Origin: Cyanocohniella sp. LLY
GTDB taxonomy: Bacteria; Cyanobacteriota; Cyanobacteriia; Cyanobacteriales; Nostocaceae
NCBI GenBank assembly: GCA_022241785.1
Contig: JAKOMP010000013.1
Coordinates: 1 to 64,000 of the forward strand
Direction of reading: 5' to 3'
DNA length: 64,000 nt
The notes beneath the pieces are model-generated. The model was given only the letters and a program-made list of their open reading frames with translations, searched no databases and was not told the DNA's origin. The number at the start of each line of letters is the position of its first letter. The first letter of the stretch is position 1. Shown in pieces: positions 1-64,000 of the stretch. The position numbers were made by a program, and so were the translations under genes.

Positions 1-62
1 TCTTGAAAATCTAACACTTTCATATCGGGGAGATTCAAGATTTGCTCTACAGGAAACTTCAT
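1..62 (-). CDS. ISL3-family transposase, N-terminal fragment (runs off the window)
   Basis: The ATG is at 62 on the minus strand, and only the first 20 residues (MKFPVEQILNLPDMKVLDFQ) are inside the window. The opening resembles cyanobacterial ISL3 transposases, which begin with a short leader of this kind before a zinc-finger region. The DDE domain cannot be seen, so activity cannot be judged. Family assignment rests on this short match plus the terminal repeat at 217-240. Confidence 0.55.
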   Translation of the reverse strand, partial: MKFPVEQILNLPDMKVLDFQ

Positions 63-240
63 CGTAAATACCTGAAAACTAACAATTTTATAATATAAAT
101 TATAATTTTGGTATTTTTACATAATGCTTAATATCTCTTAAATACTTGCCAAATCTAAATCGTAGGCATTATTGTCTTTAAATCATAGCCCTTATAATTC
201 AGTTAATTTTCATAATCACCATAAAAGTAACCGAAGAACC
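1..240 (-). mobile_element. ISL3-type insertion sequence, terminal part
   Basis: The window opens inside an insertion sequence. A transposase start lies on the minus strand at 62, and 155 bases upstream of it is a 24-base terminal repeat at 217-240 which, read inward, begins GGTTCTTCGGTTACTTTTAT. Termini of that GGYTCTTC type about 150 bases before a transposase whose first residues are MKFPVEQILNLPDMKVLDFQ fit the ISL3 family as I remember it. The predicted outer edge is base 240, so an 8-base target duplication would be 241-248 (gcaatatc). The other end is outside the window, so this is not confirmed. Confidence 0.7.
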
Positions 241-252
241 GCAATATCTGAA

Positions 253-273
253 TTGTGAAAATTTTGTTCACAA
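253..273. promoter_or_regulatory. Inverted repeat upstream of the CobW-family gene
   Basis: TTGTGAA at 253-259 and TTCACAA at 267-273 are exact reverse complements separated by 7 bases. This is just outside the predicted IS edge and about 180 bases before the CobW-family start. The arms resemble a CRP half-site, but the spacing is too wide for the usual TGTGA-N6-TCACA site. It could be an operator or a weak hairpin. Confidence 0.3.
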
Positions 274-451
274 GCCACCTTGATTTTTTGTAATTTTAAG
301 ATACCAAGGATACCAAAAAAGTTTCATGAATCATTTTTTTAGGTAAGATTTCAGTTTAGAATAACTGGGTCAAACTTAAAAAATAGCTGAATCTCAGTAT
401 GGAAAGTTGAGAGTATTAAAACTTTTTATACTGAGAAAATCGGGTAAAATT

Positions 452-1492
452 ATGGCTACAAAAATTCCTGTCACAGTAATTACAGGCTTCTTAGGCAGTG
501 GTAAAACCAGCTTAATTCGCCACTTGCTACAAAACAACCAAGGACGAAGGATTGCTGTTTTAGTCAACGAATTTGGCGAACTCGGTATAGATGGGGAGTT
601 ATTGAAATCCTGTCAGATTTGCCCCGAAGATGGCGATGAGACAAGTAACATCTTTGAATTAACCAACGGCTGCTTATGTTGCACCGTACAGGAAGAGTTT
701 TATCCCACCATGCAAGAGTTAATCAAGCGTCGGGATAGTATTGACTGCATTTTGATTGAAACTTCTGGGTTGGCTTTACCCAAACCCCTAGTGAAAGCTT
801 TTCGCTGGCAAGAAATTCGCGCCGCCGCCACGGTAGATGCGGTGATTACCGTAGTAGATTGTGCAGCCGTAGCCGAGGGAACATTCGCCAGCGATCCAGA
901 GGCGATCGCCGCACAACGGCAGGCAGATGATAGCCTAGAACATGAAACACCATTGCAAGAACTATTTGAAGACCAACTTGCCTGTGCAGACTTGGTGGTA
1001 TTGAATAAAACTGATTTAGTAGATGCAGCAACAAAAACGCAAGTCGAGGAATTGATTAAACAAGAGTTACCCAGAGTAGTGAAGATTGTGGAGAGCGATC
1101 GCGGTAAACTTGATGCATCTATTTTATTAGGATTTCAAGCCGCAGTTGAAGACGATTTAGATAGTCGCCCCAGTCATCATGATACTGAAGAAGACCACGA
1201 ACACGACGAAGAAATTACTTCAACTCATGTAGTTTTAGACCGCGCCTTTGACCCAGAAAAACTGCAACAAACATTGCAAATATTGGCGAATCAACAAGAA
1301 ATTTACCGCATTAAAGGCTTTGTAGCCGTTCCAAATAAACCTATGCGTTTAGTGATGCAAGGTGTAGGTACCCGATTTGATAAATTTTATGATCGTCCTT
1401 GGCAACCACAAGAAGCCAGAAAAACTAGCTTAGTTTTCATTGGCCGTGATTTGAAATCCTCAGAAATCGAATTACAACTAGTAGCTTTATAA
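452..1492 (+). CDS. CobW/COG0523-family GTPase, probable metal chaperone
   Basis: The protein of 346 residues begins with the P-loop GFLGSGKT at residues 12-19, followed by the COG0523 metal-binding CxCC motif (C74-L-C76-C77), an NKTD guanine-specificity motif and a C-terminal CobW_C domain. A His/Asp/Glu-rich stretch near residues 241-256 (contains SHHDTEEDHEHDEE) is a likely extra metal-binding site. Family members insert or deliver zinc or cobalt using GTP hydrolysis. I chose the ATG at 452 because the P-loop strand follows it directly, as in homologues; an in-frame start at 407 adds 15 unconserved residues. An ABA4-like gene follows 22 bases downstream, so the two may be cotranscribed. 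Which metal it serves cannot be read from sequence. Confidence 0.88.
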   Translation: MATKIPVTVITGFLGSGKTSLIRHLLQNNQGRRIAVLVNEFGELGIDGELLKSCQICPEDGDETSNIFELTNGCLCCTVQEEFYPTMQELIKRRDSIDCILIETSGLALPKPLVKAFRWQEIRAAATVDAVITVVDCAAVAEGTFASDPEAIAAQRQADDSLEHETPLQELFEDQLACADLVVLNKTDLVDAATKTQVEELIKQELPRVVKIVESDRGKLDASILLGFQAAVEDDLDSRPSHHDTEEDHEHDEEITSTHVVLDRAFDPEKLQQTLQILANQQEIYRIKGFVAVPNKPMRLVMQGVGTRFDKFYDRPWQPQEARKTSLVFIGRDLKSSEIELQLVAL

Positions 1493-1514
1493 TTTGTTTT
1501 TTCTCTCCAAATCT

Positions 1515-1985
1515 ATGACAATTACTCAACTATTTAACATTGCCAACATTTTTGTTGTGCCCTTTTGGTTATTAATGATTTTTCTGCCTAATTGGAAAGT
1601 GACACGGCGGGTAATGGAATCCTATTTGCCTTTTGTGATCTTGGCTGGCGCATATTTGTATTTATTTGTCAGCAGTATTACGCCAGAAAATGCCCAAGCT
1701 TTATCTAATCCTCAATTAGCAGATATTGCCAGATTTTTTGCAGATGAAACAGCTGCGGCCACAGGTTGGATTCATTTTCTTGTAATGGATTTATTCGTTG
1801 GTCGTTGGATATATTGGGAAGGACAAAAAACAGGTATCTGGACAATTCATTCTATTGCCCTGTGTTTGTTTGCTGGCCCTCTAGGGTTACTATCTCACGT
1901 TGTCACGTACTGGATTACCAAGGTATTTTTTCCCGGTTCACAGACAAGTGAAGCAGTCGCAGAAGAGGCAGTATCATCAAATTGA
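1515..1985 (+). CDS. ABA4-like / DUF4281 membrane protein
   Basis: This is a 156-residue integral membrane protein with about four hydrophobic segments (roughly residues 5-24, 38-55, 86-105 and 115-140). It carries the conserved DLFVGRWIYWEG stretch and a glycine-proline turn (FAGPLGLL) typical of the DUF4281/ABA4 family. The plant member ABA4 is needed for neoxanthin formation; the cyanobacterial role is not settled, so I do not assign an enzyme activity. The ATG at 1515 is preferred over an upstream in-frame start at 1494 because the conserved TITQLFN start follows it. It lies just behind the CobW-family gene on the same strand. Confidence 0.75.
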   Translation: MTITQLFNIANIFVVPFWLLMIFLPNWKVTRRVMESYLPFVILAGAYLYLFVSSITPENAQALSNPQLADIARFFADETAAATGWIHFLVMDLFVGRWIYWEGQKTGIWTIHSIALCLFAGPLGLLSHVVTYWITKVFFPGSQTSEAVAEEAVSSN

Positions 1986-2023
1986 CGATTATTGAAACTC
2001 CCTGGTAATTAAGCATATTTAAG

Positions 2024-2046
2024 CCCTCTCTCTGCGTCGGAGAGGG
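2024..2046 (+). terminator. Hairpin after the ABA4-like gene
   Basis: CCCTCTC at 2024-2030 pairs with GAGAGGG at 2040-2046 around a 9-base loop, 38 bases after the ABA4-like stop. No clear T-run follows. It lies between convergent genes and could serve either strand. Similar GAGAGGGG-rich strings are common cyanobacterial intergenic repeats. Confidence 0.4.
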
Positions 2047-2071
2047 GTTGGGGAGAGGTTCTTAATGAGTC

Positions 2072-2776
2072 CTATGATAAATCGAGGTTTCCCGAAGCGA
2101 TCACCTCTAGTTTGTCACTATCCAATATCATAATTTTACCCCCCCGACTATAGACGACTACTGACTTTAAACTTTTAATTAACCGCACACATTCTTCGTA
2201 AGTAATGCCAATACTCCGAGCCATGCGATAGTAAGATAATTTAACTTTTAAAATCTTCCCTTGGGCACTAATTTCGGTTCCTGATGTGGTAGCAAAATAT
2301 TGGATTAATCTAGCTAGGCGCACAATTGCTCTTTCCGAAACTAATCCGTGTACTGTTTCATGTAATTGCTGAATCCGAGTGTTAAAAACCATCAACATCC
2401 GTAAAGCAATTTCTGGTTGATTTTGAATTGCTTGCAGTAAAGCATCACGTTGGATAGTGAGAATTTCACAATCAAATTCAGCAGTCACGGTTGCAGGTGA
2501 AATGCCATTACCTAAAAGTGCAGGCGCAGCGAAAATTTCCCCAGCAGTTAGTCCCCGTAAAATGGTTTCTTTCCCCGTGGTGGCTATTTTGGTCACTTGA
2601 ATGGAGCCACTAACAACAGCATATAACTTTGCTGGTAGGCGATCGCCTTCATGCAGGACAATCTCACCTTTACTGTATTTTTGCACCTGGGCGTAAGGTT
2701 GCAATTTTACCTTGTCTGCTGTTTCTAAACCTGCAAACACAATAATTTGTGACAGCTGTTCTAAAGATGGTTGCAT
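2072..2776 (-). CDS. Crp/Fnr-family transcriptional regulator
   Basis: The 234-residue protein has an N-terminal cyclic-nucleotide-binding beta-roll (about residues 10-125, containing YSKGEIVLHEGDRLPAKLYA and SGSIQVTK), a long dimer helix (about 125-150) and a C-terminal winged-helix region with the recognition stretch YYRMARSIGITYEECVRLIK. Family members switch transcription in response to cAMP, 2-oxoglutarate, redox state or other signals. The usual cAMP-binding GEXXXXXXXXRS pattern is not evident, so cAMP is not assumed. It lacks an N-terminal Cys cluster. The start at 2776 (MQPSLEQLSQ) is an ATG; six extra residues are possible. It follows the amidase gene by 36 bases and is likely cotranscribed with it. 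Confidence 0.85.
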   Translation of the reverse strand: MQPSLEQLSQIIVFAGLETADKVKLQPYAQVQKYSKGEIVLHEGDRLPAKLYAVVSGSIQVTKIATTGKETILRGLTAGEIFAAPALLGNGISPATVTAEFDCEILTIQRDALLQAIQNQPEIALRMLMVFNTRIQQLHETVHGLVSERAIVRLARLIQYFATTSGTEISAQGKILKVKLSYYRMARSIGITYEECVRLIKSLKSVVVYSRGGKIMILDSDKLEVIASGNLDLS

Positions 2777-2782
2777 CAAAAA

Positions 2783-2806
2783 TCCCACTCCCAACTCCCA
2801 ACTCCC
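2783..2806. repeat. Short tandem heptamer repeat (CCCAACT type)
   Basis: Three imperfect copies of a seven-base unit (CCCACTC, CCAACTC, CCAACTC in register) sit in the short gap between the amidase and the Crp-type gene. Such short tandemly repeated heptamers are characteristic of heterocystous cyanobacteria. Confidence 0.6.
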
Positions 2807-2812
2807 TGCGTA

Positions 2813-4204
2813 CTACAACGCTGGCCGATGTTGAATCCAAGGATTAGCTGCTTCGATTTGGGCTGCGAGACTGATTAACGTGGCTTCGGCGGCGGGTTTG
2901 CCAATTAGCTGCACACTTATGGGTAAACCATTGCTATCAAAGCCTACAGGAAGGGCGATCGCAGGTTGTCCAGTAGCGTTAGCACCAGGACAAGGTGCCA
3001 CCCAACGCATAATGTTAGCGAATGTCTCTTCTGGACTTAAATTGGCCCATTCTCCGATACGGATGGGTGAATGCAGATAAACTGGCAATACCAGCACATC
3101 TACGGTATCGAAAAATGCCACAATTTGCCTAGCTACTATTTGCATTTGGGAAATTGCTTGTAAATACTCTCCCACGGAACCTGTACGTGCCAACAAGAAA
3201 CGATTTACTGGCTGTAATGCTTCCGCCGGAATGCCTGATGCTGCTACTCCAGCTTGCCAAACGACTTGAAATGGTTCTACTAACCCACTAAAATCTGGGC
3301 ATTTTTCTTCAACTGTATGCCCAAATTGTTCTAATAATTTGACTGTTTGTAGTACACCTTGCTGACAATTAGCATCAGCTTCTCCTAAGGGAGGAATATT
3401 TGTACTAAAGGCAATTCGCAAATTACCGAGTTTTTCTTGAATAGCGGCGAGAAATGATGTTTCTGGATTGGGTAACCAGTAAGGATCACCTGTAACGTAG
3501 CCAGACATAACATCTAATAAAGCCGCAGCATCTGCTACAGTCCGTCCGATGGGCCCATTAGTCGCAATCCCCGCCACGCGATCGCCTACTGGTGCATGAG
3601 TGACTCTACCTCTGGAGGGTTTGATCCCAACTAAACCACAGCAAGCCGCAGGCCCCCGTACTGAACCACCACCATCAGAACCTTGAGCGATCGCACATAA
3701 TCCTGCGGCTACAGATGATGCTGCACCACCACTAGAACCACCTGGGGTATATTCCAAATTCCAAGGATTTCTGGCTGGGGGAAATCCCGTAGGTTCAGAG
3801 TAAGGAAAGGAACCAATTTCTGAAGTGGCGGTTTTACCTAAAATAATAAATCCGGCTTGTTTAATTCGGGTGACTACCCCATCGTCATAGTTAGGGATAT
3901 TTTGTAATAATGCTGGATTACCGTAGGTACAGGGGACACCTGCGACAGCATTGAGGTCTTTAATGGAAATCGGTACACCAAAAAATGGCGGTAATTCTGA
4001 GGTAGTGGATAGTGTTTCGGTTTTGGCTTTAGCATCTGCGATCGCTAAGTCTGCTGTTACCGTAAAATAACTTCCCAATTGGGGATTCAGCAATTGAATT
4101 CGTTCTAAATATAATTCCACCAACTCTAGCGGCGACACTTCTCGATGGCGAATTAGGCGCGCCAACTCTAATGCGGGGGTAAAAGCTAAATCAATTTTAT
4201 CCAT
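2813..4204 (-). CDS. Amidase signature-family enzyme (GatA-like)
   Basis: At 463 residues this has the full amidase-signature length. The Ser-cisSer-Lys catalytic triad is visible: K82 in ISIKDLN, S157 in the GGSSGG loop and the nucleophile S181 in GSDGGGSVRGPAA, with the family spacing of 24 residues between the two serines. Such enzymes hydrolyse carboxamides. It resembles GatA, but no gatB or gatC is adjacent and it stands with a Crp-type regulator, so a stand-alone amidase of unknown substrate is more likely than the tRNA amidotransferase subunit. Confidence 0.85.
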   Translation of the reverse strand: MDKIDLAFTPALELARLIRHREVSPLELVELYLERIQLLNPQLGSYFTVTADLAIADAKAKTETLSTTSELPPFFGVPISIKDLNAVAGVPCTYGNPALLQNIPNYDDGVVTRIKQAGFIILGKTATSEIGSFPYSEPTGFPPARNPWNLEYTPGGSSGGAASSVAAGLCAIAQGSDGGGSVRGPAACCGLVGIKPSRGRVTHAPVGDRVAGIATNGPIGRTVADAAALLDVMSGYVTGDPYWLPNPETSFLAAIQEKLGNLRIAFSTNIPPLGEADANCQQGVLQTVKLLEQFGHTVEEKCPDFSGLVEPFQVVWQAGVAASGIPAEALQPVNRFLLARTGSVGEYLQAISQMQIVARQIVAFFDTVDVLVLPVYLHSPIRIGEWANLSPEETFANIMRWVAPCPGANATGQPAIALPVGFDSNGLPISVQLIGKPAAEATLISLAAQIEAANPWIQHRPAL

Positions 4205-4432
4205 AGGTTAGTTGATGGTGATTGTGTCTGCTGCTGAAATTTTTAAACGGTAGTTGTTACTTTATTGAAATTTTCGGGCATTATGAACCTTAGTAGATCC
4301 TGAAAATTGTCAATCAATTAGGAAGTTGAGCTTTAATAGGCGAGATTTAAACTTTTACTGAAGTTATCAACTCGCTGCATAGTCATTTTAATTGTTTCAC
4401 ATAAACTTTTAACAAATCCCCACGGGATATTT

Positions 4433-5920
4433 ATGGCTGATCTAGACAAAAATCTTCATGAAGTGCCAAAACTCGTTTCTAGCCTCAAGCTGAATCTTGG
4501 TAATTCTCATGAAATCATGCAACAAGTTGTTTTAGTAAATAATATTCAAGATGAATTACAGAATATTCAACAAATTATTGCTCAAGAACTCAACCTCATA
4601 AAAAGTAAAAATAATTCTGTTGCGACACTTCCACGTTTGGGTACAGTAGTTACTTTGTTTTTTCCTAATGTTGATTTAGGAGAGACAAAGATTAATGCCA
4701 CGACAAGATATATTACAGCAAAATTTGGCAAGCCAGAAAAAGAAATATCAATTAGTGACTTACAAGCCAAAATTGATGGCTGGATTGAATGGGGTGATTT
4801 TATTCAGGTAATTTCCGCAGACATTTTAAGTGATACTCAGTTAGTAAGTCAACTAAATGCGGATATTAATCATTTAAGCTTACCTACACAAATTCAAAAT
4901 ATTCATGAAAGCCTCAAAATTAACTTAGCTTTTACCAATCCTAAAATATTACAGAAGCAAATTCAACAGATTAGCCATGTTCATCAAGAAATCTTAGACG
5001 TACAGCAAAGAATAATTCATGTCATCACTACTATTAAAAATAGCCGTAGTTTATTAAATATATTCATAGGTATTTCATCTTTTTGGGGTAATTCTGGCTT
5101 TACATTAGAATGGTTAGATGATGACCAAGAATTGATTATCTCTAGTGATGGTAAATTTCATGAATTAACAGATATTTTAAATGACTGTGAATTATTACAG
5201 CAAGAAATTGATAATTTAATTATCAAAATTAATGCTTTAACAAAGCAAGCGGAACAATCACTGAAAAATATTGCCCAAGAACCTGAGCAAAAACCAGTTA
5301 TTAATCATCAACCAAATGTAGTACCCAAGATTGCTTCACAAAAAAAATTCCATTCAACTTTTCTTATCGCCTCAAGTTTAGTCATTTTAAGTTTTGGTAG
5401 TTGGATGATTAAAAACCAAATACCATATATGCAAAAAACAGTTGAGAGTTCTAATCAAGAAACTATTGCATCTACCAATTTTAATTCTGCACTCAATCTA
5501 GGATTAGAAGCCTCTGCTTTAGTACAAAATCCCCCACTACCCCTAGAAGTTTGGCAGCAAGCAGAAAGCAAATGGCAACAAGCAATAGACTTATTAGCAA
5601 GTATTCCCGAAGGAACATCAGTTTATCCTCCCGCAGCAGATAGATTAGTGCGTTATCGTTTAAACCGGATTGCTATCAATGAAAGAGCATTAAATGAAAA
5701 AAAAGCCGGAGAAAAATTAAGAGAAGCTCAAAAGTTAGACACAGAAGCTACTTTCTTTGTGAAAAACTCGCCTCAATCTGTTTTAGCTTTACAGCAAGCA
5801 AAAAATAAATGGCAAGCAGCCATCAAATTATTAGAAAGTATTCCTCAGAGTACATCTGTATATCAACAAGCTCAAGAAATTATGCCTATTTATAAAAGTA
5901 ATTATGCAGCTATTAAGTAA
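4433..5920 (+). CDS. Membrane-anchored protein with C-terminal W-x-x-A repeat units, function unknown
   Basis: I do not recognise a named function for this 495-residue protein. The N-terminal 300 residues are charged, rich in Gln, Ile and Asn and probably mostly helical or coiled. A single membrane segment spans about 309-327 (FLIASSLVILSFGSWMI). Behind it are two copies of a unit of about 65 residues, near 370-430 and 433-490, each with W-(Q)-x-A-I-x-L-L-x-S-I-P-x-x-T-S-V-Y and a following A/Q-rich helix. The same pattern occurs in other cyanobacterial TPR-like repeat proteins. Topology suggests a cytoplasmic N-terminal domain and extracytoplasmic repeats, or the reverse. The gene stands alone. 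Confidence 0.7.
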   Translation: MADLDKNLHEVPKLVSSLKLNLGNSHEIMQQVVLVNNIQDELQNIQQIIAQELNLIKSKNNSVATLPRLGTVVTLFFPNVDLGETKINATTRYITAKFGKPEKEISISDLQAKIDGWIEWGDFIQVISADILSDTQLVSQLNADINHLSLPTQIQNIHESLKINLAFTNPKILQKQIQQISHVHQEILDVQQRIIHVITTIKNSRSLLNIFIGISSFWGNSGFTLEWLDDDQELIISSDGKFHELTDILNDCELLQQEIDNLIIKINALTKQAEQSLKNIAQEPEQKPVINHQPNVVPKIASQKKFHSTFLIASSLVILSFGSWMIKNQIPYMQKTVESSNQETIASTNFNSALNLGLEASALVQNPPLPLEVWQQAESKWQQAIDLLASIPEGTSVYPPAADRLVRYRLNRIAINERALNEKKAGEKLREAQKLDTEATFFVKNSPQSVLALQQAKNKWQAAIKLLESIPQSTSVYQQAQEIMPIYKSNYAAIK

Positions 5921-5931
5921 ACTAATAAATA

Positions 5932-6552
5932 CTAATTACTATCCACTTGCAAAATTTGTTCCGCCGTTAAATTTAAACCTGGGAATGCTAACGATTCAAT
6001 TTTATCACCACCTCTAAACTGGCTAACTTGATACTCACCTTCAACCAGTTGGTAAACAGAAATAGTGGGTTGTTTAGGGTTACCGATAAATTTCCGTCCC
6101 CCTAAAGCTAGGTAGTCTACTACCCAATATTCCGGAATCCCCATTTCTTCGTAGTCGGCTAACTTTTTGTAGTAGTCATCTCGCCAGTTAGTACTTACTA
6201 CTTCAATCACCAACGGCACAGATGCACATTGAATAATAGTGGATTGTTTTTTCCATAAAGGTTCATTTGCCAAGTTCGCACGGTTCAATATCAAAACATC
6301 TGGTAAATAAGCTGACTCGCTTTCAGGTGGTTTGACCAATGCTTGTTTAGGGATAGTATAGGGAAGATTTAGCCGTTTAATCTCCGTAGATACTTCTAGT
6401 GTTAAAAATCCTCCGATATCTTCATGTTCACCTGATGGCTGTGGCATCTCAACAATTACCCCATCATATAGTTCATAGCGTTTACCTTCAGGCTTCCACT
6501 CCAAAAACTCTGCGTAGGTTACTAGTTTAGGCTGGGGTATGGCTTGAGTCAT
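5932..6552 (-). CDS. Uma2-family (DUF820) putative endonuclease
   Basis: This is a 206-residue member of the DUF820/Uma2 family, which is greatly expanded in filamentous cyanobacteria and has a PD-(D/E)XK nuclease fold. Typical parts are visible: TYAEFLEWKPEGKRYELYDG near the N terminus, YLPDVLILNRA in the middle, PLVIEVVS with the acidic E-V-V-S core, and DYYKKLADYEEMGIPEYWVVD. The role of these proteins is unknown. It is convergent with the preceding membrane-protein gene, with 11 bases between stops. Confidence 0.85.
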   Translation of the reverse strand: MTQAIPQPKLVTYAEFLEWKPEGKRYELYDGVIVEMPQPSGEHEDIGGFLTLEVSTEIKRLNLPYTIPKQALVKPPESESAYLPDVLILNRANLANEPLWKKQSTIIQCASVPLVIEVVSTNWRDDYYKKLADYEEMGIPEYWVVDYLALGGRKFIGNPKQPTISVYQLVEGEYQVSQFRGGDKIESLAFPGLNLTAEQILQVDSN

Positions 6553-6627
6553 AAAACTTCTCTAGTGCATTCGATTAATGAACTACTCCCACTAAAATGA
6601 CAATAGCGGGAGTTTCCCATTTCATAA

Positions 6628-7455
6628 TTAAACTTTCGTGCGGTCTGTCAAAATTTCGTAACCAGTTTCCGTCACCAAAACTGTATGCTCAAACTGTGCT
6701 GATAGCGAATTATCTACAGTTACCGCTGTCCATCGGTCAGATAATATTTTTGTGTGCTTAGAACCTGCATTTAAAATTGGTTCAATTGCTAAAGTCATCC
6801 CCGCACGCAGTTTGACATTTGGCATTTCGCGCGTACGAAAGTTGAAAACTGAAGGTTCTTCGTGTAGATTCCGACCAACACCATGTCCGGTAAATTCTTC
6901 TACTACACTAAAACCATTAGCTTTCACATGGTCTTCTATTGCCCCTGCGAGGTCAAGTAGGTAAGCACCTGCTTTGACTTGTTCAATCCCTTTAAAAAGA
7001 GACTCTTCCGCTACGCGAATTAGTTTAGCTGCATCTGGAGTCACTTCACCCACGGCAATAGTAATGCAGGAATCACCGTGAAAACCTTGATAAAAAGCAC
7101 CCGTATCTACTTTTAAGACATCCCCAGTCCGAATTACTTTCTTAGGATTTGGGATACCATGCACTACTTCATTATTAATACTGGCACAAATAGAACCTGT
7201 AAAACCGTGATATCCCTTAAAACTTGGTGTAGCATCCATTTCGCGGATACGTTTTTCGGCATAAGCATCCAAGTCAGCGGTGGTCATTCCGGGCTTAACC
7301 ATCTCAGAAATTTCTTTGAGAACAGTAGCCACAATTTTTGCTGACTGCCGCATAATTTCAATTTCTCGCGGCGATTTAATTTCAATCCCTCGGCGCTGTT
7401 TTTTTGCAGGTTTCGGCTGAGTTTTTTGAGCAAGCAAATTACTGAGAATGTTCAT
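6628..7455 (-). CDS. map: Type I methionine aminopeptidase
   Basis: The enzyme removes the initiator methionine from new proteins in the cytoplasm. The 275-residue sequence shows the pita-bread fold metal ligands: two Asp in [15 protein letters not shown], His in [13 protein letters not shown], Glu in AIEPIL and Glu in QFEHTVLV. The N-terminal extension of about 25 basic residues ([14 protein letters not shown]) precedes the catalytic core and lacks the SH3-like zinc region. The window alone does not show whether other map paralogues exist. Confidence 0.92.
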
Positions 7456-7551
7456 GGGGAATTAATAATTACTGGCGCATTACTGCTATAGTCGCAGTAT
7501 TTTTTCTTATATTTACGTTAACTTATTTTTGCCCCATCCTTTGTCTGTGGA

Positions 7552-7573
7552 GGACTAGAGGCTAGAGGCTAGG
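7552..7573. repeat. Short tandem heptamer repeat (GGCTAGA type)
   Basis: Three copies of a seven-base unit (GGACTAG, AGGCTAG, AGGCTAG) occur in the gap between map and the cupredoxin gene. The same family recurs at 22266-22296 and 29638-29681. Confidence 0.65.
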
Positions 7574-7581
7574 AAGTTTCC

Positions 7582-8094
7582 TTAGTTTGCGATCGCAATT
7601 TCACCCTTCATTCCGGCTTTCGTATGACCAGGTATAGAACAGTGTAAGTTGTAATTTCCTTGTTTCATCGGCACAAACACCCATTCTGCTTCTGCACCTG
7701 GCTTGAGTTCTAGTTCGTGAATGGCACCTTTGACTTCTACTTTGCCGGCTTGGACTTTTTGTGTCCAGATACCATCAGCAAAATCTTTGGCGGTGAAATA
7801 ATGCTTCAATTGGCTGGGATTAGTCAGGCGCAGTAAATAACGTTTACCTGGGACAAATTCCAAATGATCAGGTTCAAACTTGAGTTCGTTGGCAGAATTA
7901 CCTAAACTAATTTTAATTTCTGTAGCAGGTTGTTTCAGTAAATCTTCTGCTAAATTTGCCGCGATCGCCGGATTAGCAATGATTAAACCCAGGCATAGCA
8001 ACAAACACAATACAGTAATTTTTCTCACTAGTTGCAGCCTAGCTGCTAAAAGAAGGTATAAATTTTCTGAATTTTCTGTAAATAACGCCTTCAT
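7582..8094 (-). CDS. Secreted plastocyanin-like cupredoxin-domain protein
   Basis: The 170-residue product has a signal peptide with hydrophobic core ITVLCLLLCLGLIIA and a likely cleavage after NPAIA. The mature part is a cupredoxin domain. Type-1 copper ligands are present: His in the LKHYFT stretch, then Cys and His in HCSIPGH and Met in KAGM. It lacks the typical plastocyanin core sequence and resembles cupredoxin domains of the COX2/nitrosocyanin group. Its electron-transfer partner is unknown. The ATG at 8094 is used; an upstream TTG at 8103 is less likely. Confidence 0.8.
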   Translation of the reverse strand: MKALFTENSENLYLLLAARLQLVRKITVLCLLLCLGLIIANPAIAANLAEDLLKQPATEIKISLGNSANELKFEPDHLEFVPGKRYLLRLTNPSQLKHYFTAKDFADGIWTQKVQAGKVEVKGAIHELELKPGAEAEWVFVPMKQGNYNLHCSIPGHTKAGMKGEIAIAN

Positions 8095-8308
8095 TGTTAT
8101 CAATAGCCTTAATGAAAATTATGGTGGCAAATTGCTAAAAAACGCCTTACCTATTCACCATTATTCACTCGGTGTGCAACTTATGGCTTTTGATATAGCA
8201 ATCTGAGTTGGGTAGGTAAAAAAAGATAAAAGTACCAAAAAAATTCAACAGTAGTTTGACATAATTTGGAAGAAATAAAAATGTAGTTAAGTATAGATTT
8301 ATGAAAAT

Positions 8309-8323
8309 AAATGATAATCATTT
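8309..8323. promoter_or_regulatory. Fur-family operator (perfect 15-base palindrome)
   Basis: AAATGATAATCATTT is a perfect palindrome about its central A and matches the core of the Fur consensus (GATAATGATAATCATTATC); a Zur site would look similar. It lies 215 bases upstream of the cupredoxin start (minus strand) and 38 bases upstream of a 17-codon ORF on the plus strand. The aquaporin gene is about 540 bases further on. The controlled gene is not certain. Confidence 0.65.
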
Positions 8324-8360
8324 ACATTTTTTATTTTATTGAGAGGAATATAAACAAGTT

Positions 8361-8414
8361 ATGGTGTCATATCGCTACTACACCGTAAAAGAGCCAAACG
8401 AATTGTCTATATAG
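8361..8414 (+). CDS. Possible 17-residue micro-ORF behind the Fur-type box
   Basis: An ATG at 8361 with a GAGAGGA Shine-Dalgarno-like stretch at 8341-8347 opens an ORF encoding MVSYRYYTVKEPNELSI and a TAG stop. It lies directly downstream of the Fur-type palindrome. It may be a leader peptide or chance. No similarity is recognised. Confidence 0.25.
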   Translation: MVSYRYYTVKEPNELSI

Positions 8415-8566
8415 CAAAAGCGAATTGTCATAAAATCCTCAAAAATAATTTTGCTTTACCTTAGTACAAGAGAGAAATCATACTTCATTGGTTAATTACA
8501 GTGGATTATTTTCGTATTTTGCAGGTTGTACATCACCTTAATTGAGTAATAATAAATATTTTTTTT

Positions 8567-8580
8567 AAAGATGCATCTTT
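8567..8580. promoter_or_regulatory. 14-base palindrome with a TATAAT element downstream
   Basis: AAAGATGCATCTTT is a perfect palindrome. It is followed by TATAAT at 8594-8599, a candidate -10 element for the small ORF at 8680 and the aquaporin gene. It may be an operator for that promoter. Confidence 0.35.
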
Positions 8581-8679
8581 CTGATGACTTCATGTATAAT
8601 CCTGACTAAATAGAATAAACAAATATTTACTAACTAACTAAGAAACGTGTAAACGTCCTCCAGGAAGTTAGTCAAATAA

Positions 8680-8763
8680 ATGCATTTTGTTGATGAAAAT
8701 GTACTAAATTCACCTGTAGTACAAATTTTGGACTGTAGGGAATCTAAAGGAATTTTCACATAA
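8680..8763 (+). CDS. Possible 27-residue ORF upstream of the aquaporin gene
   Basis: An ATG at 8680, preceded by CCAGGAAG at 8660-8667, encodes 27 residues (begins MHFVDENVLNSPVVQILD and ends RESKGIFT). It ends 97 bases before aqpZ and could be a leader peptide in the same transcript. Only the ribosome-binding site and position support it. Confidence 0.25.
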   Translation: MHFVDENVLNSPVVQILDCRESKGIFT

Positions 8764-8860
8764 GGCTTGTCTAGTCTAATTGAACTTCAACTTAATCGCA
8801 GTTAGCAGAGTTTCTTTTTTGCTGATGTGTAAAATTTGAAATCGCCTAAGGAGTTTTTTA

Positions 8861-9634
8861 ATGTCTCTTATCAAACGTAGCTTGGCGGAATTTATTGGCA
8901 CATTTTGGCTGGTATTGGGCGGATGTGGTAGTGCTGTTTTAGCCGCAGCTTACACAACCGAAAGTGCCAAAATCAGTGTTAATACTTCTTTTCCCTTGGG
9001 TATTGGATTAGTAGGCGTATCTTTGGCATTTGGATTGACTGTACTCACCGGGGTTTATGCACTCGGTCATATTTCTGGTGGTCATTTCAACCCTGCTATT
9101 TCTTTTGGGCTTTGGGCAGGTAGGCGCTTTCCTAGTTCAGACTTACTACCTTATATAGCCTCTCAAGTACTTGGAGCCATTGTCGCTGGAGGCGTTATTT
9201 ATCTCATTGCTAGCGGAAGAGAGGGATTTACCTTAACAGGCTCTAATCCACTCGCAACCAATGGGTTTGGCGTTCATTCTCCAGGTGGTTACAATCTGTT
9301 GGCGTGTCTGGTCACCGAAGTTATCATGACTTTCATGTTTTTGCTGATTATTCTCGGTGTTACAGATCGTCGCGCTCCCAAAGGATTTGCGCCACTAGCA
9401 ATTGGTTTGGCACTCACATTGATTCACCTGATTAGCATTCCTGTAACCAATACAGCAGTCAATCCTGCTCGTAGTACTGGAGTTGCTATATTTGCTGGGG
9501 CACAACTTTTTTCCCAATTATGGCTATTTTGGGTAGCTCCTATCTTTGGTGCTATTGTGGCAGGATGGTTTTATTTAACAGTCTTTAGTGAAACACCTGT
9601 AGAGGCACAACGAAATATCGAAGAGCTAGTGTAG
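8861..9634 (+). CDS. aqpZ: Aquaporin Z
   Basis: This 257-residue channel conducts water across the plasma membrane. Both pore motifs are intact: HFNPAIS in loop B and AVNPARS in loop E, the second followed by the Arg of the selectivity filter. Six membrane helices and two half-helices are apparent. The GGHFNPA context and the His in [10 protein letters not shown] are as in AqpZ rather than in glycerol facilitators. AAGGAG lies 10 bases before the ATG. A long 5' region with a Fur-type palindrome and two tiny ORFs precedes it. Confidence 0.93.
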
Positions 9635-9651
9635 TTAAGCTCAAAAACTAT

Positions 9652-9702
9652 CTCGGTTAGTACCACTTTTTGCTCATTGTCTACGAGTAACAACTAACCG
9701 AG
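9652..9702 (+). terminator. Long-loop inverted repeat between aqpZ and the VOC gene
   Basis: CTCGGTTAGT at 9652-9661 is the exact reverse complement of ACTAACCGAG at 9693-9702. The loop is 31 bases. The right arm overlaps the last codons of the convergent VOC gene. It may terminate both transcripts, though the loop is long and only a short T-run follows. Confidence 0.45.
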
Positions 9703-10122
9703 TTTAGCCAAACAGCGAATAAATTCTAGGGGTAACCCATCAGTATCAGCAATGAAAGCGACCTCCCAGATGCGATCGCCTATTTGCTGTTGAGTTGGTT
9801 CTAAAAGTATCTTTAAGGGTGGTAAATCGGCCACTGATGCCATCTGTGCTTGTAAACTTGTCAACCAACCAGGCAAGTCTGATGTGATGTCAGTTAAATC
9901 AAAAGACAGATGATAGTACCCCACATAATGCTCATCTGCAAAAGCATCTGGGGCTGGTTTTGGTTCGGGAATTTGGATTAATTCAATTCTGCCGCTCAAT
10001 CCTTCCATCCAGCAAGCCAGGGTATAGCCTGTAGTGAAGCGTTCACACACTGTAAACCCTAACTGTTCATAAAAGGCGATCGCCTGATGAATATTCGCAG
10101 TTCTTATAGAAGCATGATGCAT
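9694..10122 (-). CDS. VOC-superfamily (glyoxalase/dioxygenase-like) protein
   Basis: The 142-residue protein opens with HHASIRTANIHQAIAFYEQLGF, the standard beta-alpha-beta start of vicinal-oxygen-chelate proteins. Candidate metal ligands are the N-terminal His, Glu in IELIQIPEP, His in YYHLSFD and Glu in LPLEFI. It contains both beta-alpha-beta-beta-beta modules in one chain, as glyoxalase I does, but substrate cannot be assigned. It is convergent with aqpZ. Confidence 0.75.
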   Translation of the reverse strand: MHHASIRTANIHQAIAFYEQLGFTVCERFTTGYTLACWMEGLSGRIELIQIPEPKPAPDAFADEHYVGYYHLSFDLTDITSDLPGWLTSLQAQMASVADLPPLKILLEPTQQQIGDRIWEVAFIADTDGLPLEFIRCLAKLG

Positions 10123-10154
10123 AGTTTAGCGGCAATTTTCGGCAATTTAATGAG

Positions 10155-10265
10155 GCAGTGCGTGGCGGAGCCAGTTGAGTGAGTGTGTTTCCCGACTAAA
10201 CTGGCTTGGGTTTCCCCATCCACTGCTTGGGGCGGCTTTACCGACTTGATGCACGTGGCGTTCCG
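10155..10265. repeat. GC-rich palindromic intergenic repeat, candidate
   Basis: This stretch is richer in G and C than its surroundings and contains inverted segments, for example GCCAGTT near 10170 and AACTGGC near 10198. Its wording (TTTCCCGACTAAACTGG, GGCGGCTTTACCGACTTGA) is like the dispersed palindromic repeats of Nostoc-type genomes. No second copy is in the window, so the call is tentative. Confidence 0.35.
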
Positions 10266-10312
10266 TTGTAGCGACTGCCTTTGATCGCCATTAATGGGAT
10301 TGTCTTTGAACT

Positions 10313-11293
10313 TTAAACCAGCTTTAAGTCAGCATATTCTGCCAACACATCATCAGAGGTTAAAGTATCACCTTCTGCTTGGGGAGTCCAAAGCACTTCA
10401 ATTGCTAAAAGTTGTTCACCGGACATAGCACCAATTTGTCGTAAGGCTTGACGCAAGTCATCAGTGCTGTTGATTTGGGGAATTTCAAATTTACCCAATG
10501 TCGCTGCTAACAGAGTGACAATAATGTATTCTCCGGGGCCTTGATTAATCAGATTAGTTGGATTGTCTATTTCTCCGGACCCAGGTAACGCATCTTTGCT
10601 GAGGGCTGCTTTTAGCTGGTTGTTAACATTAGACAAAGTTTCTTCGCTAAATTTGCTGCGTTCTGCTAAAGACAAACGATTAAACTGAGATTCAGCTGAA
10701 TTCAATTTGGCTTGTTGTGTGCCACCACCTGCATATACCCAATATTCTGGATGGCGAAGCAAAGCTAGACTAACTTCTTGTAAAACTTCGGCTCTGCCTT
10801 CTGGAGAGTTAGTGTCAGCAGTTTCAGCTATTTTGTTGAGTTCGGGTTGCAAATCACGGGCTTGGGCTAATAAACCTACTTGCAAACGAGTTACAGACAC
10901 ACCAGGGTTGCTGCCATAGCCTACTTCTTCTCCTTCGCCATTGTTAACACGACGGAAGGTTTGCATTAGGAAGTTGGCGATCGCAAAGAAAATTAAGATG
11001 GAAAATAAGCCACCAAATCCTCCGCCAATACCCCAGAAGGGAATCAAGAACGGAAAGCCAAAGCCACCACCACCGGGATAATATCCACCGCCACCGGGAT
11101 AATATCCACCACCACCACGAGGTGTGTAGGTACGGCTAGAAGGCGCTCTAAAACCGCCACCGCCACCAATGCGACCACCACTACGGGCCGCTAACGCGCC
11201 ATCAGCATGACTTAACGCTAAAGTTAACACTAAGCTGAAGACAAAGAAAATTTTGAAAAGGGGTTTGATGGTTTGTTGTAGTTTTTTACGCAT
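10313..11293 (-). CDS. DUF1517-family protein with Gly-rich region
   Basis: The 326-residue protein has an N-terminal signal or membrane segment (FKIFFVFSLVLTLALS), a Gly/Tyr/Pro-rich low-complexity stretch (repeats of PGGGGYY, about residues 38-78), a second hydrophobic segment near 85-115 and a C-terminal DUF1517 domain starting near VSVTRLQVGLLAQARDLQ. Homologues occur in cyanobacteria and plastids, probably membrane-associated; molecular function is unknown. The tandem codon repeats that encode PGGGGYY are visible near 11070-11115. Confidence 0.8.
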   Translation of the reverse strand: MRKKLQQTIKPLFKIFFVFSLVLTLALSHADGALAARSGGRIGGGGGFRAPSSRTYTPRGGGGYYPGGGGYYPGGGGFGFPFLIPFWGIGGGFGGLFSILIFFAIANFLMQTFRRVNNGEGEEVGYGSNPGVSVTRLQVGLLAQARDLQPELNKIAETADTNSPEGRAEVLQEVSLALLRHPEYWVYAGGGTQQAKLNSAESQFNRLSLAERSKFSEETLSNVNNQLKAALSKDALPGSGEIDNPTNLINQGPGEYIIVTLLAATLGKFEIPQINSTDDLRQALRQIGAMSGEQLLAIEVLWTPQAEGDTLTSDDVLAEYADLKLV

Positions 11294-11571
11294 AATACAG
11301 GCACTGAAAAAGTGATATTGTTTATGATTGCTGACAAAACTGGTAATACTTTTATGTTTGCTGCAATAATGCCAGTCTGTAACAAGTCAGTGAATTTTAA
11401 TCTTCATCTTTCGCTACATCTTTAATTTAACGTGTCTTATATTGGTTACGCAGCAAGCTTAGGGGGGATTTCTGTTGTAGATAACCGTACCTCAAAACCG
11501 ATCCTCTAGAAAAAAACTTAGGAATCAATTAACTATTTCTCTAACCTGCATTAGTTTGACTGGCGGAGCAT

Positions 11572-12798
11572 TCACGAATTGAATGCTACAGGCATTGATT
11601 TCATCCCTCTCAAGGACGGGTTTTCATGCCATTCAATCTGATCTGTATTGAGTCGGAGACTACTTAAGCGTTTTATAACTGTTTTTATGGAAATTTGCGC
11701 CTCAAGCCTGCCAAGAGATGCACCAAGGCAAAAGTGAGTTCCTTTTCCAAATGCCAGGTGTGGGTTTTCTGGGCGTGTAATATCTAATTTATCGGGATCT
11801 AAGAATTGCTCAGGGTCACGGTTAGCTGCACCAATCACAAGAAATATGCGCTGTCCTTGGCTAATTTGTTTACCCCCGATTTCCAGGTCAGTGACTGCTA
11901 TGCGGGCTTGTCGTTGTACTGGGCTATCGTAGCGCAAAAACTCTTCTACAGCGGTCGTGATGAGTGAAGGGTTATCTTTTAATAATTGCATCTGACTAGG
12001 ATTTTCCAGTAAAGCAAGTAAGCCATTAGCAATCAAGTTAGTGGTAGTTTCATGACCCGCAAAGGTTAAGAAAACACAATTTGATATGATTTCTTCGTCA
12101 TCAACCAAATTTTCTTTTTTTTGTGCAAAGATGAGGCTACTTATGAGATCATCTTGGGGTTGACAACGACGTTCTTCAAGGATGATTCGGAAGTATTCTT
12201 TCATTTCCCGAACACTGTTTTTCGCACTAGTTAAAATTTCTGTGTTCATGCGAAACATCCCAAAAAATCTTGCCAAATCTGATGACCATTTCTTAAACTG
12301 TTCGCGGTCTTCGTAATTTGCCCCCAGCATTTGGGCAATGACGATAGCAGGCATTGGGTAAGCTAAATCATGAAGAATATCTATGTTACCCCGCTCATAG
12401 ACACCATCGATTAGCTCGTCTACTAGTGCCTGAATTCGCTCTGCCATGCTGCCAATAATACTAGGGGTGAATGCCTTGTTAAACAATCCACGCAGACGTG
12501 TGTGTTCTGGAGGATCGCAAAACAGCATCCATTTTGATAAAGTTTCCAGAAGTGGAAATATATTCTGTTGCTCTAATTCTGGTAATTTACTAATGGGCGG
12601 ACGCTTGGCCGACATCCGTTTGTCTTGCATAGCAGCTGCAACGTCCTGATAGCGCATCAGATACCAACCACCTAGAAAATCACTCCAGTAAACAGGCTCT
12701 TCTAATAAAATACGGCGGTAAGTAGGATATGGATTGGCCAGTACTTCTGGAAAAATTAGATTATATTTATCTTCTTCGAGATTAGTGGATGATGACAT
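11572..12798 (-). CDS. Cytochrome P450, soluble bacterial type
   Basis: This 408-residue enzyme has all P450 landmarks: the I-helix oxygen-activation motif FAGHETTTNLI, the K-helix ExxR in EEFLRYDSPVQRQAR, and the haem-binding loop FGKGTHFCLGASLGRLEAQ with the Cys ligand. There is no membrane anchor, so it is a soluble class I type needing ferredoxin and a reductase. It resembles the CYP107/CYP109-like group more than the cyanobacterial CYP110 or CYP120 families. No biosynthetic cluster surrounds it, so the substrate is unknown. Confidence 0.9.
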   Translation of the reverse strand: MSSSTNLEEDKYNLIFPEVLANPYPTYRRILLEEPVYWSDFLGGWYLMRYQDVAAAMQDKRMSAKRPPISKLPELEQQNIFPLLETLSKWMLFCDPPEHTRLRGLFNKAFTPSIIGSMAERIQALVDELIDGVYERGNIDILHDLAYPMPAIVIAQMLGANYEDREQFKKWSSDLARFFGMFRMNTEILTSAKNSVREMKEYFRIILEERRCQPQDDLISSLIFAQKKENLVDDEEIISNCVFLTFAGHETTTNLIANGLLALLENPSQMQLLKDNPSLITTAVEEFLRYDSPVQRQARIAVTDLEIGGKQISQGQRIFLVIGAANRDPEQFLDPDKLDITRPENPHLAFGKGTHFCLGASLGRLEAQISIKTVIKRLSSLRLNTDQIEWHENPSLRGMKSMPVAFNS

Positions 12799-12878
12799 GA
12801 GTTAAAGGCGATTCAAGACATAACTCAATAATTTTATAGATGATGGCATTTTTGAGCAAAATCAAGATTTAAGTTATT

Positions 12879-13023
12879 AGGACTTACGCAACTGGAATAT
12901 TATTTTAAGTTTGTAGTGAGGACTTTAGTCCTCAAGATAAGGGCTGTTCGCGCAGCGTTCCCGTAGGGTAGCCCTTACTACAAGCAAAAAATTTTTATTT
13001 TTTGTGACACTTGCGTAAGTCCT
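12879..13023. mobile_element. MITE with 13-bp terminal repeats AGGACTTACGCAA
   Basis: A 145-base element is bounded by AGGACTTACGCAA (12879-12891) and its exact reverse complement TTGCGTAAGTCCT (13011-13023). It carries a second palindromic repeat inside it at 12909-12981. The same 13-base ends flank the element at 22391-22481. It has no ORF, so it would have to be moved in trans. Confidence 0.75.
12909..12981. repeat. Palindromic repeat (GTTTGTAGTGAGGACTTTAG family), copy A
   Basis: It starts GTTTGTAGTGAG, contains the palindrome GAGGACTTTAGTCCTC and ends AGCCCTTACTAC. A partial copy is at 35212-35237 and an interrupted full copy at 63641-63769. Confidence 0.7.
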
Positions 13024-13038
13024 GGTTATTTTACTAAA

Positions 13039-13072
13039 AACTCGATGAATGATTTAACAGATTCATCGAGTT
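13039..13072 (-). terminator. Rho-independent terminator of secA
   Basis: AACTCGATGAAT (13039-13050) and ATTCATCGAGTT (13061-13072) are exact reverse complements with a 10-base loop. Read on the minus strand the stem is followed by a T-rich stretch. It starts 35 bases beyond the secA stop. Confidence 0.8.
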
Positions 13073-13106
13073 CTAGGTTTGATTGATTTTAGTTTCGTGC
13101 TAGGAA

Positions 13107-15899
13107 TTAAACCATTTCTGATGATGCTTGCACCACTGGCTGCGGCTGGGGCTGGAACATGAACAATGAGTAAACGACATCTCGGCGGATGTTCACCATC
13201 ATATCCAAGAAGAGTTCGTAACCCTCGCTCTTGTATTCAATTAACGGATCTTTTTGCCCATAACCACGTAATCCTACTGATTCACGTAAAGCATCCATTT
13301 GTTGTAAGTGTTCCCGCCATAGGGTATCAATGCGTTGCAAGATAAAGAATCTTTCAGCTTGTCGCATTAGCCCTGGTTGAATTTGGTCAATCTGTGCTTC
13401 TTTGAGATCGTAGGCAATTCGCACTTGTTCATGGAGGAACGCCTTAATTTCGCTCACAGACATATCTTCTAATTGACTAGCTTGCATATCCGCTAGTAGA
13501 TAGACAAATTCTTTGACTTTTTCTACCAACTTTTCCAATTCCCACTCTTCCGAGGGTAAGTCTGGGTTGATGTAGAAATCAACGATTTCATCCATCGTTT
13601 TTTCGGCGTACTTGATTACCTGTTCTTTCAAGTCTTGACCTTCTAACACCCGACGACGTTCGGCGTAAATGGCGCGACGTTGGTTGTTCATTACCTCGTC
13701 GTACTCAAATACCTGTTTCCGGATGTCGTAGTAGTAGGTTTCGACTTTTTTCTGGGCGCCTTCCAAACTGCGGGTTAACATGCCAGATTCAATGGGCATA
13801 TCTTCCTCCACTTGGAAGGCATTCATTAACCCAGCGACGCGATCGCCTCCAAAAATCCGCAGTAAGTTATCTTCTAAACTGAGGAAAAATCTGGTGGAAC
13901 CAGGGTCACCTTGTCGTCCAGCACGTCCGCGCAATTGGTTATCAATCCGCCGTGATTCGTGGCGTTCTGTCCCAATTACGTGCAAACCACCCAGTTCAAT
14001 TACTTCGTTGTGTTCTGTTTCGGTAAACTCTTCGTATTCTTGCTTCACCCGGTTGTAAGCTTCCCGCAATCTTTGAATTACAGGGTCATCTATGGGAGCT
14101 TTTTCGGCTGCCACAGCTATCTTATCTTCTGCTTCCAGTTCCGGTAAACTACGTTCGCCATACTCTCTCACAGCCACTTCCACCGCCGCTTTCAATAGCT
14201 GTTCGCTTTCTTTGGTCAACTCAGTGGGGAAAATTTCTGGGGAAGCTTTCCAAGTTTTGACTTTTTTACCAGGAACGAAACCTTGTCCCCCGCCGTGTCC
14301 TGTAGGCACACCAGATGCTCTTTGCACACCAAATACATCTTCATTGTCTGGAACCACCAAACGAGGCATGAAGTATTCCCGTAACTTCAGACGCGCCATG
14401 TATTCGGAGTTACCACCAAGGATGATATCTGTACCCCGACCAGCCATGTTGGTGGCAATTGTCACAGCCCCTCTACGTCCTGCTTGGGCGACGATTTCTG
14501 CTTCCCGTTCCACGTTCTCCGGTCTGGCGTTTAGCAATTCGTGGGGAATCTCCATCTGCTTCAGCAGCTGACTGAGATATTCAGATTTTTCTACACTGGT
14601 GGTTCCGACTAATACTGGTCTGCCGAGTTGGTGCATTTCTGCACATTCTCCGGCGATCGCCCGCCATTTACCAGGCTCGGTTTTAAACACCATATCTGGC
14701 CAGTCTTGGCGTCTTCTGATTCTATTGGTGGGAATTACCGCAACTTCTAATTTGTAAATTTTTTCAAATTCTGGTTCTTCGGTCTTTGCCGTTCCCGTCA
14801 TCCCGCCTAGTTTGGGATAAAGCAAGAACAGGTTTTGATAAGTAATTGTTGCCAGGGTTTGCGTTTCCGGCTGAATATCTACATGTTCTTTAGCTTCAAT
14901 TGCTTGGTGCAGTCCATCACTCCAACGTCTTCCTGGTAGCACCCGCCCAGTAAATTCATCCACAATTACCACTTCCCCATTCCGGACGATGTAATTTACG
15001 TCCTTGAGGAATAGTTCCTTGGCTTTAATGGCATTGAACATGAAGTGCGCCCACGGATCTTCTGGGTCAAATAAATCTGTAACTCCCAAAAGATTTTCCG
15101 ATTCCGCAAAGCCTTCATCAGTTAACAGCACATTCCGGGCTTTTTCATCTACCTCGTAATGCTCATCTTTTTGCAATGTGAAAGCAATTTCGGCAGCTCG
15201 GAGGTATTTTTCTGTAGGTCTTTCTACCTGCCCAGAAATAATTAGCGGTGTCCGCGCCTCATCCACTAAAATCGAGTCTACTTCGTCAATCACACAATAA
15301 TTAAACGGGCGTTGCACCACATCAGCCATTGATGTCGCCATATTATCCCGCAGATAGTCAAAACCTACCTCACTGTTGGTGACATAGGTGATATCGCACT
15401 CATAGTTTTTCTGGCGTTCACTGGGAATCATGCTCGACTGAATTAGCCCCACACTCAATCCCATAAACCGATGCACCTGTCCCATCCATTCTGCGTCCCG
15501 ACGAGCCAGGTAATCGTTAACGGTAACTACGTGTACACCTTTGCCAGTGAGGGCATTTAAATAACTCGGTAAAGTAGCAACCAGGGTTTTACCCTCCCCG
15601 GTTTTCATTTCCGCAATTTGTCCGGAATGCAGAATCACACCGCCCAACAGCTGAACATCAAAATGCCGCAACCCCAAGACTCGCCGTCCTGCTTCTCTGA
15701 CCACCGCAAAGGCTTCCGGCAAAATATCATCCAGGGTTTCGCCTTTAGCTAGCCGCTGTTTAAATTCTGCTGTTTTACCTTTTAACTCCTCATCAGAAAG
15801 GGCTTGAATGTCTTCCTCTAAGAGGTTAACTTCAGTAATGTAAGGTTGGTATTTTTTAAGCTTACGAGCGTTGGGATCGCCCAACAAGAGTTTTAGCAT
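13107..15899 (-). CDS. secA: Preprotein translocase ATPase SecA
   Basis: The 930-residue motor drives protein export through SecYEG at the plasma and thylakoid membranes. Visible parts are the Q-motif region, Walker A in [11 protein letters not shown], Walker B/DEAD in [19 protein letters not shown], the preprotein cross-linking domain, the [10 protein letters not shown] motif and the [30 protein letters not shown] helicase motif (short pieces seen in order). Like other cyanobacterial SecA it has an insertion in nucleotide-binding domain 2 (about residues 505-620) and ends in QPQPQPVVQ without the Cys-rich zinc domain. It is transcribed alone and has a clear terminator. Confidence 0.97.
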
Positions 15900-16135
15900 G
15901 GCAGATTATGGAACTAAATCAAGGGGATGGGATTAAAGTTTTGATATTGATTATAAGAAGAATTTAACCTAACCAGTCATTTATGTGATGGATGGGTTCT
16001 CAAGCAAGAATTAACTCAAAAACGACAACAATCCAATCCAATCATTTAGGAAACTGATTGGTGGTATTTCATAGTTTAATTTTGCAACTCTTTTAATAGT
16101 ATCATTTTGCCTCCAACTGAGGGGACTGGGGAAAG

Positions 16136-16160
16136 AAGCAGGGGGCAGGGGGCAGGGGGG
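16136..16160. repeat. Short tandem GGGGGCA heptamer repeat
   Basis: Adjacent copies of GGGGGCA follow AGAAGCA in the gap between secA and the diheme cytochrome gene. It belongs to the class of short tandem heptamers seen elsewhere in the window. Confidence 0.5.
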
Positions 16161-16215
16161 AAAGATTTTCGGTGAGTACCAACATCTTTGTTTTTATCTT
16201 CCTCATCTCCCGCAT

Positions 16216-16761
16216 CTACTCCATTTCCCACTCTGGAGTCAGGCTGCGAAAATTGAAATCTCTGGCGCTGGGGTGACAAGTTATACAACTGCTCATCTCC
16301 ACGGGGCGCGGTAACTTGACATGGGGATGCAAAGCTTGGAAGTAACGAGAGTTGTTGACGCGATAGGGAGTGGCTTCGTCTTTTAGCTGTGTACGGGAAA
16401 AAGTTGAGAGATACCGCCACACTAGCATCCGGGGTGGATCAACTAAAGGTGTGAGTTGTACTCCGTAGTGCTGTGAGTCTTGTAACAGATTTCTCCAGGT
16501 TTGGGTAGGTAATACTTCTGGTGGCAAAGCGATGTGGCAAGTCGCACAGTTATCTAGATATAGTTGCTTTCCTAACTGAAATTGTGCAGGGACTACATCA
16601 ACTGTACCAATGTCTGATGTAGGTGTGGCACTGTAAGCGCTAGTTGCTAAGGAAAGCAGCCAGCCCATAGTCAGACTCCAAGCTAAAATCACCACAATTA
16701 AGCCTAAGGGACGGCGTTTGAGTTGGCGATCGCCAGATTTACGCTTCACAAAATTTGACAT
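16216..16761 (-). CDS. Diheme cytochrome c, membrane-anchored or secreted
   Basis: The 181-residue protein has a basic N terminus and one hydrophobic segment (LGLIVVILAWSLTMGWLLSL) ending in a possible SAYSA cleavage site. Two c-type haem motifs follow: CATCH near residue 72 and CITCH near residue 160. It has about 85 residues between the motifs, and a Met or His sixth ligand cannot be assigned with certainty. Cyanobacterial proteins of this kind are annotated only as diheme cytochrome c. The ATG at 16761 is used; a GTG two codons upstream is possible. It is divergent from the small gene at 17079. Confidence 0.82.
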   Translation of the reverse strand: MSNFVKRKSGDRQLKRRPLGLIVVILAWSLTMGWLLSLATSAYSATPTSDIGTVDVVPAQFQLGKQLYLDNCATCHIALPPEVLPTQTWRNLLQDSQHYGVQLTPLVDPPRMLVWRYLSTFSRTQLKDEATPYRVNNSRYFQALHPHVKLPRPVEMSSCITCHPSARDFNFRSLTPEWEME

Positions 16762-17028
16762 CCTCACATTCCCAAATACTTAGATGTGGTACTTGTAACC
16801 AATCATAAAACTTACACAGACCTACTACTTTACAGGAATTTTCATGTCAATAGACTACAGTGATTGATTTGTCTTTATGCCGTTGTTGTGGTGTTACCTA
16901 AGTTATAAGCCTTGTTATAACTGTAATTCATAACAAAGGACGATTATAAACAGTACTTTTACTGTTTCAATAAATGCATATATTAAGATATATTTTTTAT
17001 ACCGCAAAGATTCCTATATTTTCAAATA

Positions 17029-17047
17029 ATTCGACTTTTGGTCGAAT
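17029..17047 (+). promoter_or_regulatory. Hairpin in the 5' region of the 67-residue gene
   Basis: ATTCGAC (17029-17035) and GTCGAAT (17041-17047) form a 7-bp stem with loop TTTTG, ending 32 bases before the ATG. It could be an mRNA hairpin or an operator. Confidence 0.35.
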
Positions 17048-17078
17048 GGTTTGTTACCTGTATCCAAGGAGAAATCTG

Positions 17079-17285
17079 ATGGAACGTTTATCCGAAAAGT
17101 GCTTTGCGGTTATCGCTGTTTTTATGCTTATGACAACTTTTTGTTTAGCTGTACACGATAAAGCCTATATTGCAATGTTTGGGAATGCATCTTATATGTT
17201 GACCCACATTTATAAGAAAGAGGATGAGAACTCTCGGCGAGGACGAGTACAAAAAAAGCTAAACCAAAAAGATAAAAATAAGTAA
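17079..17285 (+). CDS. Small membrane or secreted protein, unknown
   Basis: A 68-residue product starts at the ATG at 17079, which has a strong Shine-Dalgarno (CAAGGAGA, 17065-17072). An upstream in-frame ATG at 16974 would add 35 residues without a ribosome-binding site. Residues 8-27 form one hydrophobic segment (CFAVIAVFMLMTTFCLAV), and the C terminus is very basic and charged (KKEDENSRRGRVQKKLNQKD). A good terminator follows 9 bases after the stop. These signals make it a genuine gene although I do not recognise its family. Confidence 0.7.
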   Translation: MERLSEKCFAVIAVFMLMTTFCLAVHDKAYIAMFGNASYMLTHIYKKEDENSRRGRVQKKLNQKDKNK

Positions 17286-17294
17286 AACATGCAG

Positions 17295-17321
17295 AGAGAG
17301 TGCTTAAAACACTCTCTTTAT
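17295..17321 (+). terminator. Rho-independent terminator of the small gene
   Basis: AGAGAGTG (17295-17302) pairs with CACTCTCT (17310-17317) around CTTAAAA, followed by TTATTT. It lies 9 bases after the stop at 17285. Confidence 0.8.
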
Positions 17322-17481
17322 TTAAAGATATTTAATATCTATAACAGGTCAAATACCTTCCCAATATCCCTAATCGCTGGGGGTATTAATTTAATTGAAA
17401 CACATTCTTCTGCTAAAATAGCTTGATTTTAGCGATAGTAGATATACCATGATAATTTTAATTAAAATTGAAATTGTGTGA

Positions 17482-17739
17482 TCACTCTGCATCAATTCCC
17501 TCCCACATTTCGCTAATTGGTCGATTTTGTCCTGCTTTAGCTTGTTGTAATGCTCTTTTCAAGCTGGCTTTAATCTCTTCTAAAGGTGTATCATCAGGGT
17601 CAATTTCTTCGACTTCTACCTGTTCTGGAACCAACACAATTACGCGCACCTGATGAGGATAAGTTGTTCCTTGAATCGGTTCATCTAGAATCAGATTGCC
17701 ATCAGTATCAATCTTCCCGGTGATTTCGATCGCTTTCAT
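17482..17739 (-). CDS. RelN-like antitoxin, apparently without a toxin
   Basis: The 85-residue protein starts MKAIEITGKIDTDGNLILDE and continues with VRVIVLVPEQVEVEE, the pattern of the cyanobacterial RelN-type antitoxin family as I recall it. The C-terminal half (SLKRALQQAKAGQNRPISEM) is acidic and helical and would be the toxin-binding part. No toxin-sized ORF overlaps or follows it: the next 196 bases downstream hold none. It follows moxR by 60 bases. It could be a solitary antitoxin or a remnant. Confidence 0.6.
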   Translation of the reverse strand: MKAIEITGKIDTDGNLILDEPIQGTTYPHQVRVIVLVPEQVEVEEIDPDDTPLEEIKASLKRALQQAKAGQNRPISEMWEGIDAE

Positions 17740-17799
17740 CTCTTTTCTACCTGTTTTGTAGGAGATCCTAACACGCTCAAAACTCAGCAAAACAAGAAT

Positions 17800-18708
17800 T
17801 TACGGAATAGGAACCGACCTTAATAATCTCTCAACTACATTTCTCGCACTGCGTCCTCCCCTGGGAATGAGGCGATGACAGAGAACGTGAGGGACAAGAA
17901 ATTTCACGTCGTCAGGAATGGCATAATCACGCCCTAAAAGAAAAGCTAAGGCTTGAGTAGCTTTTTGTAAGGCCAAAGTTCCCCGTGGACTGACACCCAA
18001 AGTGATTTCTTCATCCTGGCGGGTGGCTCTGACCAATTCTAGGATGTACTCTTGCAAAGAAGTATCTACTCTTACTTGTGAACAAATATTACGCAATTGA
18101 GCTATTTCTGCCAAAGTAATACAAGGCTGTAAATCATCAACCTTGACCCCTTTTTGGAGGTTTTGCAGCATCTCTAGTTCTTCTTTTGCCCCAGGATAGC
18201 CTAGACTCAAGGACAACATGAACCGATCCATTTGGGCTTCTGGTAGGGGAAAAGTGCCTTGATATTCTATGGGGTTCTGGGTAGCAATGACAAAGAAAGG
18301 CTGGGGAACTAGACGAGAGATACCATCAACTGTTACTTGATGTTCTTCCATCACTTCTAGCAAAGCTGACTGGGTGCGGGGTGTGGCGCGGTTGATTTCG
18401 TCGGCTAGCAGCACATTCGTAAATACTGGCCCAGACAAAAACGTAAATTCGCCGCTTTTGGGGTTCCAAATATTCGTGCCAGTTATATCAGTCGGCAGTA
18501 AATCGGGGGTACATTGTAGTCGTTGGAACTTGCCATCTAGTGAGCGAGCTAAGGATTTAGCTAGAAGAGTCTTGCCAACTCCAGGGACATCTTCTAGTAG
18601 AGCATGACCACCACCTAACAGGGCGACTAGTACTAAGCGGATTGCTTCGTTTTTCCCGACGATGGTACGAGCAAGATTTTTTGTTAGAGCGTCAATTTTT
18701 TCTCTCAT
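17800..18708 (-). CDS. MoxR-family AAA+ ATPase
   Basis: The 302-residue AAA+ chaperone-like ATPase shows Walker A in EDVPGVGKTLLAKSLA, Walker B in NVLLADEINRATPRTQ, sensor 1 in FFVIATQNPIEYQGTFPLPEAQ, the arginine finger in MDRFMLSL and the C-terminal lid. MoxR proteins usually work with DUF58 and VWA-domain partners to activate or assemble other complexes; neither partner is beside it here. ribF lies 110 bases upstream on the same strand. Confidence 0.9.
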   Translation of the reverse strand: MREKIDALTKNLARTIVGKNEAIRLVLVALLGGGHALLEDVPGVGKTLLAKSLARSLDGKFQRLQCTPDLLPTDITGTNIWNPKSGEFTFLSGPVFTNVLLADEINRATPRTQSALLEVMEEHQVTVDGISRLVPQPFFVIATQNPIEYQGTFPLPEAQMDRFMLSLSLGYPGAKEELEMLQNLQKGVKVDDLQPCITLAEIAQLRNICSQVRVDTSLQEYILELVRATRQDEEITLGVSPRGTLALQKATQALAFLLGRDYAIPDDVKFLVPHVLCHRLIPRGGRSARNVVERLLRSVPIP

Positions 18709-18817
18709 GCACTACAGAATCAGGAATTGGTAATTGGGCAAGAAATTGGAATGGAGAATCACCTATGCTTTATTCTCCATTCCCTGATATCCAGTGTTCC
18801 CATTCAGTCATGAAAAT

Positions 18818-19885
18818 TCAGCATTTAGCACTCAAAACTTCTCTAGCAACGGTACAGTCAAGTTGAATTTGTGTTTTCAGGGCTTCTAGAGAAGGAAATT
18901 TTTGTTCTGGGCGCAAAAATTCTATTAACTGCACAGCCAGTGTTTTGCCATATAAATCATCAGACCAATCAAATAGATGTACTTCTACAGATAAATTACT
19001 ACCGTTTACTGTGGGGCGCTTACCTATATTCATTACACCCCATATCTGAGTTGGCATAGTAGCATCTGGTGTTTGACTCACAATGGTAACACGGACAGCA
19101 TAAACACCTTGACGGGGGATAAACTTGTCTTGGGGTAATTGCAGGTTGGCTGTAGGGAAACCTATCGTTCTGCCCATTTGTTGACCTTGAATGACAACAC
19201 CAGTGAGGGTGTAAGAACGCCCCAGAAGTAAGTTGGCGTTTTTGATGTCGCCACTTTCCAAATAATGGCGGATCAATGAAGTGCTGATGGGAGCTTCTTG
19301 AGTTGGAGTGTTGTCTGTATAAGTTTGTAAGGAAACAATGGTGACGGGGATATCATGTCTAGCGGCTAGCAATTGCAAATCTTTCGCAGTACCACGGCGC
19401 TGTTTGCCGAAACAAAAATCTTGCCCCACACTAATTCGCCGACATTGTAATTGTTGCACCAAAATCTTGTCTACAAATTCTGCGGGAGACAAAGCCGATA
19501 AGTCTTTATCAAAGGGTAACAGTACAAGTTGTTCTACCCCAAGCGATCGCAATTGTTGAACTTTTTCATCCAGTGGTGTGAGCAAAGCCCGAGGTTGACC
19601 AGTGAAAAACTCCAGTGGATGAGGATCAAAGGTGACAACTGTCGAGTATGTCCGTTCTTGTGTTTGAGTTGTGTTTCTGGGGTTTTGGGGTGAGTGTTCC
19701 TGTAGATTCTCCCCATCTGCTTGTGTTTTTTCACCTTTTGCTAGCGGCAAAATTGGTTGAATAACTCGGTGATGACCAAGATGCACACCATCAAATTTGC
19801 CAAGGGCAACAGCAGTCGGCTTCAGCAGCCCTTCGGTCGAAGAAGCAACCCACACAGAACATCCATTTTTAGACAAATTTAGCAC
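18818..19885 (-). CDS. ribF: Bifunctional riboflavin kinase / FAD synthetase
   Basis: The enzyme makes FMN from riboflavin and then FAD. The N-terminal nucleotidyltransferase domain has GKFDGVHLGHHRVI and TFDPHPLEFF, then ISTSLIRHYLESGDI; the kinase domain begins near YTLTGVVIQGQQMGRTIGFPTANL. The length of 355 exceeds the usual 305-335 because of an insertion of about 30 polar residues (GEKTQADGENLQEHSPQNPR and after, residues 51-80) between two conserved strands. The insertion is low-complexity and probably a surface loop. The start at 19885 gives a 25-residue leader before the conserved GKFDG. Confidence 0.92.
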   Translation of the reverse strand: MLNLSKNGCSVWVASSTEGLLKPTAVALGKFDGVHLGHHRVIQPILPLAKGEKTQADGENLQEHSPQNPRNTTQTQERTYSTVVTFDPHPLEFFTGQPRALLTPLDEKVQQLRSLGVEQLVLLPFDKDLSALSPAEFVDKILVQQLQCRRISVGQDFCFGKQRRGTAKDLQLLAARHDIPVTIVSLQTYTDNTPTQEAPISTSLIRHYLESGDIKNANLLLGRSYTLTGVVIQGQQMGRTIGFPTANLQLPQDKFIPRQGVYAVRVTIVSQTPDATMPTQIWGVMNIGKRPTVNGSNLSVEVHLFDWSDDLYGKTLAVQLIEFLRPEQKFPSLEALKTQIQLDCTVAREVLSAKC

Positions 19886-20013
19886 GTGGATTCTGGGATT
19901 TTAGGTTTATTTAGCCATCAGGCATCAGCTACTTTACGGTCAACAGTCTGGAGTACAAGAGATTTCTTGCCGAAATAGTCTCTATTGTACTGGGAAGGTG
20001 GCGGGGTTTAATC

Positions 20014-20161
20014 CTAGTGCCAATCTCCAGCCAAGGGTCTATGAGCGTCTTTAAATTGGCTAAAAAACCACACCGCTTGCCCTCCAGTGATCGCGGCATA
20101 TCGTAAGGTATGCTCTTGCGCTAACAGCTCTTGATCACCAATCTAATCTAAAATCTCCCAT
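20014..20161 (-). pseudogene. Short frameshifted ORF, possible gene remnant
   Basis: On the minus strand an ATG at 20161 (MGDFRLD) shifts frame after 7 codons, and the other frame then encodes QELLAQEHTLRYAAITGGQA and further to a TAG at 20014. Removing a single base near 20138 would give one ORF of 48 residues ending AHRPLAGDWH. The amino-acid composition looks protein-like, but I recognise no family. It starts 18 bases after the metallo-hydrolase gene and could be a remnant, a sequencing error or chance. Confidence 0.3.
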
Positions 20162-20178
20162 CGCTTTGATTGCCAACG

Positions 20179-21075
20179 TCATAGAGAAAACTTGCTGACA
20201 GGAAAACTTTCTGATAAGGAAACTGATGTGGGGACAGGAAGAATCATTCCTTCTCGTGCCATGATGGCACCGGGAAATTCCCCACACGCTTGTTCTCCTA
20301 CATGATCCAAAAAATCATCGTTGTGGGCAGGATCATGATGGTAAATCACCAACGTTTTGACATTAGCAGCTTTGGCTATTTTCACAGCTTCTTGCCAAGT
20401 TGAATGTCCCCAGCCGATTTTCGGTGATTTTGGTGAATGATATTCTTCATCGGTATAGGTGGAATCGTAAATTAAAATATCCGCATTCCGGGATAACCAC
20501 AACACATTTTCATCCAACCTGTCAGGAAAGTGTTCAGTATCAGTGATGTAAACAGCCGCACCACCACTCCAATTAACTCGGTATCCCACAGCTTCACCTG
20601 GATGATTGAGGGCTGCTGTTTCTATGGTAATGTCGTTGATATGTATTTCTTGCCCTGGTTTCACGTCGTAAAAATGCAAATTTGCCTGCATAATCTGTAA
20701 AGGTACAGGAAAATTTGGGTGCAGCATCTGGTCATTAAGACGTTGTTCTATGGTTGAACCATCAGGAGCGATCGCCCCATAAATATGAAATTTATTACCC
20801 TGGACAAACCCTGGGACAAAGAAGGGAAATCCTTGCATATGATCCCAGTGGGAGTGGGTGAAAAATATATGACCTTCGATTGGCATATGGCGCAATAAAG
20901 ATTGCCCCAAAACATGCAGTCCTGTACCAGCATCAAAAATTAAGCGTCTACCGCCAACTTGCATCTCAACGCAAGGGGTATTACCGCCATAACGAACTGT
21001 GTGTGTACCTGGACTGGGGATGCTCCCACGAACGCCCCAAAATTGCACGGTAAATTGGTTCTCTATCCTGGACAT
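20179..21075 (-). CDS. MBL-fold metallo-hydrolase (phosphodiesterase-like)
   Basis: The 298-residue protein has the beta-lactamase-fold zinc motif HSHWDH (in FFTHSHWDHMQGFPFF), a later His in LNHPGEAVGY, Asp in IYDSTYTDEEY and VIYHHDPAHNDD near the C terminus. It resembles the RNase Z/PhnP-like group of metal-dependent phosphodiesterases, but there is no RNase Z exosite arm and the substrate is unknown. The ATG at 21075 (MSRIENQFTVQFWGVRGS) is chosen; a TTG eleven codons upstream is the only other start. Confidence 0.82.
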   Translation of the reverse strand: MSRIENQFTVQFWGVRGSIPSPGTHTVRYGGNTPCVEMQVGGRRLIFDAGTGLHVLGQSLLRHMPIEGHIFFTHSHWDHMQGFPFFVPGFVQGNKFHIYGAIAPDGSTIEQRLNDQMLHPNFPVPLQIMQANLHFYDVKPGQEIHINDITIETAALNHPGEAVGYRVNWSGGAAVYITDTEHFPDRLDENVLWLSRNADILIYDSTYTDEEYHSPKSPKIGWGHSTWQEAVKIAKAANVKTLVIYHHDPAHNDDFLDHVGEQACGEFPGAIMAREGMILPVPTSVSLSESFPVSKFSL

Positions 21076-21454
21076 GGGTATTGCTTGCTGGATTGAGCGG
21101 GCGATCAAAAATACAAATGTTACTTGTTTTGTTCAGTCTATACTTTATTGCTACATATTACCCAAGGGTTATTACTGAGAAGAACAGCATTCCTTATTTC
21201 AGATTGGTTATATTAGCGTAGGCTATATATTACAAGGCATTTGTCCAAATTTTTTCAGTGTATTTTGATAATGAATATCGAGATAGCTCCTACTTTATAG
21301 CCTAAATTTTGCTGTGATGCATTTAACTATGCTTTACGGTTTATTTTTAGTAAATAGCCCAACATCAGAAAATGGGTAAAAAGTTTTTTAGTTGCCCAAT
21401 TTTCCAATATTTAGCCACGTTATTTTGATGGATTAACGAAATTACACAAATGAT
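21076..21454. other. Non-coding interval, nothing recognised
   Basis: This AT-rich gap between surE and the metallo-hydrolase gene shows no ORF with a ribosome-binding site, no obvious hairpin and no repeat. It presumably contains the promoter of the hydrolase gene on the minus strand. Confidence 0.5.
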
Positions 21455-22252
21455 TCAGGGAAAAGGAAAATCCCACTGGGCTAAGTTATCCAGTCCATTT
21501 CCATAGGTAAGGTTGTACTGCAATGGCGTGATACTAATGTAGTTTTTGCGGGTAACATGCACGTCAATAGGCACGTTTTGTGGCAGATTTAAACCTGCTG
21601 GGGGTTCCACATCTTCTAATACTTCACCGGTTAACCAGTAGTAGATTTTGCCACGAGGATCGACTCGTTTGTCAAAAACATCTACGTAACGCCGCACTCC
21701 TTGACGAGTCAGAGTTACGCCAGCAATTTCTTCCCACTTCACAGCCGGAACATTCACATTCAGCAACATTAAATCTGGCAGGGGTTTTACTGCTAGTTGA
21801 TCTACAAGAATTTTGGCAAAATGAGCAGCAGGTTGAAAGTCTTTGGAAGTATGGCTGGTAAGACTAAAAGCTATGCTGGGAATACCTTCAATTAATCCTT
21901 CCATAGCCGCAGAAACAGTGCCGGAATAAAGAATTTCCGTGCCTAAATTTGCACCTTGATTAATGCCAGATAGTACTAAATCAGGGGGAGAGTCGAGTAA
22001 AGCCCAAAGTGCTAATTTTACACAGTCAGAGGGAGTACCATCACAAGCCCAAGCATTCACAGCCGGATGAAATACAGATTCAATCACTTCCGCACGAATC
22101 GGTTGGTGCATGGTTAGTCCATGTCCAGTTGCCGATCGCTCCCGATCTGGACAAACTACAGTTACATCATGGCCGGCTTCTGCCAAATAATTGGCGAGGG
22201 TACGAATACCCAAAGCCGTAATTCCGTCATCATTGCTAATGAGTAATTTCAT
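21455..22252 (-). CDS. surE: 5'/3'-nucleotidase SurE
   Basis: The cytoplasmic phosphatase hydrolyses nucleoside monophosphates and related substrates. The metal-binding start [16 protein letters not shown] (Asp8-Asp9) and the loop [10 protein letters not shown] together with [11 protein letters not shown] and [10 protein letters not shown] (the Asn metal ligand) are all intact. Length of about 265 is normal. Two adjacent in-frame ATGs (22252 and 22258) are possible starts; the first residues [10 protein letters not shown] match the usual N terminus. Confidence 0.94.
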
Positions 22253-22265
22253 GGTCATTGAAGAA

Positions 22266-22296
22266 GGGACTAGGGGCTAGGGACTAGGGGCTAGAG
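22266..22296. repeat. Short tandem heptamer repeat (GGGACTA/GGGGCTA)
   Basis: Four to five heptamer copies alternate GGGACTA and GGGGCTA immediately upstream of surE. Arrays of this kind lie at 7552-7573 and 29638-29681 as well. Confidence 0.7.
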
Positions 22297-22390
22297 AGGA
22301 TAATGTAATGTTTGTTCCCCCTATAAAAATAAATGGTGGGTTTTGATAGGGGTATCACTATTACTTCCTGTTTTCTGTTCCCTTTTTAAC

Positions 22391-22481
22391 AGGACTTACG
22401 CAAGGACTACGCATTTACGTCATTGCGACGTAAGGAAGCAATCTCAAAGTCTGGTTTTTCCGTTACGATTGCGTAAGTCCT
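22391..22481. mobile_element. MITE with 13-bp terminal repeats AGGACTTACGCAA, short form
   Basis: A 91-base element has AGGACTTACGCAA at 22391-22403 and its exact complement TTGCGTAAGTCCT at 22469-22481. Its ends match those of the 145-base element at 12879-13023, but the interiors differ. Internally CATTTACGTCATTGCGACG and related text also occurs in palindromic form. Confidence 0.75.
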
Positions 22482-22699
22482 ATTTAAGAGTCATTAGTTA
22501 TTTGTGATTTTTTATCAGTCATTTGTCAATATCAGATGTCACAAGCATGAGGCAAAAAAACACTCTCATATCACCCAATCGCCTCTAAACTGGTAAACAG
22601 AGACTGGGTTTTGACCTTGGCCTCTGATTCAGGTTATTGGTAATCAGTCGAAAGCTTTACACTAATAACCAACGACTCATGACCCATGACTAATAACTA

Positions 22700-23692
22700 A
22701 TGACTAGCAATTTAGAGGCTCAACTTTTAGCACTGCGGCAAGAAGGAGAACGAGCGATCGCCGCCGCCGACACCCTAGAAAAACTGGAAGAACTCAGAGT
22801 TAGCTATCTGGGTAAAAAAGGGCAACTAGGGGCATTGTTGCGAAGTATGGGACAAATGAGTGCGGAGGAAAGACCCAAAATCGGGGCGATCGCCAATACA
22901 GTCAAAGAGTCCATACAAAATAGTCTAGACCAGCAACGCGCCACCCTGGAAATAGCCAAAATTCAGGCGCAACTAGAGGCAGAAACTCTAGATGTAACTA
23001 TGCCTGGAGTTTTTCGCCCCCAAGGTCGTATCCATCCACTCAATGGGATTATTGATCGCGCACTAGATGTATTTGTGGGTCTAGGCTACACCGTAGCTGA
23101 AGGGCCAGAGATGGAAACAGATTATTATAATTTTGAAGCTTTAAATACTCCACCTGACCACCCCGCCCGTGATATGCAGGATACCTTCTACTTGCCAGAT
23201 GGTAATCTGCTGCGGACTCATACTTCATCGGTGCAAATCCGCTACATGGAAAAAGAGGAACCACCCATCCGAGTTGTCGCCCCAGGACGAGTTTATCGGC
23301 GAGATAATGTAGATGCTACTCACTCGGCTGTTTTCCATCAAATAGAACTGTTAGCCATTGATGAAGGACTGACATTTACAGACCTCAAAGGCACAATTAA
23401 AGTATTTTTACAAGCAATATTTGGTGATTTGCCAATACGTTTCCGTGCTAGTTATTTTCCCTTTACCGAACCCTCCGCTGAAGTCGATTTGCAGTGGAAT
23501 GGACGCTGGTTAGAAGTCATGGGCTGCGGCATGGTTGATCCAAATGTGATGAAATCTGTAGGTTATGACCCAGAAGTTTATACTGGTTTTGCCGCAGGTT
23601 TTGGTGTAGAACGCTTTGCTATGGTATTACACCAAATTGATGATATTCGCCGCTTGTATAACAGCGATTTACGCTTTTTACAGCAGTTTTAA
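22700..23692 (+). CDS. pheS: Phenylalanyl-tRNA synthetase alpha subunit
   Basis: The 330-residue catalytic subunit charges tRNA-Phe in complex with PheT. It has the N-terminal coiled coil (about residues 1-85), motif 1 near [19 protein letters not shown], motif 2 in [20 protein letters not shown] and motif 3 in [20 protein letters not shown]. pheT is not adjacent, as is usual in cyanobacteria. A terminator hairpin follows at 23744-23770. Confidence 0.96.
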
Positions 23693-23743
23693 TGTTGGCA
23701 GCCATCGTACCAATTTTCTAAAATTCGGCAATAGAATGAACTA

Positions 23744-23770
23744 CGCTAATCCGCTTGACTGAGATTAGCG
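23744..23770 (+). terminator. Rho-independent terminator of pheS
   Basis: CGCTAATC (23744-23751) pairs with GATTAGCG (23763-23770) around an 11-base loop and is followed by TTTCCTC. It is 52 bases after the pheS stop. Confidence 0.7.
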
Positions 23771-23898
23771 TTTCCTCAATAACTAATCTCACGACGTAAA
23801 TCAACAAGTGCGATCCCCTCAGCAACCTCACCATCAAAAGTGCATCATCAAACAGCCCATCGTAGACATCGCTTATTTGCAAGAGTTGGCTATTTACT

Positions 23899-24138
23899 TT
23901 ACTCGTAAAAGAACGGAAAAAATTGTTCTTCAGGAATATATTTACTTGCTTGTCTAAAAATAGCTTTGCAAGTTCCTGTATCTAACTGCCTATGTGATGG
24001 TATTGTTAAAGTTTATTTTTGTTCTACGCCAGAACGACGTAACTTAATATGACTACCCTTTTGGCTGTGTACTTCAAAGCCAAACTCACCCAAAATTTCA
24101 ACAACCTCAGCACCAGATAATCTTTTGAGTCTAGGCAT
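23899..24138 (-). pseudogene. hicA: HicA-type mRNA interferase toxin with in-frame stop
   Basis: The reading frame from the ATG at 24138 to the TAA at 23899 is 80 codons, the normal HicA size, but codon 42 (24013-24015) is TAA. Upstream is MPRLKRLSGAEVVEILGEFG with the catalytic His in GSHIKLRR (H30); downstream in the same frame is TLTIPSHRQLDTGT and FRQASKYIPEEQF, the expected HicA C-terminal half. A single CAA-to-TAA change would explain it. HicA cleaves mRNA; a 41-residue fragment lacking the second half should be inactive. The ATG overlaps the hicB end by 8 bases, the normal arrangement for a hicBA operon. Confidence 0.8.
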
Positions 24139-24364
24139 ATGCTGGTTGGAGTTCAAAAGTTACCAGTAGAGAAGGTTTTTCTACTAAGCCAAATTGAGTT
24201 GGATCTTCGTCTTCTAAATGCAAAGCCACTGCTTCACGAAGGTTATGAACAACTGCATCTAGAGTCTCTCCCTGAGTTACTACGGAAACTTCTATACATT
24301 CGGCGACATATCCGTGCTGTTCACCTGCATGAATGACTGCTCTAATATTTTGCTTCAACTCCAT
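24131..24364 (-). CDS. hicB: HicB-family antitoxin
   Basis: The 77-residue protein has the HicB partial RNase-H fold: IRAVIHAGEQHGYVAECIE, VVTQGETLDAVVHNLREA and an acidic LHLEDEDP segment. It lacks a C-terminal DNA-binding domain, as in the shorter HicB group. It precedes hicA and overlaps its start by 8 bases, so the two were cotranslated. The partner toxin is interrupted by a stop codon (see 23899-24138), making this antitoxin an apparent orphan. Confidence 0.85.
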   Translation of the reverse strand: MELKQNIRAVIHAGEQHGYVAECIEVSVVTQGETLDAVVHNLREAVALHLEDEDPTQFGLVEKPSLLVTFELQPAYA

Positions 24365-24516
24365 AAGTCATATTAAAAAATCTAAGAAGTTTATTAAGCT
24401 AGGTTATGGTTTTATGCTACACCATTCCACAATAAAGTAAAAGAAAGATTCATGAAATGTGAATATCAAGTCCTAAAATCACCATTGATGACCACTTTCA
24501 AATAGATGAGCAAATA

Positions 24517-25950
24517 CTAGTTTGTGCAATTATCACAATGTCCACAATGCCAGTTAGCAGCTTCTTTTTGAAAACCAAAAGCATTTAATAGAAACTGCCA
24601 ACGGCATTTTTTTGTAGTTAAATATTGTTGCATTTGTTTAGCAGCTTGTGATTGTGTTGCTGGCTGATTTTTTCCACCGGAATTAATTACATAATGAAAA
24701 GGATCAAGCCAATTTAGTTGACCGTTGCTGTGGAGTAAAGCCAGTGCTGTCGCACCATCAGGAAATTGTCGGATTACTTTGTTGACTTCCCCTTGCTTGG
24801 GCAATTTTTTCACTAATTGCTGTGCTGTGCGTTGTTGCGATCGCATTTGTTCATCAAAGAATTTTTGTCTTTGCTTATCTTCTGGATCTAACCATCCGGT
24901 GGGTTCACTCACTAAAGTTAATGCCTCGGCGGGTTTACCATCTCTGCCGGCGCGGCCAATTTCTTGGACATATTCAGACATGAGGTGTGGTGCGTGAAAA
25001 TGAACCACCCAGCGGCAATCTGGCTTATTAATCCCCATGCCAAAGGCACAGGTACAAACCACAAAGGGCATTTTTCCACTTAACCAATTAGCTTCCACAG
25101 TACGGCGTTCTGCTGCGCCTAATCCGGCGTGATAACTAGCTGTGGCGTAACCCATCTCTGCTAACCATGCAGCTAATTCTTCACTATCTCGCCTAGTACG
25201 GACATAAATTAATCCCGCTTGTTGGGGGCGCTTTTGAATAAATTTTAATAATAGCTGTTTTCTACTTCTGGGTGTCCAGGCGATGCGAACGCTGGGATGT
25301 AAATTGGGACGGTAAGGATTTAAGCGGAAAATTTCTGGTGTTTGTAATTGTAAAACTGTTTGAATAATTTTTTGGGCAGATGGGTCAGCAGTAGCAGTAA
25401 AAGCGGCGATGCTAATTTTTGTTCCCGGTGGTTTTGATTTGAGTAATGCAGGTCTGACTGCGCCTAATCTGCGGTAAGCTGGACGAAATGTGTCACCCCA
25501 CTGTACTAAACAATGAGCTTCATCTAATATTAGGGAATTAATTTGTAATTGCGGCTGACATAACCTTTCCCAAACTGGCGCACTCAATAAAGTTTCGGGT
25601 GATAAATATAGTAATTTCAGTTGCTGTTTTTCTAAAGCTTGGAGTGTGGCACGACGTTGAAATGATGGTAATTCACTATGCAAAAGTGCTGCTTTTTGTT
25701 GATGTTGTAGTAACTCCTGTACTTGGTTTTCCATTAGGGCTACTAAGGGCGAAACTACTAAAGTTAAACCTGTTTGTAGCAGTGCAGGCAGTTGAAAACA
25801 AATTGATTTTCCGCCACCCGTGGGCATAATAATCAACGCATCTTTATTTGTTAATAAACTGTTGACAATTTCGCCTTGTGGTGGACGGAAATCATTGTAA
25901 CCCCAAATTTTTTGCAAGGTAGCGCGAACTGTTTGGGAGTTGATTGACAT
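24517..25950 (-). CDS. recQ: RecQ-family ATP-dependent DNA helicase
   Basis: The 477-residue 3'-5' helicase acts in recombination and fork repair. Motif 0 (WGYNDFRPPQGEIV), Walker A (IMPTGGGKSICFQLPAL), DEAH box (LILDEAHCLVQWGDTFRPAY), motif V and VI (CAFGMGINKPDCRWVVHF, VQEIGRAGRDGKPA) are all visible. The RecQ C-terminal region is reduced and ends with a Cys-rich zinc site (HCGHCDNCTN). There is no HRDC domain, so it belongs to the shorter cyanobacterial RecQ-like group. Confidence 0.9.
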   Translation of the reverse strand: MSINSQTVRATLQKIWGYNDFRPPQGEIVNSLLTNKDALIIMPTGGGKSICFQLPALLQTGLTLVVSPLVALMENQVQELLQHQQKAALLHSELPSFQRRATLQALEKQQLKLLYLSPETLLSAPVWERLCQPQLQINSLILDEAHCLVQWGDTFRPAYRRLGAVRPALLKSKPPGTKISIAAFTATADPSAQKIIQTVLQLQTPEIFRLNPYRPNLHPSVRIAWTPRSRKQLLLKFIQKRPQQAGLIYVRTRRDSEELAAWLAEMGYATASYHAGLGAAERRTVEANWLSGKMPFVVCTCAFGMGINKPDCRWVVHFHAPHLMSEYVQEIGRAGRDGKPAEALTLVSEPTGWLDPEDKQRQKFFDEQMRSQQRTAQQLVKKLPKQGEVNKVIRQFPDGATALALLHSNGQLNWLDPFHYVINSGGKNQPATQSQAAKQMQQYLTTKKCRWQFLLNAFGFQKEAANWHCGHCDNCTN

Positions 25951-26010
25951 AGAGTCTAGGGATAATTTAATGCTTAGTCTTAGTATTCCCTTTTCTCTTG
26001 ATAACTATAA

Positions 26011-26670
26011 TTAACGAGTATAGTTTCGTACTTGTGTAGGTATTTGCTCAATTGACCGAGAATCTGCGATCGCTTCCCCAGCAACTAATTTTAATGGCAC
26101 CACACCTGCCCAAACTGGCAAAGTGTAATCGGCCTCATCATCTAGGGGTGGGCCTGTCCGTACTTTGGCTGAGGCTTCTGTTAACGGTAGAGAAAGTACT
26201 AAAGTTCCTTGTAACTCCTGGCGATTAGGTGGACGCACTTCTTCCCATCTTTTTGGTATCACATGGTCAGTAAATGCTTGCAGGGCTGCTAGTTTTTCTT
26301 CAGCATCTTTCACTAGGGCTGCTGTCCCAAATATGACGACTGAACGGTAATTCATTGAGTGGTGATAGGCAGATCGCGCTAGTACTAATCCATCTAGTAA
26401 CGTGACAGTTAGGCAAACTTCGATACCAGTTTGTAGCGATCGCAGCATCCGACTAGCTGGTGAACCATGAATATATAATTGGTCATCAACTCGACCATAA
26501 GCGGTGGGAATGACATAAGGTTGATTGTCTATGGCAAATCCTACATGGCAAATTAACCCTTCATCTAAAATTTGATAAATCACCTCACGCTCATAATTTC
26601 CCCTTTGAGGTACGCGCTTAATTTGACTACGTTGTGTGGGTGTTAGATTTTCCTGATTAATTTCACTCAT
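26011..26670 (-). CDS. Pyridoxamine 5'-phosphate oxidase-like flavin-binding protein
   Basis: The 219-residue protein belongs to the split-barrel FMN-binding superfamily related to NimA and PNPOx. QRGNYEREVIYQILDEGLIC and VIPTAYGRVDDQLYIHGSPA match the Pyridox_oxidase-type N-terminal beta barrel. It is encoded after the GNAT gene on the minus strand and both are divergent from a MocR-type regulator, a setting often seen with vitamin-B6-related genes. Whether it oxidises PNP/PMP or only binds flavin cannot be decided. Confidence 0.78.
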   Translation of the reverse strand: MSEINQENLTPTQRSQIKRVPQRGNYEREVIYQILDEGLICHVGFAIDNQPYVIPTAYGRVDDQLYIHGSPASRMLRSLQTGIEVCLTVTLLDGLVLARSAYHHSMNYRSVVIFGTAALVKDAEEKLAALQAFTDHVIPKRWEEVRPPNRQELQGTLVLSLPLTEASAKVRTGPPLDDEADYTLPVWAGVVPLKLVAGEAIADSRSIEQIPTQVRNYTR

Positions 26671-26714
26671 GATGATATTTCCACTAAATTAAGTTAAGTT
26701 GCATTCAGAAACGT

Positions 26715-27212
26715 CTATTCCTTTCCCCACTCCCTTAAATCCAGTTGCATGGCATTACTTTCTAAAAAACCCAGGCTAGAGTAGACGGGTTTACCTGATG
26801 GCGATGCATTGAGAACTACCCGTGTGCAACCAATCGCTTTTAAATGAGACATTGCACTTTGAGTTAATTGCTTGGCAATACCTTGTCTGCGGTAAGCTGT
26901 TTCTACGTAAACACCCCAGATATATCCCAGTTTTCGATACTCGGCGGTGAATACGTTGGGGTATAAACCAGAAAATAATTGACAACTAGCAGAACCCACG
27001 ATTACGCTATTTACTTCTGCCACAAAAGCTTGATAAAACAACTCTTGTCGAGCTTGGGTGATAAACTCAAGGGTTATATCCAGCCAATTAGGACTCATTA
27101 CTTCATCAAGAACGTCGTTATCTCGCCACATTTGATAAAAGTGCTGTGCAATCAGTGAGTCTTCTGGGGGTGTTGTTTCTCTAATGGTGATGTGTTGTTC
27201 TGTCAGCATCAT
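26715..27212 (-). CDS. GNAT-family N-acetyltransferase
   Basis: This is a GNAT-fold acetyltransferase of 165 residues (starts MMLTEQHITIRE). The acetyl-CoA-binding segment is VYVETAYRRQGIAKQLTQSAM (R/Q-x-x-G-x-A type), followed by CTRVVLNASPSGKPVYSSLGF. The substrate is unknown. It precedes the PNPOx-like gene by 44 bases and is likely cotranscribed with it. Its start codon is within 101 bases of the divergent MocR start. ATG codons at 27209 and 27212 are both possible. Confidence 0.8.
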   Translation of the reverse strand: MMLTEQHITIRETTPPEDSLIAQHFYQMWRDNDVLDEVMSPNWLDITLEFITQARQELFYQAFVAEVNSVIVGSASCQLFSGLYPNVFTAEYRKLGYIWGVYVETAYRRQGIAKQLTQSAMSHLKAIGCTRVVLNASPSGKPVYSSLGFLESNAMQLDLREWGKE

Positions 27213-27254
27213 TAGGGGTGTTGATGTCAATTAATGTCAGCGTAGTTTTCCTAG

Positions 27255-27301
27255 TGGTATTAAACAAGAGCCACTTTTGTGATTTAATACCAGTCCACTT
27301 T
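27255..27301. promoter_or_regulatory. Candidate MocR/PdxR operator in the divergent intergenic region
   Basis: Between the GNAT gene and the MocR-type gene, TGGTATTAAA (27255-27264) and TTTAATACCA (27283-27292) are exact inverted repeats. On the minus strand two AAAGTGG sites (27271-27277 and 27295-27301) are directly repeated 24 bases apart. From memory, the PdxR operator of Corynebacterium has an AAAGTGG core, so these are good candidate operator half-sites. The regulator gene starts at 27314. Confidence 0.6.
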
Positions 27302-27313
27302 GATTGCGAAATT

Positions 27314-28777
27314 ATGGATTTAGCGATCGCCCTTGATAGTAATTCTTCTCTACCTCTACATCAGCAGCTTTACCAAGAACTGCGTCAAGCCATTCTTAGC
27401 GGGAGGTTGTCGCCTGGAGTTCGGATTCCGTCAACGCGATCGCTAGCCAAATCTTTAGGTATTTCTCGTACTACTGTTACTCAAAGTTATGAACAGCTTT
27501 TGAGTGAGGGTTATTTAACAACAGTTTCGGGTTCCGGGACGTTTGTTTGCGCGCAACTTCCCGATGACTTGCTGCATTCCACACCGATAGAATCGAGCCA
27601 AACAATTACTCGTCCACCAGTTAAGTTAAATCGATATGGTCAAGTTTTATCTCAAACAGAGGATGTACCGAGATTTGCTGAACCTGATACCCAAATTAAC
27701 TTTCGCTACGGACGACCAGCCATAGAGCAATTCCCCCTGAAACTGTGGCGCAAATTACTATCGCGTTACTTTTACAAAGATTTGAGTTGGCTAGATTATT
27801 CTATAGAACCCTTAGGTTACAAGCCTTTACGGGAGGCGATCGCTAGTTATTTATCCCGTTCCCGTGCTGTGAAGTGCGAAGCGGCTCAAGTGCTAATTGT
27901 CAATGGAACTCAGCAAGCACTCGATTTAATTGTCAGGCTGTTAATTGAGCCAGGGGATGTGATTGCGCTGGAAGATCCTGGCTATATGAGCGCACGTTTA
28001 ATATTTCAGACTCAAAGTGCTGAACTGTTACCCATTAACGTTGATGACTCAGGCTTGATGGTGAAAGAACTAATTAACTTTACCCATAAACCCATCCGCC
28101 TGGTATATGTCACACCTTCCCATCAGTTCCCCACAGGTGCAATTTTATCTTTACCTCGGCGATTAGAACTACTAGCTTGGGCGCAGCAAACGGGAGGATT
28201 GATTATTGAAGATGACTATGATAGTGAATATCGCTATGGTGACAGACCAATTCCTGCCTTGCAAGGGTTAGATTGCAGTGATTCAGTGTTATACATTGGA
28301 ACTTTCTCAAAAGTGCTGTTTCCTGGATTGCGGATTGGTTATTTAGTATTGCCAAAAAGTCTAGTTGCTATATTTGGTCGTGCGAAATGGTTAAGCGATC
28401 GCCATTTACCCATACTAGAACAGCAGGTACTTACAGACTTTATCGCCGAAGGACATTTAGAACGTCATATTAGAAAGATGCGCGCACTCTATGAACGGCG
28501 TTGTCAAGTTCTTCTTCAGGCTTTAAATCTTCATTTTAGCGAAAAAGTGACTATTTTAGGAAAAAAAGCGGGGATTCATTTAATGGTGAAATTGCATAGC
28601 CATCTCAGCGATGAAGAAATAATTCAGCGTGCTGCAAACATGGGTGTAGGGATTATGTCTGCTAAACCTCAGTATCTTCAACCGAAAAGTACAGGTGAGT
28701 TTATTTTCGGTTATGGTGAACTGACAGAACAACAATTAGCTGAAGGTATTCATAGATTAGCCCAAATTTTTACATAA
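27314..28777 (+). CDS. MocR/PdxR-type regulator (GntR HTH fused to a PLP aminotransferase-like domain)
   Basis: The 487-residue protein joins a GntR-type winged helix (about residues 8-75, LHQQLYQELRQAILSGRLS, then RSLAKSLGISRTTVTQSYE) to a class-I aminotransferase-like domain. The PLP site lysine is in GTFSKVLFPGLRIGY, and DDYDSEYRYG is the usual neighbour. Such proteins bind PLP as ligand and control vitamin B6 synthesis or related genes. I use the ATG at 27314; the preceding 32 codons of the open frame are unconserved and lie in the shared operator region. It is convergent with the DapF-like gene, with stop codons overlapping by 8 bases. Confidence 0.88.
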   Translation: MDLAIALDSNSSLPLHQQLYQELRQAILSGRLSPGVRIPSTRSLAKSLGISRTTVTQSYEQLLSEGYLTTVSGSGTFVCAQLPDDLLHSTPIESSQTITRPPVKLNRYGQVLSQTEDVPRFAEPDTQINFRYGRPAIEQFPLKLWRKLLSRYFYKDLSWLDYSIEPLGYKPLREAIASYLSRSRAVKCEAAQVLIVNGTQQALDLIVRLLIEPGDVIALEDPGYMSARLIFQTQSAELLPINVDDSGLMVKELINFTHKPIRLVYVTPSHQFPTGAILSLPRRLELLAWAQQTGGLIIEDDYDSEYRYGDRPIPALQGLDCSDSVLYIGTFSKVLFPGLRIGYLVLPKSLVAIFGRAKWLSDRHLPILEQQVLTDFIAEGHLERHIRKMRALYERRCQVLLQALNLHFSEKVTILGKKAGIHLMVKLHSHLSDEEIIQRAANMGVGIMSAKPQYLQPKSTGEFIFGYGELTEQQLAEGIHRLAQIFT

Positions 28778-29618
28778 CAAGGGTTGTAAACAACTCTGCT
28801 GATAATTCTCCCTCAGCAACCTTGGTCACAGAACCAGTCATAGAGATTTTAAAATCATCTTTGACTTGGATGAAAATTTCTCCCCCAGGCATTTGCACAG
28901 TAATTGAAGAATCACACAAACCTAATTTATGTGCAACAGCCGCGGCGGCACTGCTGCTACTACCGGAAGCTAAAGTATACCCAGCACCTCTTTCCCAAAT
29001 TTCAATTTGGATGGTGTTTGCGTTCACAACTTTCATAAATTGCACATTAGTGCGATGAGGAAACAAAGGATTAACTTCTATCATTGGTCCGTATTGTTTG
29101 GCAATATGAGGGTTGATTTCAGCTAGAGGAATCACACAGTGTGGATTGCCAATTGTTGCTGCACAAAATGAAAAAGTTTCATTGCCAACATTGATTGGTT
29201 CTGCAATTACTTCTCTGCGATCGCCTGCGACTGGAATATCATTACTCCAGAAACTCACCTGTCCCATGTCTACTTGAACTGTTTTTCCAGCATCTTGTAT
29301 GGTCGATAGCACTACTCCACCTAAGGTTTCAATTGAGAATGACTCTTCGCTTACAAGACCTTTATCCCAGAGGTAGCGGGAAAAAATCCGCAATCCATTA
29401 CCACTCTTTTCTGCTTCACTTCCATCTGGATTAAAGATGCGTAATCCAAACTGTGCTGTTTGTGATGATAACGGCCCTAACAAAATGCCATCAGATCCAA
29501 TCCCAAAATTCCGATGACAAATAATTTTAATATTTTCCGGGGTTAGCGGTAATGAGAAATCCTGGGGATTGATGACTAGGTAGTCATTACCCAGAGCATG
29601 ATATTTGTCAAAGTTCAT
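28770..29618 (-). CDS. Diaminopimelate epimerase homologue with both catalytic Cys replaced by Ser
   Basis: The 282-residue protein is a full-length DapF-fold homologue (MNFDKYHALGNDYLVINPQD; IFNPDGSEAEKSGNGLRIFS; ERGAGYTLASGS). In DapF the two acid-base cysteines lie in the CGNGxR loop and in the ACGSG loop. Here both are Ser: S72 (AGT, complement of 29420-29422 region) and S218 (TCC), read directly from the nucleotides. The second loop also has extra Ser residues (GSSSSAAA). Canonical DapF converts LL- to meso-diaminopimelate for lysine and peptidoglycan. With both thiols absent, normal racemase activity is unlikely; a real dapF should exist elsewhere. Confidence 0.85.
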   Translation of the reverse strand: MNFDKYHALGNDYLVINPQDFSLPLTPENIKIICHRNFGIGSDGILLGPLSSQTAQFGLRIFNPDGSEAEKSGNGLRIFSRYLWDKGLVSEESFSIETLGGVVLSTIQDAGKTVQVDMGQVSFWSNDIPVAGDRREVIAEPINVGNETFSFCAATIGNPHCVIPLAEINPHIAKQYGPMIEVNPLFPHRTNVQFMKVVNANTIQIEIWERGAGYTLASGSSSSAAAAVAHKLGLCDSSITVQMPGGEIFIQVKDDFKISMTGSVTKVAEGELSAELFTTLVM

Positions 29619-29637
29619 TAAAACTGAAACACCTTTG

Positions 29638-29681
29638 AGAGACTAAAGACTAGAGACTAGAGCCTAGGGGCTAGAGAATAG
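29638..29681. repeat. Short tandem heptamer repeats (AGAGACT/AGGGGCT type)
   Basis: Five to six degenerate heptamers (AGAGACT, AAAGACT, AGAGACT, AGAGCCT, AGGGGCT) lie between dapF-like and leuA. A further CCCCACT heptamer array is at 29698-29723. Confidence 0.6.
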
Positions 29682-29730
29682 AAAGTTTTCCTTCACTACT
29701 CCCTACTCCCCACTCCCCACTCCCATGCTG

Positions 29731-31335
29731 TTACACTTTTTCCGCTGTGACTTCTTGTTGCTTTTCTTTAGTTTGCAACGATGCATAGAGGCGATTCAGT
29801 GCATTCACGTAAGCTTGTGCAGATGCAACTATGATGTCTGTATTGGCAGCATGACCGGAATACACCCTAGATTCATACTTTAAACGAATAGTTACTTCCC
29901 CAATGGCATCAATTCCGGCGGTGACTGACTGCACGGAAAATTCAATCAATTGGTTGGGTACATTTACCACACGGTTAATTGCTTTGTAAACTGCGTCTAC
30001 TGGCCCAGTACCAATGGCTGCATCGGTTAATTCTTCACCGTCTGGGGTGCGGAGGGTGACTGTAGCGGTGGGTTTAGCATTACTACCGCAGGAAATTTGC
30101 ACTAACTCGACTCGGAATAAGTCAGGGGCTTGTTGAATTTCATCGTTAACAATGGCCTCTAAATCCCAATCGGAAATTTCTTTCTTTTTGTCAGCGACTT
30201 CTTTGAACCGCACAAATGCTTTATTTAATTCGGTTTCTGAGAGTTCAAAGCCCAATTCTGCCAAGCGGGTACGGAAAGCATTTCTGCCAGAATGTTTACC
30301 CAAAACGATTTGATTGTCTGTTAAACCAATCAATTGGGCATCCATGATTTCGTAGGTGAGCTTATTTTTTAAAACTCCATCTTGGTGAATACCCGATTCA
30401 TGGGCGAAGGCATTGGCGCCCACAATTGCTTTGTTGGGTTGTACTAACATTCCCGTCAAATTAGAAACTAAGCGGGATGTTTTATAAATTTGGCGAGTGT
30501 CGATTTTCGCTAGTGGTTCTTCAGAATCTGCTGGTCTTCCTAAGAAGGGATTGAAATATTGTCGGCGGACGTGCAATGCCATTACTAGTTCTTCTAAGGC
30601 AGCATTTCCGGCTCTTTCACCTATACCGTTGATGGTACATTCTAATTGCCTGGCACCATTTTTTACTGCTTCTAAGAAGTTGGCAACAGCTAAACCTAAA
30701 TCGTTGTGACCATGAACTGAAATAATTGCTTGATCAATATTGGGGACATGATCTTTAATGCCCTTAATTATTGCCCCAAATTCAGTGGGTGTTGTGTAAC
30801 CTACGGTATCAGGAATATTAACTGTAGTCGCGCCAGCTGCGATCGCTCGTTCTAAAACTTGGTATAAGAATTCTGGGTCAGAACGTCCTGCGTCTTCTGG
30901 TGAAAATTCCACATCATCGGTGAAACTCTTGGCATACGCTACCATTTCTTCGGCAATGGCAATTACTTCTGATTTGGTTTTTTTCAGTTTGTATTGCAGA
31001 TGAATATCCGAAGTAGCAATAAAAGTATGAATTCGTCCACGGGCTGCCGGTTTAATGGCTGCTGCCGCAGTTTTTATATCATCATGTCTAGCTCTAGCTA
31101 AACTACAAATTATCGGGCCATCTTCTGTGCCTACTGTTTGGGCAATTTTATTTATTGCTGCAAAATCTCCCGGACTGGCAAAGGCAAAACCTGCTTCAAT
31201 TACATCTACGCCTAACCGGGATAATTGCTTGGCGATCGCTAGCTTTTCATCTATATTTAGTGTCGCTCCTGGGCATTGTTCTCCATCTCGGAGTGTCGTA
31301 TCAAAAATGATGATTCTCTCTGGTTTGCTTTCCAT
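29731..31335 (-). CDS. leuA: 2-isopropylmalate synthase
   Basis: The enzyme condenses acetyl-CoA with 2-oxoisovalerate, the first step of leucine synthesis. Motifs: [17 protein letters not shown] (active-site metal Asp), [14 protein letters not shown] (metal His), the IHQDGVLKN region and the C-terminal regulatory LeuA dimer domain (about residues 400-520, leucine feedback site). At 534 residues it has the full bacterial length. It stands alone on the minus strand behind the NYN gene. Confidence 0.95.
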
Positions 31336-31426
31336 TTTGGCTATGTTGTTTAATTTTTACTGGGCGCTTAAAATATCTTGAAGCTTATTTTTTGGTATTT
31401 TTAAGATTTGTAAATATTTGTTTAAT

Positions 31427-31951
31427 TTATTGGCCTTCAATTTTTTCTATACTATATCTGATATCGTTTAAATCAATATATCTATCCGTAGCATTACGTA
31501 ACTCTCTAGCTATCATTCCCTCGGTCGATACTACTGTAATGTGCGTATTTTTTGAGCGTAATAGTTCGATAGCTCTTTCAAAATCTCCATCACCACTAAA
31601 CAAAACTACTCGGTCATATTGATCTACTGTATTAAACATATCTACGACAATTTCAATATCTAAATTGGCTTTTTGGGAGTAGCGACCGGAAGAATCATCA
31701 TAATATTCTTTAAGAATTTTAGTGCGTACTGTATATCCTAAACTGATGAGAGCGTCTCTGAATCCTCGTTGATCTTGTGGGTCTTTTAAGCCAGTGTACC
31801 AGAAGGCATTGATTAATGTTGTGTCTGATTGCTCGTGTTTGAAATAATCTAAGACTCGTCTTGGGTCAAAAAACCAGCCATTTTTTTGTTGAGCATAGAA
31901 CATATTGTTTCCGTCTACAAAAATAGACAGACGATTCATTGGGGAACCCAT
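31427..31951 (-). CDS. LabA-like NYN-domain protein
   Basis: The protein of about 174 residues has the NYN/PIN-like nuclease fold: RLSIFVDGNNMFYAQQ, NLDIEIVVDMFN and VLFSGDGDFERAIELLRSKN, with acidic residues positioned to hold a metal. LabA family members modulate circadian transcription in Synechococcus. This copy is only similar, so a clock role is inference. The ATG at 31951 is used because the ORF's first codon is GTG; the ATG at 31939 is also possible. Confidence 0.75.
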   Translation of the reverse strand: MGSPMNRLSIFVDGNNMFYAQQKNGWFFDPRRVLDYFKHEQSDTTLINAFWYTGLKDPQDQRGFRDALISLGYTVRTKILKEYYDDSSGRYSQKANLDIEIVVDMFNTVDQYDRVVLFSGDGDFERAIELLRSKNTHITVVSTEGMIARELRNATDRYIDLNDIRYSIEKIEGQ

Positions 31952-32691
31952 AGAAAAATACACCTAATAAATAGATAAGAATGTAGAGTGAACAATAGAT
32001 TATAGCAATTATCAAATGGTAAATTTACTAATATCCCTAGACTAGATTTTTATGTATAGCTTTTATCTTACCTCTTGCAAAGCATGAAATTAGCTAAAAC
32101 ATGAGACTTAAGATTTCGGGACTTGAATCTTTTCATCTTTAATACTATAAGAGATACTTCGTGATCAAAATCTACCAATAAATTTAACTGCTTAACAGCA
32201 TGGTTCGCTATATAACGGTTAAGTTTACTCCTAGAGAGGTGAGGCATAGTCTGGGATGAGAATATCTGATAATAACCATCTATAAGTTTCTGAGTCAACA
32301 AAAATACAAGCTTGATGGTAAGTGCCAGTCTTGTACAATGAGTTACCAGTCTCATCACAAGAAACTCTCTATAGTATCGAGTCTAGGAGGCGCACCCATT
32401 GCTTTGATAAAATGAAATCTCACCGCCAATAAGTGCTAAAGCGGAAAATTTCCGACTCCATTTTATGGCATCATCACGGATTTGATCTCAATCAGACAAT
32501 AAGTGCGGCTGTGTCTATGTCTAGGTTAACAGCCTACTTAGGGGAAATTTATTCAACCAAGCTTGGTCAAAAATAGAAAATACATTACAAAAGTATAAAA
32601 TTCTCATTTAAGTCTAATTTCAACGTATTTGTAGTTAAAGAGTCCCTGAATAAATAAATAGAGTAGTACGTAAATCAACTATTAACACGAT
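31952..32691. other. Long intergenic region without a supported gene
   Basis: This 740-base gap holds only a doubtful 96-codon minus-strand ORF (32068-32358) with no conserved look and a weak ribosome-binding site. No repeat or box stands out. It separates the NYN gene from the CHASE2 kinase and must contain the promoters of both. Confidence 0.5.
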
Positions 32692-35019
32692 ATGGCAGAA
32701 GAAACTAAATCTACCTTAACCAAAAAAAATGTCTCTGCTGCCAATATAACGTCTAGTAACCCGACCAAAGTGACTCGCGTAGCATCACGTCAGTCGCGGC
32801 TCATGGCTCGTTTAGGTCATTTGCTCACTGGCGTTTCTGTATTGAGTGCAGCATGGCTGACTGTTTCTGGTTTAGATTGGGTGCAATTGATGGAAAGTCA
32901 GGCACTTTCTACATTTTTTCAACTGCGGGGGCCGATAGTACCTCCAAAAAATATCGTGATTTTGGCAATTGACGATCAGTCGATCTCAGTTCCCGAACAG
33001 TACTATAAAACAAATCCGCAACAGTATGCCTACTTGGAACCACTGAAGTCTTTTCCCTTTCAGCGCGCTGCATATGCTCAAATTATTGAAAAATTGGTGA
33101 ATGCTGGTGCGAGTGCTGTGGCTTTAGATGTGGTTTTTGACTTACCAAGTGGTTACGGAAGTGAAGACGATGGCCAACTCCAGGCAGCATTAGAAAAGTA
33201 TGGTAGTAAAGTTACCTTAGCTGCACTCTACGAAAATTTTGAGACACATCAAGGAACCTTCATGCAGCTGCGACTACCTCAGGAAATATTTCACACAGGT
33301 GGGGTATCAATGGGGACGGTGAATTTTCCTTTGGAGGTAGATGGCAAAGTTCACCGCTTGGCTAATGAGTTTTCGCAGTTGCTAGAAACAGATAATAGCC
33401 TGTCACAGAGAGTTCCTGACTTTGATCAAGCTGTGTTGCAGACAGCAAAAATCAATTATCCCCCACCCAAAGGCGATCGCCTGAACTTTTGGGGAACCAA
33501 TGGTACATTTGAGACAATTCCCTTATGGTATGTACTTGACCCCGCCAACTGGGATACTTATTTACAAAAGGGAAAATTTTTCCAAGATAAAATTGTGGTG
33601 ATTGGTGCTACGGCCAAGTTAGCCAATGATTATCATCCGGTAGCTGCTAGCAGTAGCCGAGAACGGATGTCAGGAGTGGAAATTCACGCCAATGCGATCG
33701 CCACTTTGATGACGGGTAAAGCCATCGGCGAAGCAATTGAGAATCCACCACTGCGGAGTTTATTTGTACTAGTGCTAGTGGGTGGTACAGCATTCATCAT
33801 TACCAGAAGTAAGCGTGGCATTAATAGATTGATCTTGAGCCTGGGCTTGGCGGGAATTTGGGGTAGTATTAGCTATTTGAGCTTTGTGTATGGTCAGCTA
33901 ATTTTTCCCACAGCTATACCGATGGTAGCGATCGCCTTTAGTGGTTTATCCTATCTAGGAACCGAAGTCGCCAGAGAAAAAATCAGAACCCGCCAATTAG
34001 TAACTATTTTCCAAAGATATAAAACGTCTCCCGTAGTCCAAGAAATTATTAGCCAACAAGATGACTTGCAAGATTTACTTCAGGAACGGGATTTAGCCTT
34101 AGCAGGAAAAATTTTGGCCGGACGCTATAAAATTGTCAAAGTTCTGGGTTCTGGTGGATTTAGCGAAACCTATATTGCCGAAGATATCCAACGTCCCGGA
34201 AACCCCCAATGTGTTGTCAAACAACTCAAACCAGCTCATACTCAAGCCAAAAGCTTAGAACTTGCCAGACGTTTATTTAATTCCGAGGCACAAACACTAG
34301 AAAAATTAGGACAGCACAAGCAAATTCCCCAGCTGCTAGCTTACTTTGAAGAAGATGAAGAATTTTATTTAGTGCAAGAATATATAATTGGTAATCCTCT
34401 GAATCAAGAATTGCGCTTAGGTAGAGCTATTGACGAAATTACAGTTATCACAATTATTCAAGAATTATTACAAATACTTGCATTTATACATGAAAATGGC
34501 GTTATTCACCGGGATATTAAACCCAGCAATATCATCCGGCGACACTCAGATTACAAACTTGTGTTAATTGACTTTGGTGCTGTCAAAGAAGTCGCCACAC
34601 CGCAACTAGAAGATAACGAACAAACACCTTTTACTATTGGCATTGGCACCAAAGGTTATGCACCGAGCGAACAATGTTTTGGGCGTCCCCAATACAGTAG
34701 TGATATCTATGCTGTCGGGATGATTGGCATTAAAGCCTTAACTGGTATCTCACCCCATGAATTAGATAAAAATATTCATGGAGAATTGCAATGGAGCGAC
34801 AAGGCAATGGTAAGCCATGCGCTATTAGATATTATCAATAAAATGGTCATGGATGATGTCAAAGAAAGATATCAGTCGGCATCAGCAGCTCTTAAAGAGA
34901 TTAACAAATTGCTCAACTTCCCAAACACTAATTCTGCCCCAGAATACGATACATATTTAGACGATTCAGATATTGAGACTAAACCCTGGGAAGGAGGATC
35001 TTCTGAAACAACTATTTAA
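32692..35019 (+). CDS. CHASE2-domain Ser/Thr protein kinase
   Basis: The 775-residue membrane kinase is a typical cyanobacterial architecture. One helix near residues 42-60, an extracytoplasmic CHASE2 sensor domain (about 75-340, FQLRGPIVPPKNIVILAIDDQ), three helices between about 350 and 430, then a Hanks-type kinase. Kinase landmarks are the Gly loop LGSGGFSETY (from 485), Lys in CVVKQLK, catalytic HRDIKPSN (H606, D608) and DFG at D627. All catalytic residues are present, so it should be active. The ligand of the sensor and the targets are unknown. A terminator follows at 35107-35130. Confidence 0.93.
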   Translation: MAEETKSTLTKKNVSAANITSSNPTKVTRVASRQSRLMARLGHLLTGVSVLSAAWLTVSGLDWVQLMESQALSTFFQLRGPIVPPKNIVILAIDDQSISVPEQYYKTNPQQYAYLEPLKSFPFQRAAYAQIIEKLVNAGASAVALDVVFDLPSGYGSEDDGQLQAALEKYGSKVTLAALYENFETHQGTFMQLRLPQEIFHTGGVSMGTVNFPLEVDGKVHRLANEFSQLLETDNSLSQRVPDFDQAVLQTAKINYPPPKGDRLNFWGTNGTFETIPLWYVLDPANWDTYLQKGKFFQDKIVVIGATAKLANDYHPVAASSSRERMSGVEIHANAIATLMTGKAIGEAIENPPLRSLFVLVLVGGTAFIITRSKRGINRLILSLGLAGIWGSISYLSFVYGQLIFPTAIPMVAIAFSGLSYLGTEVAREKIRTRQLVTIFQRYKTSPVVQEIISQQDDLQDLLQERDLALAGKILAGRYKIVKVLGSGGFSETYIAEDIQRPGNPQCVVKQLKPAHTQAKSLELARRLFNSEAQTLEKLGQHKQIPQLLAYFEEDEEFYLVQEYIIGNPLNQELRLGRAIDEITVITIIQELLQILAFIHENGVIHRDIKPSNIIRRHSDYKLVLIDFGAVKEVATPQLEDNEQTPFTIGIGTKGYAPSEQCFGRPQYSSDIYAVGMIGIKALTGISPHELDKNIHGELQWSDKAMVSHALLDIINKMVMDDVKERYQSASAALKEINKLLNFPNTNSAPEYDTYLDDSDIETKPWEGGSSETTI

Positions 35020-35033
35020 TCTCAAAATAAAAC

Positions 35034-35098
35034 CAATTCGCAATTCGCAATAGAGCCTACGGCACGTCTTCGACGAACGCAATTCGCAATTCGCAATT
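35034..35098. repeat. Two AATTCGC heptamer clusters
   Basis: Tandem heptamers of AATTCGC type occur at 35034-35050 and 35079-35098, separated by a CG-rich segment. They lie just after the kinase stop. Confidence 0.55.
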
Positions 35099-35106
35099 AA
35101 ACTAGG

Positions 35107-35130
35107 CCACCCACGAGGGGTGGAGTTTTT
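35107..35130 (+). terminator. Rho-independent terminator of the CHASE2 kinase gene
   Basis: CCACCC (35107-35112) pairs with GGGTGG (35118-35123) around ACGAG, and AGTTTTT follows. It is about 88 bases after the stop. Confidence 0.75.
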
Positions 35131-35211
35131 ACCTACCTTCAGATACAAGGAATTTTTCGCCCACAAGGAGCGAGGTTTTGAACCTTTACTTTTTTGATAA
35201 AATGTTTTTAC

Positions 35212-35237
35212 GTTTGTAGTGAGGACTTTAGTCCTCA
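35212..35237. repeat. Palindromic repeat (GTTTGTAGTGAGGACTTTAG family), partial copy B
   Basis: It begins GTTTGTAGTGAGGACTTTAG and is followed by TCCTCA. Only the first arm of the family is present; the AGGGCT half seen in copies A (12909-12981) and C (63641-63769) is missing. Confidence 0.6.
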
Positions 35238-35462
35238 TCCTCCCGAGCTTGATAAAACACAGTTTGATAGCGCATATGAATTTCTCATGATGTATAAATT
35301 GTTATTCATGGTTGTTATTTAAAATTTTTGCCACAAATTTATAACTTAAGTAAGAGATTTATCAGACTAGCGATGGGTATCGTGAGGAAGGTTAAGACAA
35401 AACATCCTCATACAAATAACTCCCCTAAGTTATAAATTCAAGTAGCGCAAGGATAAATATAT

Positions 35463-36341
35463 ATGTATCTACTTCTGCAAAAAATGCGGAATAAAATTAC
35501 CAAAAAATTTGATGCCATACCCTTGATAAAATATAGACAAGAAGTTGCCTATCAAACAGCAGTAAAAAAGCATCTCATCAATTTACCTATTATTTCCTAT
35601 ACTGATATGTCTCTAGTAGAGAAAATAAAACATGAAGGCGTTGTAATTACATCTTTAGAAGCATTAGGCATTCCCTATACTCCAGATATACTGGCAGCCG
35701 CACAAAAGTTGATACCAAAAATACCTCCTAGTGTTTCTGGGCATAAAACCGAGTTTGTAGTTCACGCTAATTCCCAACAAATTAAGGAATATCCAGCAAT
35801 TTTCTCCTGGGGAATTGAACAACGTCTACTCAATATTGTAGAAAATTATCTAGGTTTACCCGTTGCCTATAATGGAGTCTATTTTCGCAGAGATATTGCC
35901 AATCAAGTAGAGCTAAATTCTCGGTTATGGCATATAGATAAAGAAGACACAAAGATCCTAAAAATTATAATTTATTTAAATGATGTAAATGAGGATACAG
36001 GTCCATTTCAATATATCCCCCAAATATTAACTGAAAAAATATCTCAATCTCTAAACTACACGTCTGGTTATATTCAAGAACCAACCATGAAAAGCGTCAT
36101 CTCACCAGTTAATTATAAATCATGTCTTGGTTCAGCAGGAACTGTGATTTTTGCGGCTACTGGTAGCATTTTTCATCGCGGTAAAATTCCCATAACTGCT
36201 GATAGATTCACCATATTTTTTGATTACGGTTCTAGATGGCAAAAAAAAAGATCTTACACAGCAAATTCTCTCATATATAAAGATTTAGTCTTACTTGCCA
36301 GCAATCTTCCCGAACAAAAAAGAAGTTATATTTTTTATTGA
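35463..36341 (+). CDS. Phytanoyl-CoA dioxygenase-like (PhyH) protein
   Basis: The 292-residue protein resembles Fe(II)/2-oxoglutarate-dependent PhyH-type oxygenases: the HxD pair in LWHIDKED, a NDVNEDTGPFQYIPQ stretch typical of this family, and a distal His in FHRGKIPI. Thus the three facial-triad metal ligands may be present, but the match is weak outside these. Substrate unknown. AAGGA lies about 10 bases before the ATG. Its stop abuts the stop of the convergent sugar-permease gene with no spacing at all. No biosynthetic neighbour explains it. Confidence 0.65.
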   Translation: MYLLLQKMRNKITKKFDAIPLIKYRQEVAYQTAVKKHLINLPIISYTDMSLVEKIKHEGVVITSLEALGIPYTPDILAAAQKLIPKIPPSVSGHKTEFVVHANSQQIKEYPAIFSWGIEQRLLNIVENYLGLPVAYNGVYFRRDIANQVELNSRLWHIDKEDTKILKIIIYLNDVNEDTGPFQYIPQILTEKISQSLNYTSGYIQEPTMKSVISPVNYKSCLGSAGTVIFAATGSIFHRGKIPITADRFTIFFDYGSRWQKKRSYTANSLIYKDLVLLASNLPEQKRSYIFY

Positions 36342-37271
36342 TTAGACTGTCATATTATCGCCATCCTGCTGATTGATAGCTAATCGTAACACTGATAAGC
36401 CTAAAATTATTAAAAATAAGACTAAACCAATGGTACAGGCATAGCTAATTTCTAAGTTACTAAAGGCTTCCTCATACAAATAATAAACAATTGTTTTAGA
36501 GCTATTGAGTGGCCCGCCTTGAGTCATGATGTATACTTCTTCAAAGACTTTCGTAGCAGAAATGGCGGAAATCACTGCGACTAATGCTAAATAGGGTTTC
36601 ATTAAAGGTACAGTAATATCCCAGTGTTTACGGATACCATCTGAACCATCGATAGCTGCGGCTTCATATACATCAGCAGGAATTGATTGCAACCCCGCTA
36701 AATAAATCACCATGTAATAGCCGAGTCCTTTCCACACAGTGACCGCCATGACACTGGCTAGAGAAATCGGCACAATTCCTAACAATTTTTCTGGACTAGT
36801 TAACCAGGGAATTCCTTCTGGGAACAGACCTAATGTTGTCAGAACTTGATTGAGTAAGCCATTTTCTGCATATAGCCATTTCCAAGCGATACCCGCAACT
36901 ACCATTGATATGACTACTGGTGTGTAGTAGGCGGCTCTAAACCAATTCATGCCTCTCAGTTTCTGATTTACCAAAATTGCTAATCCTAAGGGAACCATGA
37001 CTAAAATTGGGACGACACCTATAAGATAAAGAAAGGTGTTTTCTAAGGTTTTCCAAAAAACTGCATCTTTCCACAGGCGGAGGAAATTACCAAATCCTAT
37101 CCATTGTGCTGGCTGAGAAAGGTCTTCGTAGCTGGTAAAGCTGAGATAAAATGCTTGGATGGCTGGCCAAAAAACTGTTAATACTAAGATAATTAGGGCT
37201 GGGAGTAAAAATAAGTAAGGTGTTAGTCGGTGTTTGATAAGTGTCCAATTTTCAGATTTAAGTTGTTTCAT
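36342..37271 (-). CDS. Sugar ABC transporter permease, MalF/UgpA type
   Basis: This 309-residue protein has six membrane helices and the inner-membrane ATPase-docking EAA motif in YEAAAIDGSDGIRKHWDITV. It belongs to the carbohydrate (CUT1) permease family. No solute-binding protein, second permease or CUT1 ATPase lies nearby; the next upstream genes are an iron-type ABC ATPase and permease. It is therefore a lone subunit here, perhaps served by parts encoded elsewhere. No substrate is assigned. Confidence 0.85.
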   Translation of the reverse strand: MKQLKSENWTLIKHRLTPYLFLLPALIILVLTVFWPAIQAFYLSFTSYEDLSQPAQWIGFGNFLRLWKDAVFWKTLENTFLYLIGVVPILVMVPLGLAILVNQKLRGMNWFRAAYYTPVVISMVVAGIAWKWLYAENGLLNQVLTTLGLFPEGIPWLTSPEKLLGIVPISLASVMAVTVWKGLGYYMVIYLAGLQSIPADVYEAAAIDGSDGIRKHWDITVPLMKPYLALVAVISAISATKVFEEVYIMTQGGPLNSSKTIVYYLYEEAFSNLEISYACTIGLVLFLIILGLSVLRLAINQQDGDNMTV

Positions 37272-37389
37272 ATATAGAACTTTGGTGTTGCTGATTGAAT
37301 TTATGAATTTGTTTCACGCAAAGGAGCAGAGGCGCAGAGAGTAAAAATGAGAAGAATGAACTTGTTTTAGCTGATTTAAACTAAGAGTT

Positions 37390-38166
37390 TTATACAGCCG
37401 CGATAGCGCAAACTTGTAAGCCAACTGGTGTATGAATGATTACAGATTCTACGCCAAAAACTTGGGCGATGGAGTTGGGTGTGAGAACTGTTTTAGGTGT
37501 GCCTACTTCCCAAAGATGACCTTGTTTTAATAAGGCAATGCGGGAGCTATATCTGGCGGCTAAATTTAATTCATGCAATACTGTGACGATTGTTAAATTC
37601 TGGTTTTGATTGAGATTTTTGAGTAATTCTAAGAGTTGTAATTGATAGTTGATATCTAAATAAGTGGTGGGTTCATCTAATAGTAATACTTTGGGTTCTT
37701 GCGCCAGCGCTAATGCTAAAAAAGCGCGTTGTTTTTCTCCCCCAGAAAGTTGTTCAACCAGGCGATCGCTTAATTTGTCTAGTTGGGTTTTTTGAATTGC
37801 TGCTGTAACTTTTTGTCTATCTTCATTGTTTAATTCCCATTGCCACCAAGGTTGATGCGGGGTGCGTCCTAAACTTACTAATTGTCGTACTGTTAAACCT
37901 ACAGGAACTGTTTGTTGTTGCGGTAATAATGCTAATTTCTGTGCCACTACATTGGGGGGCTGAGAATGAATAGCTTTACCATCAAGTAGTACGGTTCCTT
38001 GCTGTGGTGATAGAATCCGACTTAATAATTTTAAAACTGTAGATTTACCAGAACCATTAGCACCGACTAAACTTAACCATTCTCCTGTTTGCAAAGATAA
38101 GTTAATGTCTTCAACAATGGGTAAGGCGGTGTAACCACCAGTGAGATTTTGTAGTTCAAGGGGCAT
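37390..38166 (-). CDS. ABC transporter ATPase, FecE/BtuD type
   Basis: This 258-residue ATPase is the motor of an iron-siderophore, haem or cobalamin importer. Walker A is GANGSGKST, the signature is LSGGEKQRAFLALALAQEP, and Walker B is VLLLDEPTTYLD; the H-loop His follows in VLHELNLAAR. The ATG at 38166 is used; a TTG two codons upstream is possible. It lies 15 bases after the FecCD gene, so they form an operon. No binding-protein gene is in this window. Confidence 0.88.
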   Translation of the reverse strand: MPLELQNLTGGYTALPIVEDINLSLQTGEWLSLVGANGSGKSTVLKLLSRILSPQQGTVLLDGKAIHSQPPNVVAQKLALLPQQQTVPVGLTVRQLVSLGRTPHQPWWQWELNNEDRQKVTAAIQKTQLDKLSDRLVEQLSGGEKQRAFLALALAQEPKVLLLDEPTTYLDINYQLQLLELLKNLNQNQNLTIVTVLHELNLAARYSSRIALLKQGHLWEVGTPKTVLTPNSIAQVFGVESVIIHTPVGLQVCAIAAV

Positions 38167-38181
38167 GGTCAAGAATTAAAA

Positions 38182-39177
38182 TTATAGTTTATTCAATCCA
38201 GCCGAACGCCGATAAAGTAACCAAATAAATAAAGGTGAACCCAACAAGGCGGTGACAGCACCTACTGGTAGTTCTACTGCTCCCAGTCGAGAAAGTAAAT
38301 CTGCAAAGGTGAGTAGCCAAGCACCAGCTAATGCTGAAAGTGGTAACACAAAACGGTGGTCTGTACCAACGATGAGACGGACACCATGAGGTACAACCAA
38401 ACCAACAAACCCAATTAAACCACAGATGCTAACTGCGCCTGCGGCTAATAAAGTGGCCACACCACCAATTAATAAGCGCGATCGCGTTAATGATACTCCT
38501 AAACCTACAGCTAAATCATCTCCCAATGCCAGCACGTTGACAGACCGCGCCAACAAGCATCCCCCAATTAACGCCACGATAATATAGGGGCCAGCCGTGG
38601 AAATTTCTCGCCAACCGCGTCCATTTAGGCTACCAACCAACCAACTGAGGGCAATTTGAATTTGACCGTCTTCCGCTAATAAAAGTAAGGTAGTTTGCAC
38701 TGAGCCTAATAAAGAACTCACCGCTACTCCCCCTAAAATTAGTCTTTCAATAGAAATTCCTGACCCAGCACGACCCAACAAAATTACAATAGCCGAAGTT
38801 AAAATTGCGCCTATCCATGCAGCTAAAGGAATGGCAATCGGAAAAACTTGTAAACTGATCATCAAAATCACAATCAGTCCAGCACCAGCAGAAATACCTA
38901 AAATAAATGGGTCAGCCAGACTATTACGTAACATTCCTTGTAATAAAGCACCTGACATTCCCAATGCTGCACCGACAATAAGCGCTGCGACAATGCGCGG
39001 AATCCGCAAATCCCACAGAATTGTTTGCCTGATAGGGTCGCCTTGATGAAGAATTGCCTGCCAAAATTCTCCGAAAGTTAAATGTACCGCTCCTTGAGAC
39101 AAAGAAAGTACTAGAGTTACTAATAATCCTGTACCCAAAAGCAAAACAGCCCAGAGTATGCGGTATTTGCTAGTCAT
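38182..39177 (-). CDS. FecCD-family ABC permease (iron-siderophore/B12 type)
   Basis: The 331-residue protein has about nine to ten membrane helices and the family hallmarks SGALLQGMLRNSLADPFILG and GFVGLVVPHGVRLIVG. It forms the membrane channel for a siderophore, haem or cobalamin complex together with the ATPase encoded next to it. No Fur-type box is seen directly upstream (39178-39213). The substrate cannot be distinguished. Confidence 0.88.
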   Translation of the reverse strand: MTSKYRILWAVLLLGTGLLVTLVLSLSQGAVHLTFGEFWQAILHQGDPIRQTILWDLRIPRIVAALIVGAALGMSGALLQGMLRNSLADPFILGISAGAGLIVILMISLQVFPIAIPLAAWIGAILTSAIVILLGRAGSGISIERLILGGVAVSSLLGSVQTTLLLLAEDGQIQIALSWLVGSLNGRGWREISTAGPYIIVALIGGCLLARSVNVLALGDDLAVGLGVSLTRSRLLIGGVATLLAAGAVSICGLIGFVGLVVPHGVRLIVGTDHRFVLPLSALAGAWLLTFADLLSRLGAVELPVGAVTALLGSPLFIWLLYRRSAGLNKL

Positions 39178-39213
39178 TAGTCATCGGTCATTGGTTATAG
39201 ACTACTAGTAGAG

Positions 39214-40683
39214 TTAAAATTTTTCCACACCGGCAAACTGCTTCATGCTTGTATTTGCTGCTTCACCACAAGTGCGGGGTGTAGGAAATATCTTATCGGG
39301 ATTTGCCAAACCTTGAGGATTAAAGACTTGCCTTACCCATTGCATAGTTTCTAAATCAGTATCGCTAAACATATCTGGCATATAGCATTTTTTGTCTGCA
39401 CCAATGCCATGTTCACCGGAAATGCTACCACCGACTTTGACGCAAAGCTTGAGAATTTCTCCACCAACTTCTTCTACTTTTTCTAATGCTCCTGGTATAG
39501 AATTATCAAATAAAATTAGTGGATGTAAATTACCATCTCCTGCATGAAATACATTGGCAATTTTATAGCCAAATTTTTCACTTAATGCCTCAATTTCTTG
39601 AAGAACATAAGGCAATTGCGTCCGAGGAATTACACCATCTTGGACATAATAGTCTGGACTTAAATGACCAGCAGCTGCAAAAGCAGCTTTACGTCCTTTC
39701 CAAAGTTTTAATCTGGTTTCTGGGTCACTGGCAGAAGTTACATTACGGGCGCCATTTTTCTGACAAATTTCAGCTACCCGTTGTTTATTTACCTCAACTT
39801 CTACATCTAAACCGTCAATTTCTACTAATAAAATAGCGGTAGCGTCGCGGGGATAACAATTGGTTGCTACAACATCTTCTACTGCATTGATGCTGATATT
39901 GTCCATCATTTCCATACCACCGGGAATAATTCCCGCGCTGATAATATCAGAAACACTAGCTCCAGCAGCTTCAACACTAGTAAAATCCGCTAATAAAACA
40001 CAAATTGATTCAGCACTTTTCAAAATTCGTAAGGTTATTTCTGTGGCAATACCCAAAGTACCTTCAGAACCGACAAATACACCTGTTAAATCATAACCAG
40101 GCATTTCCGGTACTTGTCCGCCTAAATCCAGAATTTCTCCTGTGGGTGTGACAATTTTTAATCCCAACACATGGTTAGTAGTGACACCATACTTAAGACA
40201 ATGCACCCCACCAGAGTTTTCGGCAACGTTACCCCCAATTGAACAGATAATTTGGCTGGAAGGATCTGGTGCATAATAGAATCCCGCGCCACTTACGGTT
40301 TGCGTTACCCAACTATTAATTACACCTGGCTGGACAACAATGCGCTGATTATCTAAATCAACACTCAGGATTTGCCGCATTAATGAAGTGACGATAAGAA
40401 CTGAATCTACCGATGGTAACGCCCCACCAGATAGGCCAGTACCAGAACCACGGGCGATGAAAGTTACAGCATATTTGTTGCATATCTTAACCAATGCGGC
40501 AATTTGTTCTGTCGTTCTGGGTAAAACTACCACAGCAGGGCGTTGGCGATAGCTAGTTAAACCATCGCATTCATAAGTGATGAGTTCCTCACGACGCTGT
40601 ACGACACCATTTTTACCAACTACAGCTTCAAATGCTTTAATAATGGGTTGCCAATTACGTTGTTTTGTATCTTGAGTAAGCAT
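39214..40683 (-). CDS. glcD: FAD-linked oxidase, glycolate oxidase subunit GlcD type
   Basis: The 489-residue flavoprotein has a PCMH-type FAD-binding domain (FIARGSGTGLSGGALPS) and a C-terminal FAD_oxidase_C domain with HAGDGNLHPLILFD and SGEHGIGADKKCYM, typical of GlcD/D-lactate dehydrogenase-type enzymes. It likely oxidises glycolate or D-lactate; in cyanobacteria glycolate dehydrogenase serves photorespiration. glcE and glcF are not adjacent. It precedes the FecCD gene by 36 bases, which may be mere read-through. Confidence 0.85.
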   Translation of the reverse strand: MLTQDTKQRNWQPIIKAFEAVVGKNGVVQRREELITYECDGLTSYRQRPAVVVLPRTTEQIAALVKICNKYAVTFIARGSGTGLSGGALPSVDSVLIVTSLMRQILSVDLDNQRIVVQPGVINSWVTQTVSGAGFYYAPDPSSQIICSIGGNVAENSGGVHCLKYGVTTNHVLGLKIVTPTGEILDLGGQVPEMPGYDLTGVFVGSEGTLGIATEITLRILKSAESICVLLADFTSVEAAGASVSDIISAGIIPGGMEMMDNISINAVEDVVATNCYPRDATAILLVEIDGLDVEVEVNKQRVAEICQKNGARNVTSASDPETRLKLWKGRKAAFAAAGHLSPDYYVQDGVIPRTQLPYVLQEIEALSEKFGYKIANVFHAGDGNLHPLILFDNSIPGALEKVEEVGGEILKLCVKVGGSISGEHGIGADKKCYMPDMFSDTDLETMQWVRQVFNPQGLANPDKIFPTPRTCGEAANTSMKQFAGVEKF

Positions 40684-40828
40684 ATTTTTTTAACTAAAAG
40701 GTAGATGTTTTACTTGGTGATAGGATGGATACCCTGCAAATCACCTTTAACGCTTCGAGGAAGTCCCCATATTCAACCCATCCTACCCATGCTACCCCAG
40801 TTTATTTGACTGCCGTTTACGTCTAGAA

Positions 40829-40851
40829 TCCCCCGAAGTCAATTCGGGGGA
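40829..40851 (-). terminator. Hairpin behind hemL
   Basis: TCCCCCGAA (40829-40837) is the exact complement of TTCGGGGGA (40843-40851). It is 40 bases beyond the hemL stop on the minus strand. It lacks a clear T-run, so termination efficiency is uncertain. Confidence 0.6.
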
Positions 40852-40890
40852 GTATGTCAAGCTACTTATTCCAGGGATATCTCTGAGAAG

Positions 40891-42189
40891 TTACAAATTA
40901 GACAGTACATCCCGTGCAACGGCTAAAGTTTGCTCAATATCTGTTTCTGTGTGAGCCAAAGAAGTAAAACCAGCCTCAAACTGAGAAGGCGCTAAATAAA
41001 CGCCGCGCTCTAACATACCACGATGGAATCGTCCGAATTTAGCCATATCAGACTTTTTGGCATCTTCGTAGTTATGAACTGGCCCAGCGGTAAAGAATAG
41101 GCCAAACATAGCGCTAATGTGTCCACCGCAAACGCCATGACCAGTTTCTTGGGCAATTTGCACCAATCCATCTGCTAGCTTCTGAGTAATTTGGTCAAGA
41201 TACTCATAAGTACCAGGTCTTTGCAACAATTCCAGGGTCTTAATCCCAGCAGTCATGGCTAAAGGATTACCAGAAAGAGTTCCAGCTTGATAGACAGGGC
41301 CTGCGGGAGCAATCATTGACATAATCTCCCGACGACCGCCATAGGCTCCAACTGGTAAGCCACCACCGATGACTTTACCTAAAGTAGTGAGGTCGGGTGT
41401 AACGCCAAATTTTTCTTGAGCGCCACCGTAGGCAATACGAAATCCTGTCATTACCTCATCAAAAACCAGTAATGCACCATGTTCGTGGGTTAGTTCGCGT
41501 AGACCTTCCAAGAACCCAGCATCGGGAGTAATAAATCCAGCATTGCCCACAACTGGCTCTAGAATTACACCAGCAATCTCATCACGATTTTGTTCAAACA
41601 AAGCTTTCACAGCTTCCAAGTCATTGTAAGGAGCCGTGAGAGTACCGCTTGTTGCTGATTTAGGCACTCCTGGTGAATCAGGTAACCCAAGTGTGGCGAC
41701 ACCAGAACCTGCCTTCACTAAAAACGTATCGGCATGACCGTGGTAGCAGCCTTCAAACTTGATGATTTTCTCCCGGTTGGTGAACGCTCGCATTAATCGC
41801 AACACTGCCATACAAGCTTCTGTACCGGAATTGACAAATCTGACCATTTCGATACTGGGAACAGCATCAATTACCATTTCAGCCAGAATATTTTCTAGTA
41901 CTGAAGGCGCACCGAAGCTAGTACCTTTTTCCAAGGCTTCATGGAGTGCCGCGATGACTTCGGGATGGGCATGACCACAAATAGCTGGGCCCCAAGTGCC
42001 AACATAATCAATGTATTGGTTGCCATCTACATCCCAAATGTATGCGTCTTTAACACGCTCAAAAACTATGGGTTGTCCACCTACGGACTTGAATGCACGA
42101 ACTGGAGAACTAACTCCTCCTGGCATCAAATTTTGGGCTGCGGCAAAGATTTCTTGTGATTTTGTGGTTTTAATAGTGGTATTTACCAA
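40891..42189 (-). CDS. hemL: Glutamate-1-semialdehyde 2,1-aminomutase
   Basis: The PLP enzyme forms 5-aminolevulinate for haem and chlorophyll from glutamate-1-semialdehyde. The PLP lysine is in [18 protein letters not shown], with [17 protein letters not shown] and [13 protein letters not shown] nearby. Length of 432 is normal and the N-terminal [10 protein letters not shown] is conserved. A hairpin lies behind the gene. It is not in an operon here. Confidence 0.96.
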
Positions 42190-42422
42190 AGTTCTCTCCT
42201 AAGAAGTGATATCCTCCTACACTGACCTTATCAGGTACAGTGAGTGGTTTTTCTTGTAAATTTTATGAGGCAGGTATTCACATACTGAATACTACCAGCT
42301 ACTATTTGCGTCCCATCGCTTCCTCATTTCCTCATCAGGTCAAAACTTCTATCTTAGGATAGGGTGAAAAACTGTTCAGAAATTCTATCCTATAGAATTA
42401 TTTGAACAAAAAAAATAACAAT

Positions 42423-42611
42423 ATGTTATACAAGTCGAACGAAGACTTGCCTTTAGAGATTCGTACTAAATTATCTGAGGCTTACCAAGACCTTTACCGG
42501 GCAGCTTTTAACTCAGCCATTCATTGGTATGGTGAAGCATCTAAAGCTCACAAAGTCGCGTTGAGTGCTGTCAAGATGCAATCGGCGACAGATAGGAGGG
42601 CATTTGTGTAA
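42423..42611 (+). CDS. ChaB-family small protein
   Basis: The 62-residue protein fits the ChaB family: DLPLEIRTKLSEAYQDLYRAAF, then SAIHWYGEASKAHKVALSAVK, with the standard spacing. The E. coli namesake was linked to cation transport, but the molecular role is not known. The ATG at 42423 is used; a TTG at 42402 is a weaker start. It precedes hisIE by 75 bases. Confidence 0.7.
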   Translation: MLYKSNEDLPLEIRTKLSEAYQDLYRAAFNSAIHWYGEASKAHKVALSAVKMQSATDRRAFV

Positions 42612-42686
42612 GACTAAATCATCAGGTTGAATCCAAAACAGCATGTCAGCTAACCTATTGAGAATGGTATCGTGAATCCATAAATC

Positions 42687-43364
42687 ATGTTTAATGAGAA
42701 CAAATTAGCTGGTATGTTTTCTACTGATCCGCATTCACTACTTCACTCTATTCCTGTTGATAAAATTCGCTACGATGAACGGGGTCTAGTGCCAGCAATT
42801 GTCCAAGATTATTTGGATGGCACTGTCTTAATGATGGCATGGATGAATCAGGAGTCATTAACAAAGACTTTAGCTACTGGAGAAACTTGCTTTTGGAGTC
42901 GTTCTCGCCAGGAATTGTGGCATAAGGGAGCGACTTCTGGCCATATACAAAAAATACACAGTATCCGTTATGACTGTGATAGTGATGCGCTGCTGATTGG
43001 TGTAGAGCAGATAGGAGATATTGCTTGTCATACTGGTGAACGCAGCTGTTTTCATCAAATAGAAGGAGCGATCGCTCCACCACCAGGGGATACATTGTCA
43101 CAATTATTTCAGGTGATCTGCGATCGCCGTGATCATCCTCATGAAAATTCTTACACTTGCAAACTTTTGGCAGGTGGCGATAACAAAATTTTAAAGAAAA
43201 TTGGTGAAGAAAGCGCTGAAGTGGTGATGGCATTCAAGGATGATGATGCCGACGCTATTGCAGGGGAAGTTGCGGATTTGCTTTACCATACCCTGGTGGC
43301 TTTAGCTTACCATCAAGTAGATGTGAAATCAGTATATCGTAAGTTGCAAGAACGTCGGCGATAG
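42687..43364 (+). CDS. hisIE: Phosphoribosyl-AMP cyclohydrolase / phosphoribosyl-ATP pyrophosphatase
   Basis: The bifunctional enzyme catalyses steps two and three of histidine synthesis. The HisI half has [30 protein letters not shown] and the zinc-binding DCDSDALL and CHTGERSCF segments. The HisE half has [18 protein letters not shown] and [15 protein letters not shown]. The order HisI then HisE is the usual fused arrangement. The 225-residue length is typical. Confidence 0.95.
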
Positions 43365-43375
43365 CAGAATTAGCA

Positions 43376-43398
43376 GGGGACAAGGGGACAAGGGGATA
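43376..43398. repeat. Short tandem GGGGACAA repeat
   Basis: Two to three copies of GGGGACAA followed by GGGATAAGTTATCCC, a 6-bp stem hairpin, lie 12 bases after hisIE. The hairpin may terminate the transcript. Confidence 0.5.
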
Positions 43399-43489
43399 AG
43401 TTATCCCACATCTCTCTATTCCCCTCATCTCTCAGTCTCCAAAAAAAATGTTTTTGTAATTCTTATCATTAGTCAGTCTTTTCCTCTAC

Positions 43490-43532
43490 GATTCCACAGA
43501 GTTTCCACAGGTATTTTGATAGTTTTCCACAG
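43490..43532. promoter_or_regulatory. Cluster of three DnaA-box-like sequences
   Basis: Three sequences read GATTCCACA (43490-43498), GTTTCCACA (43501-43509) and TTTTCCACA (43523-43531). The last equals the box I recall for cyanobacterial DnaA. All lie on one strand within 43 bases. No dnaA or dnaN gene is in the window. They could bind DnaA as regulatory or titration sites. Confidence 0.45.
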
Positions 43533-43897
43533 ATGTTGGACGAACTAATAGGCACTTGCCGTTTTACTGGGGATATTTGATTCTCAGTAGTATGAGTATT
43601 AAAGGACTGAGTTTTTATTAAGTTGAGTAACAAAAACCTTGTCTCAACCCCTATTCTTACGTCAACATTTATTTTTTATACCAGCGGATTTAACATTTCG
43701 CAGCATTGACAAACCCACCCCCTCTTGGCGCACAATGATTCGGCTGGCTTGTTTTGTAGTCCGTTCCACCATTGACACCAAAAAGTACCTGAAACGTTGG
43801 TGTAGATTGTCGGGTAGACACAGGATTATGTAAGGCAAATTCCACATCACCACAAGCAACTTGTCCCTCTTGATTGACCTCAGAGAAGGAAGAACTT

Positions 43898-44095
43898 ATG
43901 AACGCAACAGTTAGTATTTTCACAGAAATTCCCGAAACACTACATGAATCCCTCAAGACTTACTTAGAAACACATCCTGATTGGGATCAAAACCGAGTAC
44001 TGACGGCTGCATTATCGCTGTTTTTACTGCAAAATGGAGATAGCGATCGCCGCGCTGCTCGTGTATATTTGGAAACTTTGTTTCACCACAGCTAA
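43898..44095 (+). CDS. DUF2811-family small protein
   Basis: The 65-residue protein begins MNATVSIFTEIPETLHESLK with a GAAGGA ribosome-binding site 8 bases upstream of the ATG at 43898. The TYLETHPDWDQNRVLTAALS and LFLLQNG wording is that of a small cyanobacterial family (DUF2811, as I recall it). It looks like a ribbon-helix-helix-type protein, but no DNA binding is shown. It is isolated. Confidence 0.65.
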   Translation: MNATVSIFTEIPETLHESLKTYLETHPDWDQNRVLTAALSLFLLQNGDSDRRAARVYLETLFHHS

Positions 44096-44446
44096 ATATC
44101 AATGCCCTGCACCAACTGGCCAGAAACAACTAATTTACCAGCCATGACACAAGTGCTAGTAAACAACATTCTGGCTCATGCCTGAGCATGGGCACGGTTA
44201 CCGTGCCCCAAACTTTAATCGATGGGGATACCTTGTGAGCAAGGGGATGAGAGGCAATAGAAAATAAGACTCAGTAAATCTTCTTGCTCAAAAAGAACTT
44301 AAACCAGTAATTTGCCTGTGTATCTGGGAGTAAACCTGGTCAAGCTAAAAAATTCACTACACAAAAATATTTGTCATTGAGTTGCTGACTCAAGAGTTAA
44401 GAGTCAGGAGTTAAGTGTGAACAACTCTAAATTAGTGACTATTAAC
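44096..44446. other. Intergenic region with two adjacent hairpins
   Basis: The region has GCTCA-TGCC-TGAGC at 44174-44187 and GGGCACGG-TTA-CCGTGCCC at 44190-44208 (8-bp stem). These may end the DUF2811 transcript. A rough tandem AGAGTTAAGAGTCAGGAG repeat lies near 44393-44413. Confidence 0.5.
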
Positions 44447-45160
44447 TCAAGAGTGAGCTTCCGACTGTTGAGAGGGACATTCAAATTTATACCCTACACC
44501 CCGTACAGTCTGAATTAGTGCTGGTTGACTCGCATCGACTTCAATTTTCTTACGAATTTGACCGATATGTACATCGACAACCCGCTGGTCACCAACATAT
44601 TCGTAATCCCAGACTTCTTGAATCAGTTCTGCACGCCGCCAGACTCTACCAGGATGGCTGGCGAGGAAATGCAACAGATCAAATTCCAGAGCAGTTAAGG
44701 GTATTGCTTGGTTGTTGAGTGCTACCTCGCGTCGCACCGGATCAATCATTAACTTTTCAAATACCAAACGTTTTTGTTCAGCAGTCGTCACAACTCGCTG
44801 ACGCCTCAAGATGGCTGCTACTCTAACTTCTAACTCTCCCAGTCCAAATGGCTTAGTAAGATAGTCATCAGCACCTTTAGAGAAGCCACGAATTTTATCG
44901 GCTTCATCTGCACGGCTAGTTAACATCAGCACGAAAACACCATTACGACTTTGCATTTCTTGGCAGAGGTTAAACCCAATGACATCTGGTAGATTGACAT
45001 CTAAAATCACCAAATCTGGGTTAAATTGCTCAAATAGGGCTAATGCTGATTTACCATCCTCAGCCGCCTCTACTTGATAGGTCTGCCTAATTAAAAACCG
45101 TTGAATTAAATTGCGGACCGCAGGGTCGTCATCAACTACAAGAATCTTGGCGGGAGCCAT
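44447..45160 (-). CDS. OmpR-family response regulator
   Basis: The 237-residue protein has a receiver domain (DDDP at 10-13, phospho-acceptor D54 in VILDVNLPD, Lys in LTKPFG near 104) and a winged-helix DNA-binding domain (about 140-230, VVDVHIGQIRKKIEV and VRGVGYKF). It would act as a phosphorylation-controlled transcription factor. No histidine kinase is adjacent. A palindrome lies upstream at 45348-45359. The ATG at 45160 is used; the ATG at 45166 is also possible. Confidence 0.88.
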   Translation of the reverse strand: MAPAKILVVDDDPAVRNLIQRFLIRQTYQVEAAEDGKSALALFEQFNPDLVILDVNLPDVIGFNLCQEMQSRNGVFVLMLTSRADEADKIRGFSKGADDYLTKPFGLGELEVRVAAILRRQRVVTTAEQKRLVFEKLMIDPVRREVALNNQAIPLTALEFDLLHFLASHPGRVWRRAELIQEVWDYEYVGDQRVVDVHIGQIRKKIEVDASQPALIQTVRGVGYKFECPSQQSEAHS

Positions 45161-45347
45161 GACCATCACTTTTCACAAAAATTTATAAGATTAACAGGGA
45201 AGAAGATTGCGTAAAAACGCTGTTTCCACTTTGGGAGTTATGTAAGAATCTACAAGGGTGAGGAATGAATTTCCTGATGATCCACAAATAATAGTGTAAT
45301 CAGGTTTCTGGACAATAAAAATTAAGAAGATTCTGCTAGTCACATAG

Positions 45348-45359
45348 GTACTTAAGTAC
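45348..45359. promoter_or_regulatory. 12-base palindrome upstream of the response regulator
   Basis: GTACTTAAGTAC is a perfect palindrome about 190 bases upstream of the regulator start on the minus strand. It is a candidate operator or autoregulatory site. The rest of 45161-45876 shows no gene that I would accept. Confidence 0.4.
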
Positions 45360-45876
45360 AGGTATTGTAATTAGTAAATTTAGTGTCAACTAGGCAGATA
45401 TTTTCCATATTAGTCACAGCAGTTCGGTAACCTAAGAGACTTTCCTACCCCAATATTAGTGGTGAGTGGTGATTTAAAACTTTTTAATTTTAAATCTATC
45501 TGTCGATATGTGGATCGATACCACTAGGTAATTGTGTGGCTGATTGCTAAAAAGTTCCTCAGCAACCGCTAAATTTTCACAATATAAAACCGAAAAGTTA
45601 GTTTTTTCATGAAAAATGCGTTTTAGGTATTTTCAGTTCAAATTCTAGAGTAAAGCCCTCACAGACCAAAGACATGAGGGTATACACGGAGTTATGGCAA
45701 TATGTTAAAGTTGGTATAGTCAAAATTCCCAAATCAATCCAACTAACCCATGCTACTATCCTGGTAGGGCATGACAACATGTCGATACGTTGGTTTCGAT
45801 CCAGATAAAACCTAAAATTGTTTTTCCTAAAGTAAAAGACTGCCACTGACCAAGGCTAAAGAAAGTATAAACTCCC

Positions 45877-46503
45877 ATGAGCGATCAAAATCCCTACGAG
45901 AAACTTGGGGTATCAGAAGATGCTAGCTTCGATGAAATTCAGGACGCTCGCAATCGCCTATTGGAGCAGTGTGAAGGCGATGCCAAAAGTCTAGAGCTAA
46001 TTGAAGTAGCTTACGATGCGATTTTAATGGATCGCCTAAGGATGCGCCAGGAAGGTAAAATCAAGGTTCCTGAGCGAATCAGGTTCCCGGAACTGCGAGT
46101 GCAATTGGCTCCAAAAGAAAGTCCAACTCCTCATGAGCAGTCTCCTGCATGGCTGCAACGAATGCTCGATCAGCCAACACCTACAGATATTCTGTTACCT
46201 GGAGCCTGGTATTTGGGCTTAAGTACCATCAGTGTATTTTCCCAGGCAGCGGGTGATCAAGTTTTGCAGTTAGCATTAGTAGTAGGTGTAGGACTCAGTA
46301 TTTACTTTATTAAACGTAAAGAAGGCAAGTTTGGTAGAGCAGTGTTGTTAACGCTGGTTGGTTTAACAGTAGGTTTAATTGTCGGCGGGCTGATTGCTAG
46401 CTGGCTATTACCGCAAATAAATCTAGTGCAACTGAGTGCGGAACAGTTGTCTACAGTGTTGACATTTATGCTGTTATGGCTAATTAGCAGTTTTTTGCGT
46501 TAA
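45877..46503 (+). CDS. CPP1-like (J-like domain) membrane protein
   Basis: The 208-residue protein has an N-terminal J-like domain (NPYEKLGVSEDASFDEIQDA) that lacks the HPD tripeptide, so it is not a true DnaJ co-chaperone. Four hydrophobic helices follow (about residues 105-125, 130-150, 152-175, 188-206). The plant homologue CPP1 stabilises protochlorophyllide oxidoreductase. A link to thylakoid protein biogenesis is inference. Confidence 0.82.
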   Translation: MSDQNPYEKLGVSEDASFDEIQDARNRLLEQCEGDAKSLELIEVAYDAILMDRLRMRQEGKIKVPERIRFPELRVQLAPKESPTPHEQSPAWLQRMLDQPTPTDILLPGAWYLGLSTISVFSQAAGDQVLQLALVVGVGLSIYFIKRKEGKFGRAVLLTLVGLTVGLIVGGLIASWLLPQINLVQLSAEQLSTVLTFMLLWLISSFLR

Positions 46504-46559
46504 TTTGATGAGTCTCTGGGACTAGTACCGCTGCGCGGAAATTAAAAATCAAAAGTGAA

Positions 46560-46625
46560 CCAGTGGGGTCTTCTCCCAAAGGGAGAGGCTAGCGCCAAGG
46601 GGATCTCCCCCATGAGCAAGTTGTA
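46560..46625. repeat. GC-rich palindromic repeat fragment
   Basis: The stretch with GGTCTTCTCCCAAAGGGAG and CTCCCCCATGAGC resembles the insert found at 63653-63702 (GGTCTTGGGGGTTTCCCCCA). It lies between the CPP1-like and HAD genes. Confidence 0.4.
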
Positions 46626-46762
46626 AACACCGGAGGCGTGATTAAGCAAGCTGTTTGACGATTTAAAATGGTATGTCTATTTACGCCGTGCTGTACTAGT
46701 GATGGGTAATAGATAATTTTGTCTTAGCCGTCTATTACCCATTAAATTAATAAAAGCTCCCA

Positions 46763-47461
46763 TTATGCAAGGTTGAGTAGGTAGGCTTTGAGAATATGCT
46801 CTACAGATGAACTCAAATTTGCAAAAATTAGGTCAGGGTGGTACATTTCTAGTTGAGCGCGATCGCGTATCCCCGACTCCACAGCCATTACTTTAACACT
46901 GTGTTTTTTCGCCGCCGTGATATCCGCTTCCGTATCCCCAACCATCCAAGTTTCAGCAGCGGAGGGAAGTTCAGCTAATGCCCGTTTCATCAACAAGGGC
47001 TTGTCTTCGATATCGCGAGTTTTTACGTAGTCATTACTAAGGCAATAGCAGCGATTTGCTGGGAAGAATCTGTCCAAGTTGTATTGTTTAAAGGCATAAT
47101 CTAATTCCCTTTGCCGACGCATTGTCATGACTACTAAATCGATTCCCGCTTCTTGAACCTTCAATAGTGCGTCTATGGCACCTGGGATCAGGCTGTCATA
47201 TTGGAAATAAGGTTGTGTATGCACCGTTTGACGCCGCAACTGGGAAAATTCCTGGGCTTGAGTTTCATTCAACCCAGAGTTTAAGGCAATTTGTGTTTCC
47301 GGTACGCGCGATCGCTTTAGCTGCCAAAATTCTGCTTTAGTTAGTTGCTGCACAGATTGTGTTGGATAGCGGGTTTTCTGCAAACAAACTTGATAAACAC
47401 GGTAATAACGTTCGGAAACATCAATAATGGGGCCGTCGAAGTCAGTAATAAGTCTTAGCAT
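46763..47461 (-). CDS. HAD-superfamily hydrolase (phosphoglycolate-phosphatase-like)
   Basis: The 232-residue phosphatase-like protein has motif I in LITDFDGPIIDVSERY (nucleophile Asp), motif II near VVMTMRRQ, and motif III/IV in WMVGDTEADITAAKKH. The substrate is not assigned; small phosphates such as phosphoglycolate are usual for this group. It is transcribed alone on the minus strand. Confidence 0.85.
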   Translation of the reverse strand: MLRLITDFDGPIIDVSERYYRVYQVCLQKTRYPTQSVQQLTKAEFWQLKRSRVPETQIALNSGLNETQAQEFSQLRRQTVHTQPYFQYDSLIPGAIDALLKVQEAGIDLVVMTMRRQRELDYAFKQYNLDRFFPANRCYCLSNDYVKTRDIEDKPLLMKRALAELPSAAETWMVGDTEADITAAKKHSVKVMAVESGIRDRAQLEMYHPDLIFANLSSSVEHILKAYLLNLA

Positions 47462-47600
47462 CGGCGGGAAAATATTAATTTATATTGCAATTATCCCCTT
47501 ATTAAGGTTAATAATTCAATACATTTCAGTTATGTTTGTTATGGGGACATAGCATGAAGTTATGCCACATTTAACTTGATACTAATGGCAAGATTCCCCT

Positions 47601-48641
47601 TTACAAAAGCGTCCCGCGTTTGATTTGTTCACTTTCGATGGCCTCAAATAAGGCGCGAAAATTGCCTTCCCCAAAACCTTGAGCTTGATAACGGCGCTCT
47701 ATAAACTCAAAGAAAAAGGTCGGCTGTCCAAAAATCGGTTGGGTAAAAATCTGTAGTAACAATGCTTTTTGGGCATTTTCTTGCCAATCCACCAAGATTT
47801 CCTGTTGGGCGATCGCCTCAAATTCTCGTTCTGATAAAGGAAGTTGCATTCGTTGTTTGAGTTGCGAGTAGTAGGTTTGGGGTACTGAGAGTAAAGACAG
47901 TCCACGCGCACGAAATTGAGCGATCGCGCTGATCAGATTTGTTGTCCGCAAGGCGATGTGTTGAATTCCCGAACCCCGATTGACATTCAGAAACTCCTGA
48001 ATTTGGGAGTTGCGTGAAGCTGGTTCATTAATCGGTAACTGGACACTACCGTTACGGGAAACCATCACTTGGCTATATAAGGCAGAGCGATCTGTTTGAA
48101 TTTTGAAACTTTGTTGGGGTTGAAAATCTAAAATTTTTTCATACCAAGCAACAGCAGACTCTAATTCCCCTACTGCCACATTGAGTACTATGTGATCTAT
48201 GGCAGTGAAAATACCAAGTTGAGAAGTAATAAAATCTTCATCATTTACTTGGGGTTTTTCAATCAACGTATGAGTCAACCCACCCCAAGCCGTAATTTTG
48301 CCACACTTGAGGGAAACATTACCTTTTTGCTGTTCCTGGATAGGTTGGATGACTTCTGCACCATGTATTTGAGCTAGTGCGATCGCTGCTTCCACATCTT
48401 CAATCACAAAAGCGACATCTGCAACTCCCGGTGGGTGTTGGCGCAGAAACTCAGCCACCGGACTTGTGGGTAATAAGGCTGAAGACAGAAAAAAGCAGAC
48501 ACCACCATTATTCACAACTTCTGTACAAGTGTGAATTGTATTAATATTACTATCTACTGCTGTAAACCCCAAGTGGTTTACAAACCAATCCCGCCAGACT
48601 CTGGCATCATCTACATAGAAATGAACGTGATCAATCTTCAT
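47601..48641 (-). CDS. hpd: 4-hydroxyphenylpyruvate dioxygenase
   Basis: The 346-residue enzyme converts 4-hydroxyphenylpyruvate to homogentisate for tocopherol and plastoquinone-type pathways or tyrosine breakdown. The iron ligands are in the C-terminal half: His in AIDHIVLNVA, His in GSGIQHIALRT and Glu in FFFEFIER. The N-terminal half holds the first VOC barrel (MKIDHVHFYVDDARVWRDW). Length and domain order are normal for the cyanobacterial enzyme. Confidence 0.88.
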   Translation of the reverse strand: MKIDHVHFYVDDARVWRDWFVNHLGFTAVDSNINTIHTCTEVVNNGGVCFFLSSALLPTSPVAEFLRQHPPGVADVAFVIEDVEAAIALAQIHGAEVIQPIQEQQKGNVSLKCGKITAWGGLTHTLIEKPQVNDEDFITSQLGIFTAIDHIVLNVAVGELESAVAWYEKILDFQPQQSFKIQTDRSALYSQVMVSRNGSVQLPINEPASRNSQIQEFLNVNRGSGIQHIALRTTNLISAIAQFRARGLSLLSVPQTYYSQLKQRMQLPLSEREFEAIAQQEILVDWQENAQKALLLQIFTQPIFGQPTFFFEFIERRYQAQGFGEGNFRALFEAIESEQIKRGTLL

Positions 48642-48752
48642 AAATCCTGAGAATCCAGCACAACAGCTTATATGTCCGTGATTTTTGTCTTTTTTGCTAG
48701 ATTATCAAGTCTTTACTCATTAATCATATACCAGTATGCATAGGCTACTATC

Positions 48753-50209
48753 TTATCTTAGAGCTACTTGCCATCTTTTGTCTGTTTGCTGAAGGTTAAA
48801 AGAATTACACGACTGCAAAAATTTAATAAAATTGCCAGATAAATGTAAAGCTTTGATTTTTTCAGTGATTGGTTGATGATAACGCTGACTAAATGCACTA
48901 CCTAACGTTCCAATATCAATAAAACTTTTTGGAGATTTAGGAGTTAATTCCTGAAGAATGACTTTCAGTGCTTGTTCTAAATCCCCTGAAGAATTAATAG
49001 TAGATATATGATTATCTAAAGATTTTTCTAATACTGGATGCTGGGAAAATACAGTTATATATAATTCAGATGTACTATCTACTTGATGAACAGCAAAATC
49101 ATTGGCATACGCCAAAAAAACATCTTTAGGTTTTTTATCAGGAAAGTGTTGATTAATTACTTGCTTAATACTTAAATGATATTTATTTTGAAAAGCTTGA
49201 GAGATATTAGAAAACTTTACCCAATAAATCTGCTGATTGTCTTGCTCGATTTTAATTAATTGTTTGATTTGTTGAATAAATTTATTTACTGGAGGAATAT
49301 CTAAATAATTAGGAATTGCTATTTCTTTTCCGTTTGAGCTATTAAATACTTTTAAAACTTCTTCTTGTTTATATACTTGATATATTATCAAACCATATTG
49401 TTGTAGATGATTGCATAAATTTGTCATAACTTGATCAGACGAACAAACTATCACTTTTTGCACATTACAGCGGTTCCCGCTATTATGCAATACGGTTTTC
49501 TCCCGGCCCCTCTCCTAGCAAAGCTTTCAGTTTTGAGGATGTACCTCATAGCTGCTGGAAGTGCTGTAGCGTAACGTTGATGAACTGATGAACCTAAAGC
49601 TATCATTTTACCATCAGCATTATCTCTACCAACGGGAACATGAATTAATTCATAACCACGCTGATGGAATTCTACATCTCGTTTACCCATACTACACCAA
49701 TTAGCAAAGGCAATCTTGACTTGCAGAGGATAGGTACACACTGTAGTTAAAAATTGTTCTGCTGTAGTGTTAAGTCGTAAATTTTCTGCATCTAGTAAAA
49801 GAATAGCAATACCTGAAGAAATAAAAGTTTTTTGTTCGTTTTTTAATACTTGTACATTACTAAAGTTATTTTGTTTATTTAAAATCAGATCTCGACTTAA
49901 TTCACGAATAAATGATTCTAACTCTTGGAAGGCTGGGGAAGTAAAAAAGAATGGAACTAACAAAATTTCCAAAAATTCTTTAATCTTTGGTAACAAGATT
50001 CGATAATCTACTATATTACTAATTTTTTTGTTGATTTCAGTAATTAGTGCAGATTGATATTTAGGATGACTCCAATTAATATTTTGGTATTTGACAGTAA
50101 CTAATTCAGGATGGTGTTGTAAAATCGATACAATCTTATCAGCAATAGATACACTTAGCCGCTTTATTTCCGAATCATCAGTCTTGAGCAACTTTTCGTC
50201 ATTTTTCAT
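48753..50209 (-). pseudogene. NYN-LOTUS domain protein gene split by a MITE
   Basis: The open frame from 50209 encodes an N-terminal region and NYN nuclease-type domain (AILLLDAENLRLN, VGRDNADGKMIALGSSVHQR) but is disturbed at 49568. A second frame (48753-49490) holds the rest: NVQKVIVCSSDQVMTNLCNH and two OST-HTH/LOTUS-type domains. A 99-base element plus a TA duplication sits at the break. Removing 101 bases gives 452 codons (451 residues) with R-Y-A-N-V-Q-K across the join. NYN-LOTUS proteins bind or cut RNA. The second ORF only starts at a TTG within the insert, so a functional full-length protein is unlikely. The first 252-residue ORF might still be made. Confidence 0.85.
49466..49568. 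mobile_element. 99-bp MITE inside the NYN-LOTUS gene, TA duplication
   Basis: TA at 49466-49467 and TA at 49567-49568 flank 99 bases that begin CAGCGGTTCC and end GGAAGTGCTG. The ends are imperfect inverted repeats (CAGCGGTTCC and CAGCACTTCC). TA duplication suggests IS630/Tc1-mariner-type transposition, an inference. The element has no ORF and shifts the host frame by two. Confidence 0.8.
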
Positions 50210-50546
50210 ATTTTATCTAAAATAACCTAGTTTAGCCCATTATTTCAGGTAATTTATACTATGTTATATCTAGATAAAAACCATATGTTAACCGTAAAAA
50301 TGCCTAAAGTAACAATAGACACTTAGTGTTAACACAAACAAGGTAAAGACTAATAAATACTATAGGGCTACTATTTGATTTTTATTGGTGTGGCCTACGC
50401 TTTGCACAGACACGTAAGTTGATGTAGCTGTAGCTTAACGCACCCTACAATACTTGATTTTTTATACATCAAACCTGATGCTTATATATAATTGATTTCC
50501 AAGTAACATATGTCAAGAAGTAACTGAATTTTTCATCAAGAAACTA
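50210..50546. other. Intergenic region with a dispersed repeat-like segment
   Basis: The stretch 50383-50456 (GTGGCCTACG and TAGCTTAACGCACCCTACA) resembles common cyanobacterial intergenic repeats. No gene or clear terminator is seen. A GTTAACC near 50288 is an isolated Pho-box-like half-site, not counted. Confidence 0.4.
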
Positions 50547-51332
50547 TCAAGCAATACGGGCAAAAATATAATCGCGAGTACGAGAATCTAGAGGGTTGGT
50601 AAATATTTTTTTAGTAGCACCAAATTCAACCATTTCACCAATGCGATTTTCGTTGTTTTGAAAAAAAGCTGTAAAGTCAGATAAGCGCGTGACTTGTGGC
50701 AAATTGTGGCTAACAATTACCATTGTCAATTCTGATCGCAAACGCAAACTTTGAATCAAACTTTCAACTTTCATGCTGGCAATGGTATCAAGGGCAAAAC
50801 AAGGCTCATCCATGAGGATAATTTGTGGTTTAACGGCTAAAGCACGAGCAATACAAAGTCGCTGTTGTTGACCGCCAGAAAGATCTAAAGCTGATTTATG
50901 CAATTTATTTTTCACTTCATCCCAGAGGTCAGCATCTTTAATGGCAGATTCTACAATTTCGTCTAGTTCTGCTTTCGGGCGCCACCCGACTATTTTCACT
51001 CCATAAGCTACATTATCGTAAACACTCATAGGAAAAAGATTCGGCTTGGAGAACACCATACTAACTTGGCGACGTAGCCGATTTAAGTTGACCCGACGCT
51101 CATAAATATTTTGATTAAAAAATTCCACTCTACCCTCAACCCGCACCTCAGCCTCTAATTCAACCATGCGATTGAGGCATTTCAAAAAAGTAGATTTTCC
51201 ACAACCACTAGGGCCGATAATCGCAGTTACTTTACCCTGATAAATATCCATTGATACCCCTTCTAGTATCTTTTGGATATTGTAATAAAAACTAAGATTT
51301 TTGATTTTGATGGCTGGAATTAATTTATTCAT
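50547..51332 (-). CDS. pstB: Phosphate ABC transporter ATPase, first copy
   Basis: The 261-residue ATPase powers PstSCA phosphate import. Walker A is GPSGCGKST, the signature [16 protein letters not shown], Walker B ILMDEPCFALD. The D-loop region reads CFALDTIAS where other PstB copies have TSALDPIAT, and FSKPNLFP replaces FQRPNPFP. It sits apart on the opposite strand from the second pstB, about 1 kb from pstS. These differences suggest a diverged paralogue. The ATG at 51332 is used because the in-frame start at 51368 adds 12 unconserved residues. Confidence 0.88.
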   Translation of the reverse strand: MNKLIPAIKIKNLSFYYNIQKILEGVSMDIYQGKVTAIIGPSGCGKSTFLKCLNRMVELEAEVRVEGRVEFFNQNIYERRVNLNRLRRQVSMVFSKPNLFPMSVYDNVAYGVKIVGWRPKAELDEIVESAIKDADLWDEVKNKLHKSALDLSGGQQQRLCIARALAVKPQIILMDEPCFALDTIASMKVESLIQSLRLRSELTMVIVSHNLPQVTRLSDFTAFFQNNENRIGEMVEFGATKKIFTNPLDSRTRDYIFARIA

Positions 51333-52210
51333 GCTAAATAAATTGGGCAATAAATACTGACTAAACAAAGTAGTGAAACTAAGTGATGCTGTTTTGTTAT
51401 TTGTGAAGTCAATATGGACTCGTAATTATTCCGAGTAAAGTAAGGCTAGATTCAATGATAGCTAACCAGCAGTATCTAGTAGATATTTACATCAAAACCA
51501 ACACTTATATGGCATATGTTAACTAAAAGAAAACCGCTCATTTTAAAGTCAGATCAAATCTGCTACATTGATTGCATCAAGTTAAAATTCAGCAAATAAC
51601 ATTACAGCAATTTTTTAATCACCTAAATTCAGTTCAACTAAAATAATCGATTTATTGCTTTCGATTGTTATGCATTATCTCATGGCTTGGAACTGCAATC
51701 AGGAGAATCATGGCCTTACAAGCATCAGTCTGTAAATACTAGTAGAATTGCGGAATGCCTTTAGATAGAGCAAGACCACAGAATGGCTACTTTCGTAGTC
51801 TAAACATTACTAGCCCAGATTGTCGATATGTAAATATATTGAATACACACACCAGCAACACTAGTTTTAGTCGGTTCTATTTGCAAAGCGTTCCCTAGCA
51901 AAAGAAACAGGAAGTAGCTTAAAACTCTAAAATCCACAAGGGGTAAGACTTTCAGTACAGGGGGAATCACCGCGCCAGTCCATCTTGTCCTTTGTTTAAG
52001 AGTTGTCTATATCCAGGAGTAACATTGATCACTCAAATCAGAAAGTTGTGAAATCTAAAACACAAGGAGCTTGCTGTATCTTGTGGGTGGATATGAATTA
52101 AAAAGCAAATAAACAGCTATTGACTGCTTGTATAAATTATTTACTGATAAATGATCTTAATTTTACTGAAAATTTGGTGCCAATAAATTGTGAATACTCT
52201 ACCGAAGAAG
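51333..52210. other. Long non-coding region between divergent pst genes
   Basis: About 880 bases show no ORF of gene size. A 21-codon ORF beginning MHYLMAWNCN at 51669-51734, overlapped by a 10-codon one (51710-51742) with an AGGAG site, has no known relatives. The region 51940-52100 contains purine-rich strings such as CAAGGGGTAAGAC and AGTACAGGGGGAATC. It could hold an unrecognised RNA or be regulatory DNA for both pst transcripts. Confidence 0.4.
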
Positions 52211-52239
52211 GTTAAACCCTGTTTAACCAAAAATTAACC
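52211..52239 (+). promoter_or_regulatory. Pho box (three 8-base repeats at 11-base spacing)
   Basis: GTTAAACC-CTG-TTTAACCA-AAA-ATTAACCT gives three direct repeats of the CTTAACCT kind with 3-base spacers. This is the layout known for the cyanobacterial SphR (PhoB) box. It lies 137 bases upstream of the pstS ATG, so induction by phosphate starvation is expected. Confidence 0.8.
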
Positions 52240-52375
52240 TTGAACTCCAATTGTCATGTCACTTTTTTAACAGTGAATATATTTTACATTCACTAAATTA
52301 TTAATCCCAAAAAACCAATGTGCCTTTAAAGCAATGAGGCACAAATTTCATGTGCAAAAAAATAGGAGTTTCTTG

Positions 52376-53389
52376 ATGAAAAGAATGAATTTTAAGCTTC
52401 ATAGCTGGGCAGTTTTAGGTGTGGTTTCTTTAGTAACCGCTACTTTGGGTGTATCAATATCCGCAGTTCACTCCCAAAGCATCAAAACTGTCAAGGTTGA
52501 TGGTTCCAGCACAGTATTCCCACTAACAGAAGCAGCAGCGGAAGAATTTCAGAAGGCTCAAAGAGGTAAAATTCGAGTAACAGTTGGGGTTTCTGGTACT
52601 GGTGGTGGCTTTAAAAAATTCTGCCGTGGAGAAACTGACATCTCCGGTGCTTCTCGTCCCATTTTACAAAAAGAAATGGATGAATGTAAAGCTGCGGGTA
52701 TTCGCTACCTGGAATTACCAGTAGCTTATGATGCTTTAACTGTCGTAGTTAATAAACAAAATAACTGGGTTAATAACCTGACCGTTGCGGAATTGAAAAA
52801 AATGTGGGAACCCACAGCACAAGGAAAGGTGAATAACTGGAGTCAAATTCGTCAGGGATTCCCTAATGCACCATTGAAGTTGTTTGGCCCTGGTGCTGAC
52901 TCTGGTACCTTCGATTACTTTACTGAGGCGATTGTTGGTAAATCTAAGGCTAGTCGCGGTGATTTTACTGCTAGTGAAGATGACAACGTATTAGTGCAGG
53001 GTGTTGTTCGTGATAGAAACGCTCTGGGTTACTTTGGTTATGCTTACTATGCAGAAAATAGAGATAAGCTGAAGGCCGTATCAATTAATGGTGTAACTCC
53101 TTCAGACTCAACAGTTGAAAATGGTACTTATAATCCTCTTTCTCGTCCCATTTTTATCTATGTGAGTTCCAAGTCTATTGACAAACCAGAGGTCAACCAG
53201 TTTGTCAAATTTTACTTACAGAACGCAGCTAAATTGAGTAAAGAAGTCAGATATGTGGCTCTACCAGGGTCAGCTTATAACACCGCTCAGAGCTATGTTG
53301 ATAAGAAGAGATTTGGGACTGTGTTTGGTGGTAAAGAATCTGTCGGTTTGAAAATTGCAGACGTGCTAGGTCGTCAAGCCAAAGACTAA
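52376..53389 (+). CDS. pstS: Phosphate ABC transporter substrate-binding protein
   Basis: The 337-residue periplasmic protein captures phosphate. A signal peptide ([20 protein letters not shown]) is followed by [19 protein letters not shown], the phosphate-binding [23 protein letters not shown] loop region (read in pieces) and [22 protein letters not shown] lies 8 bases before the ATG at 52376; an upstream in-frame ATG at 52334 would add 14 residues. The Pho box at 52211-52239 controls it. It begins the pstS-C-A-B operon. Confidence 0.95.
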
Positions 53390-53422
53390 TTTTGTCACTA
53401 GGTGTTGAATCTTGCCAACACA

Positions 53423-53451
53423 CCAAAGAGAGGTATTTTACTTCTCTTTGG
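53423..53451 (+). terminator. Hairpin between pstS and pstC
   Basis: CCAAAGAGA (53423-53431) and TCTCTTTGG (53443-53451) are exact complements with an 11-base loop. No T-run follows. It sits 34 bases after the pstS stop and may stabilise the pstS mRNA or partly terminate it, giving more binding protein than permease. Confidence 0.6.
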
Positions 53452-53520
53452 ATATTGAAATTTATCACCATTAAAGAGCGATGTCTGACGAAAACCGCTC
53501 TACTGCAACACATATCTAAC

Positions 53521-54435
53521 ATGAGTATTGCAAAACGAACTCAATTTTCTTCCAAGTTAATGCGGAATTTGCGGGAACGGGTAATTGAGTCTATCTTGTT
53601 TCTGGCAGCACTTTCTTCTGTCGCCACTACAGTAGCCATTATCGGTGTCTTGCTTTACGAGTCTGTATTATTTTTTCAGCAAGTGTCTTTGTGGGAATTT
53701 CTTACATCTACTCAGTGGACACCTTTATTTGACGACAAAAATTACGGAATTTGGCCCCTAGTTTCAGGAACTTTAGTAACTACATTAGTTGCTTTAACAG
53801 TAGCTGTGCCACTAGGCACAATTATTGCGATTTACCTTAGTGAATTTGCTCGACCTATAGTCCGGGAAATCACCAAGCCGGCTTTAGAACTATTAGCAGG
53901 CATTCCTACAGTAGTTTATGGTTATTTTGCATTGTTATTTGTTACACCCTTATTACAAACATTTCTCCCAGATTTGCCTGGTTTTAATATGTTGGGTGCG
54001 GGGCTAGTCATCGGAATTATGATTATTCCCTATGTCAGTTCTCTAAGTGAAGATGCTATGCGTGCTGTACCTGCACATCTTCGGGAAGGTTCTTATGCAA
54101 CTGGGGCTACTCGCTTACAGACAGCTTTACGAGTCGTATTACCAGCCTCAATTTCTGGGATATCAGCAGCTTATATTTTAGGAATTTCCCGTGCAGCTGG
54201 GGAAACGATGGTAGTGGCTATTGCTGCGGGGGGACAACCAAACTTTACCCTTAACCCAATGGAACCGGCAGCAACTATGACCGCCTACATAGTATCGGTA
54301 AGTCTTGGCGACTTACCACACGGAAGTCTTGAATACGAGACAATTTTTGCCGTGGGACTCACTTTAGTGCTGATGACTTTAATTTTCAACATCATTGGTC
54401 ATTTCCTCAGCAAGCGCTACCGGGAAATTTATTGA
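53521..54435 (+). CDS. pstC: Phosphate ABC transporter permease PstC
   Basis: The 304-residue permease has six membrane helices and the conserved inner-membrane motif EGSYATGATRLQTALRVVLP. It pairs with PstA to form the phosphate channel. The ATG at 53521 is used; codons upstream of it back to 53392 are in frame but unconserved and contain the hairpin. pstA begins one base after its stop. Confidence 0.93.
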   Translation: MSIAKRTQFSSKLMRNLRERVIESILFLAALSSVATTVAIIGVLLYESVLFFQQVSLWEFLTSTQWTPLFDDKNYGIWPLVSGTLVTTLVALTVAVPLGTIIAIYLSEFARPIVREITKPALELLAGIPTVVYGYFALLFVTPLLQTFLPDLPGFNMLGAGLVIGIMIIPYVSSLSEDAMRAVPAHLREGSYATGATRLQTALRVVLPASISGISAAYILGISRAAGETMVVAIAAGGQPNFTLNPMEPAATMTAYIVSVSLGDLPHGSLEYETIFAVGLTLVLMTLIFNIIGHFLSKRYREIY

Positions 54436-54436
54436 T

Positions 54437-55360
54437 ATGATGACTCTCAATCTCCAGAAAGTTCGCCAAATTATTAACCGTAACAAGCGCTCAGAATATA
54501 TTTTCGGAATCATTGGCTTGTTGTCCATGCTGATTGGCATTATCACCTTGTCAGCATTAATTTTAGATTTACTCAATGACGGTTTTCCGCGTATTTCCTG
54601 GCAATTTTTGACTTCCTTTCCCAGTCGCAAAGCTGAACAAGCGGGTATTCTCTCTGCTTGGGTAGGTACACTTCTAGTCATGCTAGTTACAGCATCAACA
54701 GCAATTCCTATCGGCATAGCATCGGGAATTTACCTAGAAGAATATGCCCGAAAAAACTGGTTATCTGATTTAATCGAAATTAATGTTACGAACCTAGCGG
54801 GTGTTCCTTCAATTATCTATGGGCTTTTAGCTTTAGGTGTTTTTGTCTATGGGTTTAATCTGGGCAGAAGTGTAATTACGGCTGGGTTAACTTTGGCGCT
54901 CTTAGTTTTACCAGTAGTGATTGTTGCTACTCGTGAAGCTCTCCGTGCCATTCCCAACAGCATCAGAGAAGCCGCCCACGCAGCCGGAGCTTCTAAATGG
55001 CAAGTCATTTGGGATCATGTTTTACCTTATTCAACAGGCACAATTCTCACTGGGATTATTGTGGCTTTGGCGCGGGCTATTGGCGAAACTGCTCCATTAA
55101 TTAGTATTGGTGCGTTGACATTTATTGCTTTCTTGCCAGACCCACCGATAAATAGTGAATATCCCTTCATTTCATTTGCTTGGTTATTTGCTCCATTTAC
55201 AGTTTTACCAATTCAAATGTTCGATTGGGTATCTCGTCCCCAAGCAAGCTTTCAAGTGAACGCCGCCGCCGCAGGTATTGTTCTAATTTTCATTACTTTA
55301 GCCATGAACGCTGTGGCAATTTATATCCGCTATCGTTTACGCAACAAAATCAAATGGTAG
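54437..55360 (+). CDS. pstA: Phosphate ABC transporter permease PstA
   Basis: The 307-residue permease has about six membrane helices, the conserved [20 protein letters not shown] loop and the [21 protein letters not shown] docking motif (read in pieces). It starts at 54437, one base after pstC (a second ATG follows at 54440), and its stop overlaps the pstB start (ATGGTAG), implying translational coupling. Confidence 0.93.
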
Positions 55361-56148
55361 AAACAGCATCTTCAATTATAGAAAAACCGCTAAAAGCAGC
55401 GGTTAATTATCTCAATTTCTACTACGGTGGTAAAGTCCATGCCCTGAAAGACATTAGTATGCCAGTAGCAGATAAACAAGTGACGGCATTGATTGGCCCT
55501 TCTGGATGTGGCAAAACTACTTTGTTACGTTGTTTCAATCGGATGCATGACCTGTATCCAGGAAATCGCTATCGAGGGGAAATCGCTTTAGAACCAGATG
55601 GCATTAATTTGCTCAGTCATAAGGTTGACCCTATTGAAGTACGAATGCGGATTAGTATGGTCTTTCAAAGACCCAATCCTTTTCCTAAGTCAATTTATGA
55701 AAATGTGGCTTATGGTCTGAGGGTCAGGGGTGAATCTAGACGCGGCATTATTGATGAAAAAGTAGAAATAGCTTTGCAAAATGCAGCTTTGTGGAATGAA
55801 GTTAAAGACCGTCTCAATGACTTAGCTTTTAACCTTTCTGGTGGTCAACAGCAACGGTTATGTATTGCCCGTGCTTTGGCGACTGACCCTGAGATTGTAC
55901 TGTTTGATGAACCAACATCTGCCCTAGACCCTATAGCTACGGCTAGTATTGAAGAGTTAATTACTCAATTGAAAAAAACAGTAACGATTTTGATTGTCAC
56001 CCATAATATGCAGCAGGCAACTCGCGTGTCTGACTATACGGGTTTTATGTACTTAGGTGAATTAGTGGAGTTTAATGAGACTGAAGTAATTTTTAATCAT
56101 CCATCTCAGTCAAAAACAGCAGATTACGTCAGCGGTCGTTTTGGTTAA
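55354..56148 (+). CDS. pstB: Phosphate ABC transporter ATPase, operon copy
   Basis: The 264-residue ATPase is encoded last in the pst operon, starting 7 bases inside the pstA end. Walker [10 protein letters not shown], signature [16 protein letters not shown] and Walker [19 protein letters not shown] are all present. It is the canonical PstB that would work with PstC and PstA. The codons before the ATG at 55354 are in frame but lie within pstA. phoU is not encoded here. Confidence 0.94.
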
Positions 56149-56486
56149 AAAATAAAACTAGCAGGGATCACATTACAAGACCACCTGCCAGGAAGATATC
56201 GTATATTCTCGCCATGTTTGATGAGGGTAGTGCTTATTTGTCACAAATAATGCCTATCCTTGAATACAATAGCTGAGTTGTCGCTACTTGGGGTTAAGGA
56301 AAGCTCTCTAGTGGGTTAATTTACCGTTAAAGTTAAATGAGTATCCGGGGAGTTGGAAGAAAATTTTTTCTGCTTCTGGAATTTTCTCAGGGACGGTAAG
56401 CAGGCTGTGACAGCCTAGTTGTGACTAATAATGAATAAGATAAGAGAATGCTTTACATTTCTTAAATATTCCAAGTTATTAGCACA
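56149..56486. other. Intergenic region after the pst operon, nothing recognised
   Basis: The gap between pstB and ubiD has no ORF or clear terminator. A near-palindromic AAAATTTTTTCTGCTTC stretch near 56361 is not convincing. Confidence 0.4.
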
Positions 56487-57995
56487 ATGGCAAGAGACTT
56501 AAGAGGATTCATCAAAATTCTGGAAGAAAAAGGGCAATTAAAGAGAATTTCAGCTTTAGTTGACCCAGAGTTAGAAATTGCGGAAATTTCCAACCGGATG
56601 CTGCAACAAGGTGGGCCAGGGTTGTTGTTTGAGAACGTCAAAGGTGCATCGTTCCCGGTAGCGATAAATTTGATGGGAACCGTGGAAAGAATCTGCTGGG
56701 CGATGAATATGCAGCATCCAGAGGAGTTGGAGACTTTGGGGAAAAAGCTGAGTATGCTGCAACAACCAAAACCGCCCAAAAAGATTTCTCAGGCTATAGA
56801 CTTTGGCAAAGTGCTGTTTGATGTGGTGAAGGCGAAACCAGGGCGAGACTTTTTCCCGGCTTGTCAGCAGGTGGTAATTCAAGGTGGTGATTTAGATTTA
56901 AATAAATTGCCCTTGATACGTCCTTATATAAATGATGCTGGCAAGATTATCACCCTGGGATTGGTAATTACCAAGGATTGTGAGACAGGTACGCCCAATG
57001 TGGGTGTGTATCGCTTGCAACTGCAATCTCAAAATACCATGACCGTTCACTGGTTATCTGTGCGGGGTGGGGCGAGACATTTACGCAAAGCTGCGGAACG
57101 GGGTAAAAAATTAGAAGTAGCGATCGCACTGGGTGTAGATCCTTTAATTATCATGGCAGCCGCTACCCCCATCCCTGTAGATTTATCAGAATGGTTGTTT
57201 GCTGGGCTATATGGTGGTTCGGGTGTGCAGTTAGCCAAGTGTAAAACTGTTGATTTGGAAGTTCCCGCAGATTCCGAATTTGTCTTAGAAGGGACAATCA
57301 CACCAGGGGAAGTCTTACCAGATGGGCCCTTTGGTGACCACATGGGTTATTACGGCGGCGTGGAAGATTCACCATTGGTGCGTTTCCAATGTATGACCCA
57401 TCGCAAAGATCCTATTTACTTAACAACATTTAGCGGTCGTCCACCCAAAGAAGAAGCGATGATGGCGATCGCACTCAATCGCATTTACACTCCGATTCTG
57501 CGCCAACAAGTATCTGAAATTGTCGATTTCTTCTTACCAATGGAAGCTTTAAGTTACAAAGCGGCGATTATTTCCATTGATAAAGCCTATCCGGGACAAG
57601 CTCGCCGGGCTGCTTTGGCGTTTTGGAGTGCTTTACCACAATTTACATACACTAAATTTGTAATTGTTGTGGATAAAAATATAAATATTCGTGATCCGCG
57701 TCAAGTGGTGTGGGCCATTAGTTCTAAAGTTGACCCGACAAGAGATGTGTTTATTTTGCCCAACACACCTTTTGATACCTTGGATTTTGCTAGTGAAAAA
57801 ATTGGTTTAGGTGGACGCATGGGCATAGATGCTACCATGAAGATTCCACCAGAAACTGATCACGAATGGGGTGCGCCTTTAGAGTCAGATCCAGATATAG
57901 CCAACATGGTAGACAGACGTTGGGCAGAATACGGTTTAGCGGATTTAAACTTAGGGGAGGTTGATCCGAATTTGTTCGGTTACGATATGCGGTAG
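56487..57995 (+). CDS. ubiD: UbiD-family decarboxylase
   Basis: The 502-residue enzyme belongs to the prenylated-FMN-dependent UbiD family, which decarboxylates 4-hydroxy-3-polyprenylbenzoate-type acids in quinone synthesis and other aromatic acids. Family stretches are DLRGFIKILEEKGQLKRI, the E/R/E catalytic region with PFGDHMGYYGG and FSGRPPKEEAMMAIALNRI. The partner prenyltransferase UbiX is not adjacent. In cyanobacteria it may serve plastoquinone synthesis, an inference. Confidence 0.9.
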   Translation: MARDLRGFIKILEEKGQLKRISALVDPELEIAEISNRMLQQGGPGLLFENVKGASFPVAINLMGTVERICWAMNMQHPEELETLGKKLSMLQQPKPPKKISQAIDFGKVLFDVVKAKPGRDFFPACQQVVIQGGDLDLNKLPLIRPYINDAGKIITLGLVITKDCETGTPNVGVYRLQLQSQNTMTVHWLSVRGGARHLRKAAERGKKLEVAIALGVDPLIIMAAATPIPVDLSEWLFAGLYGGSGVQLAKCKTVDLEVPADSEFVLEGTITPGEVLPDGPFGDHMGYYGGVEDSPLVRFQCMTHRKDPIYLTTFSGRPPKEEAMMAIALNRIYTPILRQQVSEIVDFFLPMEALSYKAAIISIDKAYPGQARRAALAFWSALPQFTYTKFVIVVDKNINIRDPRQVVWAISSKVDPTRDVFILPNTPFDTLDFASEKIGLGGRMGIDATMKIPPETDHEWGAPLESDPDIANMVDRRWAEYGLADLNLGEVDPNLFGYDMR

Positions 57996-58042
57996 AAATC
58001 CGATACCAGCAATAATGCTGGTGTCCAACTACCAGATAAGCT

Positions 58043-58576
58043 ATGAAAAAAACAATAACAAAACCTTCCTTTCCACGAATAATGGGCTTCACACTGAGTT
58101 GTCTGAGTGTGTTTATTCATAGTGGTGTGATTAATCAAGTAGTTTTTGCCCAATCTTCTTTAGAAGCTTGTGATATTCTGGCTTACGTCATCGATACAGA
58201 TCCCCAAGGTCTAAATGTGCGAAATGGTGCAAGTGCCAAAAATAAAATTCTGGGTCAAATAATTATCAACGAAACATTGCAAGTTGTCGCTGCGGTGGGC
58301 AATTGGGTACAGGTTACCAACGTGAGTAATGGTTTTCAAGGAACTGGTTGGGTATTTGCACCAAAGTTAGGCATATCAACTCGCGGGTATGGTAATAACG
58401 GCGTGGAACTTTACCGCAGTAGCAATATCGAAAGTCCAAAAATTGCCAGAGTTCCGGCTAATGCCAATGTCACCTTGTTAAGCTGTCGAGGAGATTGGGC
58501 CCGGATAGAATATGAAGGTGTGAAAGGTTGGTTGGCAAGGGAAGATCAATGTGGTGCAGCCTTAACCACTTGTTAG
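58043..58576 (+). CDS. Secreted SH3b-domain protein
   Basis: The 177-residue protein has an N-terminal signal peptide (FTLSCLSVFIHSGVINQVVFA) and then two bacterial SH3-type domains: the first with DPQGLNVRNGASAKNKILGQ and the second with GVELYRSSNIESPKIARVPA, each ending near a Trp (WVQVTNV, WARIEYEGVKGWLA). Such domains bind peptidoglycan or proteins outside the membrane. There is no catalytic domain. It follows ubiD by 47 bases on the same strand. Confidence 0.75.
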   Translation: MKKTITKPSFPRIMGFTLSCLSVFIHSGVINQVVFAQSSLEACDILAYVIDTDPQGLNVRNGASAKNKILGQIIINETLQVVAAVGNWVQVTNVSNGFQGTGWVFAPKLGISTRGYGNNGVELYRSSNIESPKIARVPANANVTLLSCRGDWARIEYEGVKGWLAREDQCGAALTTC

Positions 58577-58697
58577 TGAAATTTTTCTAGTGTCACTAAT
58601 AAATAGGACTTGCAGTTGGGAAAAGCTGACTCAAACGTGTTTAGCTACGATGTAAGGTAGTATTCCATATTTCGCAATTCATTTTGAGGTTTTGTGT

Positions 58698-59483
58698 ATG
58701 CCTTCTCCATTTCCAGGAATGAACCCGTATTTAGAACATCCGGGTGTGTGGCCAGGAGTACATCACTTATTGATAAGTGAAATTGCTAGATTTTTATCTC
58801 CCCAACTGCGTCCTAAATATCGCGTTGCCGTAGAAGTGCGAATGTATGAATCGAGTGGTGAAAATGCTTTGCTTGTGGGGATTCCTGATGTCATAGTGCA
58901 ATATTCTCAGAGTACAAAAAATCAAGAAACCAAAAGTGTGGCGGTTGCAGATCCAAGTCCACAACCTGTAAAGGTCAAAATTCCTACACCTGAAATTATC
59001 AAAGAAGGTTATTTAGAGGTACGAGAGGTGGGAACTGAGGAAGTTGTGACGACTATTGAAATTCTTTCTCCTACTAATAAACGTACAGGGAAAGGTCGGC
59101 ACATGTATGAAGAAAAACGTCAGCATGTATTAGGAAGTAGAACTAATTTAGTAGAAATTGATTTATTACGGACTGGGGAACCAATGTCTTTTTTTGACAG
59201 TAATATTGAGAGCCATTATAGAATTTTAGTATGTCGTGGGAATAGCCGTCCTTATGCAGATTTATATGCTTTTAATTTACAAGATGTGATTCCCTCGTTT
59301 TCGCTGCCTTTGCGTGTTGGTGATAGTGAACCAGTTATAGATTTGCAGACATTGTTAAATGGGGTATATGATATTTCTGGTTATGATCTGGTCATAGATT
59401 ATAGTAAAGAAATAATACCACCATTGTCAGAAGTAGATTCAGGTTGGGTGGATGGACTATTACGTGAACAAGCATTACGGTAA
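58698..59483 (+). CDS. DUF4058-family protein
   Basis: The 261-residue protein has the family's conserved start MPSPFPGMNPYLEHPGVWPG, an HHLLISEIARFLSPQLRPKY segment, a variable acidic middle, and TTIEILSPTNKRTGKGR followed by LVEIDLLRTGE. These families are expanded in cyanobacteria and Planctomycetes; function is unknown, though the ILSPxNK and LVEIDLLR elements are nuclease-fold-like. The ATG at 58698 is used; an ATG at 58692 is also possible. Confidence 0.8.
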   Translation: MPSPFPGMNPYLEHPGVWPGVHHLLISEIARFLSPQLRPKYRVAVEVRMYESSGENALLVGIPDVIVQYSQSTKNQETKSVAVADPSPQPVKVKIPTPEIIKEGYLEVREVGTEEVVTTIEILSPTNKRTGKGRHMYEEKRQHVLGSRTNLVEIDLLRTGEPMSFFDSNIESHYRILVCRGNSRPYADLYAFNLQDVIPSFSLPLRVGDSEPVIDLQTLLNGVYDISGYDLVIDYSKEIIPPLSEVDSGWVDGLLREQALR

Positions 59484-59622
59484 TTCAAATTTTTAACATC
59501 CATTATTGTTCATCTTCCAGGTGTGATGCCTTCTCTACGATACGCTCCGCAAAGGTTGAATATAGCTATCCTATTCCTAAACAAGGACTAAAAAACTGAA
59601 TAATTAGTCCTATGATTTTATT

Positions 59623-60318
59623 TTACAAACTCATCATTACCTGAGCTAATTCATTAGATAAATTGATAGCCGATTCTGAGAATTTTCTAAAAAGAACGCC
59701 TGCCAAAAAATAATAATCTCCAGAATAAAATGCCATTTTATTTTTTCGTAGTCTTTCTATGTAGTTTTTCACTTTTGGTTCTGAACTATAATATCCAAAC
59801 TTCAAAGGTAAAACCATAAAATTTTGGACAAAATAGTTATTCTCTTGGGCTTTTTTCAGCGTACTTAGAGGATTAGAAAAGCTAGATAATAAAACAAATA
59901 CATTTTTATAATCTAGTGATAAAAGCTTGTTGGTAATAGTGGCTCCGTCTATACCTCCAAATAGTAAAGGCATATAAATATCTGAATCTGGTGCCGGAAT
60001 ATAAGGTGGATTGGCTACCAGATATTCAGCTTCGGGTTTAGAAGAATTAAATAAACACGCATTAGAAATGATGTATTTATCAGCCAGATTATACTCATCA
60101 ATTGTGGAATTGGCAACTTTCCATGCAGAGGTATTTAATTCAAATCCATGTACTACGGCATCAAATTTATTTTTCAGTAGTGAATTGATAATAGGGCTAC
60201 CATCTCCTGAGCCAAACTCAACAATAGACTCAGAATTTTGGCAATTTCTGAAAACAAAAGTTTCTAAGCAGTTTGAGTAGAAATTAGATTCTTCAGGGCA
60301 AAAAAAGATGTCTTTCAT
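59623..60318 (-). CDS. SAM-dependent methyltransferase, HemK/PrmC-like motif
   Basis: The 231-residue protein has the SAM motif I in IVEFGSGDGSPIINSLL and the motif IV tetrapeptide NPPY in YLVANPPYIPAPDSD, which marks amino-methylating enzymes such as HemK, PrmB and RsmC. The rest is Asn/Lys-rich and unlike PrmC itself. It could methylate a protein Gln or an N6 base. The target is unknown and no release-factor gene is adjacent. Confidence 0.72.
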   Translation of the reverse strand: MKDIFFCPEESNFYSNCLETFVFRNCQNSESIVEFGSGDGSPIINSLLKNKFDAVVHGFELNTSAWKVANSTIDEYNLADKYIISNACLFNSSKPEAEYLVANPPYIPAPDSDIYMPLLFGGIDGATITNKLLSLDYKNVFVLLSSFSNPLSTLKKAQENNYFVQNFMVLPLKFGYYSSEPKVKNYIERLRKNKMAFYSGDYYFLAGVLFRKFSESAINLSNELAQVMMSL

Positions 60319-60542
60319 GTGATTAAAAATTTATGTGAAATAAAATCAATGTCACTTGTTTTCAGGAATAAAAAACCTTTCTTTAGAAAAATACAGGTTA
60401 ACTAATGCACCAATAAAGAAAATTTTAAAACTACTTTATTTGGACACAAGTCTTTAACAAGTGATTTGTTACCCGAAAAAATGTTCTAGATACTCATTAG
60501 CATCTAGATAAGGTGAAATATGTCCAACTAATTAGAGGTAAT

Positions 60543-61661
60543 TTATTCTTTGGGTAAAGCAGTTGATTCAGCTTTGCGTATTGATTGCACAACAGCCTTA
60601 GCGGCGCGATCGCCCATGAGTTTTTCTTGGTCGTACCCCAGTAGCAATTCCCAAGCATCATCGGGATATTGTTCTACTAAAGGCAAAGCCACATCATCCA
60701 ACATCCACTGTCCGTGGCGTTCATCTTCTTTGATGTGCAGTTCCCAATAACCCATAGCTGCTGCGGACAATCCCAGGCGTTGCGCTGCTGCAAGATAGTT
60801 TCTGTAAGCGCCAGGCCCAGCTACCTCAAAATAAGTCAGCCCGCCACCATAACGCAAGAAATAGCGTTTGCGCTCGGTCAGCAAAAAGTTATGATTAGCA
60901 CAAGCTAAAACTTCCCACGGTACTAAATCAAAATACGCCTCTGGTTGACAATTCATGCCAAACTCAGCCAGCATTTGGGCAAAAAATGTAGAATGCTTGC
61001 GAGATAAGCGACCATTGCCGTACTCTTCTAGTAATACCCGCACTAAGGTACACTGCACTTCATTAGCAGCGCCACCTAAAATTCGGGAAAGACGGCTACC
61101 TTCCACTAACCCATCAAAGGAAGAAATTGCTAGTAAATGACGATAGCCAGATTCTGTCATCTCCTCGCGGATATAATGCGCGTCTTCTGACAGTGGCGGA
61201 TCTACATCGTAAGCACTACGCTCAATTAAAGCTTGTTTAACATCTAATTTTTTTAATGCTGTGACATCAACTTGAGCTATTTCCCAATTTTGCCAAGCAG
61301 TTTCAATTTGGTGAAGACATGAGCTTAAGTAAAGCGATCGCTCATTAGTATAATGCCGCAAATCGTCATACCAAAATAGCTTTAGCCGATTAATTCGATA
61401 AAGTATTCGTTGGAGAAATAGGTGAGCTTGTGTGTCACCACAGTCGTTTTGATAAGCAGCACGCATCGCTAATGAGAGTATGCGCTCAAATTCATTAACT
61501 TTCGCAGCTTCTACATCGAGGATATTATCCAAATCATCTGTAGCCAACAGTTCTATAAATTGCTGTTCGGCGACATCATACTCGGTGACTGTTTTTTCTG
61601 CTGTTTGCTTACCCTTTTCTACAAACCCAGCGTTAGGGAATATAACTAAATTGCTTTGCAT
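60543..61661 (-). CDS. Iron-containing redox-enzyme-family protein (haem-oxygenase-like diiron fold)
   Basis: The 372-residue protein matches the helical haem-oxygenase-like diiron oxidase group. Candidate metal ligands are Glu/His in the segment EEYGNGRLSRKHSTFFAQML and in YWELHIKEDERHGQWML, where E-x-x-x-H patterns appear. The N-terminal 60 residues are variable. Members include enzymes cleaving C-C or C-N bonds, but most are unassigned. It stands alone on the minus strand. Confidence 0.72.
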   Translation of the reverse strand: MQSNLVIFPNAGFVEKGKQTAEKTVTEYDVAEQQFIELLATDDLDNILDVEAAKVNEFERILSLAMRAAYQNDCGDTQAHLFLQRILYRINRLKLFWYDDLRHYTNERSLYLSSCLHQIETAWQNWEIAQVDVTALKKLDVKQALIERSAYDVDPPLSEDAHYIREEMTESGYRHLLAISSFDGLVEGSRLSRILGGAANEVQCTLVRVLLEEYGNGRLSRKHSTFFAQMLAEFGMNCQPEAYFDLVPWEVLACANHNFLLTERKRYFLRYGGGLTYFEVAGPGAYRNYLAAAQRLGLSAAAMGYWELHIKEDERHGQWMLDDVALPLVEQYPDDAWELLLGYDQEKLMGDRAAKAVVQSIRKAESTALPKE

Positions 61662-61972
61662 GGAATATTAGATTGCTTTACTCAGGTGTCAAACAAGTTT
61701 CACCTCTAATACTTAAAATTCCACATTTATAGCTTTGTGTGCCTCTTTCCTTGGTTATAAAGAAAAATTCAGTCTGGAATAGAAATATCAGTAAACCAAA
61801 AAGTTTTGCCAACAAAGGCTAACTGACAAATGAGTGCTTTGCTATGGCTACTGTGATTGTTTTATATCGTCCTACAGTCAGTCTATTCTTCGCCTGTGAG
61901 GTGTGATGCAGGTTTACTTTCACTCAAAATTTGCCTAAAATAATCTCATCAAAAGATTCGCAGCATTTATAG
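61662..61972. other. Intergenic region, nothing recognised
   Basis: This 311-base gap between two divergent genes contains no ORF, repeat or hairpin that I can support. It must hold both promoters. Confidence 0.4.
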
Positions 61973-63592
61973 ATGGACTGGATTACACTACTGCGATCGC
62001 TACAGTCTGATTTTATTAAACGGTTATCGTCTGGTTGTTTGCTTCATTGTGAAACAGAAGGTCAATATAGTGAATTAACTATAATTTCTGGCGAGAGATT
62101 AACAGCTTTACGAGAATTTTGCTGGCTCATGGCTGAAAAATATAAGCGGACTTCGCCAGTACGTGATGTTTTTATCAATAATCTCAAGGGAAAGTTGGGT
62201 GAGGAACTTGTCAAAGAACGTTTAGCCGATTTTATTACAGAAGTCGATTATGAAAAACGGTTTGGCGGCGATGGCAATATAGATTTTACTCTAACTTCTG
62301 ACCCATCTATTGGTGTGGAAGTGAAATCTCGTCATGGCAGTATTGATAAAGTCAGATGGTCTGTAAGCGCAGAAGAAGTAGAAAAAAATGCTGTGGTGGT
62401 TTGTGTTTTGATTCAAGAAGAAGTCAACGAAGCACAATCAGAATATCATCTTTTTTTGGCTGGATTTCTTCCTACTCAAATGATTAAATTACGAACTGGT
62501 AAAATTTCCTTTGGTATTAATCAGCTATTATATGGCGGTGGTTTATGGTGCTATCTAGAAAAATTGCCATCTTCTGTAGTTTCTAATTTATCCAGACAGA
62601 TATCTAAGCAAGAATTAATATCTCAAACAACTAAAAATTATTTAAATCATCAGGCTTTAAATTCAAATAAACCTAATTCTTTAATAGACCAGAATAAAGA
62701 CGATTTAACTTTAGTTTATATAAAATTAGGTGACGAATGTTTTAAAAGAGGTGAATATGAAGCGGCAATTGTCAAATACAACCAAGTAATGGCAATAAAA
62801 AATGATGCTGAAATTTATTACAAGCGCGGATTAACTTATTATCAATTAGGGGATTATGAAGCAGCAAACACAGATTATTCTCAAGCAATAGAAATTAATA
62901 TTAATGATGGAAAAACTTATAACAAAAGAGGTCTAGCTCGTTATCAATTGGGCAACTATGAAGAAGCCATAGAAGATTACACTCAAGCTATTAGAATTAA
63001 TCCTCATATTGCGGTTGTTTATAAAAATCGTGCTGAAGCTCGTTCTCACATTGGCGATAACCAAGGAGCCATAGAGGATTATACTCAGGCAATCAAAATT
63101 AATCCTCATTACGCTGATACTTATAAAAATCAAGGAATGGCACGTTATTTTATAGAATATCACCGGGGATTTTCTCAAATTATTAAGAGTAATCCTCAGG
63201 ATGCTGTGGCTTATAAAAATCGTGGAAATGCCCGCGCCGATTTAGAAGATTATGAAGGGGCAATTGCCGATTATACTGAAGCTATCAAAATTAATCCCCA
63301 TTATATAGATGCTTATTATAATCGAGGTAATTCTCGTTATGATTTAGGAGATTATGAGGGAGCAATTGAGGATTATACCCAGACAATTCAGATTAATCCT
63401 AATTATGCTAATGCCTATTATAACCGGGGTAATGTTTATGCTGAATTAGGAGATAAGCTGTTAGCAATTGAAGACTTTCGCAAAGCAGCAGATATCTATC
63501 GTCACGAAGGTAAGCTAGAAGCACTTACAGACGCTCGGCAAAAAATTTTAGATTTAGAAATAGAAGAATCATTAGATATTTTAAATTTCTAG
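61973..63592 (+). CDS. PD-(D/E)XK-like nuclease domain fused to TPR array
   Basis: I know no named family for this 539-residue protein. Residues 70-165 resemble a restriction-type nuclease fold: LKGKLGEELVKERL (E77/E78), then GGDGNIDFTL (D104) and GVEVKSRHG (E116, K118), the D-(x)n-E-x-K order of the PD-(D/E)XK core. After a linker, residues about 245-510 form some eight TPR units (for example NRGNSRYDLGDYEGAIEDYT). One unit near residues 380-405 is shorter (YFIEYHRGFSQIIKSNP). Codons of the repeats are near-identical, so they are recently amplified. A TPR-guided DNA- or RNA-cleaving role is inference. Confidence 0.75.
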   Translation: MDWITLLRSLQSDFIKRLSSGCLLHCETEGQYSELTIISGERLTALREFCWLMAEKYKRTSPVRDVFINNLKGKLGEELVKERLADFITEVDYEKRFGGDGNIDFTLTSDPSIGVEVKSRHGSIDKVRWSVSAEEVEKNAVVVCVLIQEEVNEAQSEYHLFLAGFLPTQMIKLRTGKISFGINQLLYGGGLWCYLEKLPSSVVSNLSRQISKQELISQTTKNYLNHQALNSNKPNSLIDQNKDDLTLVYIKLGDECFKRGEYEAAIVKYNQVMAIKNDAEIYYKRGLTYYQLGDYEAANTDYSQAIEININDGKTYNKRGLARYQLGNYEEAIEDYTQAIRINPHIAVVYKNRAEARSHIGDNQGAIEDYTQAIKINPHYADTYKNQGMARYFIEYHRGFSQIIKSNPQDAVAYKNRGNARADLEDYEGAIADYTEAIKINPHYIDAYYNRGNSRYDLGDYEGAIEDYTQTIQINPNYANAYYNRGNVYAELGDKLLAIEDFRKAADIYRHEGKLEALTDARQKILDLEIEESLDILNF

Positions 63593-63640
63593 CATCTCTG
63601 GTAATTCTGCAAATAAGTAGGACGGCGTAAATAATTAAAG

Positions 63641-63769
63641 GTTTGTAGTGAGTTAGCGCGGTCTTGGGGGTTTCCCCCATGAGCGACTAACGAACTCGAA
63701 GAGTGAGGACTTTAGTCCTCAAATAAGGGCTGTACTGCTTCGCAGAACCCGTAGGGTAGCCCTTACTAC
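63641..63769. repeat. Palindromic repeat copy C interrupted by a second small element
   Basis: Starts GTTTGTAGTGAG (63641-63652), resumes with GAGGACTTTAGTCCTC at 63705-63720 and ends with GCCCTTACTAC at 63769, as in copy A. Between them are 50 bases (63653-63702) containing GGGGG-TTT-CCCCC, and the 5 bases GTGAG are duplicated on both sides (63648-63652 and 63703-63707). Confidence 0.7.
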
Positions 63770-64000
63770 GAAATGAATTTTAATTATTTTACATTGCTTA
63801 ACATATTTTAATTTTTTCTCGGCGACTTACTTAAGAGAGAACACCAAAACCGCAGCATGGGTGAAAAAGCAGGGGGGCAAGGGAGCTATCGCCCACAATT
63901 CCACTCGGCTTTAAACCTTATCTTTTAGTAAAGAAATCTATTACTAGTTATTTTTGCTACAATTGAGTATTATTTCCTTCACAAAACGACATGATTCGGT
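63770..64000. other. Window end, no gene
   Basis: The last 230 bases are AT-rich with a tract AGCAGGGGGGCAAGGG at 63870-63885. An ATG at 63991 begins a reading frame of only three codons before the window ends and cannot be judged. Confidence 0.4.

Follow-up and report, generated by a model that had tools for sequence, protein, structure and literature searches.

The 64,000-nucleotide stretch analysed here (the window) lies on a contig of Cyanocohniella sp. LLY, a cyanobacterium of the Nostocaceae, and carries two adjacent, overlapping minus-strand ORFs that meet at a short segment flanked by TA. This arrangement raises the question of whether the ORFs are two genes or one gene that has been split, and, in the latter case, what split it, where the intruder came from and what would be left of the gene product. 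We find that a miniature inverted-repeat transposable element (MITE) has inserted into an NYN-domain gene and split it; for the insertion itself our confidence is close to certainty. The features are listed in Table 1.

Table 1. Features of the interrupted gene and of the element within it (window positions)
Feature	Position	Strand	Description
Whole interrupted NYN(-LOTUS) gene	48753..50209	-	451 codons and stop, 101-base insertion discounted
5' half of the split gene	49451..50209	-	N-terminal part and first part of NYN (214 residues), continued by 38 residues encoded in the element and the 3' flank, stop
3' half of the split gene	48753..49490	-	Last part of NYN and C-terminal part, LOTUS-like in orthologues; TTG start inside the element
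MITE with both flanking TA	49466..49568	-	Element proper 49468-49566, 99 bp; based on copies, alignment and frame join
MITE left end with its TA	49547..49568	-	TACAGCACTTCCAGCAGCTATG; matches the end pattern
MITE right end with its TA	49466..49487	+	From outside inwards TACAGCGGTTCCCGCTATTATG; matches the end pattern

Results

The two ORFs belong to one NYN gene

The interval 48753-50209 comprises 1457 bases, and when 101 of these are removed, the remaining 1356 read as one open frame, 451 codons long before its stop, with the join reading ...HQRYANVQKVIV...; this restoration of the frame had been proposed from the sequence alone and is borne out. Because 101 is not a multiple of three, the insertion breaks the frame. 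A protein search at E 1e-10 across 100 genomes gave matches in 59, this one included, and none in the other 41. The best homologue matches at 61% over residues 1-451 without a stop, and this genome holds no second copy of the gene, only the two halves being matched. For the alignment, we took the joined protein together with the ORFs from 39 loci whose match ran from residue 150 or earlier through residue 310 or later. The two halves from the window and two short ORFs with matches confined to residues 325-450 were left out, and the homologue matches beyond these loci are known from rows of the search table only. All 40 homologue rows (among them two pairs in which one sequence comes from two collections, and two rows that share a locus) are ungapped at the junction, as in YAHAKEVIVCSSD or YPNAKEVLVCSSD against YANVQKVIVCSSD, so that the homologues are continuous where the window carries the additional 101 bases, as the sequence-only reading had expected of orthologues. 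The gene is itself broken in two relatives, by a frame break in G015, possibly a sequencing error in a run of A, and by five stops within the match in G014. Since the 99 relatives include no congener, an empty site in a near relative was not seen at the DNA level.

Mechanical ORF calling yields two ORFs, as it would for two independent genes on either side of a repeat; we consider this to have a negligible chance of being correct, given the uninterrupted homologues, the passage of every aligned row across the junction and the detection of NYN in the joined protein only. The joined protein matches Pfam NYN at residues 137-245, narrowly passing the cut-off (24.5 bits against 24.2), with the junction after residue 214, whereas neither half on its own matches at E 1. 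NYN was found in all nine orthologues searched at E up to 0.1. The same threshold revealed OST-HTH (LOTUS) in seven of the nine, with a best E of 1.1e-5 and a score of 18.1 against a cut-off of 23.8 for the first member, but gave no match to it, at E 0.1, in the joined protein from the window. The earlier designation of the ORFs as halves of one NYN-LOTUS protein thus stands as regards the single gene and its NYN domain, whereas LOTUS is seen in orthologues and not in the joined protein itself.

The structural searches were less informative. An orthologue was modelled with low quality (mean pLDDT 63, pTM 0.29), and no match in the PDB fold search reached E 0.001; in the second row stood 2qip (E 3.1e-3), which we take to be an NYN/LabA-like protein and which is at most suggestive. 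A sequence profile search gave no convincing solved relative, the best hit being a ribosomal protein at E 0.085, and among the literature matches listed for NYN, LOTUS and LabA no title concerned this protein. The split gene is probably one of RNA processing and may target RNA.

The gene neighbourhood was compared at seven loci, two of which are stretches of one record from two collections. Three neighbour genes are collinear in G039 and in L033. At the other five loci, the neighbour at 50550-51425, presumably a phosphate-transport ATPase, is present in four, and that at 47604-48701 in one (L045); none of the neighbours was found at L046. The stretches compared are short, and the absence of a neighbour may reflect their reach.

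The insertion is a MITE with 19 copies in the genome

On the minus strand, the inserted segment has the form TA-CAGCACTTCC...GGAACCGCTG-TA and measures 103 bases with both TAs and 99 without; read from 49568 to 49466, it spells TACAGCACTTCC...GGAACCGCTGTA. Its ends are imperfect inverted repeats, agreeing at 19 of the first 30 bases with the TA counted. In the genome we found 19 full-length copies of 99-100 bp, the window copy included, with 86-100% identity. When these were aligned with 25 bases per side, all began with TACAGC and finished with GCTGTA, and outside these limits the flanks showed no evident similarity. The occurrence of 19 full-length copies in unrelated flanks excludes a chance origin of the element, and all parts of the original description, namely a 99-bp MITE with TA on each side and imperfect inverted ends, are borne out, and the search for further copies that had been proposed came out in its favour. 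TA stands at both ends of every copy, and one TA remains in the join that restores the frame. With both TAs, 12 copies measure 103 bases and seven measure 104, which means that the target gains 101 or 102 bases. A search of window positions 49300-49800 against Rfam gave no family at E 1. The element is confirmed as a non-autonomous transposable element (MITE) without a transposase gene.

Thirteen of the 19 copies fall into sets of identical sequence (three, three, two and five copies), and the other six are singletons. The terminal inverted repeats of the five-copy subfamily agree at 22 of 30 positions and are thus still imperfect. The window copy belongs to a set of three, being identical to copies on contigs C82 and C72, and such identical copies point to recent movement, in support of the earlier description of this insertion as recent. 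All 19 copies have A or T next to the right TA (p 4e-5), and 17 of 19 have one of these bases next to the left TA (p 0.004), a regularity that was noticed post hoc and that we do not press.

Among the 100 genomes, 11 match the MITE at E 1e-5, that is, this genome and 10 of the 99 relatives; at most eight candidates per genome were scored, and the copy numbers in the relatives are therefore lower bounds. Relative G015 matches by a 28-base end alone. This match was considered as an autonomous copy and rejected, as it is a lone end in a genome with no related IS630-type transposase at E 1e-30; the surrounding ORFs include fragments that we take to resemble an ISL3-type transposase. The element also matches 12 of 72,556 plasmid records (11 Nostoc, one Calothrix), and no match was found among 50,697 phage records at E 1e-5. 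A published name for the family was not found by topic or by end sequence, many subscription papers being outside the reach of these searches, and the matches listed for three end sequences included no cyanobacterial title.

A resident IS630-type element is the probable source of transposase

Contig C126 carries a 1019-base element (L026:1501-2519) with TA-flanked inverted ends, TACAGCACTTCCGTCTGTAATGAGGTAC and TACAGCCTTTCCGGCTGTTATGAGGTAC, and TACAGC at both ends. Its orfA matches HTH_Tnp_IS630 (E 9.8e-9) and its orfB DDE_3 (E 6.7e-27); orfB lies in the -1 frame of orfA, and the two meet where nine A stand in a row. At its left end, the window MITE agrees with each end of this element at 24 of 30 bases, and at its right end at 19 and 22 of 30. 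The earlier proposal to search for IS630-type transposases with the same ends leads to an element whose ends are similar (19-24 of 30) and not identical. We drew up an end pattern, TACAGCNNTTCCNNCNNNNATG, from the MITE ends and those of the 1019-bp element, which it consequently favours. It occurs at 46 sites in the genome. Of the 38 MITE ends, 36 carry it, and the remaining 10 sites are spelled like the left or right IS end (the list was read by eye); the reversed control gave no site in the genome. Both IS ends were seen at C126 only, the other eight IS-like sites being single ends, and the assembly holds one complete copy of the 1019-bp element, with two ambiguous bases. Elsewhere, the pattern occurs at 12 sites in G006 and at five in G048.

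We consider it likely that the transposase was supplied in trans by this resident element. Mobilisation by another IS630-type element is a less probable but serious alternative: the MITE and IS ends are not identical, the ends of a second resident group come close to the same similarity (18-21 of 30), and MITEs occur in relatives that have no close transposase. At E 1e-30, a related transposase is present in five of the 10 relatives matching the MITE search and missing from the other five, for which reason the partnership between MITE and IS is an inference; the best related transposase in G006 is 40% identical. What speaks against another mobiliser is that all 46 sites of the end pattern are MITE ends or resemble those of the 1019-bp element, a result to be read in the light of the pattern having been built from those ends. 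The second group is located at G000:C221:28384-28881 and on related contigs, with an orfB that is 71% identical and ends that read TACAGCACTTTCC. Several transposase matches of both groups begin or stop at contig ends, and the repeats thus probably broke the assembly.

Coding capacity of the interrupted gene

The upstream ORF, 252 residues long, crosses the whole element and ends at a stop at 49451; its last 38 residues comprise 34 encoded by the element and four by the flank. The element also provides a TTG at 49490, preceded at a distance of nine bases by GGGAG, and the earlier statement that the second ORF has no proper start was therefore too strong; a protein starting there would be without most of the NYN domain. 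The last codons of the first ORF include AAA AAG TGA (within window positions 49451-49465), where slippage by -1 would lead into the second ORF; this is probably a coincidence.

These features could be read to mean that the gene still yields a working protein, either as a full-length product with a 34-residue insert, if ribosomes shift frame by -1 at C AAA AAG TGA, or as two chains that re-associate after re-initiation at the TTG. The 101 added bases require exactly a -1 shift, a slip at the end of the first ORF (ATG TGC AAA AAG TGA) enters the second, the two ORFs overlap around a start with GGGAG upstream, and both gene halves are otherwise open. However, the run of A belongs to the host gene, which makes the slip site probably a matter of chance, and C AAA AAG is a poor slippery site. 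Moreover, the RNA fold of the MITE is no better than that of shuffled sequences (z -0.93), the cut falls inside the NYN domain, and open halves are to be expected in any case if the insertion is recent. We regard a working product as very improbable. The insertion parts the DNADGKM segment of the NYN domain from the VIVCSSD segment, and we infer from this that it inactivates the NYN protein.

Genes interrupted by other copies

Each insertion was removed by script, a stop-free frame was sought across the site, and nine frames were scanned against Pfam, seven of them joined and two as they stand. A Pfam domain spans the site, once the insertion is discounted, at seven other copies, so that with NYN this is the case for eight of the 19. 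The domains crossed are Imm30, Cas2, 23S_rRNA_IVP, AAA_31 (ParA-like), MFS_1, PIN and a short kinase fragment, the last of which may have been broken before the MITE arrived. The frame at L012 gave no match in the Pfam scan. At C221:27442-27545 (L008/L102), a 102-base insertion is read in frame and adds 34 residues just behind a ParE-like domain, near the gene end; this is the only in-frame case seen among the copies. Most of the remaining nine copies have no long frame across the site, those at L010 and L014 measuring 141 and 87 aa.

The copy in cas2 is identical to that in the window and lies in L135 (G000:C72:12000-31000), where positions 5219-9437 carry a reverse transcriptase (RT) gene, cas1, the split cas2 and, after these, a CRISPR array in which a 36-base repeat occurs about 17 times. 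The same burst probably disabled this CRISPR adaptation module.

We do not claim an insertion bias towards nuclease or defence genes, as the distribution would be explained if the loss of accessory genes is tolerated. A bold proposal would be that bursts of the MITE silence genes for nucleases, toxin-antitoxin systems and immunity (NYN, PIN, Cas2, ParE-like and Imm30) across the genome, reversibly through excision, and that a gain of 101 or 102 bases decides between a knockout and an in-frame peptide of 34 residues; we offer this as a long shot that is most probably wrong.

Discussion

The observations are best explained by the insertion of a MITE of the IS630/Tc1-mariner type, which moved into a TA within the NYN domain of an NYN(-LOTUS) gene; TA now stands on both sides of it, and the 101 added bases break the frame. 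If the 1019-bp element supplied the transposase, its orfA and orfB would need to be joined by a -1 frameshift at the run of nine A. Excision and insertion may have proceeded as in ISY100 of Synechocystis, a member of IS630/Tc1-mariner that is described as being excised by double-strand breaks, inserting almost only into TA and duplicating it (PMC2170065).

The locus offers a clean case of non-autonomous elements making pseudogenes of accessory genes in Nostocales, with the likely autonomous partner still resident. It also serves as a warning for annotation, in that the two ORFs are one gene, and, to judge from the identical copy in cas2, the CRISPR adaptation module appears to have been hit in the same burst. 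Nothing here overturns existing knowledge.

The kind of event is already in print, both for MITEs that break cyanobacterial ORFs (PMC3542288) and for MITEs in cas genes (PMC10359306). In the account of Anabaena sp. 90, 15 of 147 MITEs lie in disrupted ORFs (PMC3542288). The likeness, one of description, consists in short gene-breaking elements in a related cyanobacterium. The Anabaena elements are, however, reported there as type II MITEs whose ends have no evident similarity to resident ISs, whereas an IS630-type element with similar ends resides in this genome. With ISY100, the window element shares a cyanobacterial host, the TA target and its duplication; ISY100 is autonomous, unlike the 99-bp element without a transposase gene described here (PMC2170065). 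ISs and MITEs in cas genes have been recorded by a database survey and an IS-trapping assay (PMC10359306), to which the cas2 gene split by an identical copy of the window MITE adds a single natural case. Finally, intragenic MITEs can make in-frame fusions, as reviewed for elements such as the Rickettsia palindromic elements (PMC10969869); the 102-base insertion at the end of the parE-like gene resembles these, whereas the window copy breaks the frame instead.
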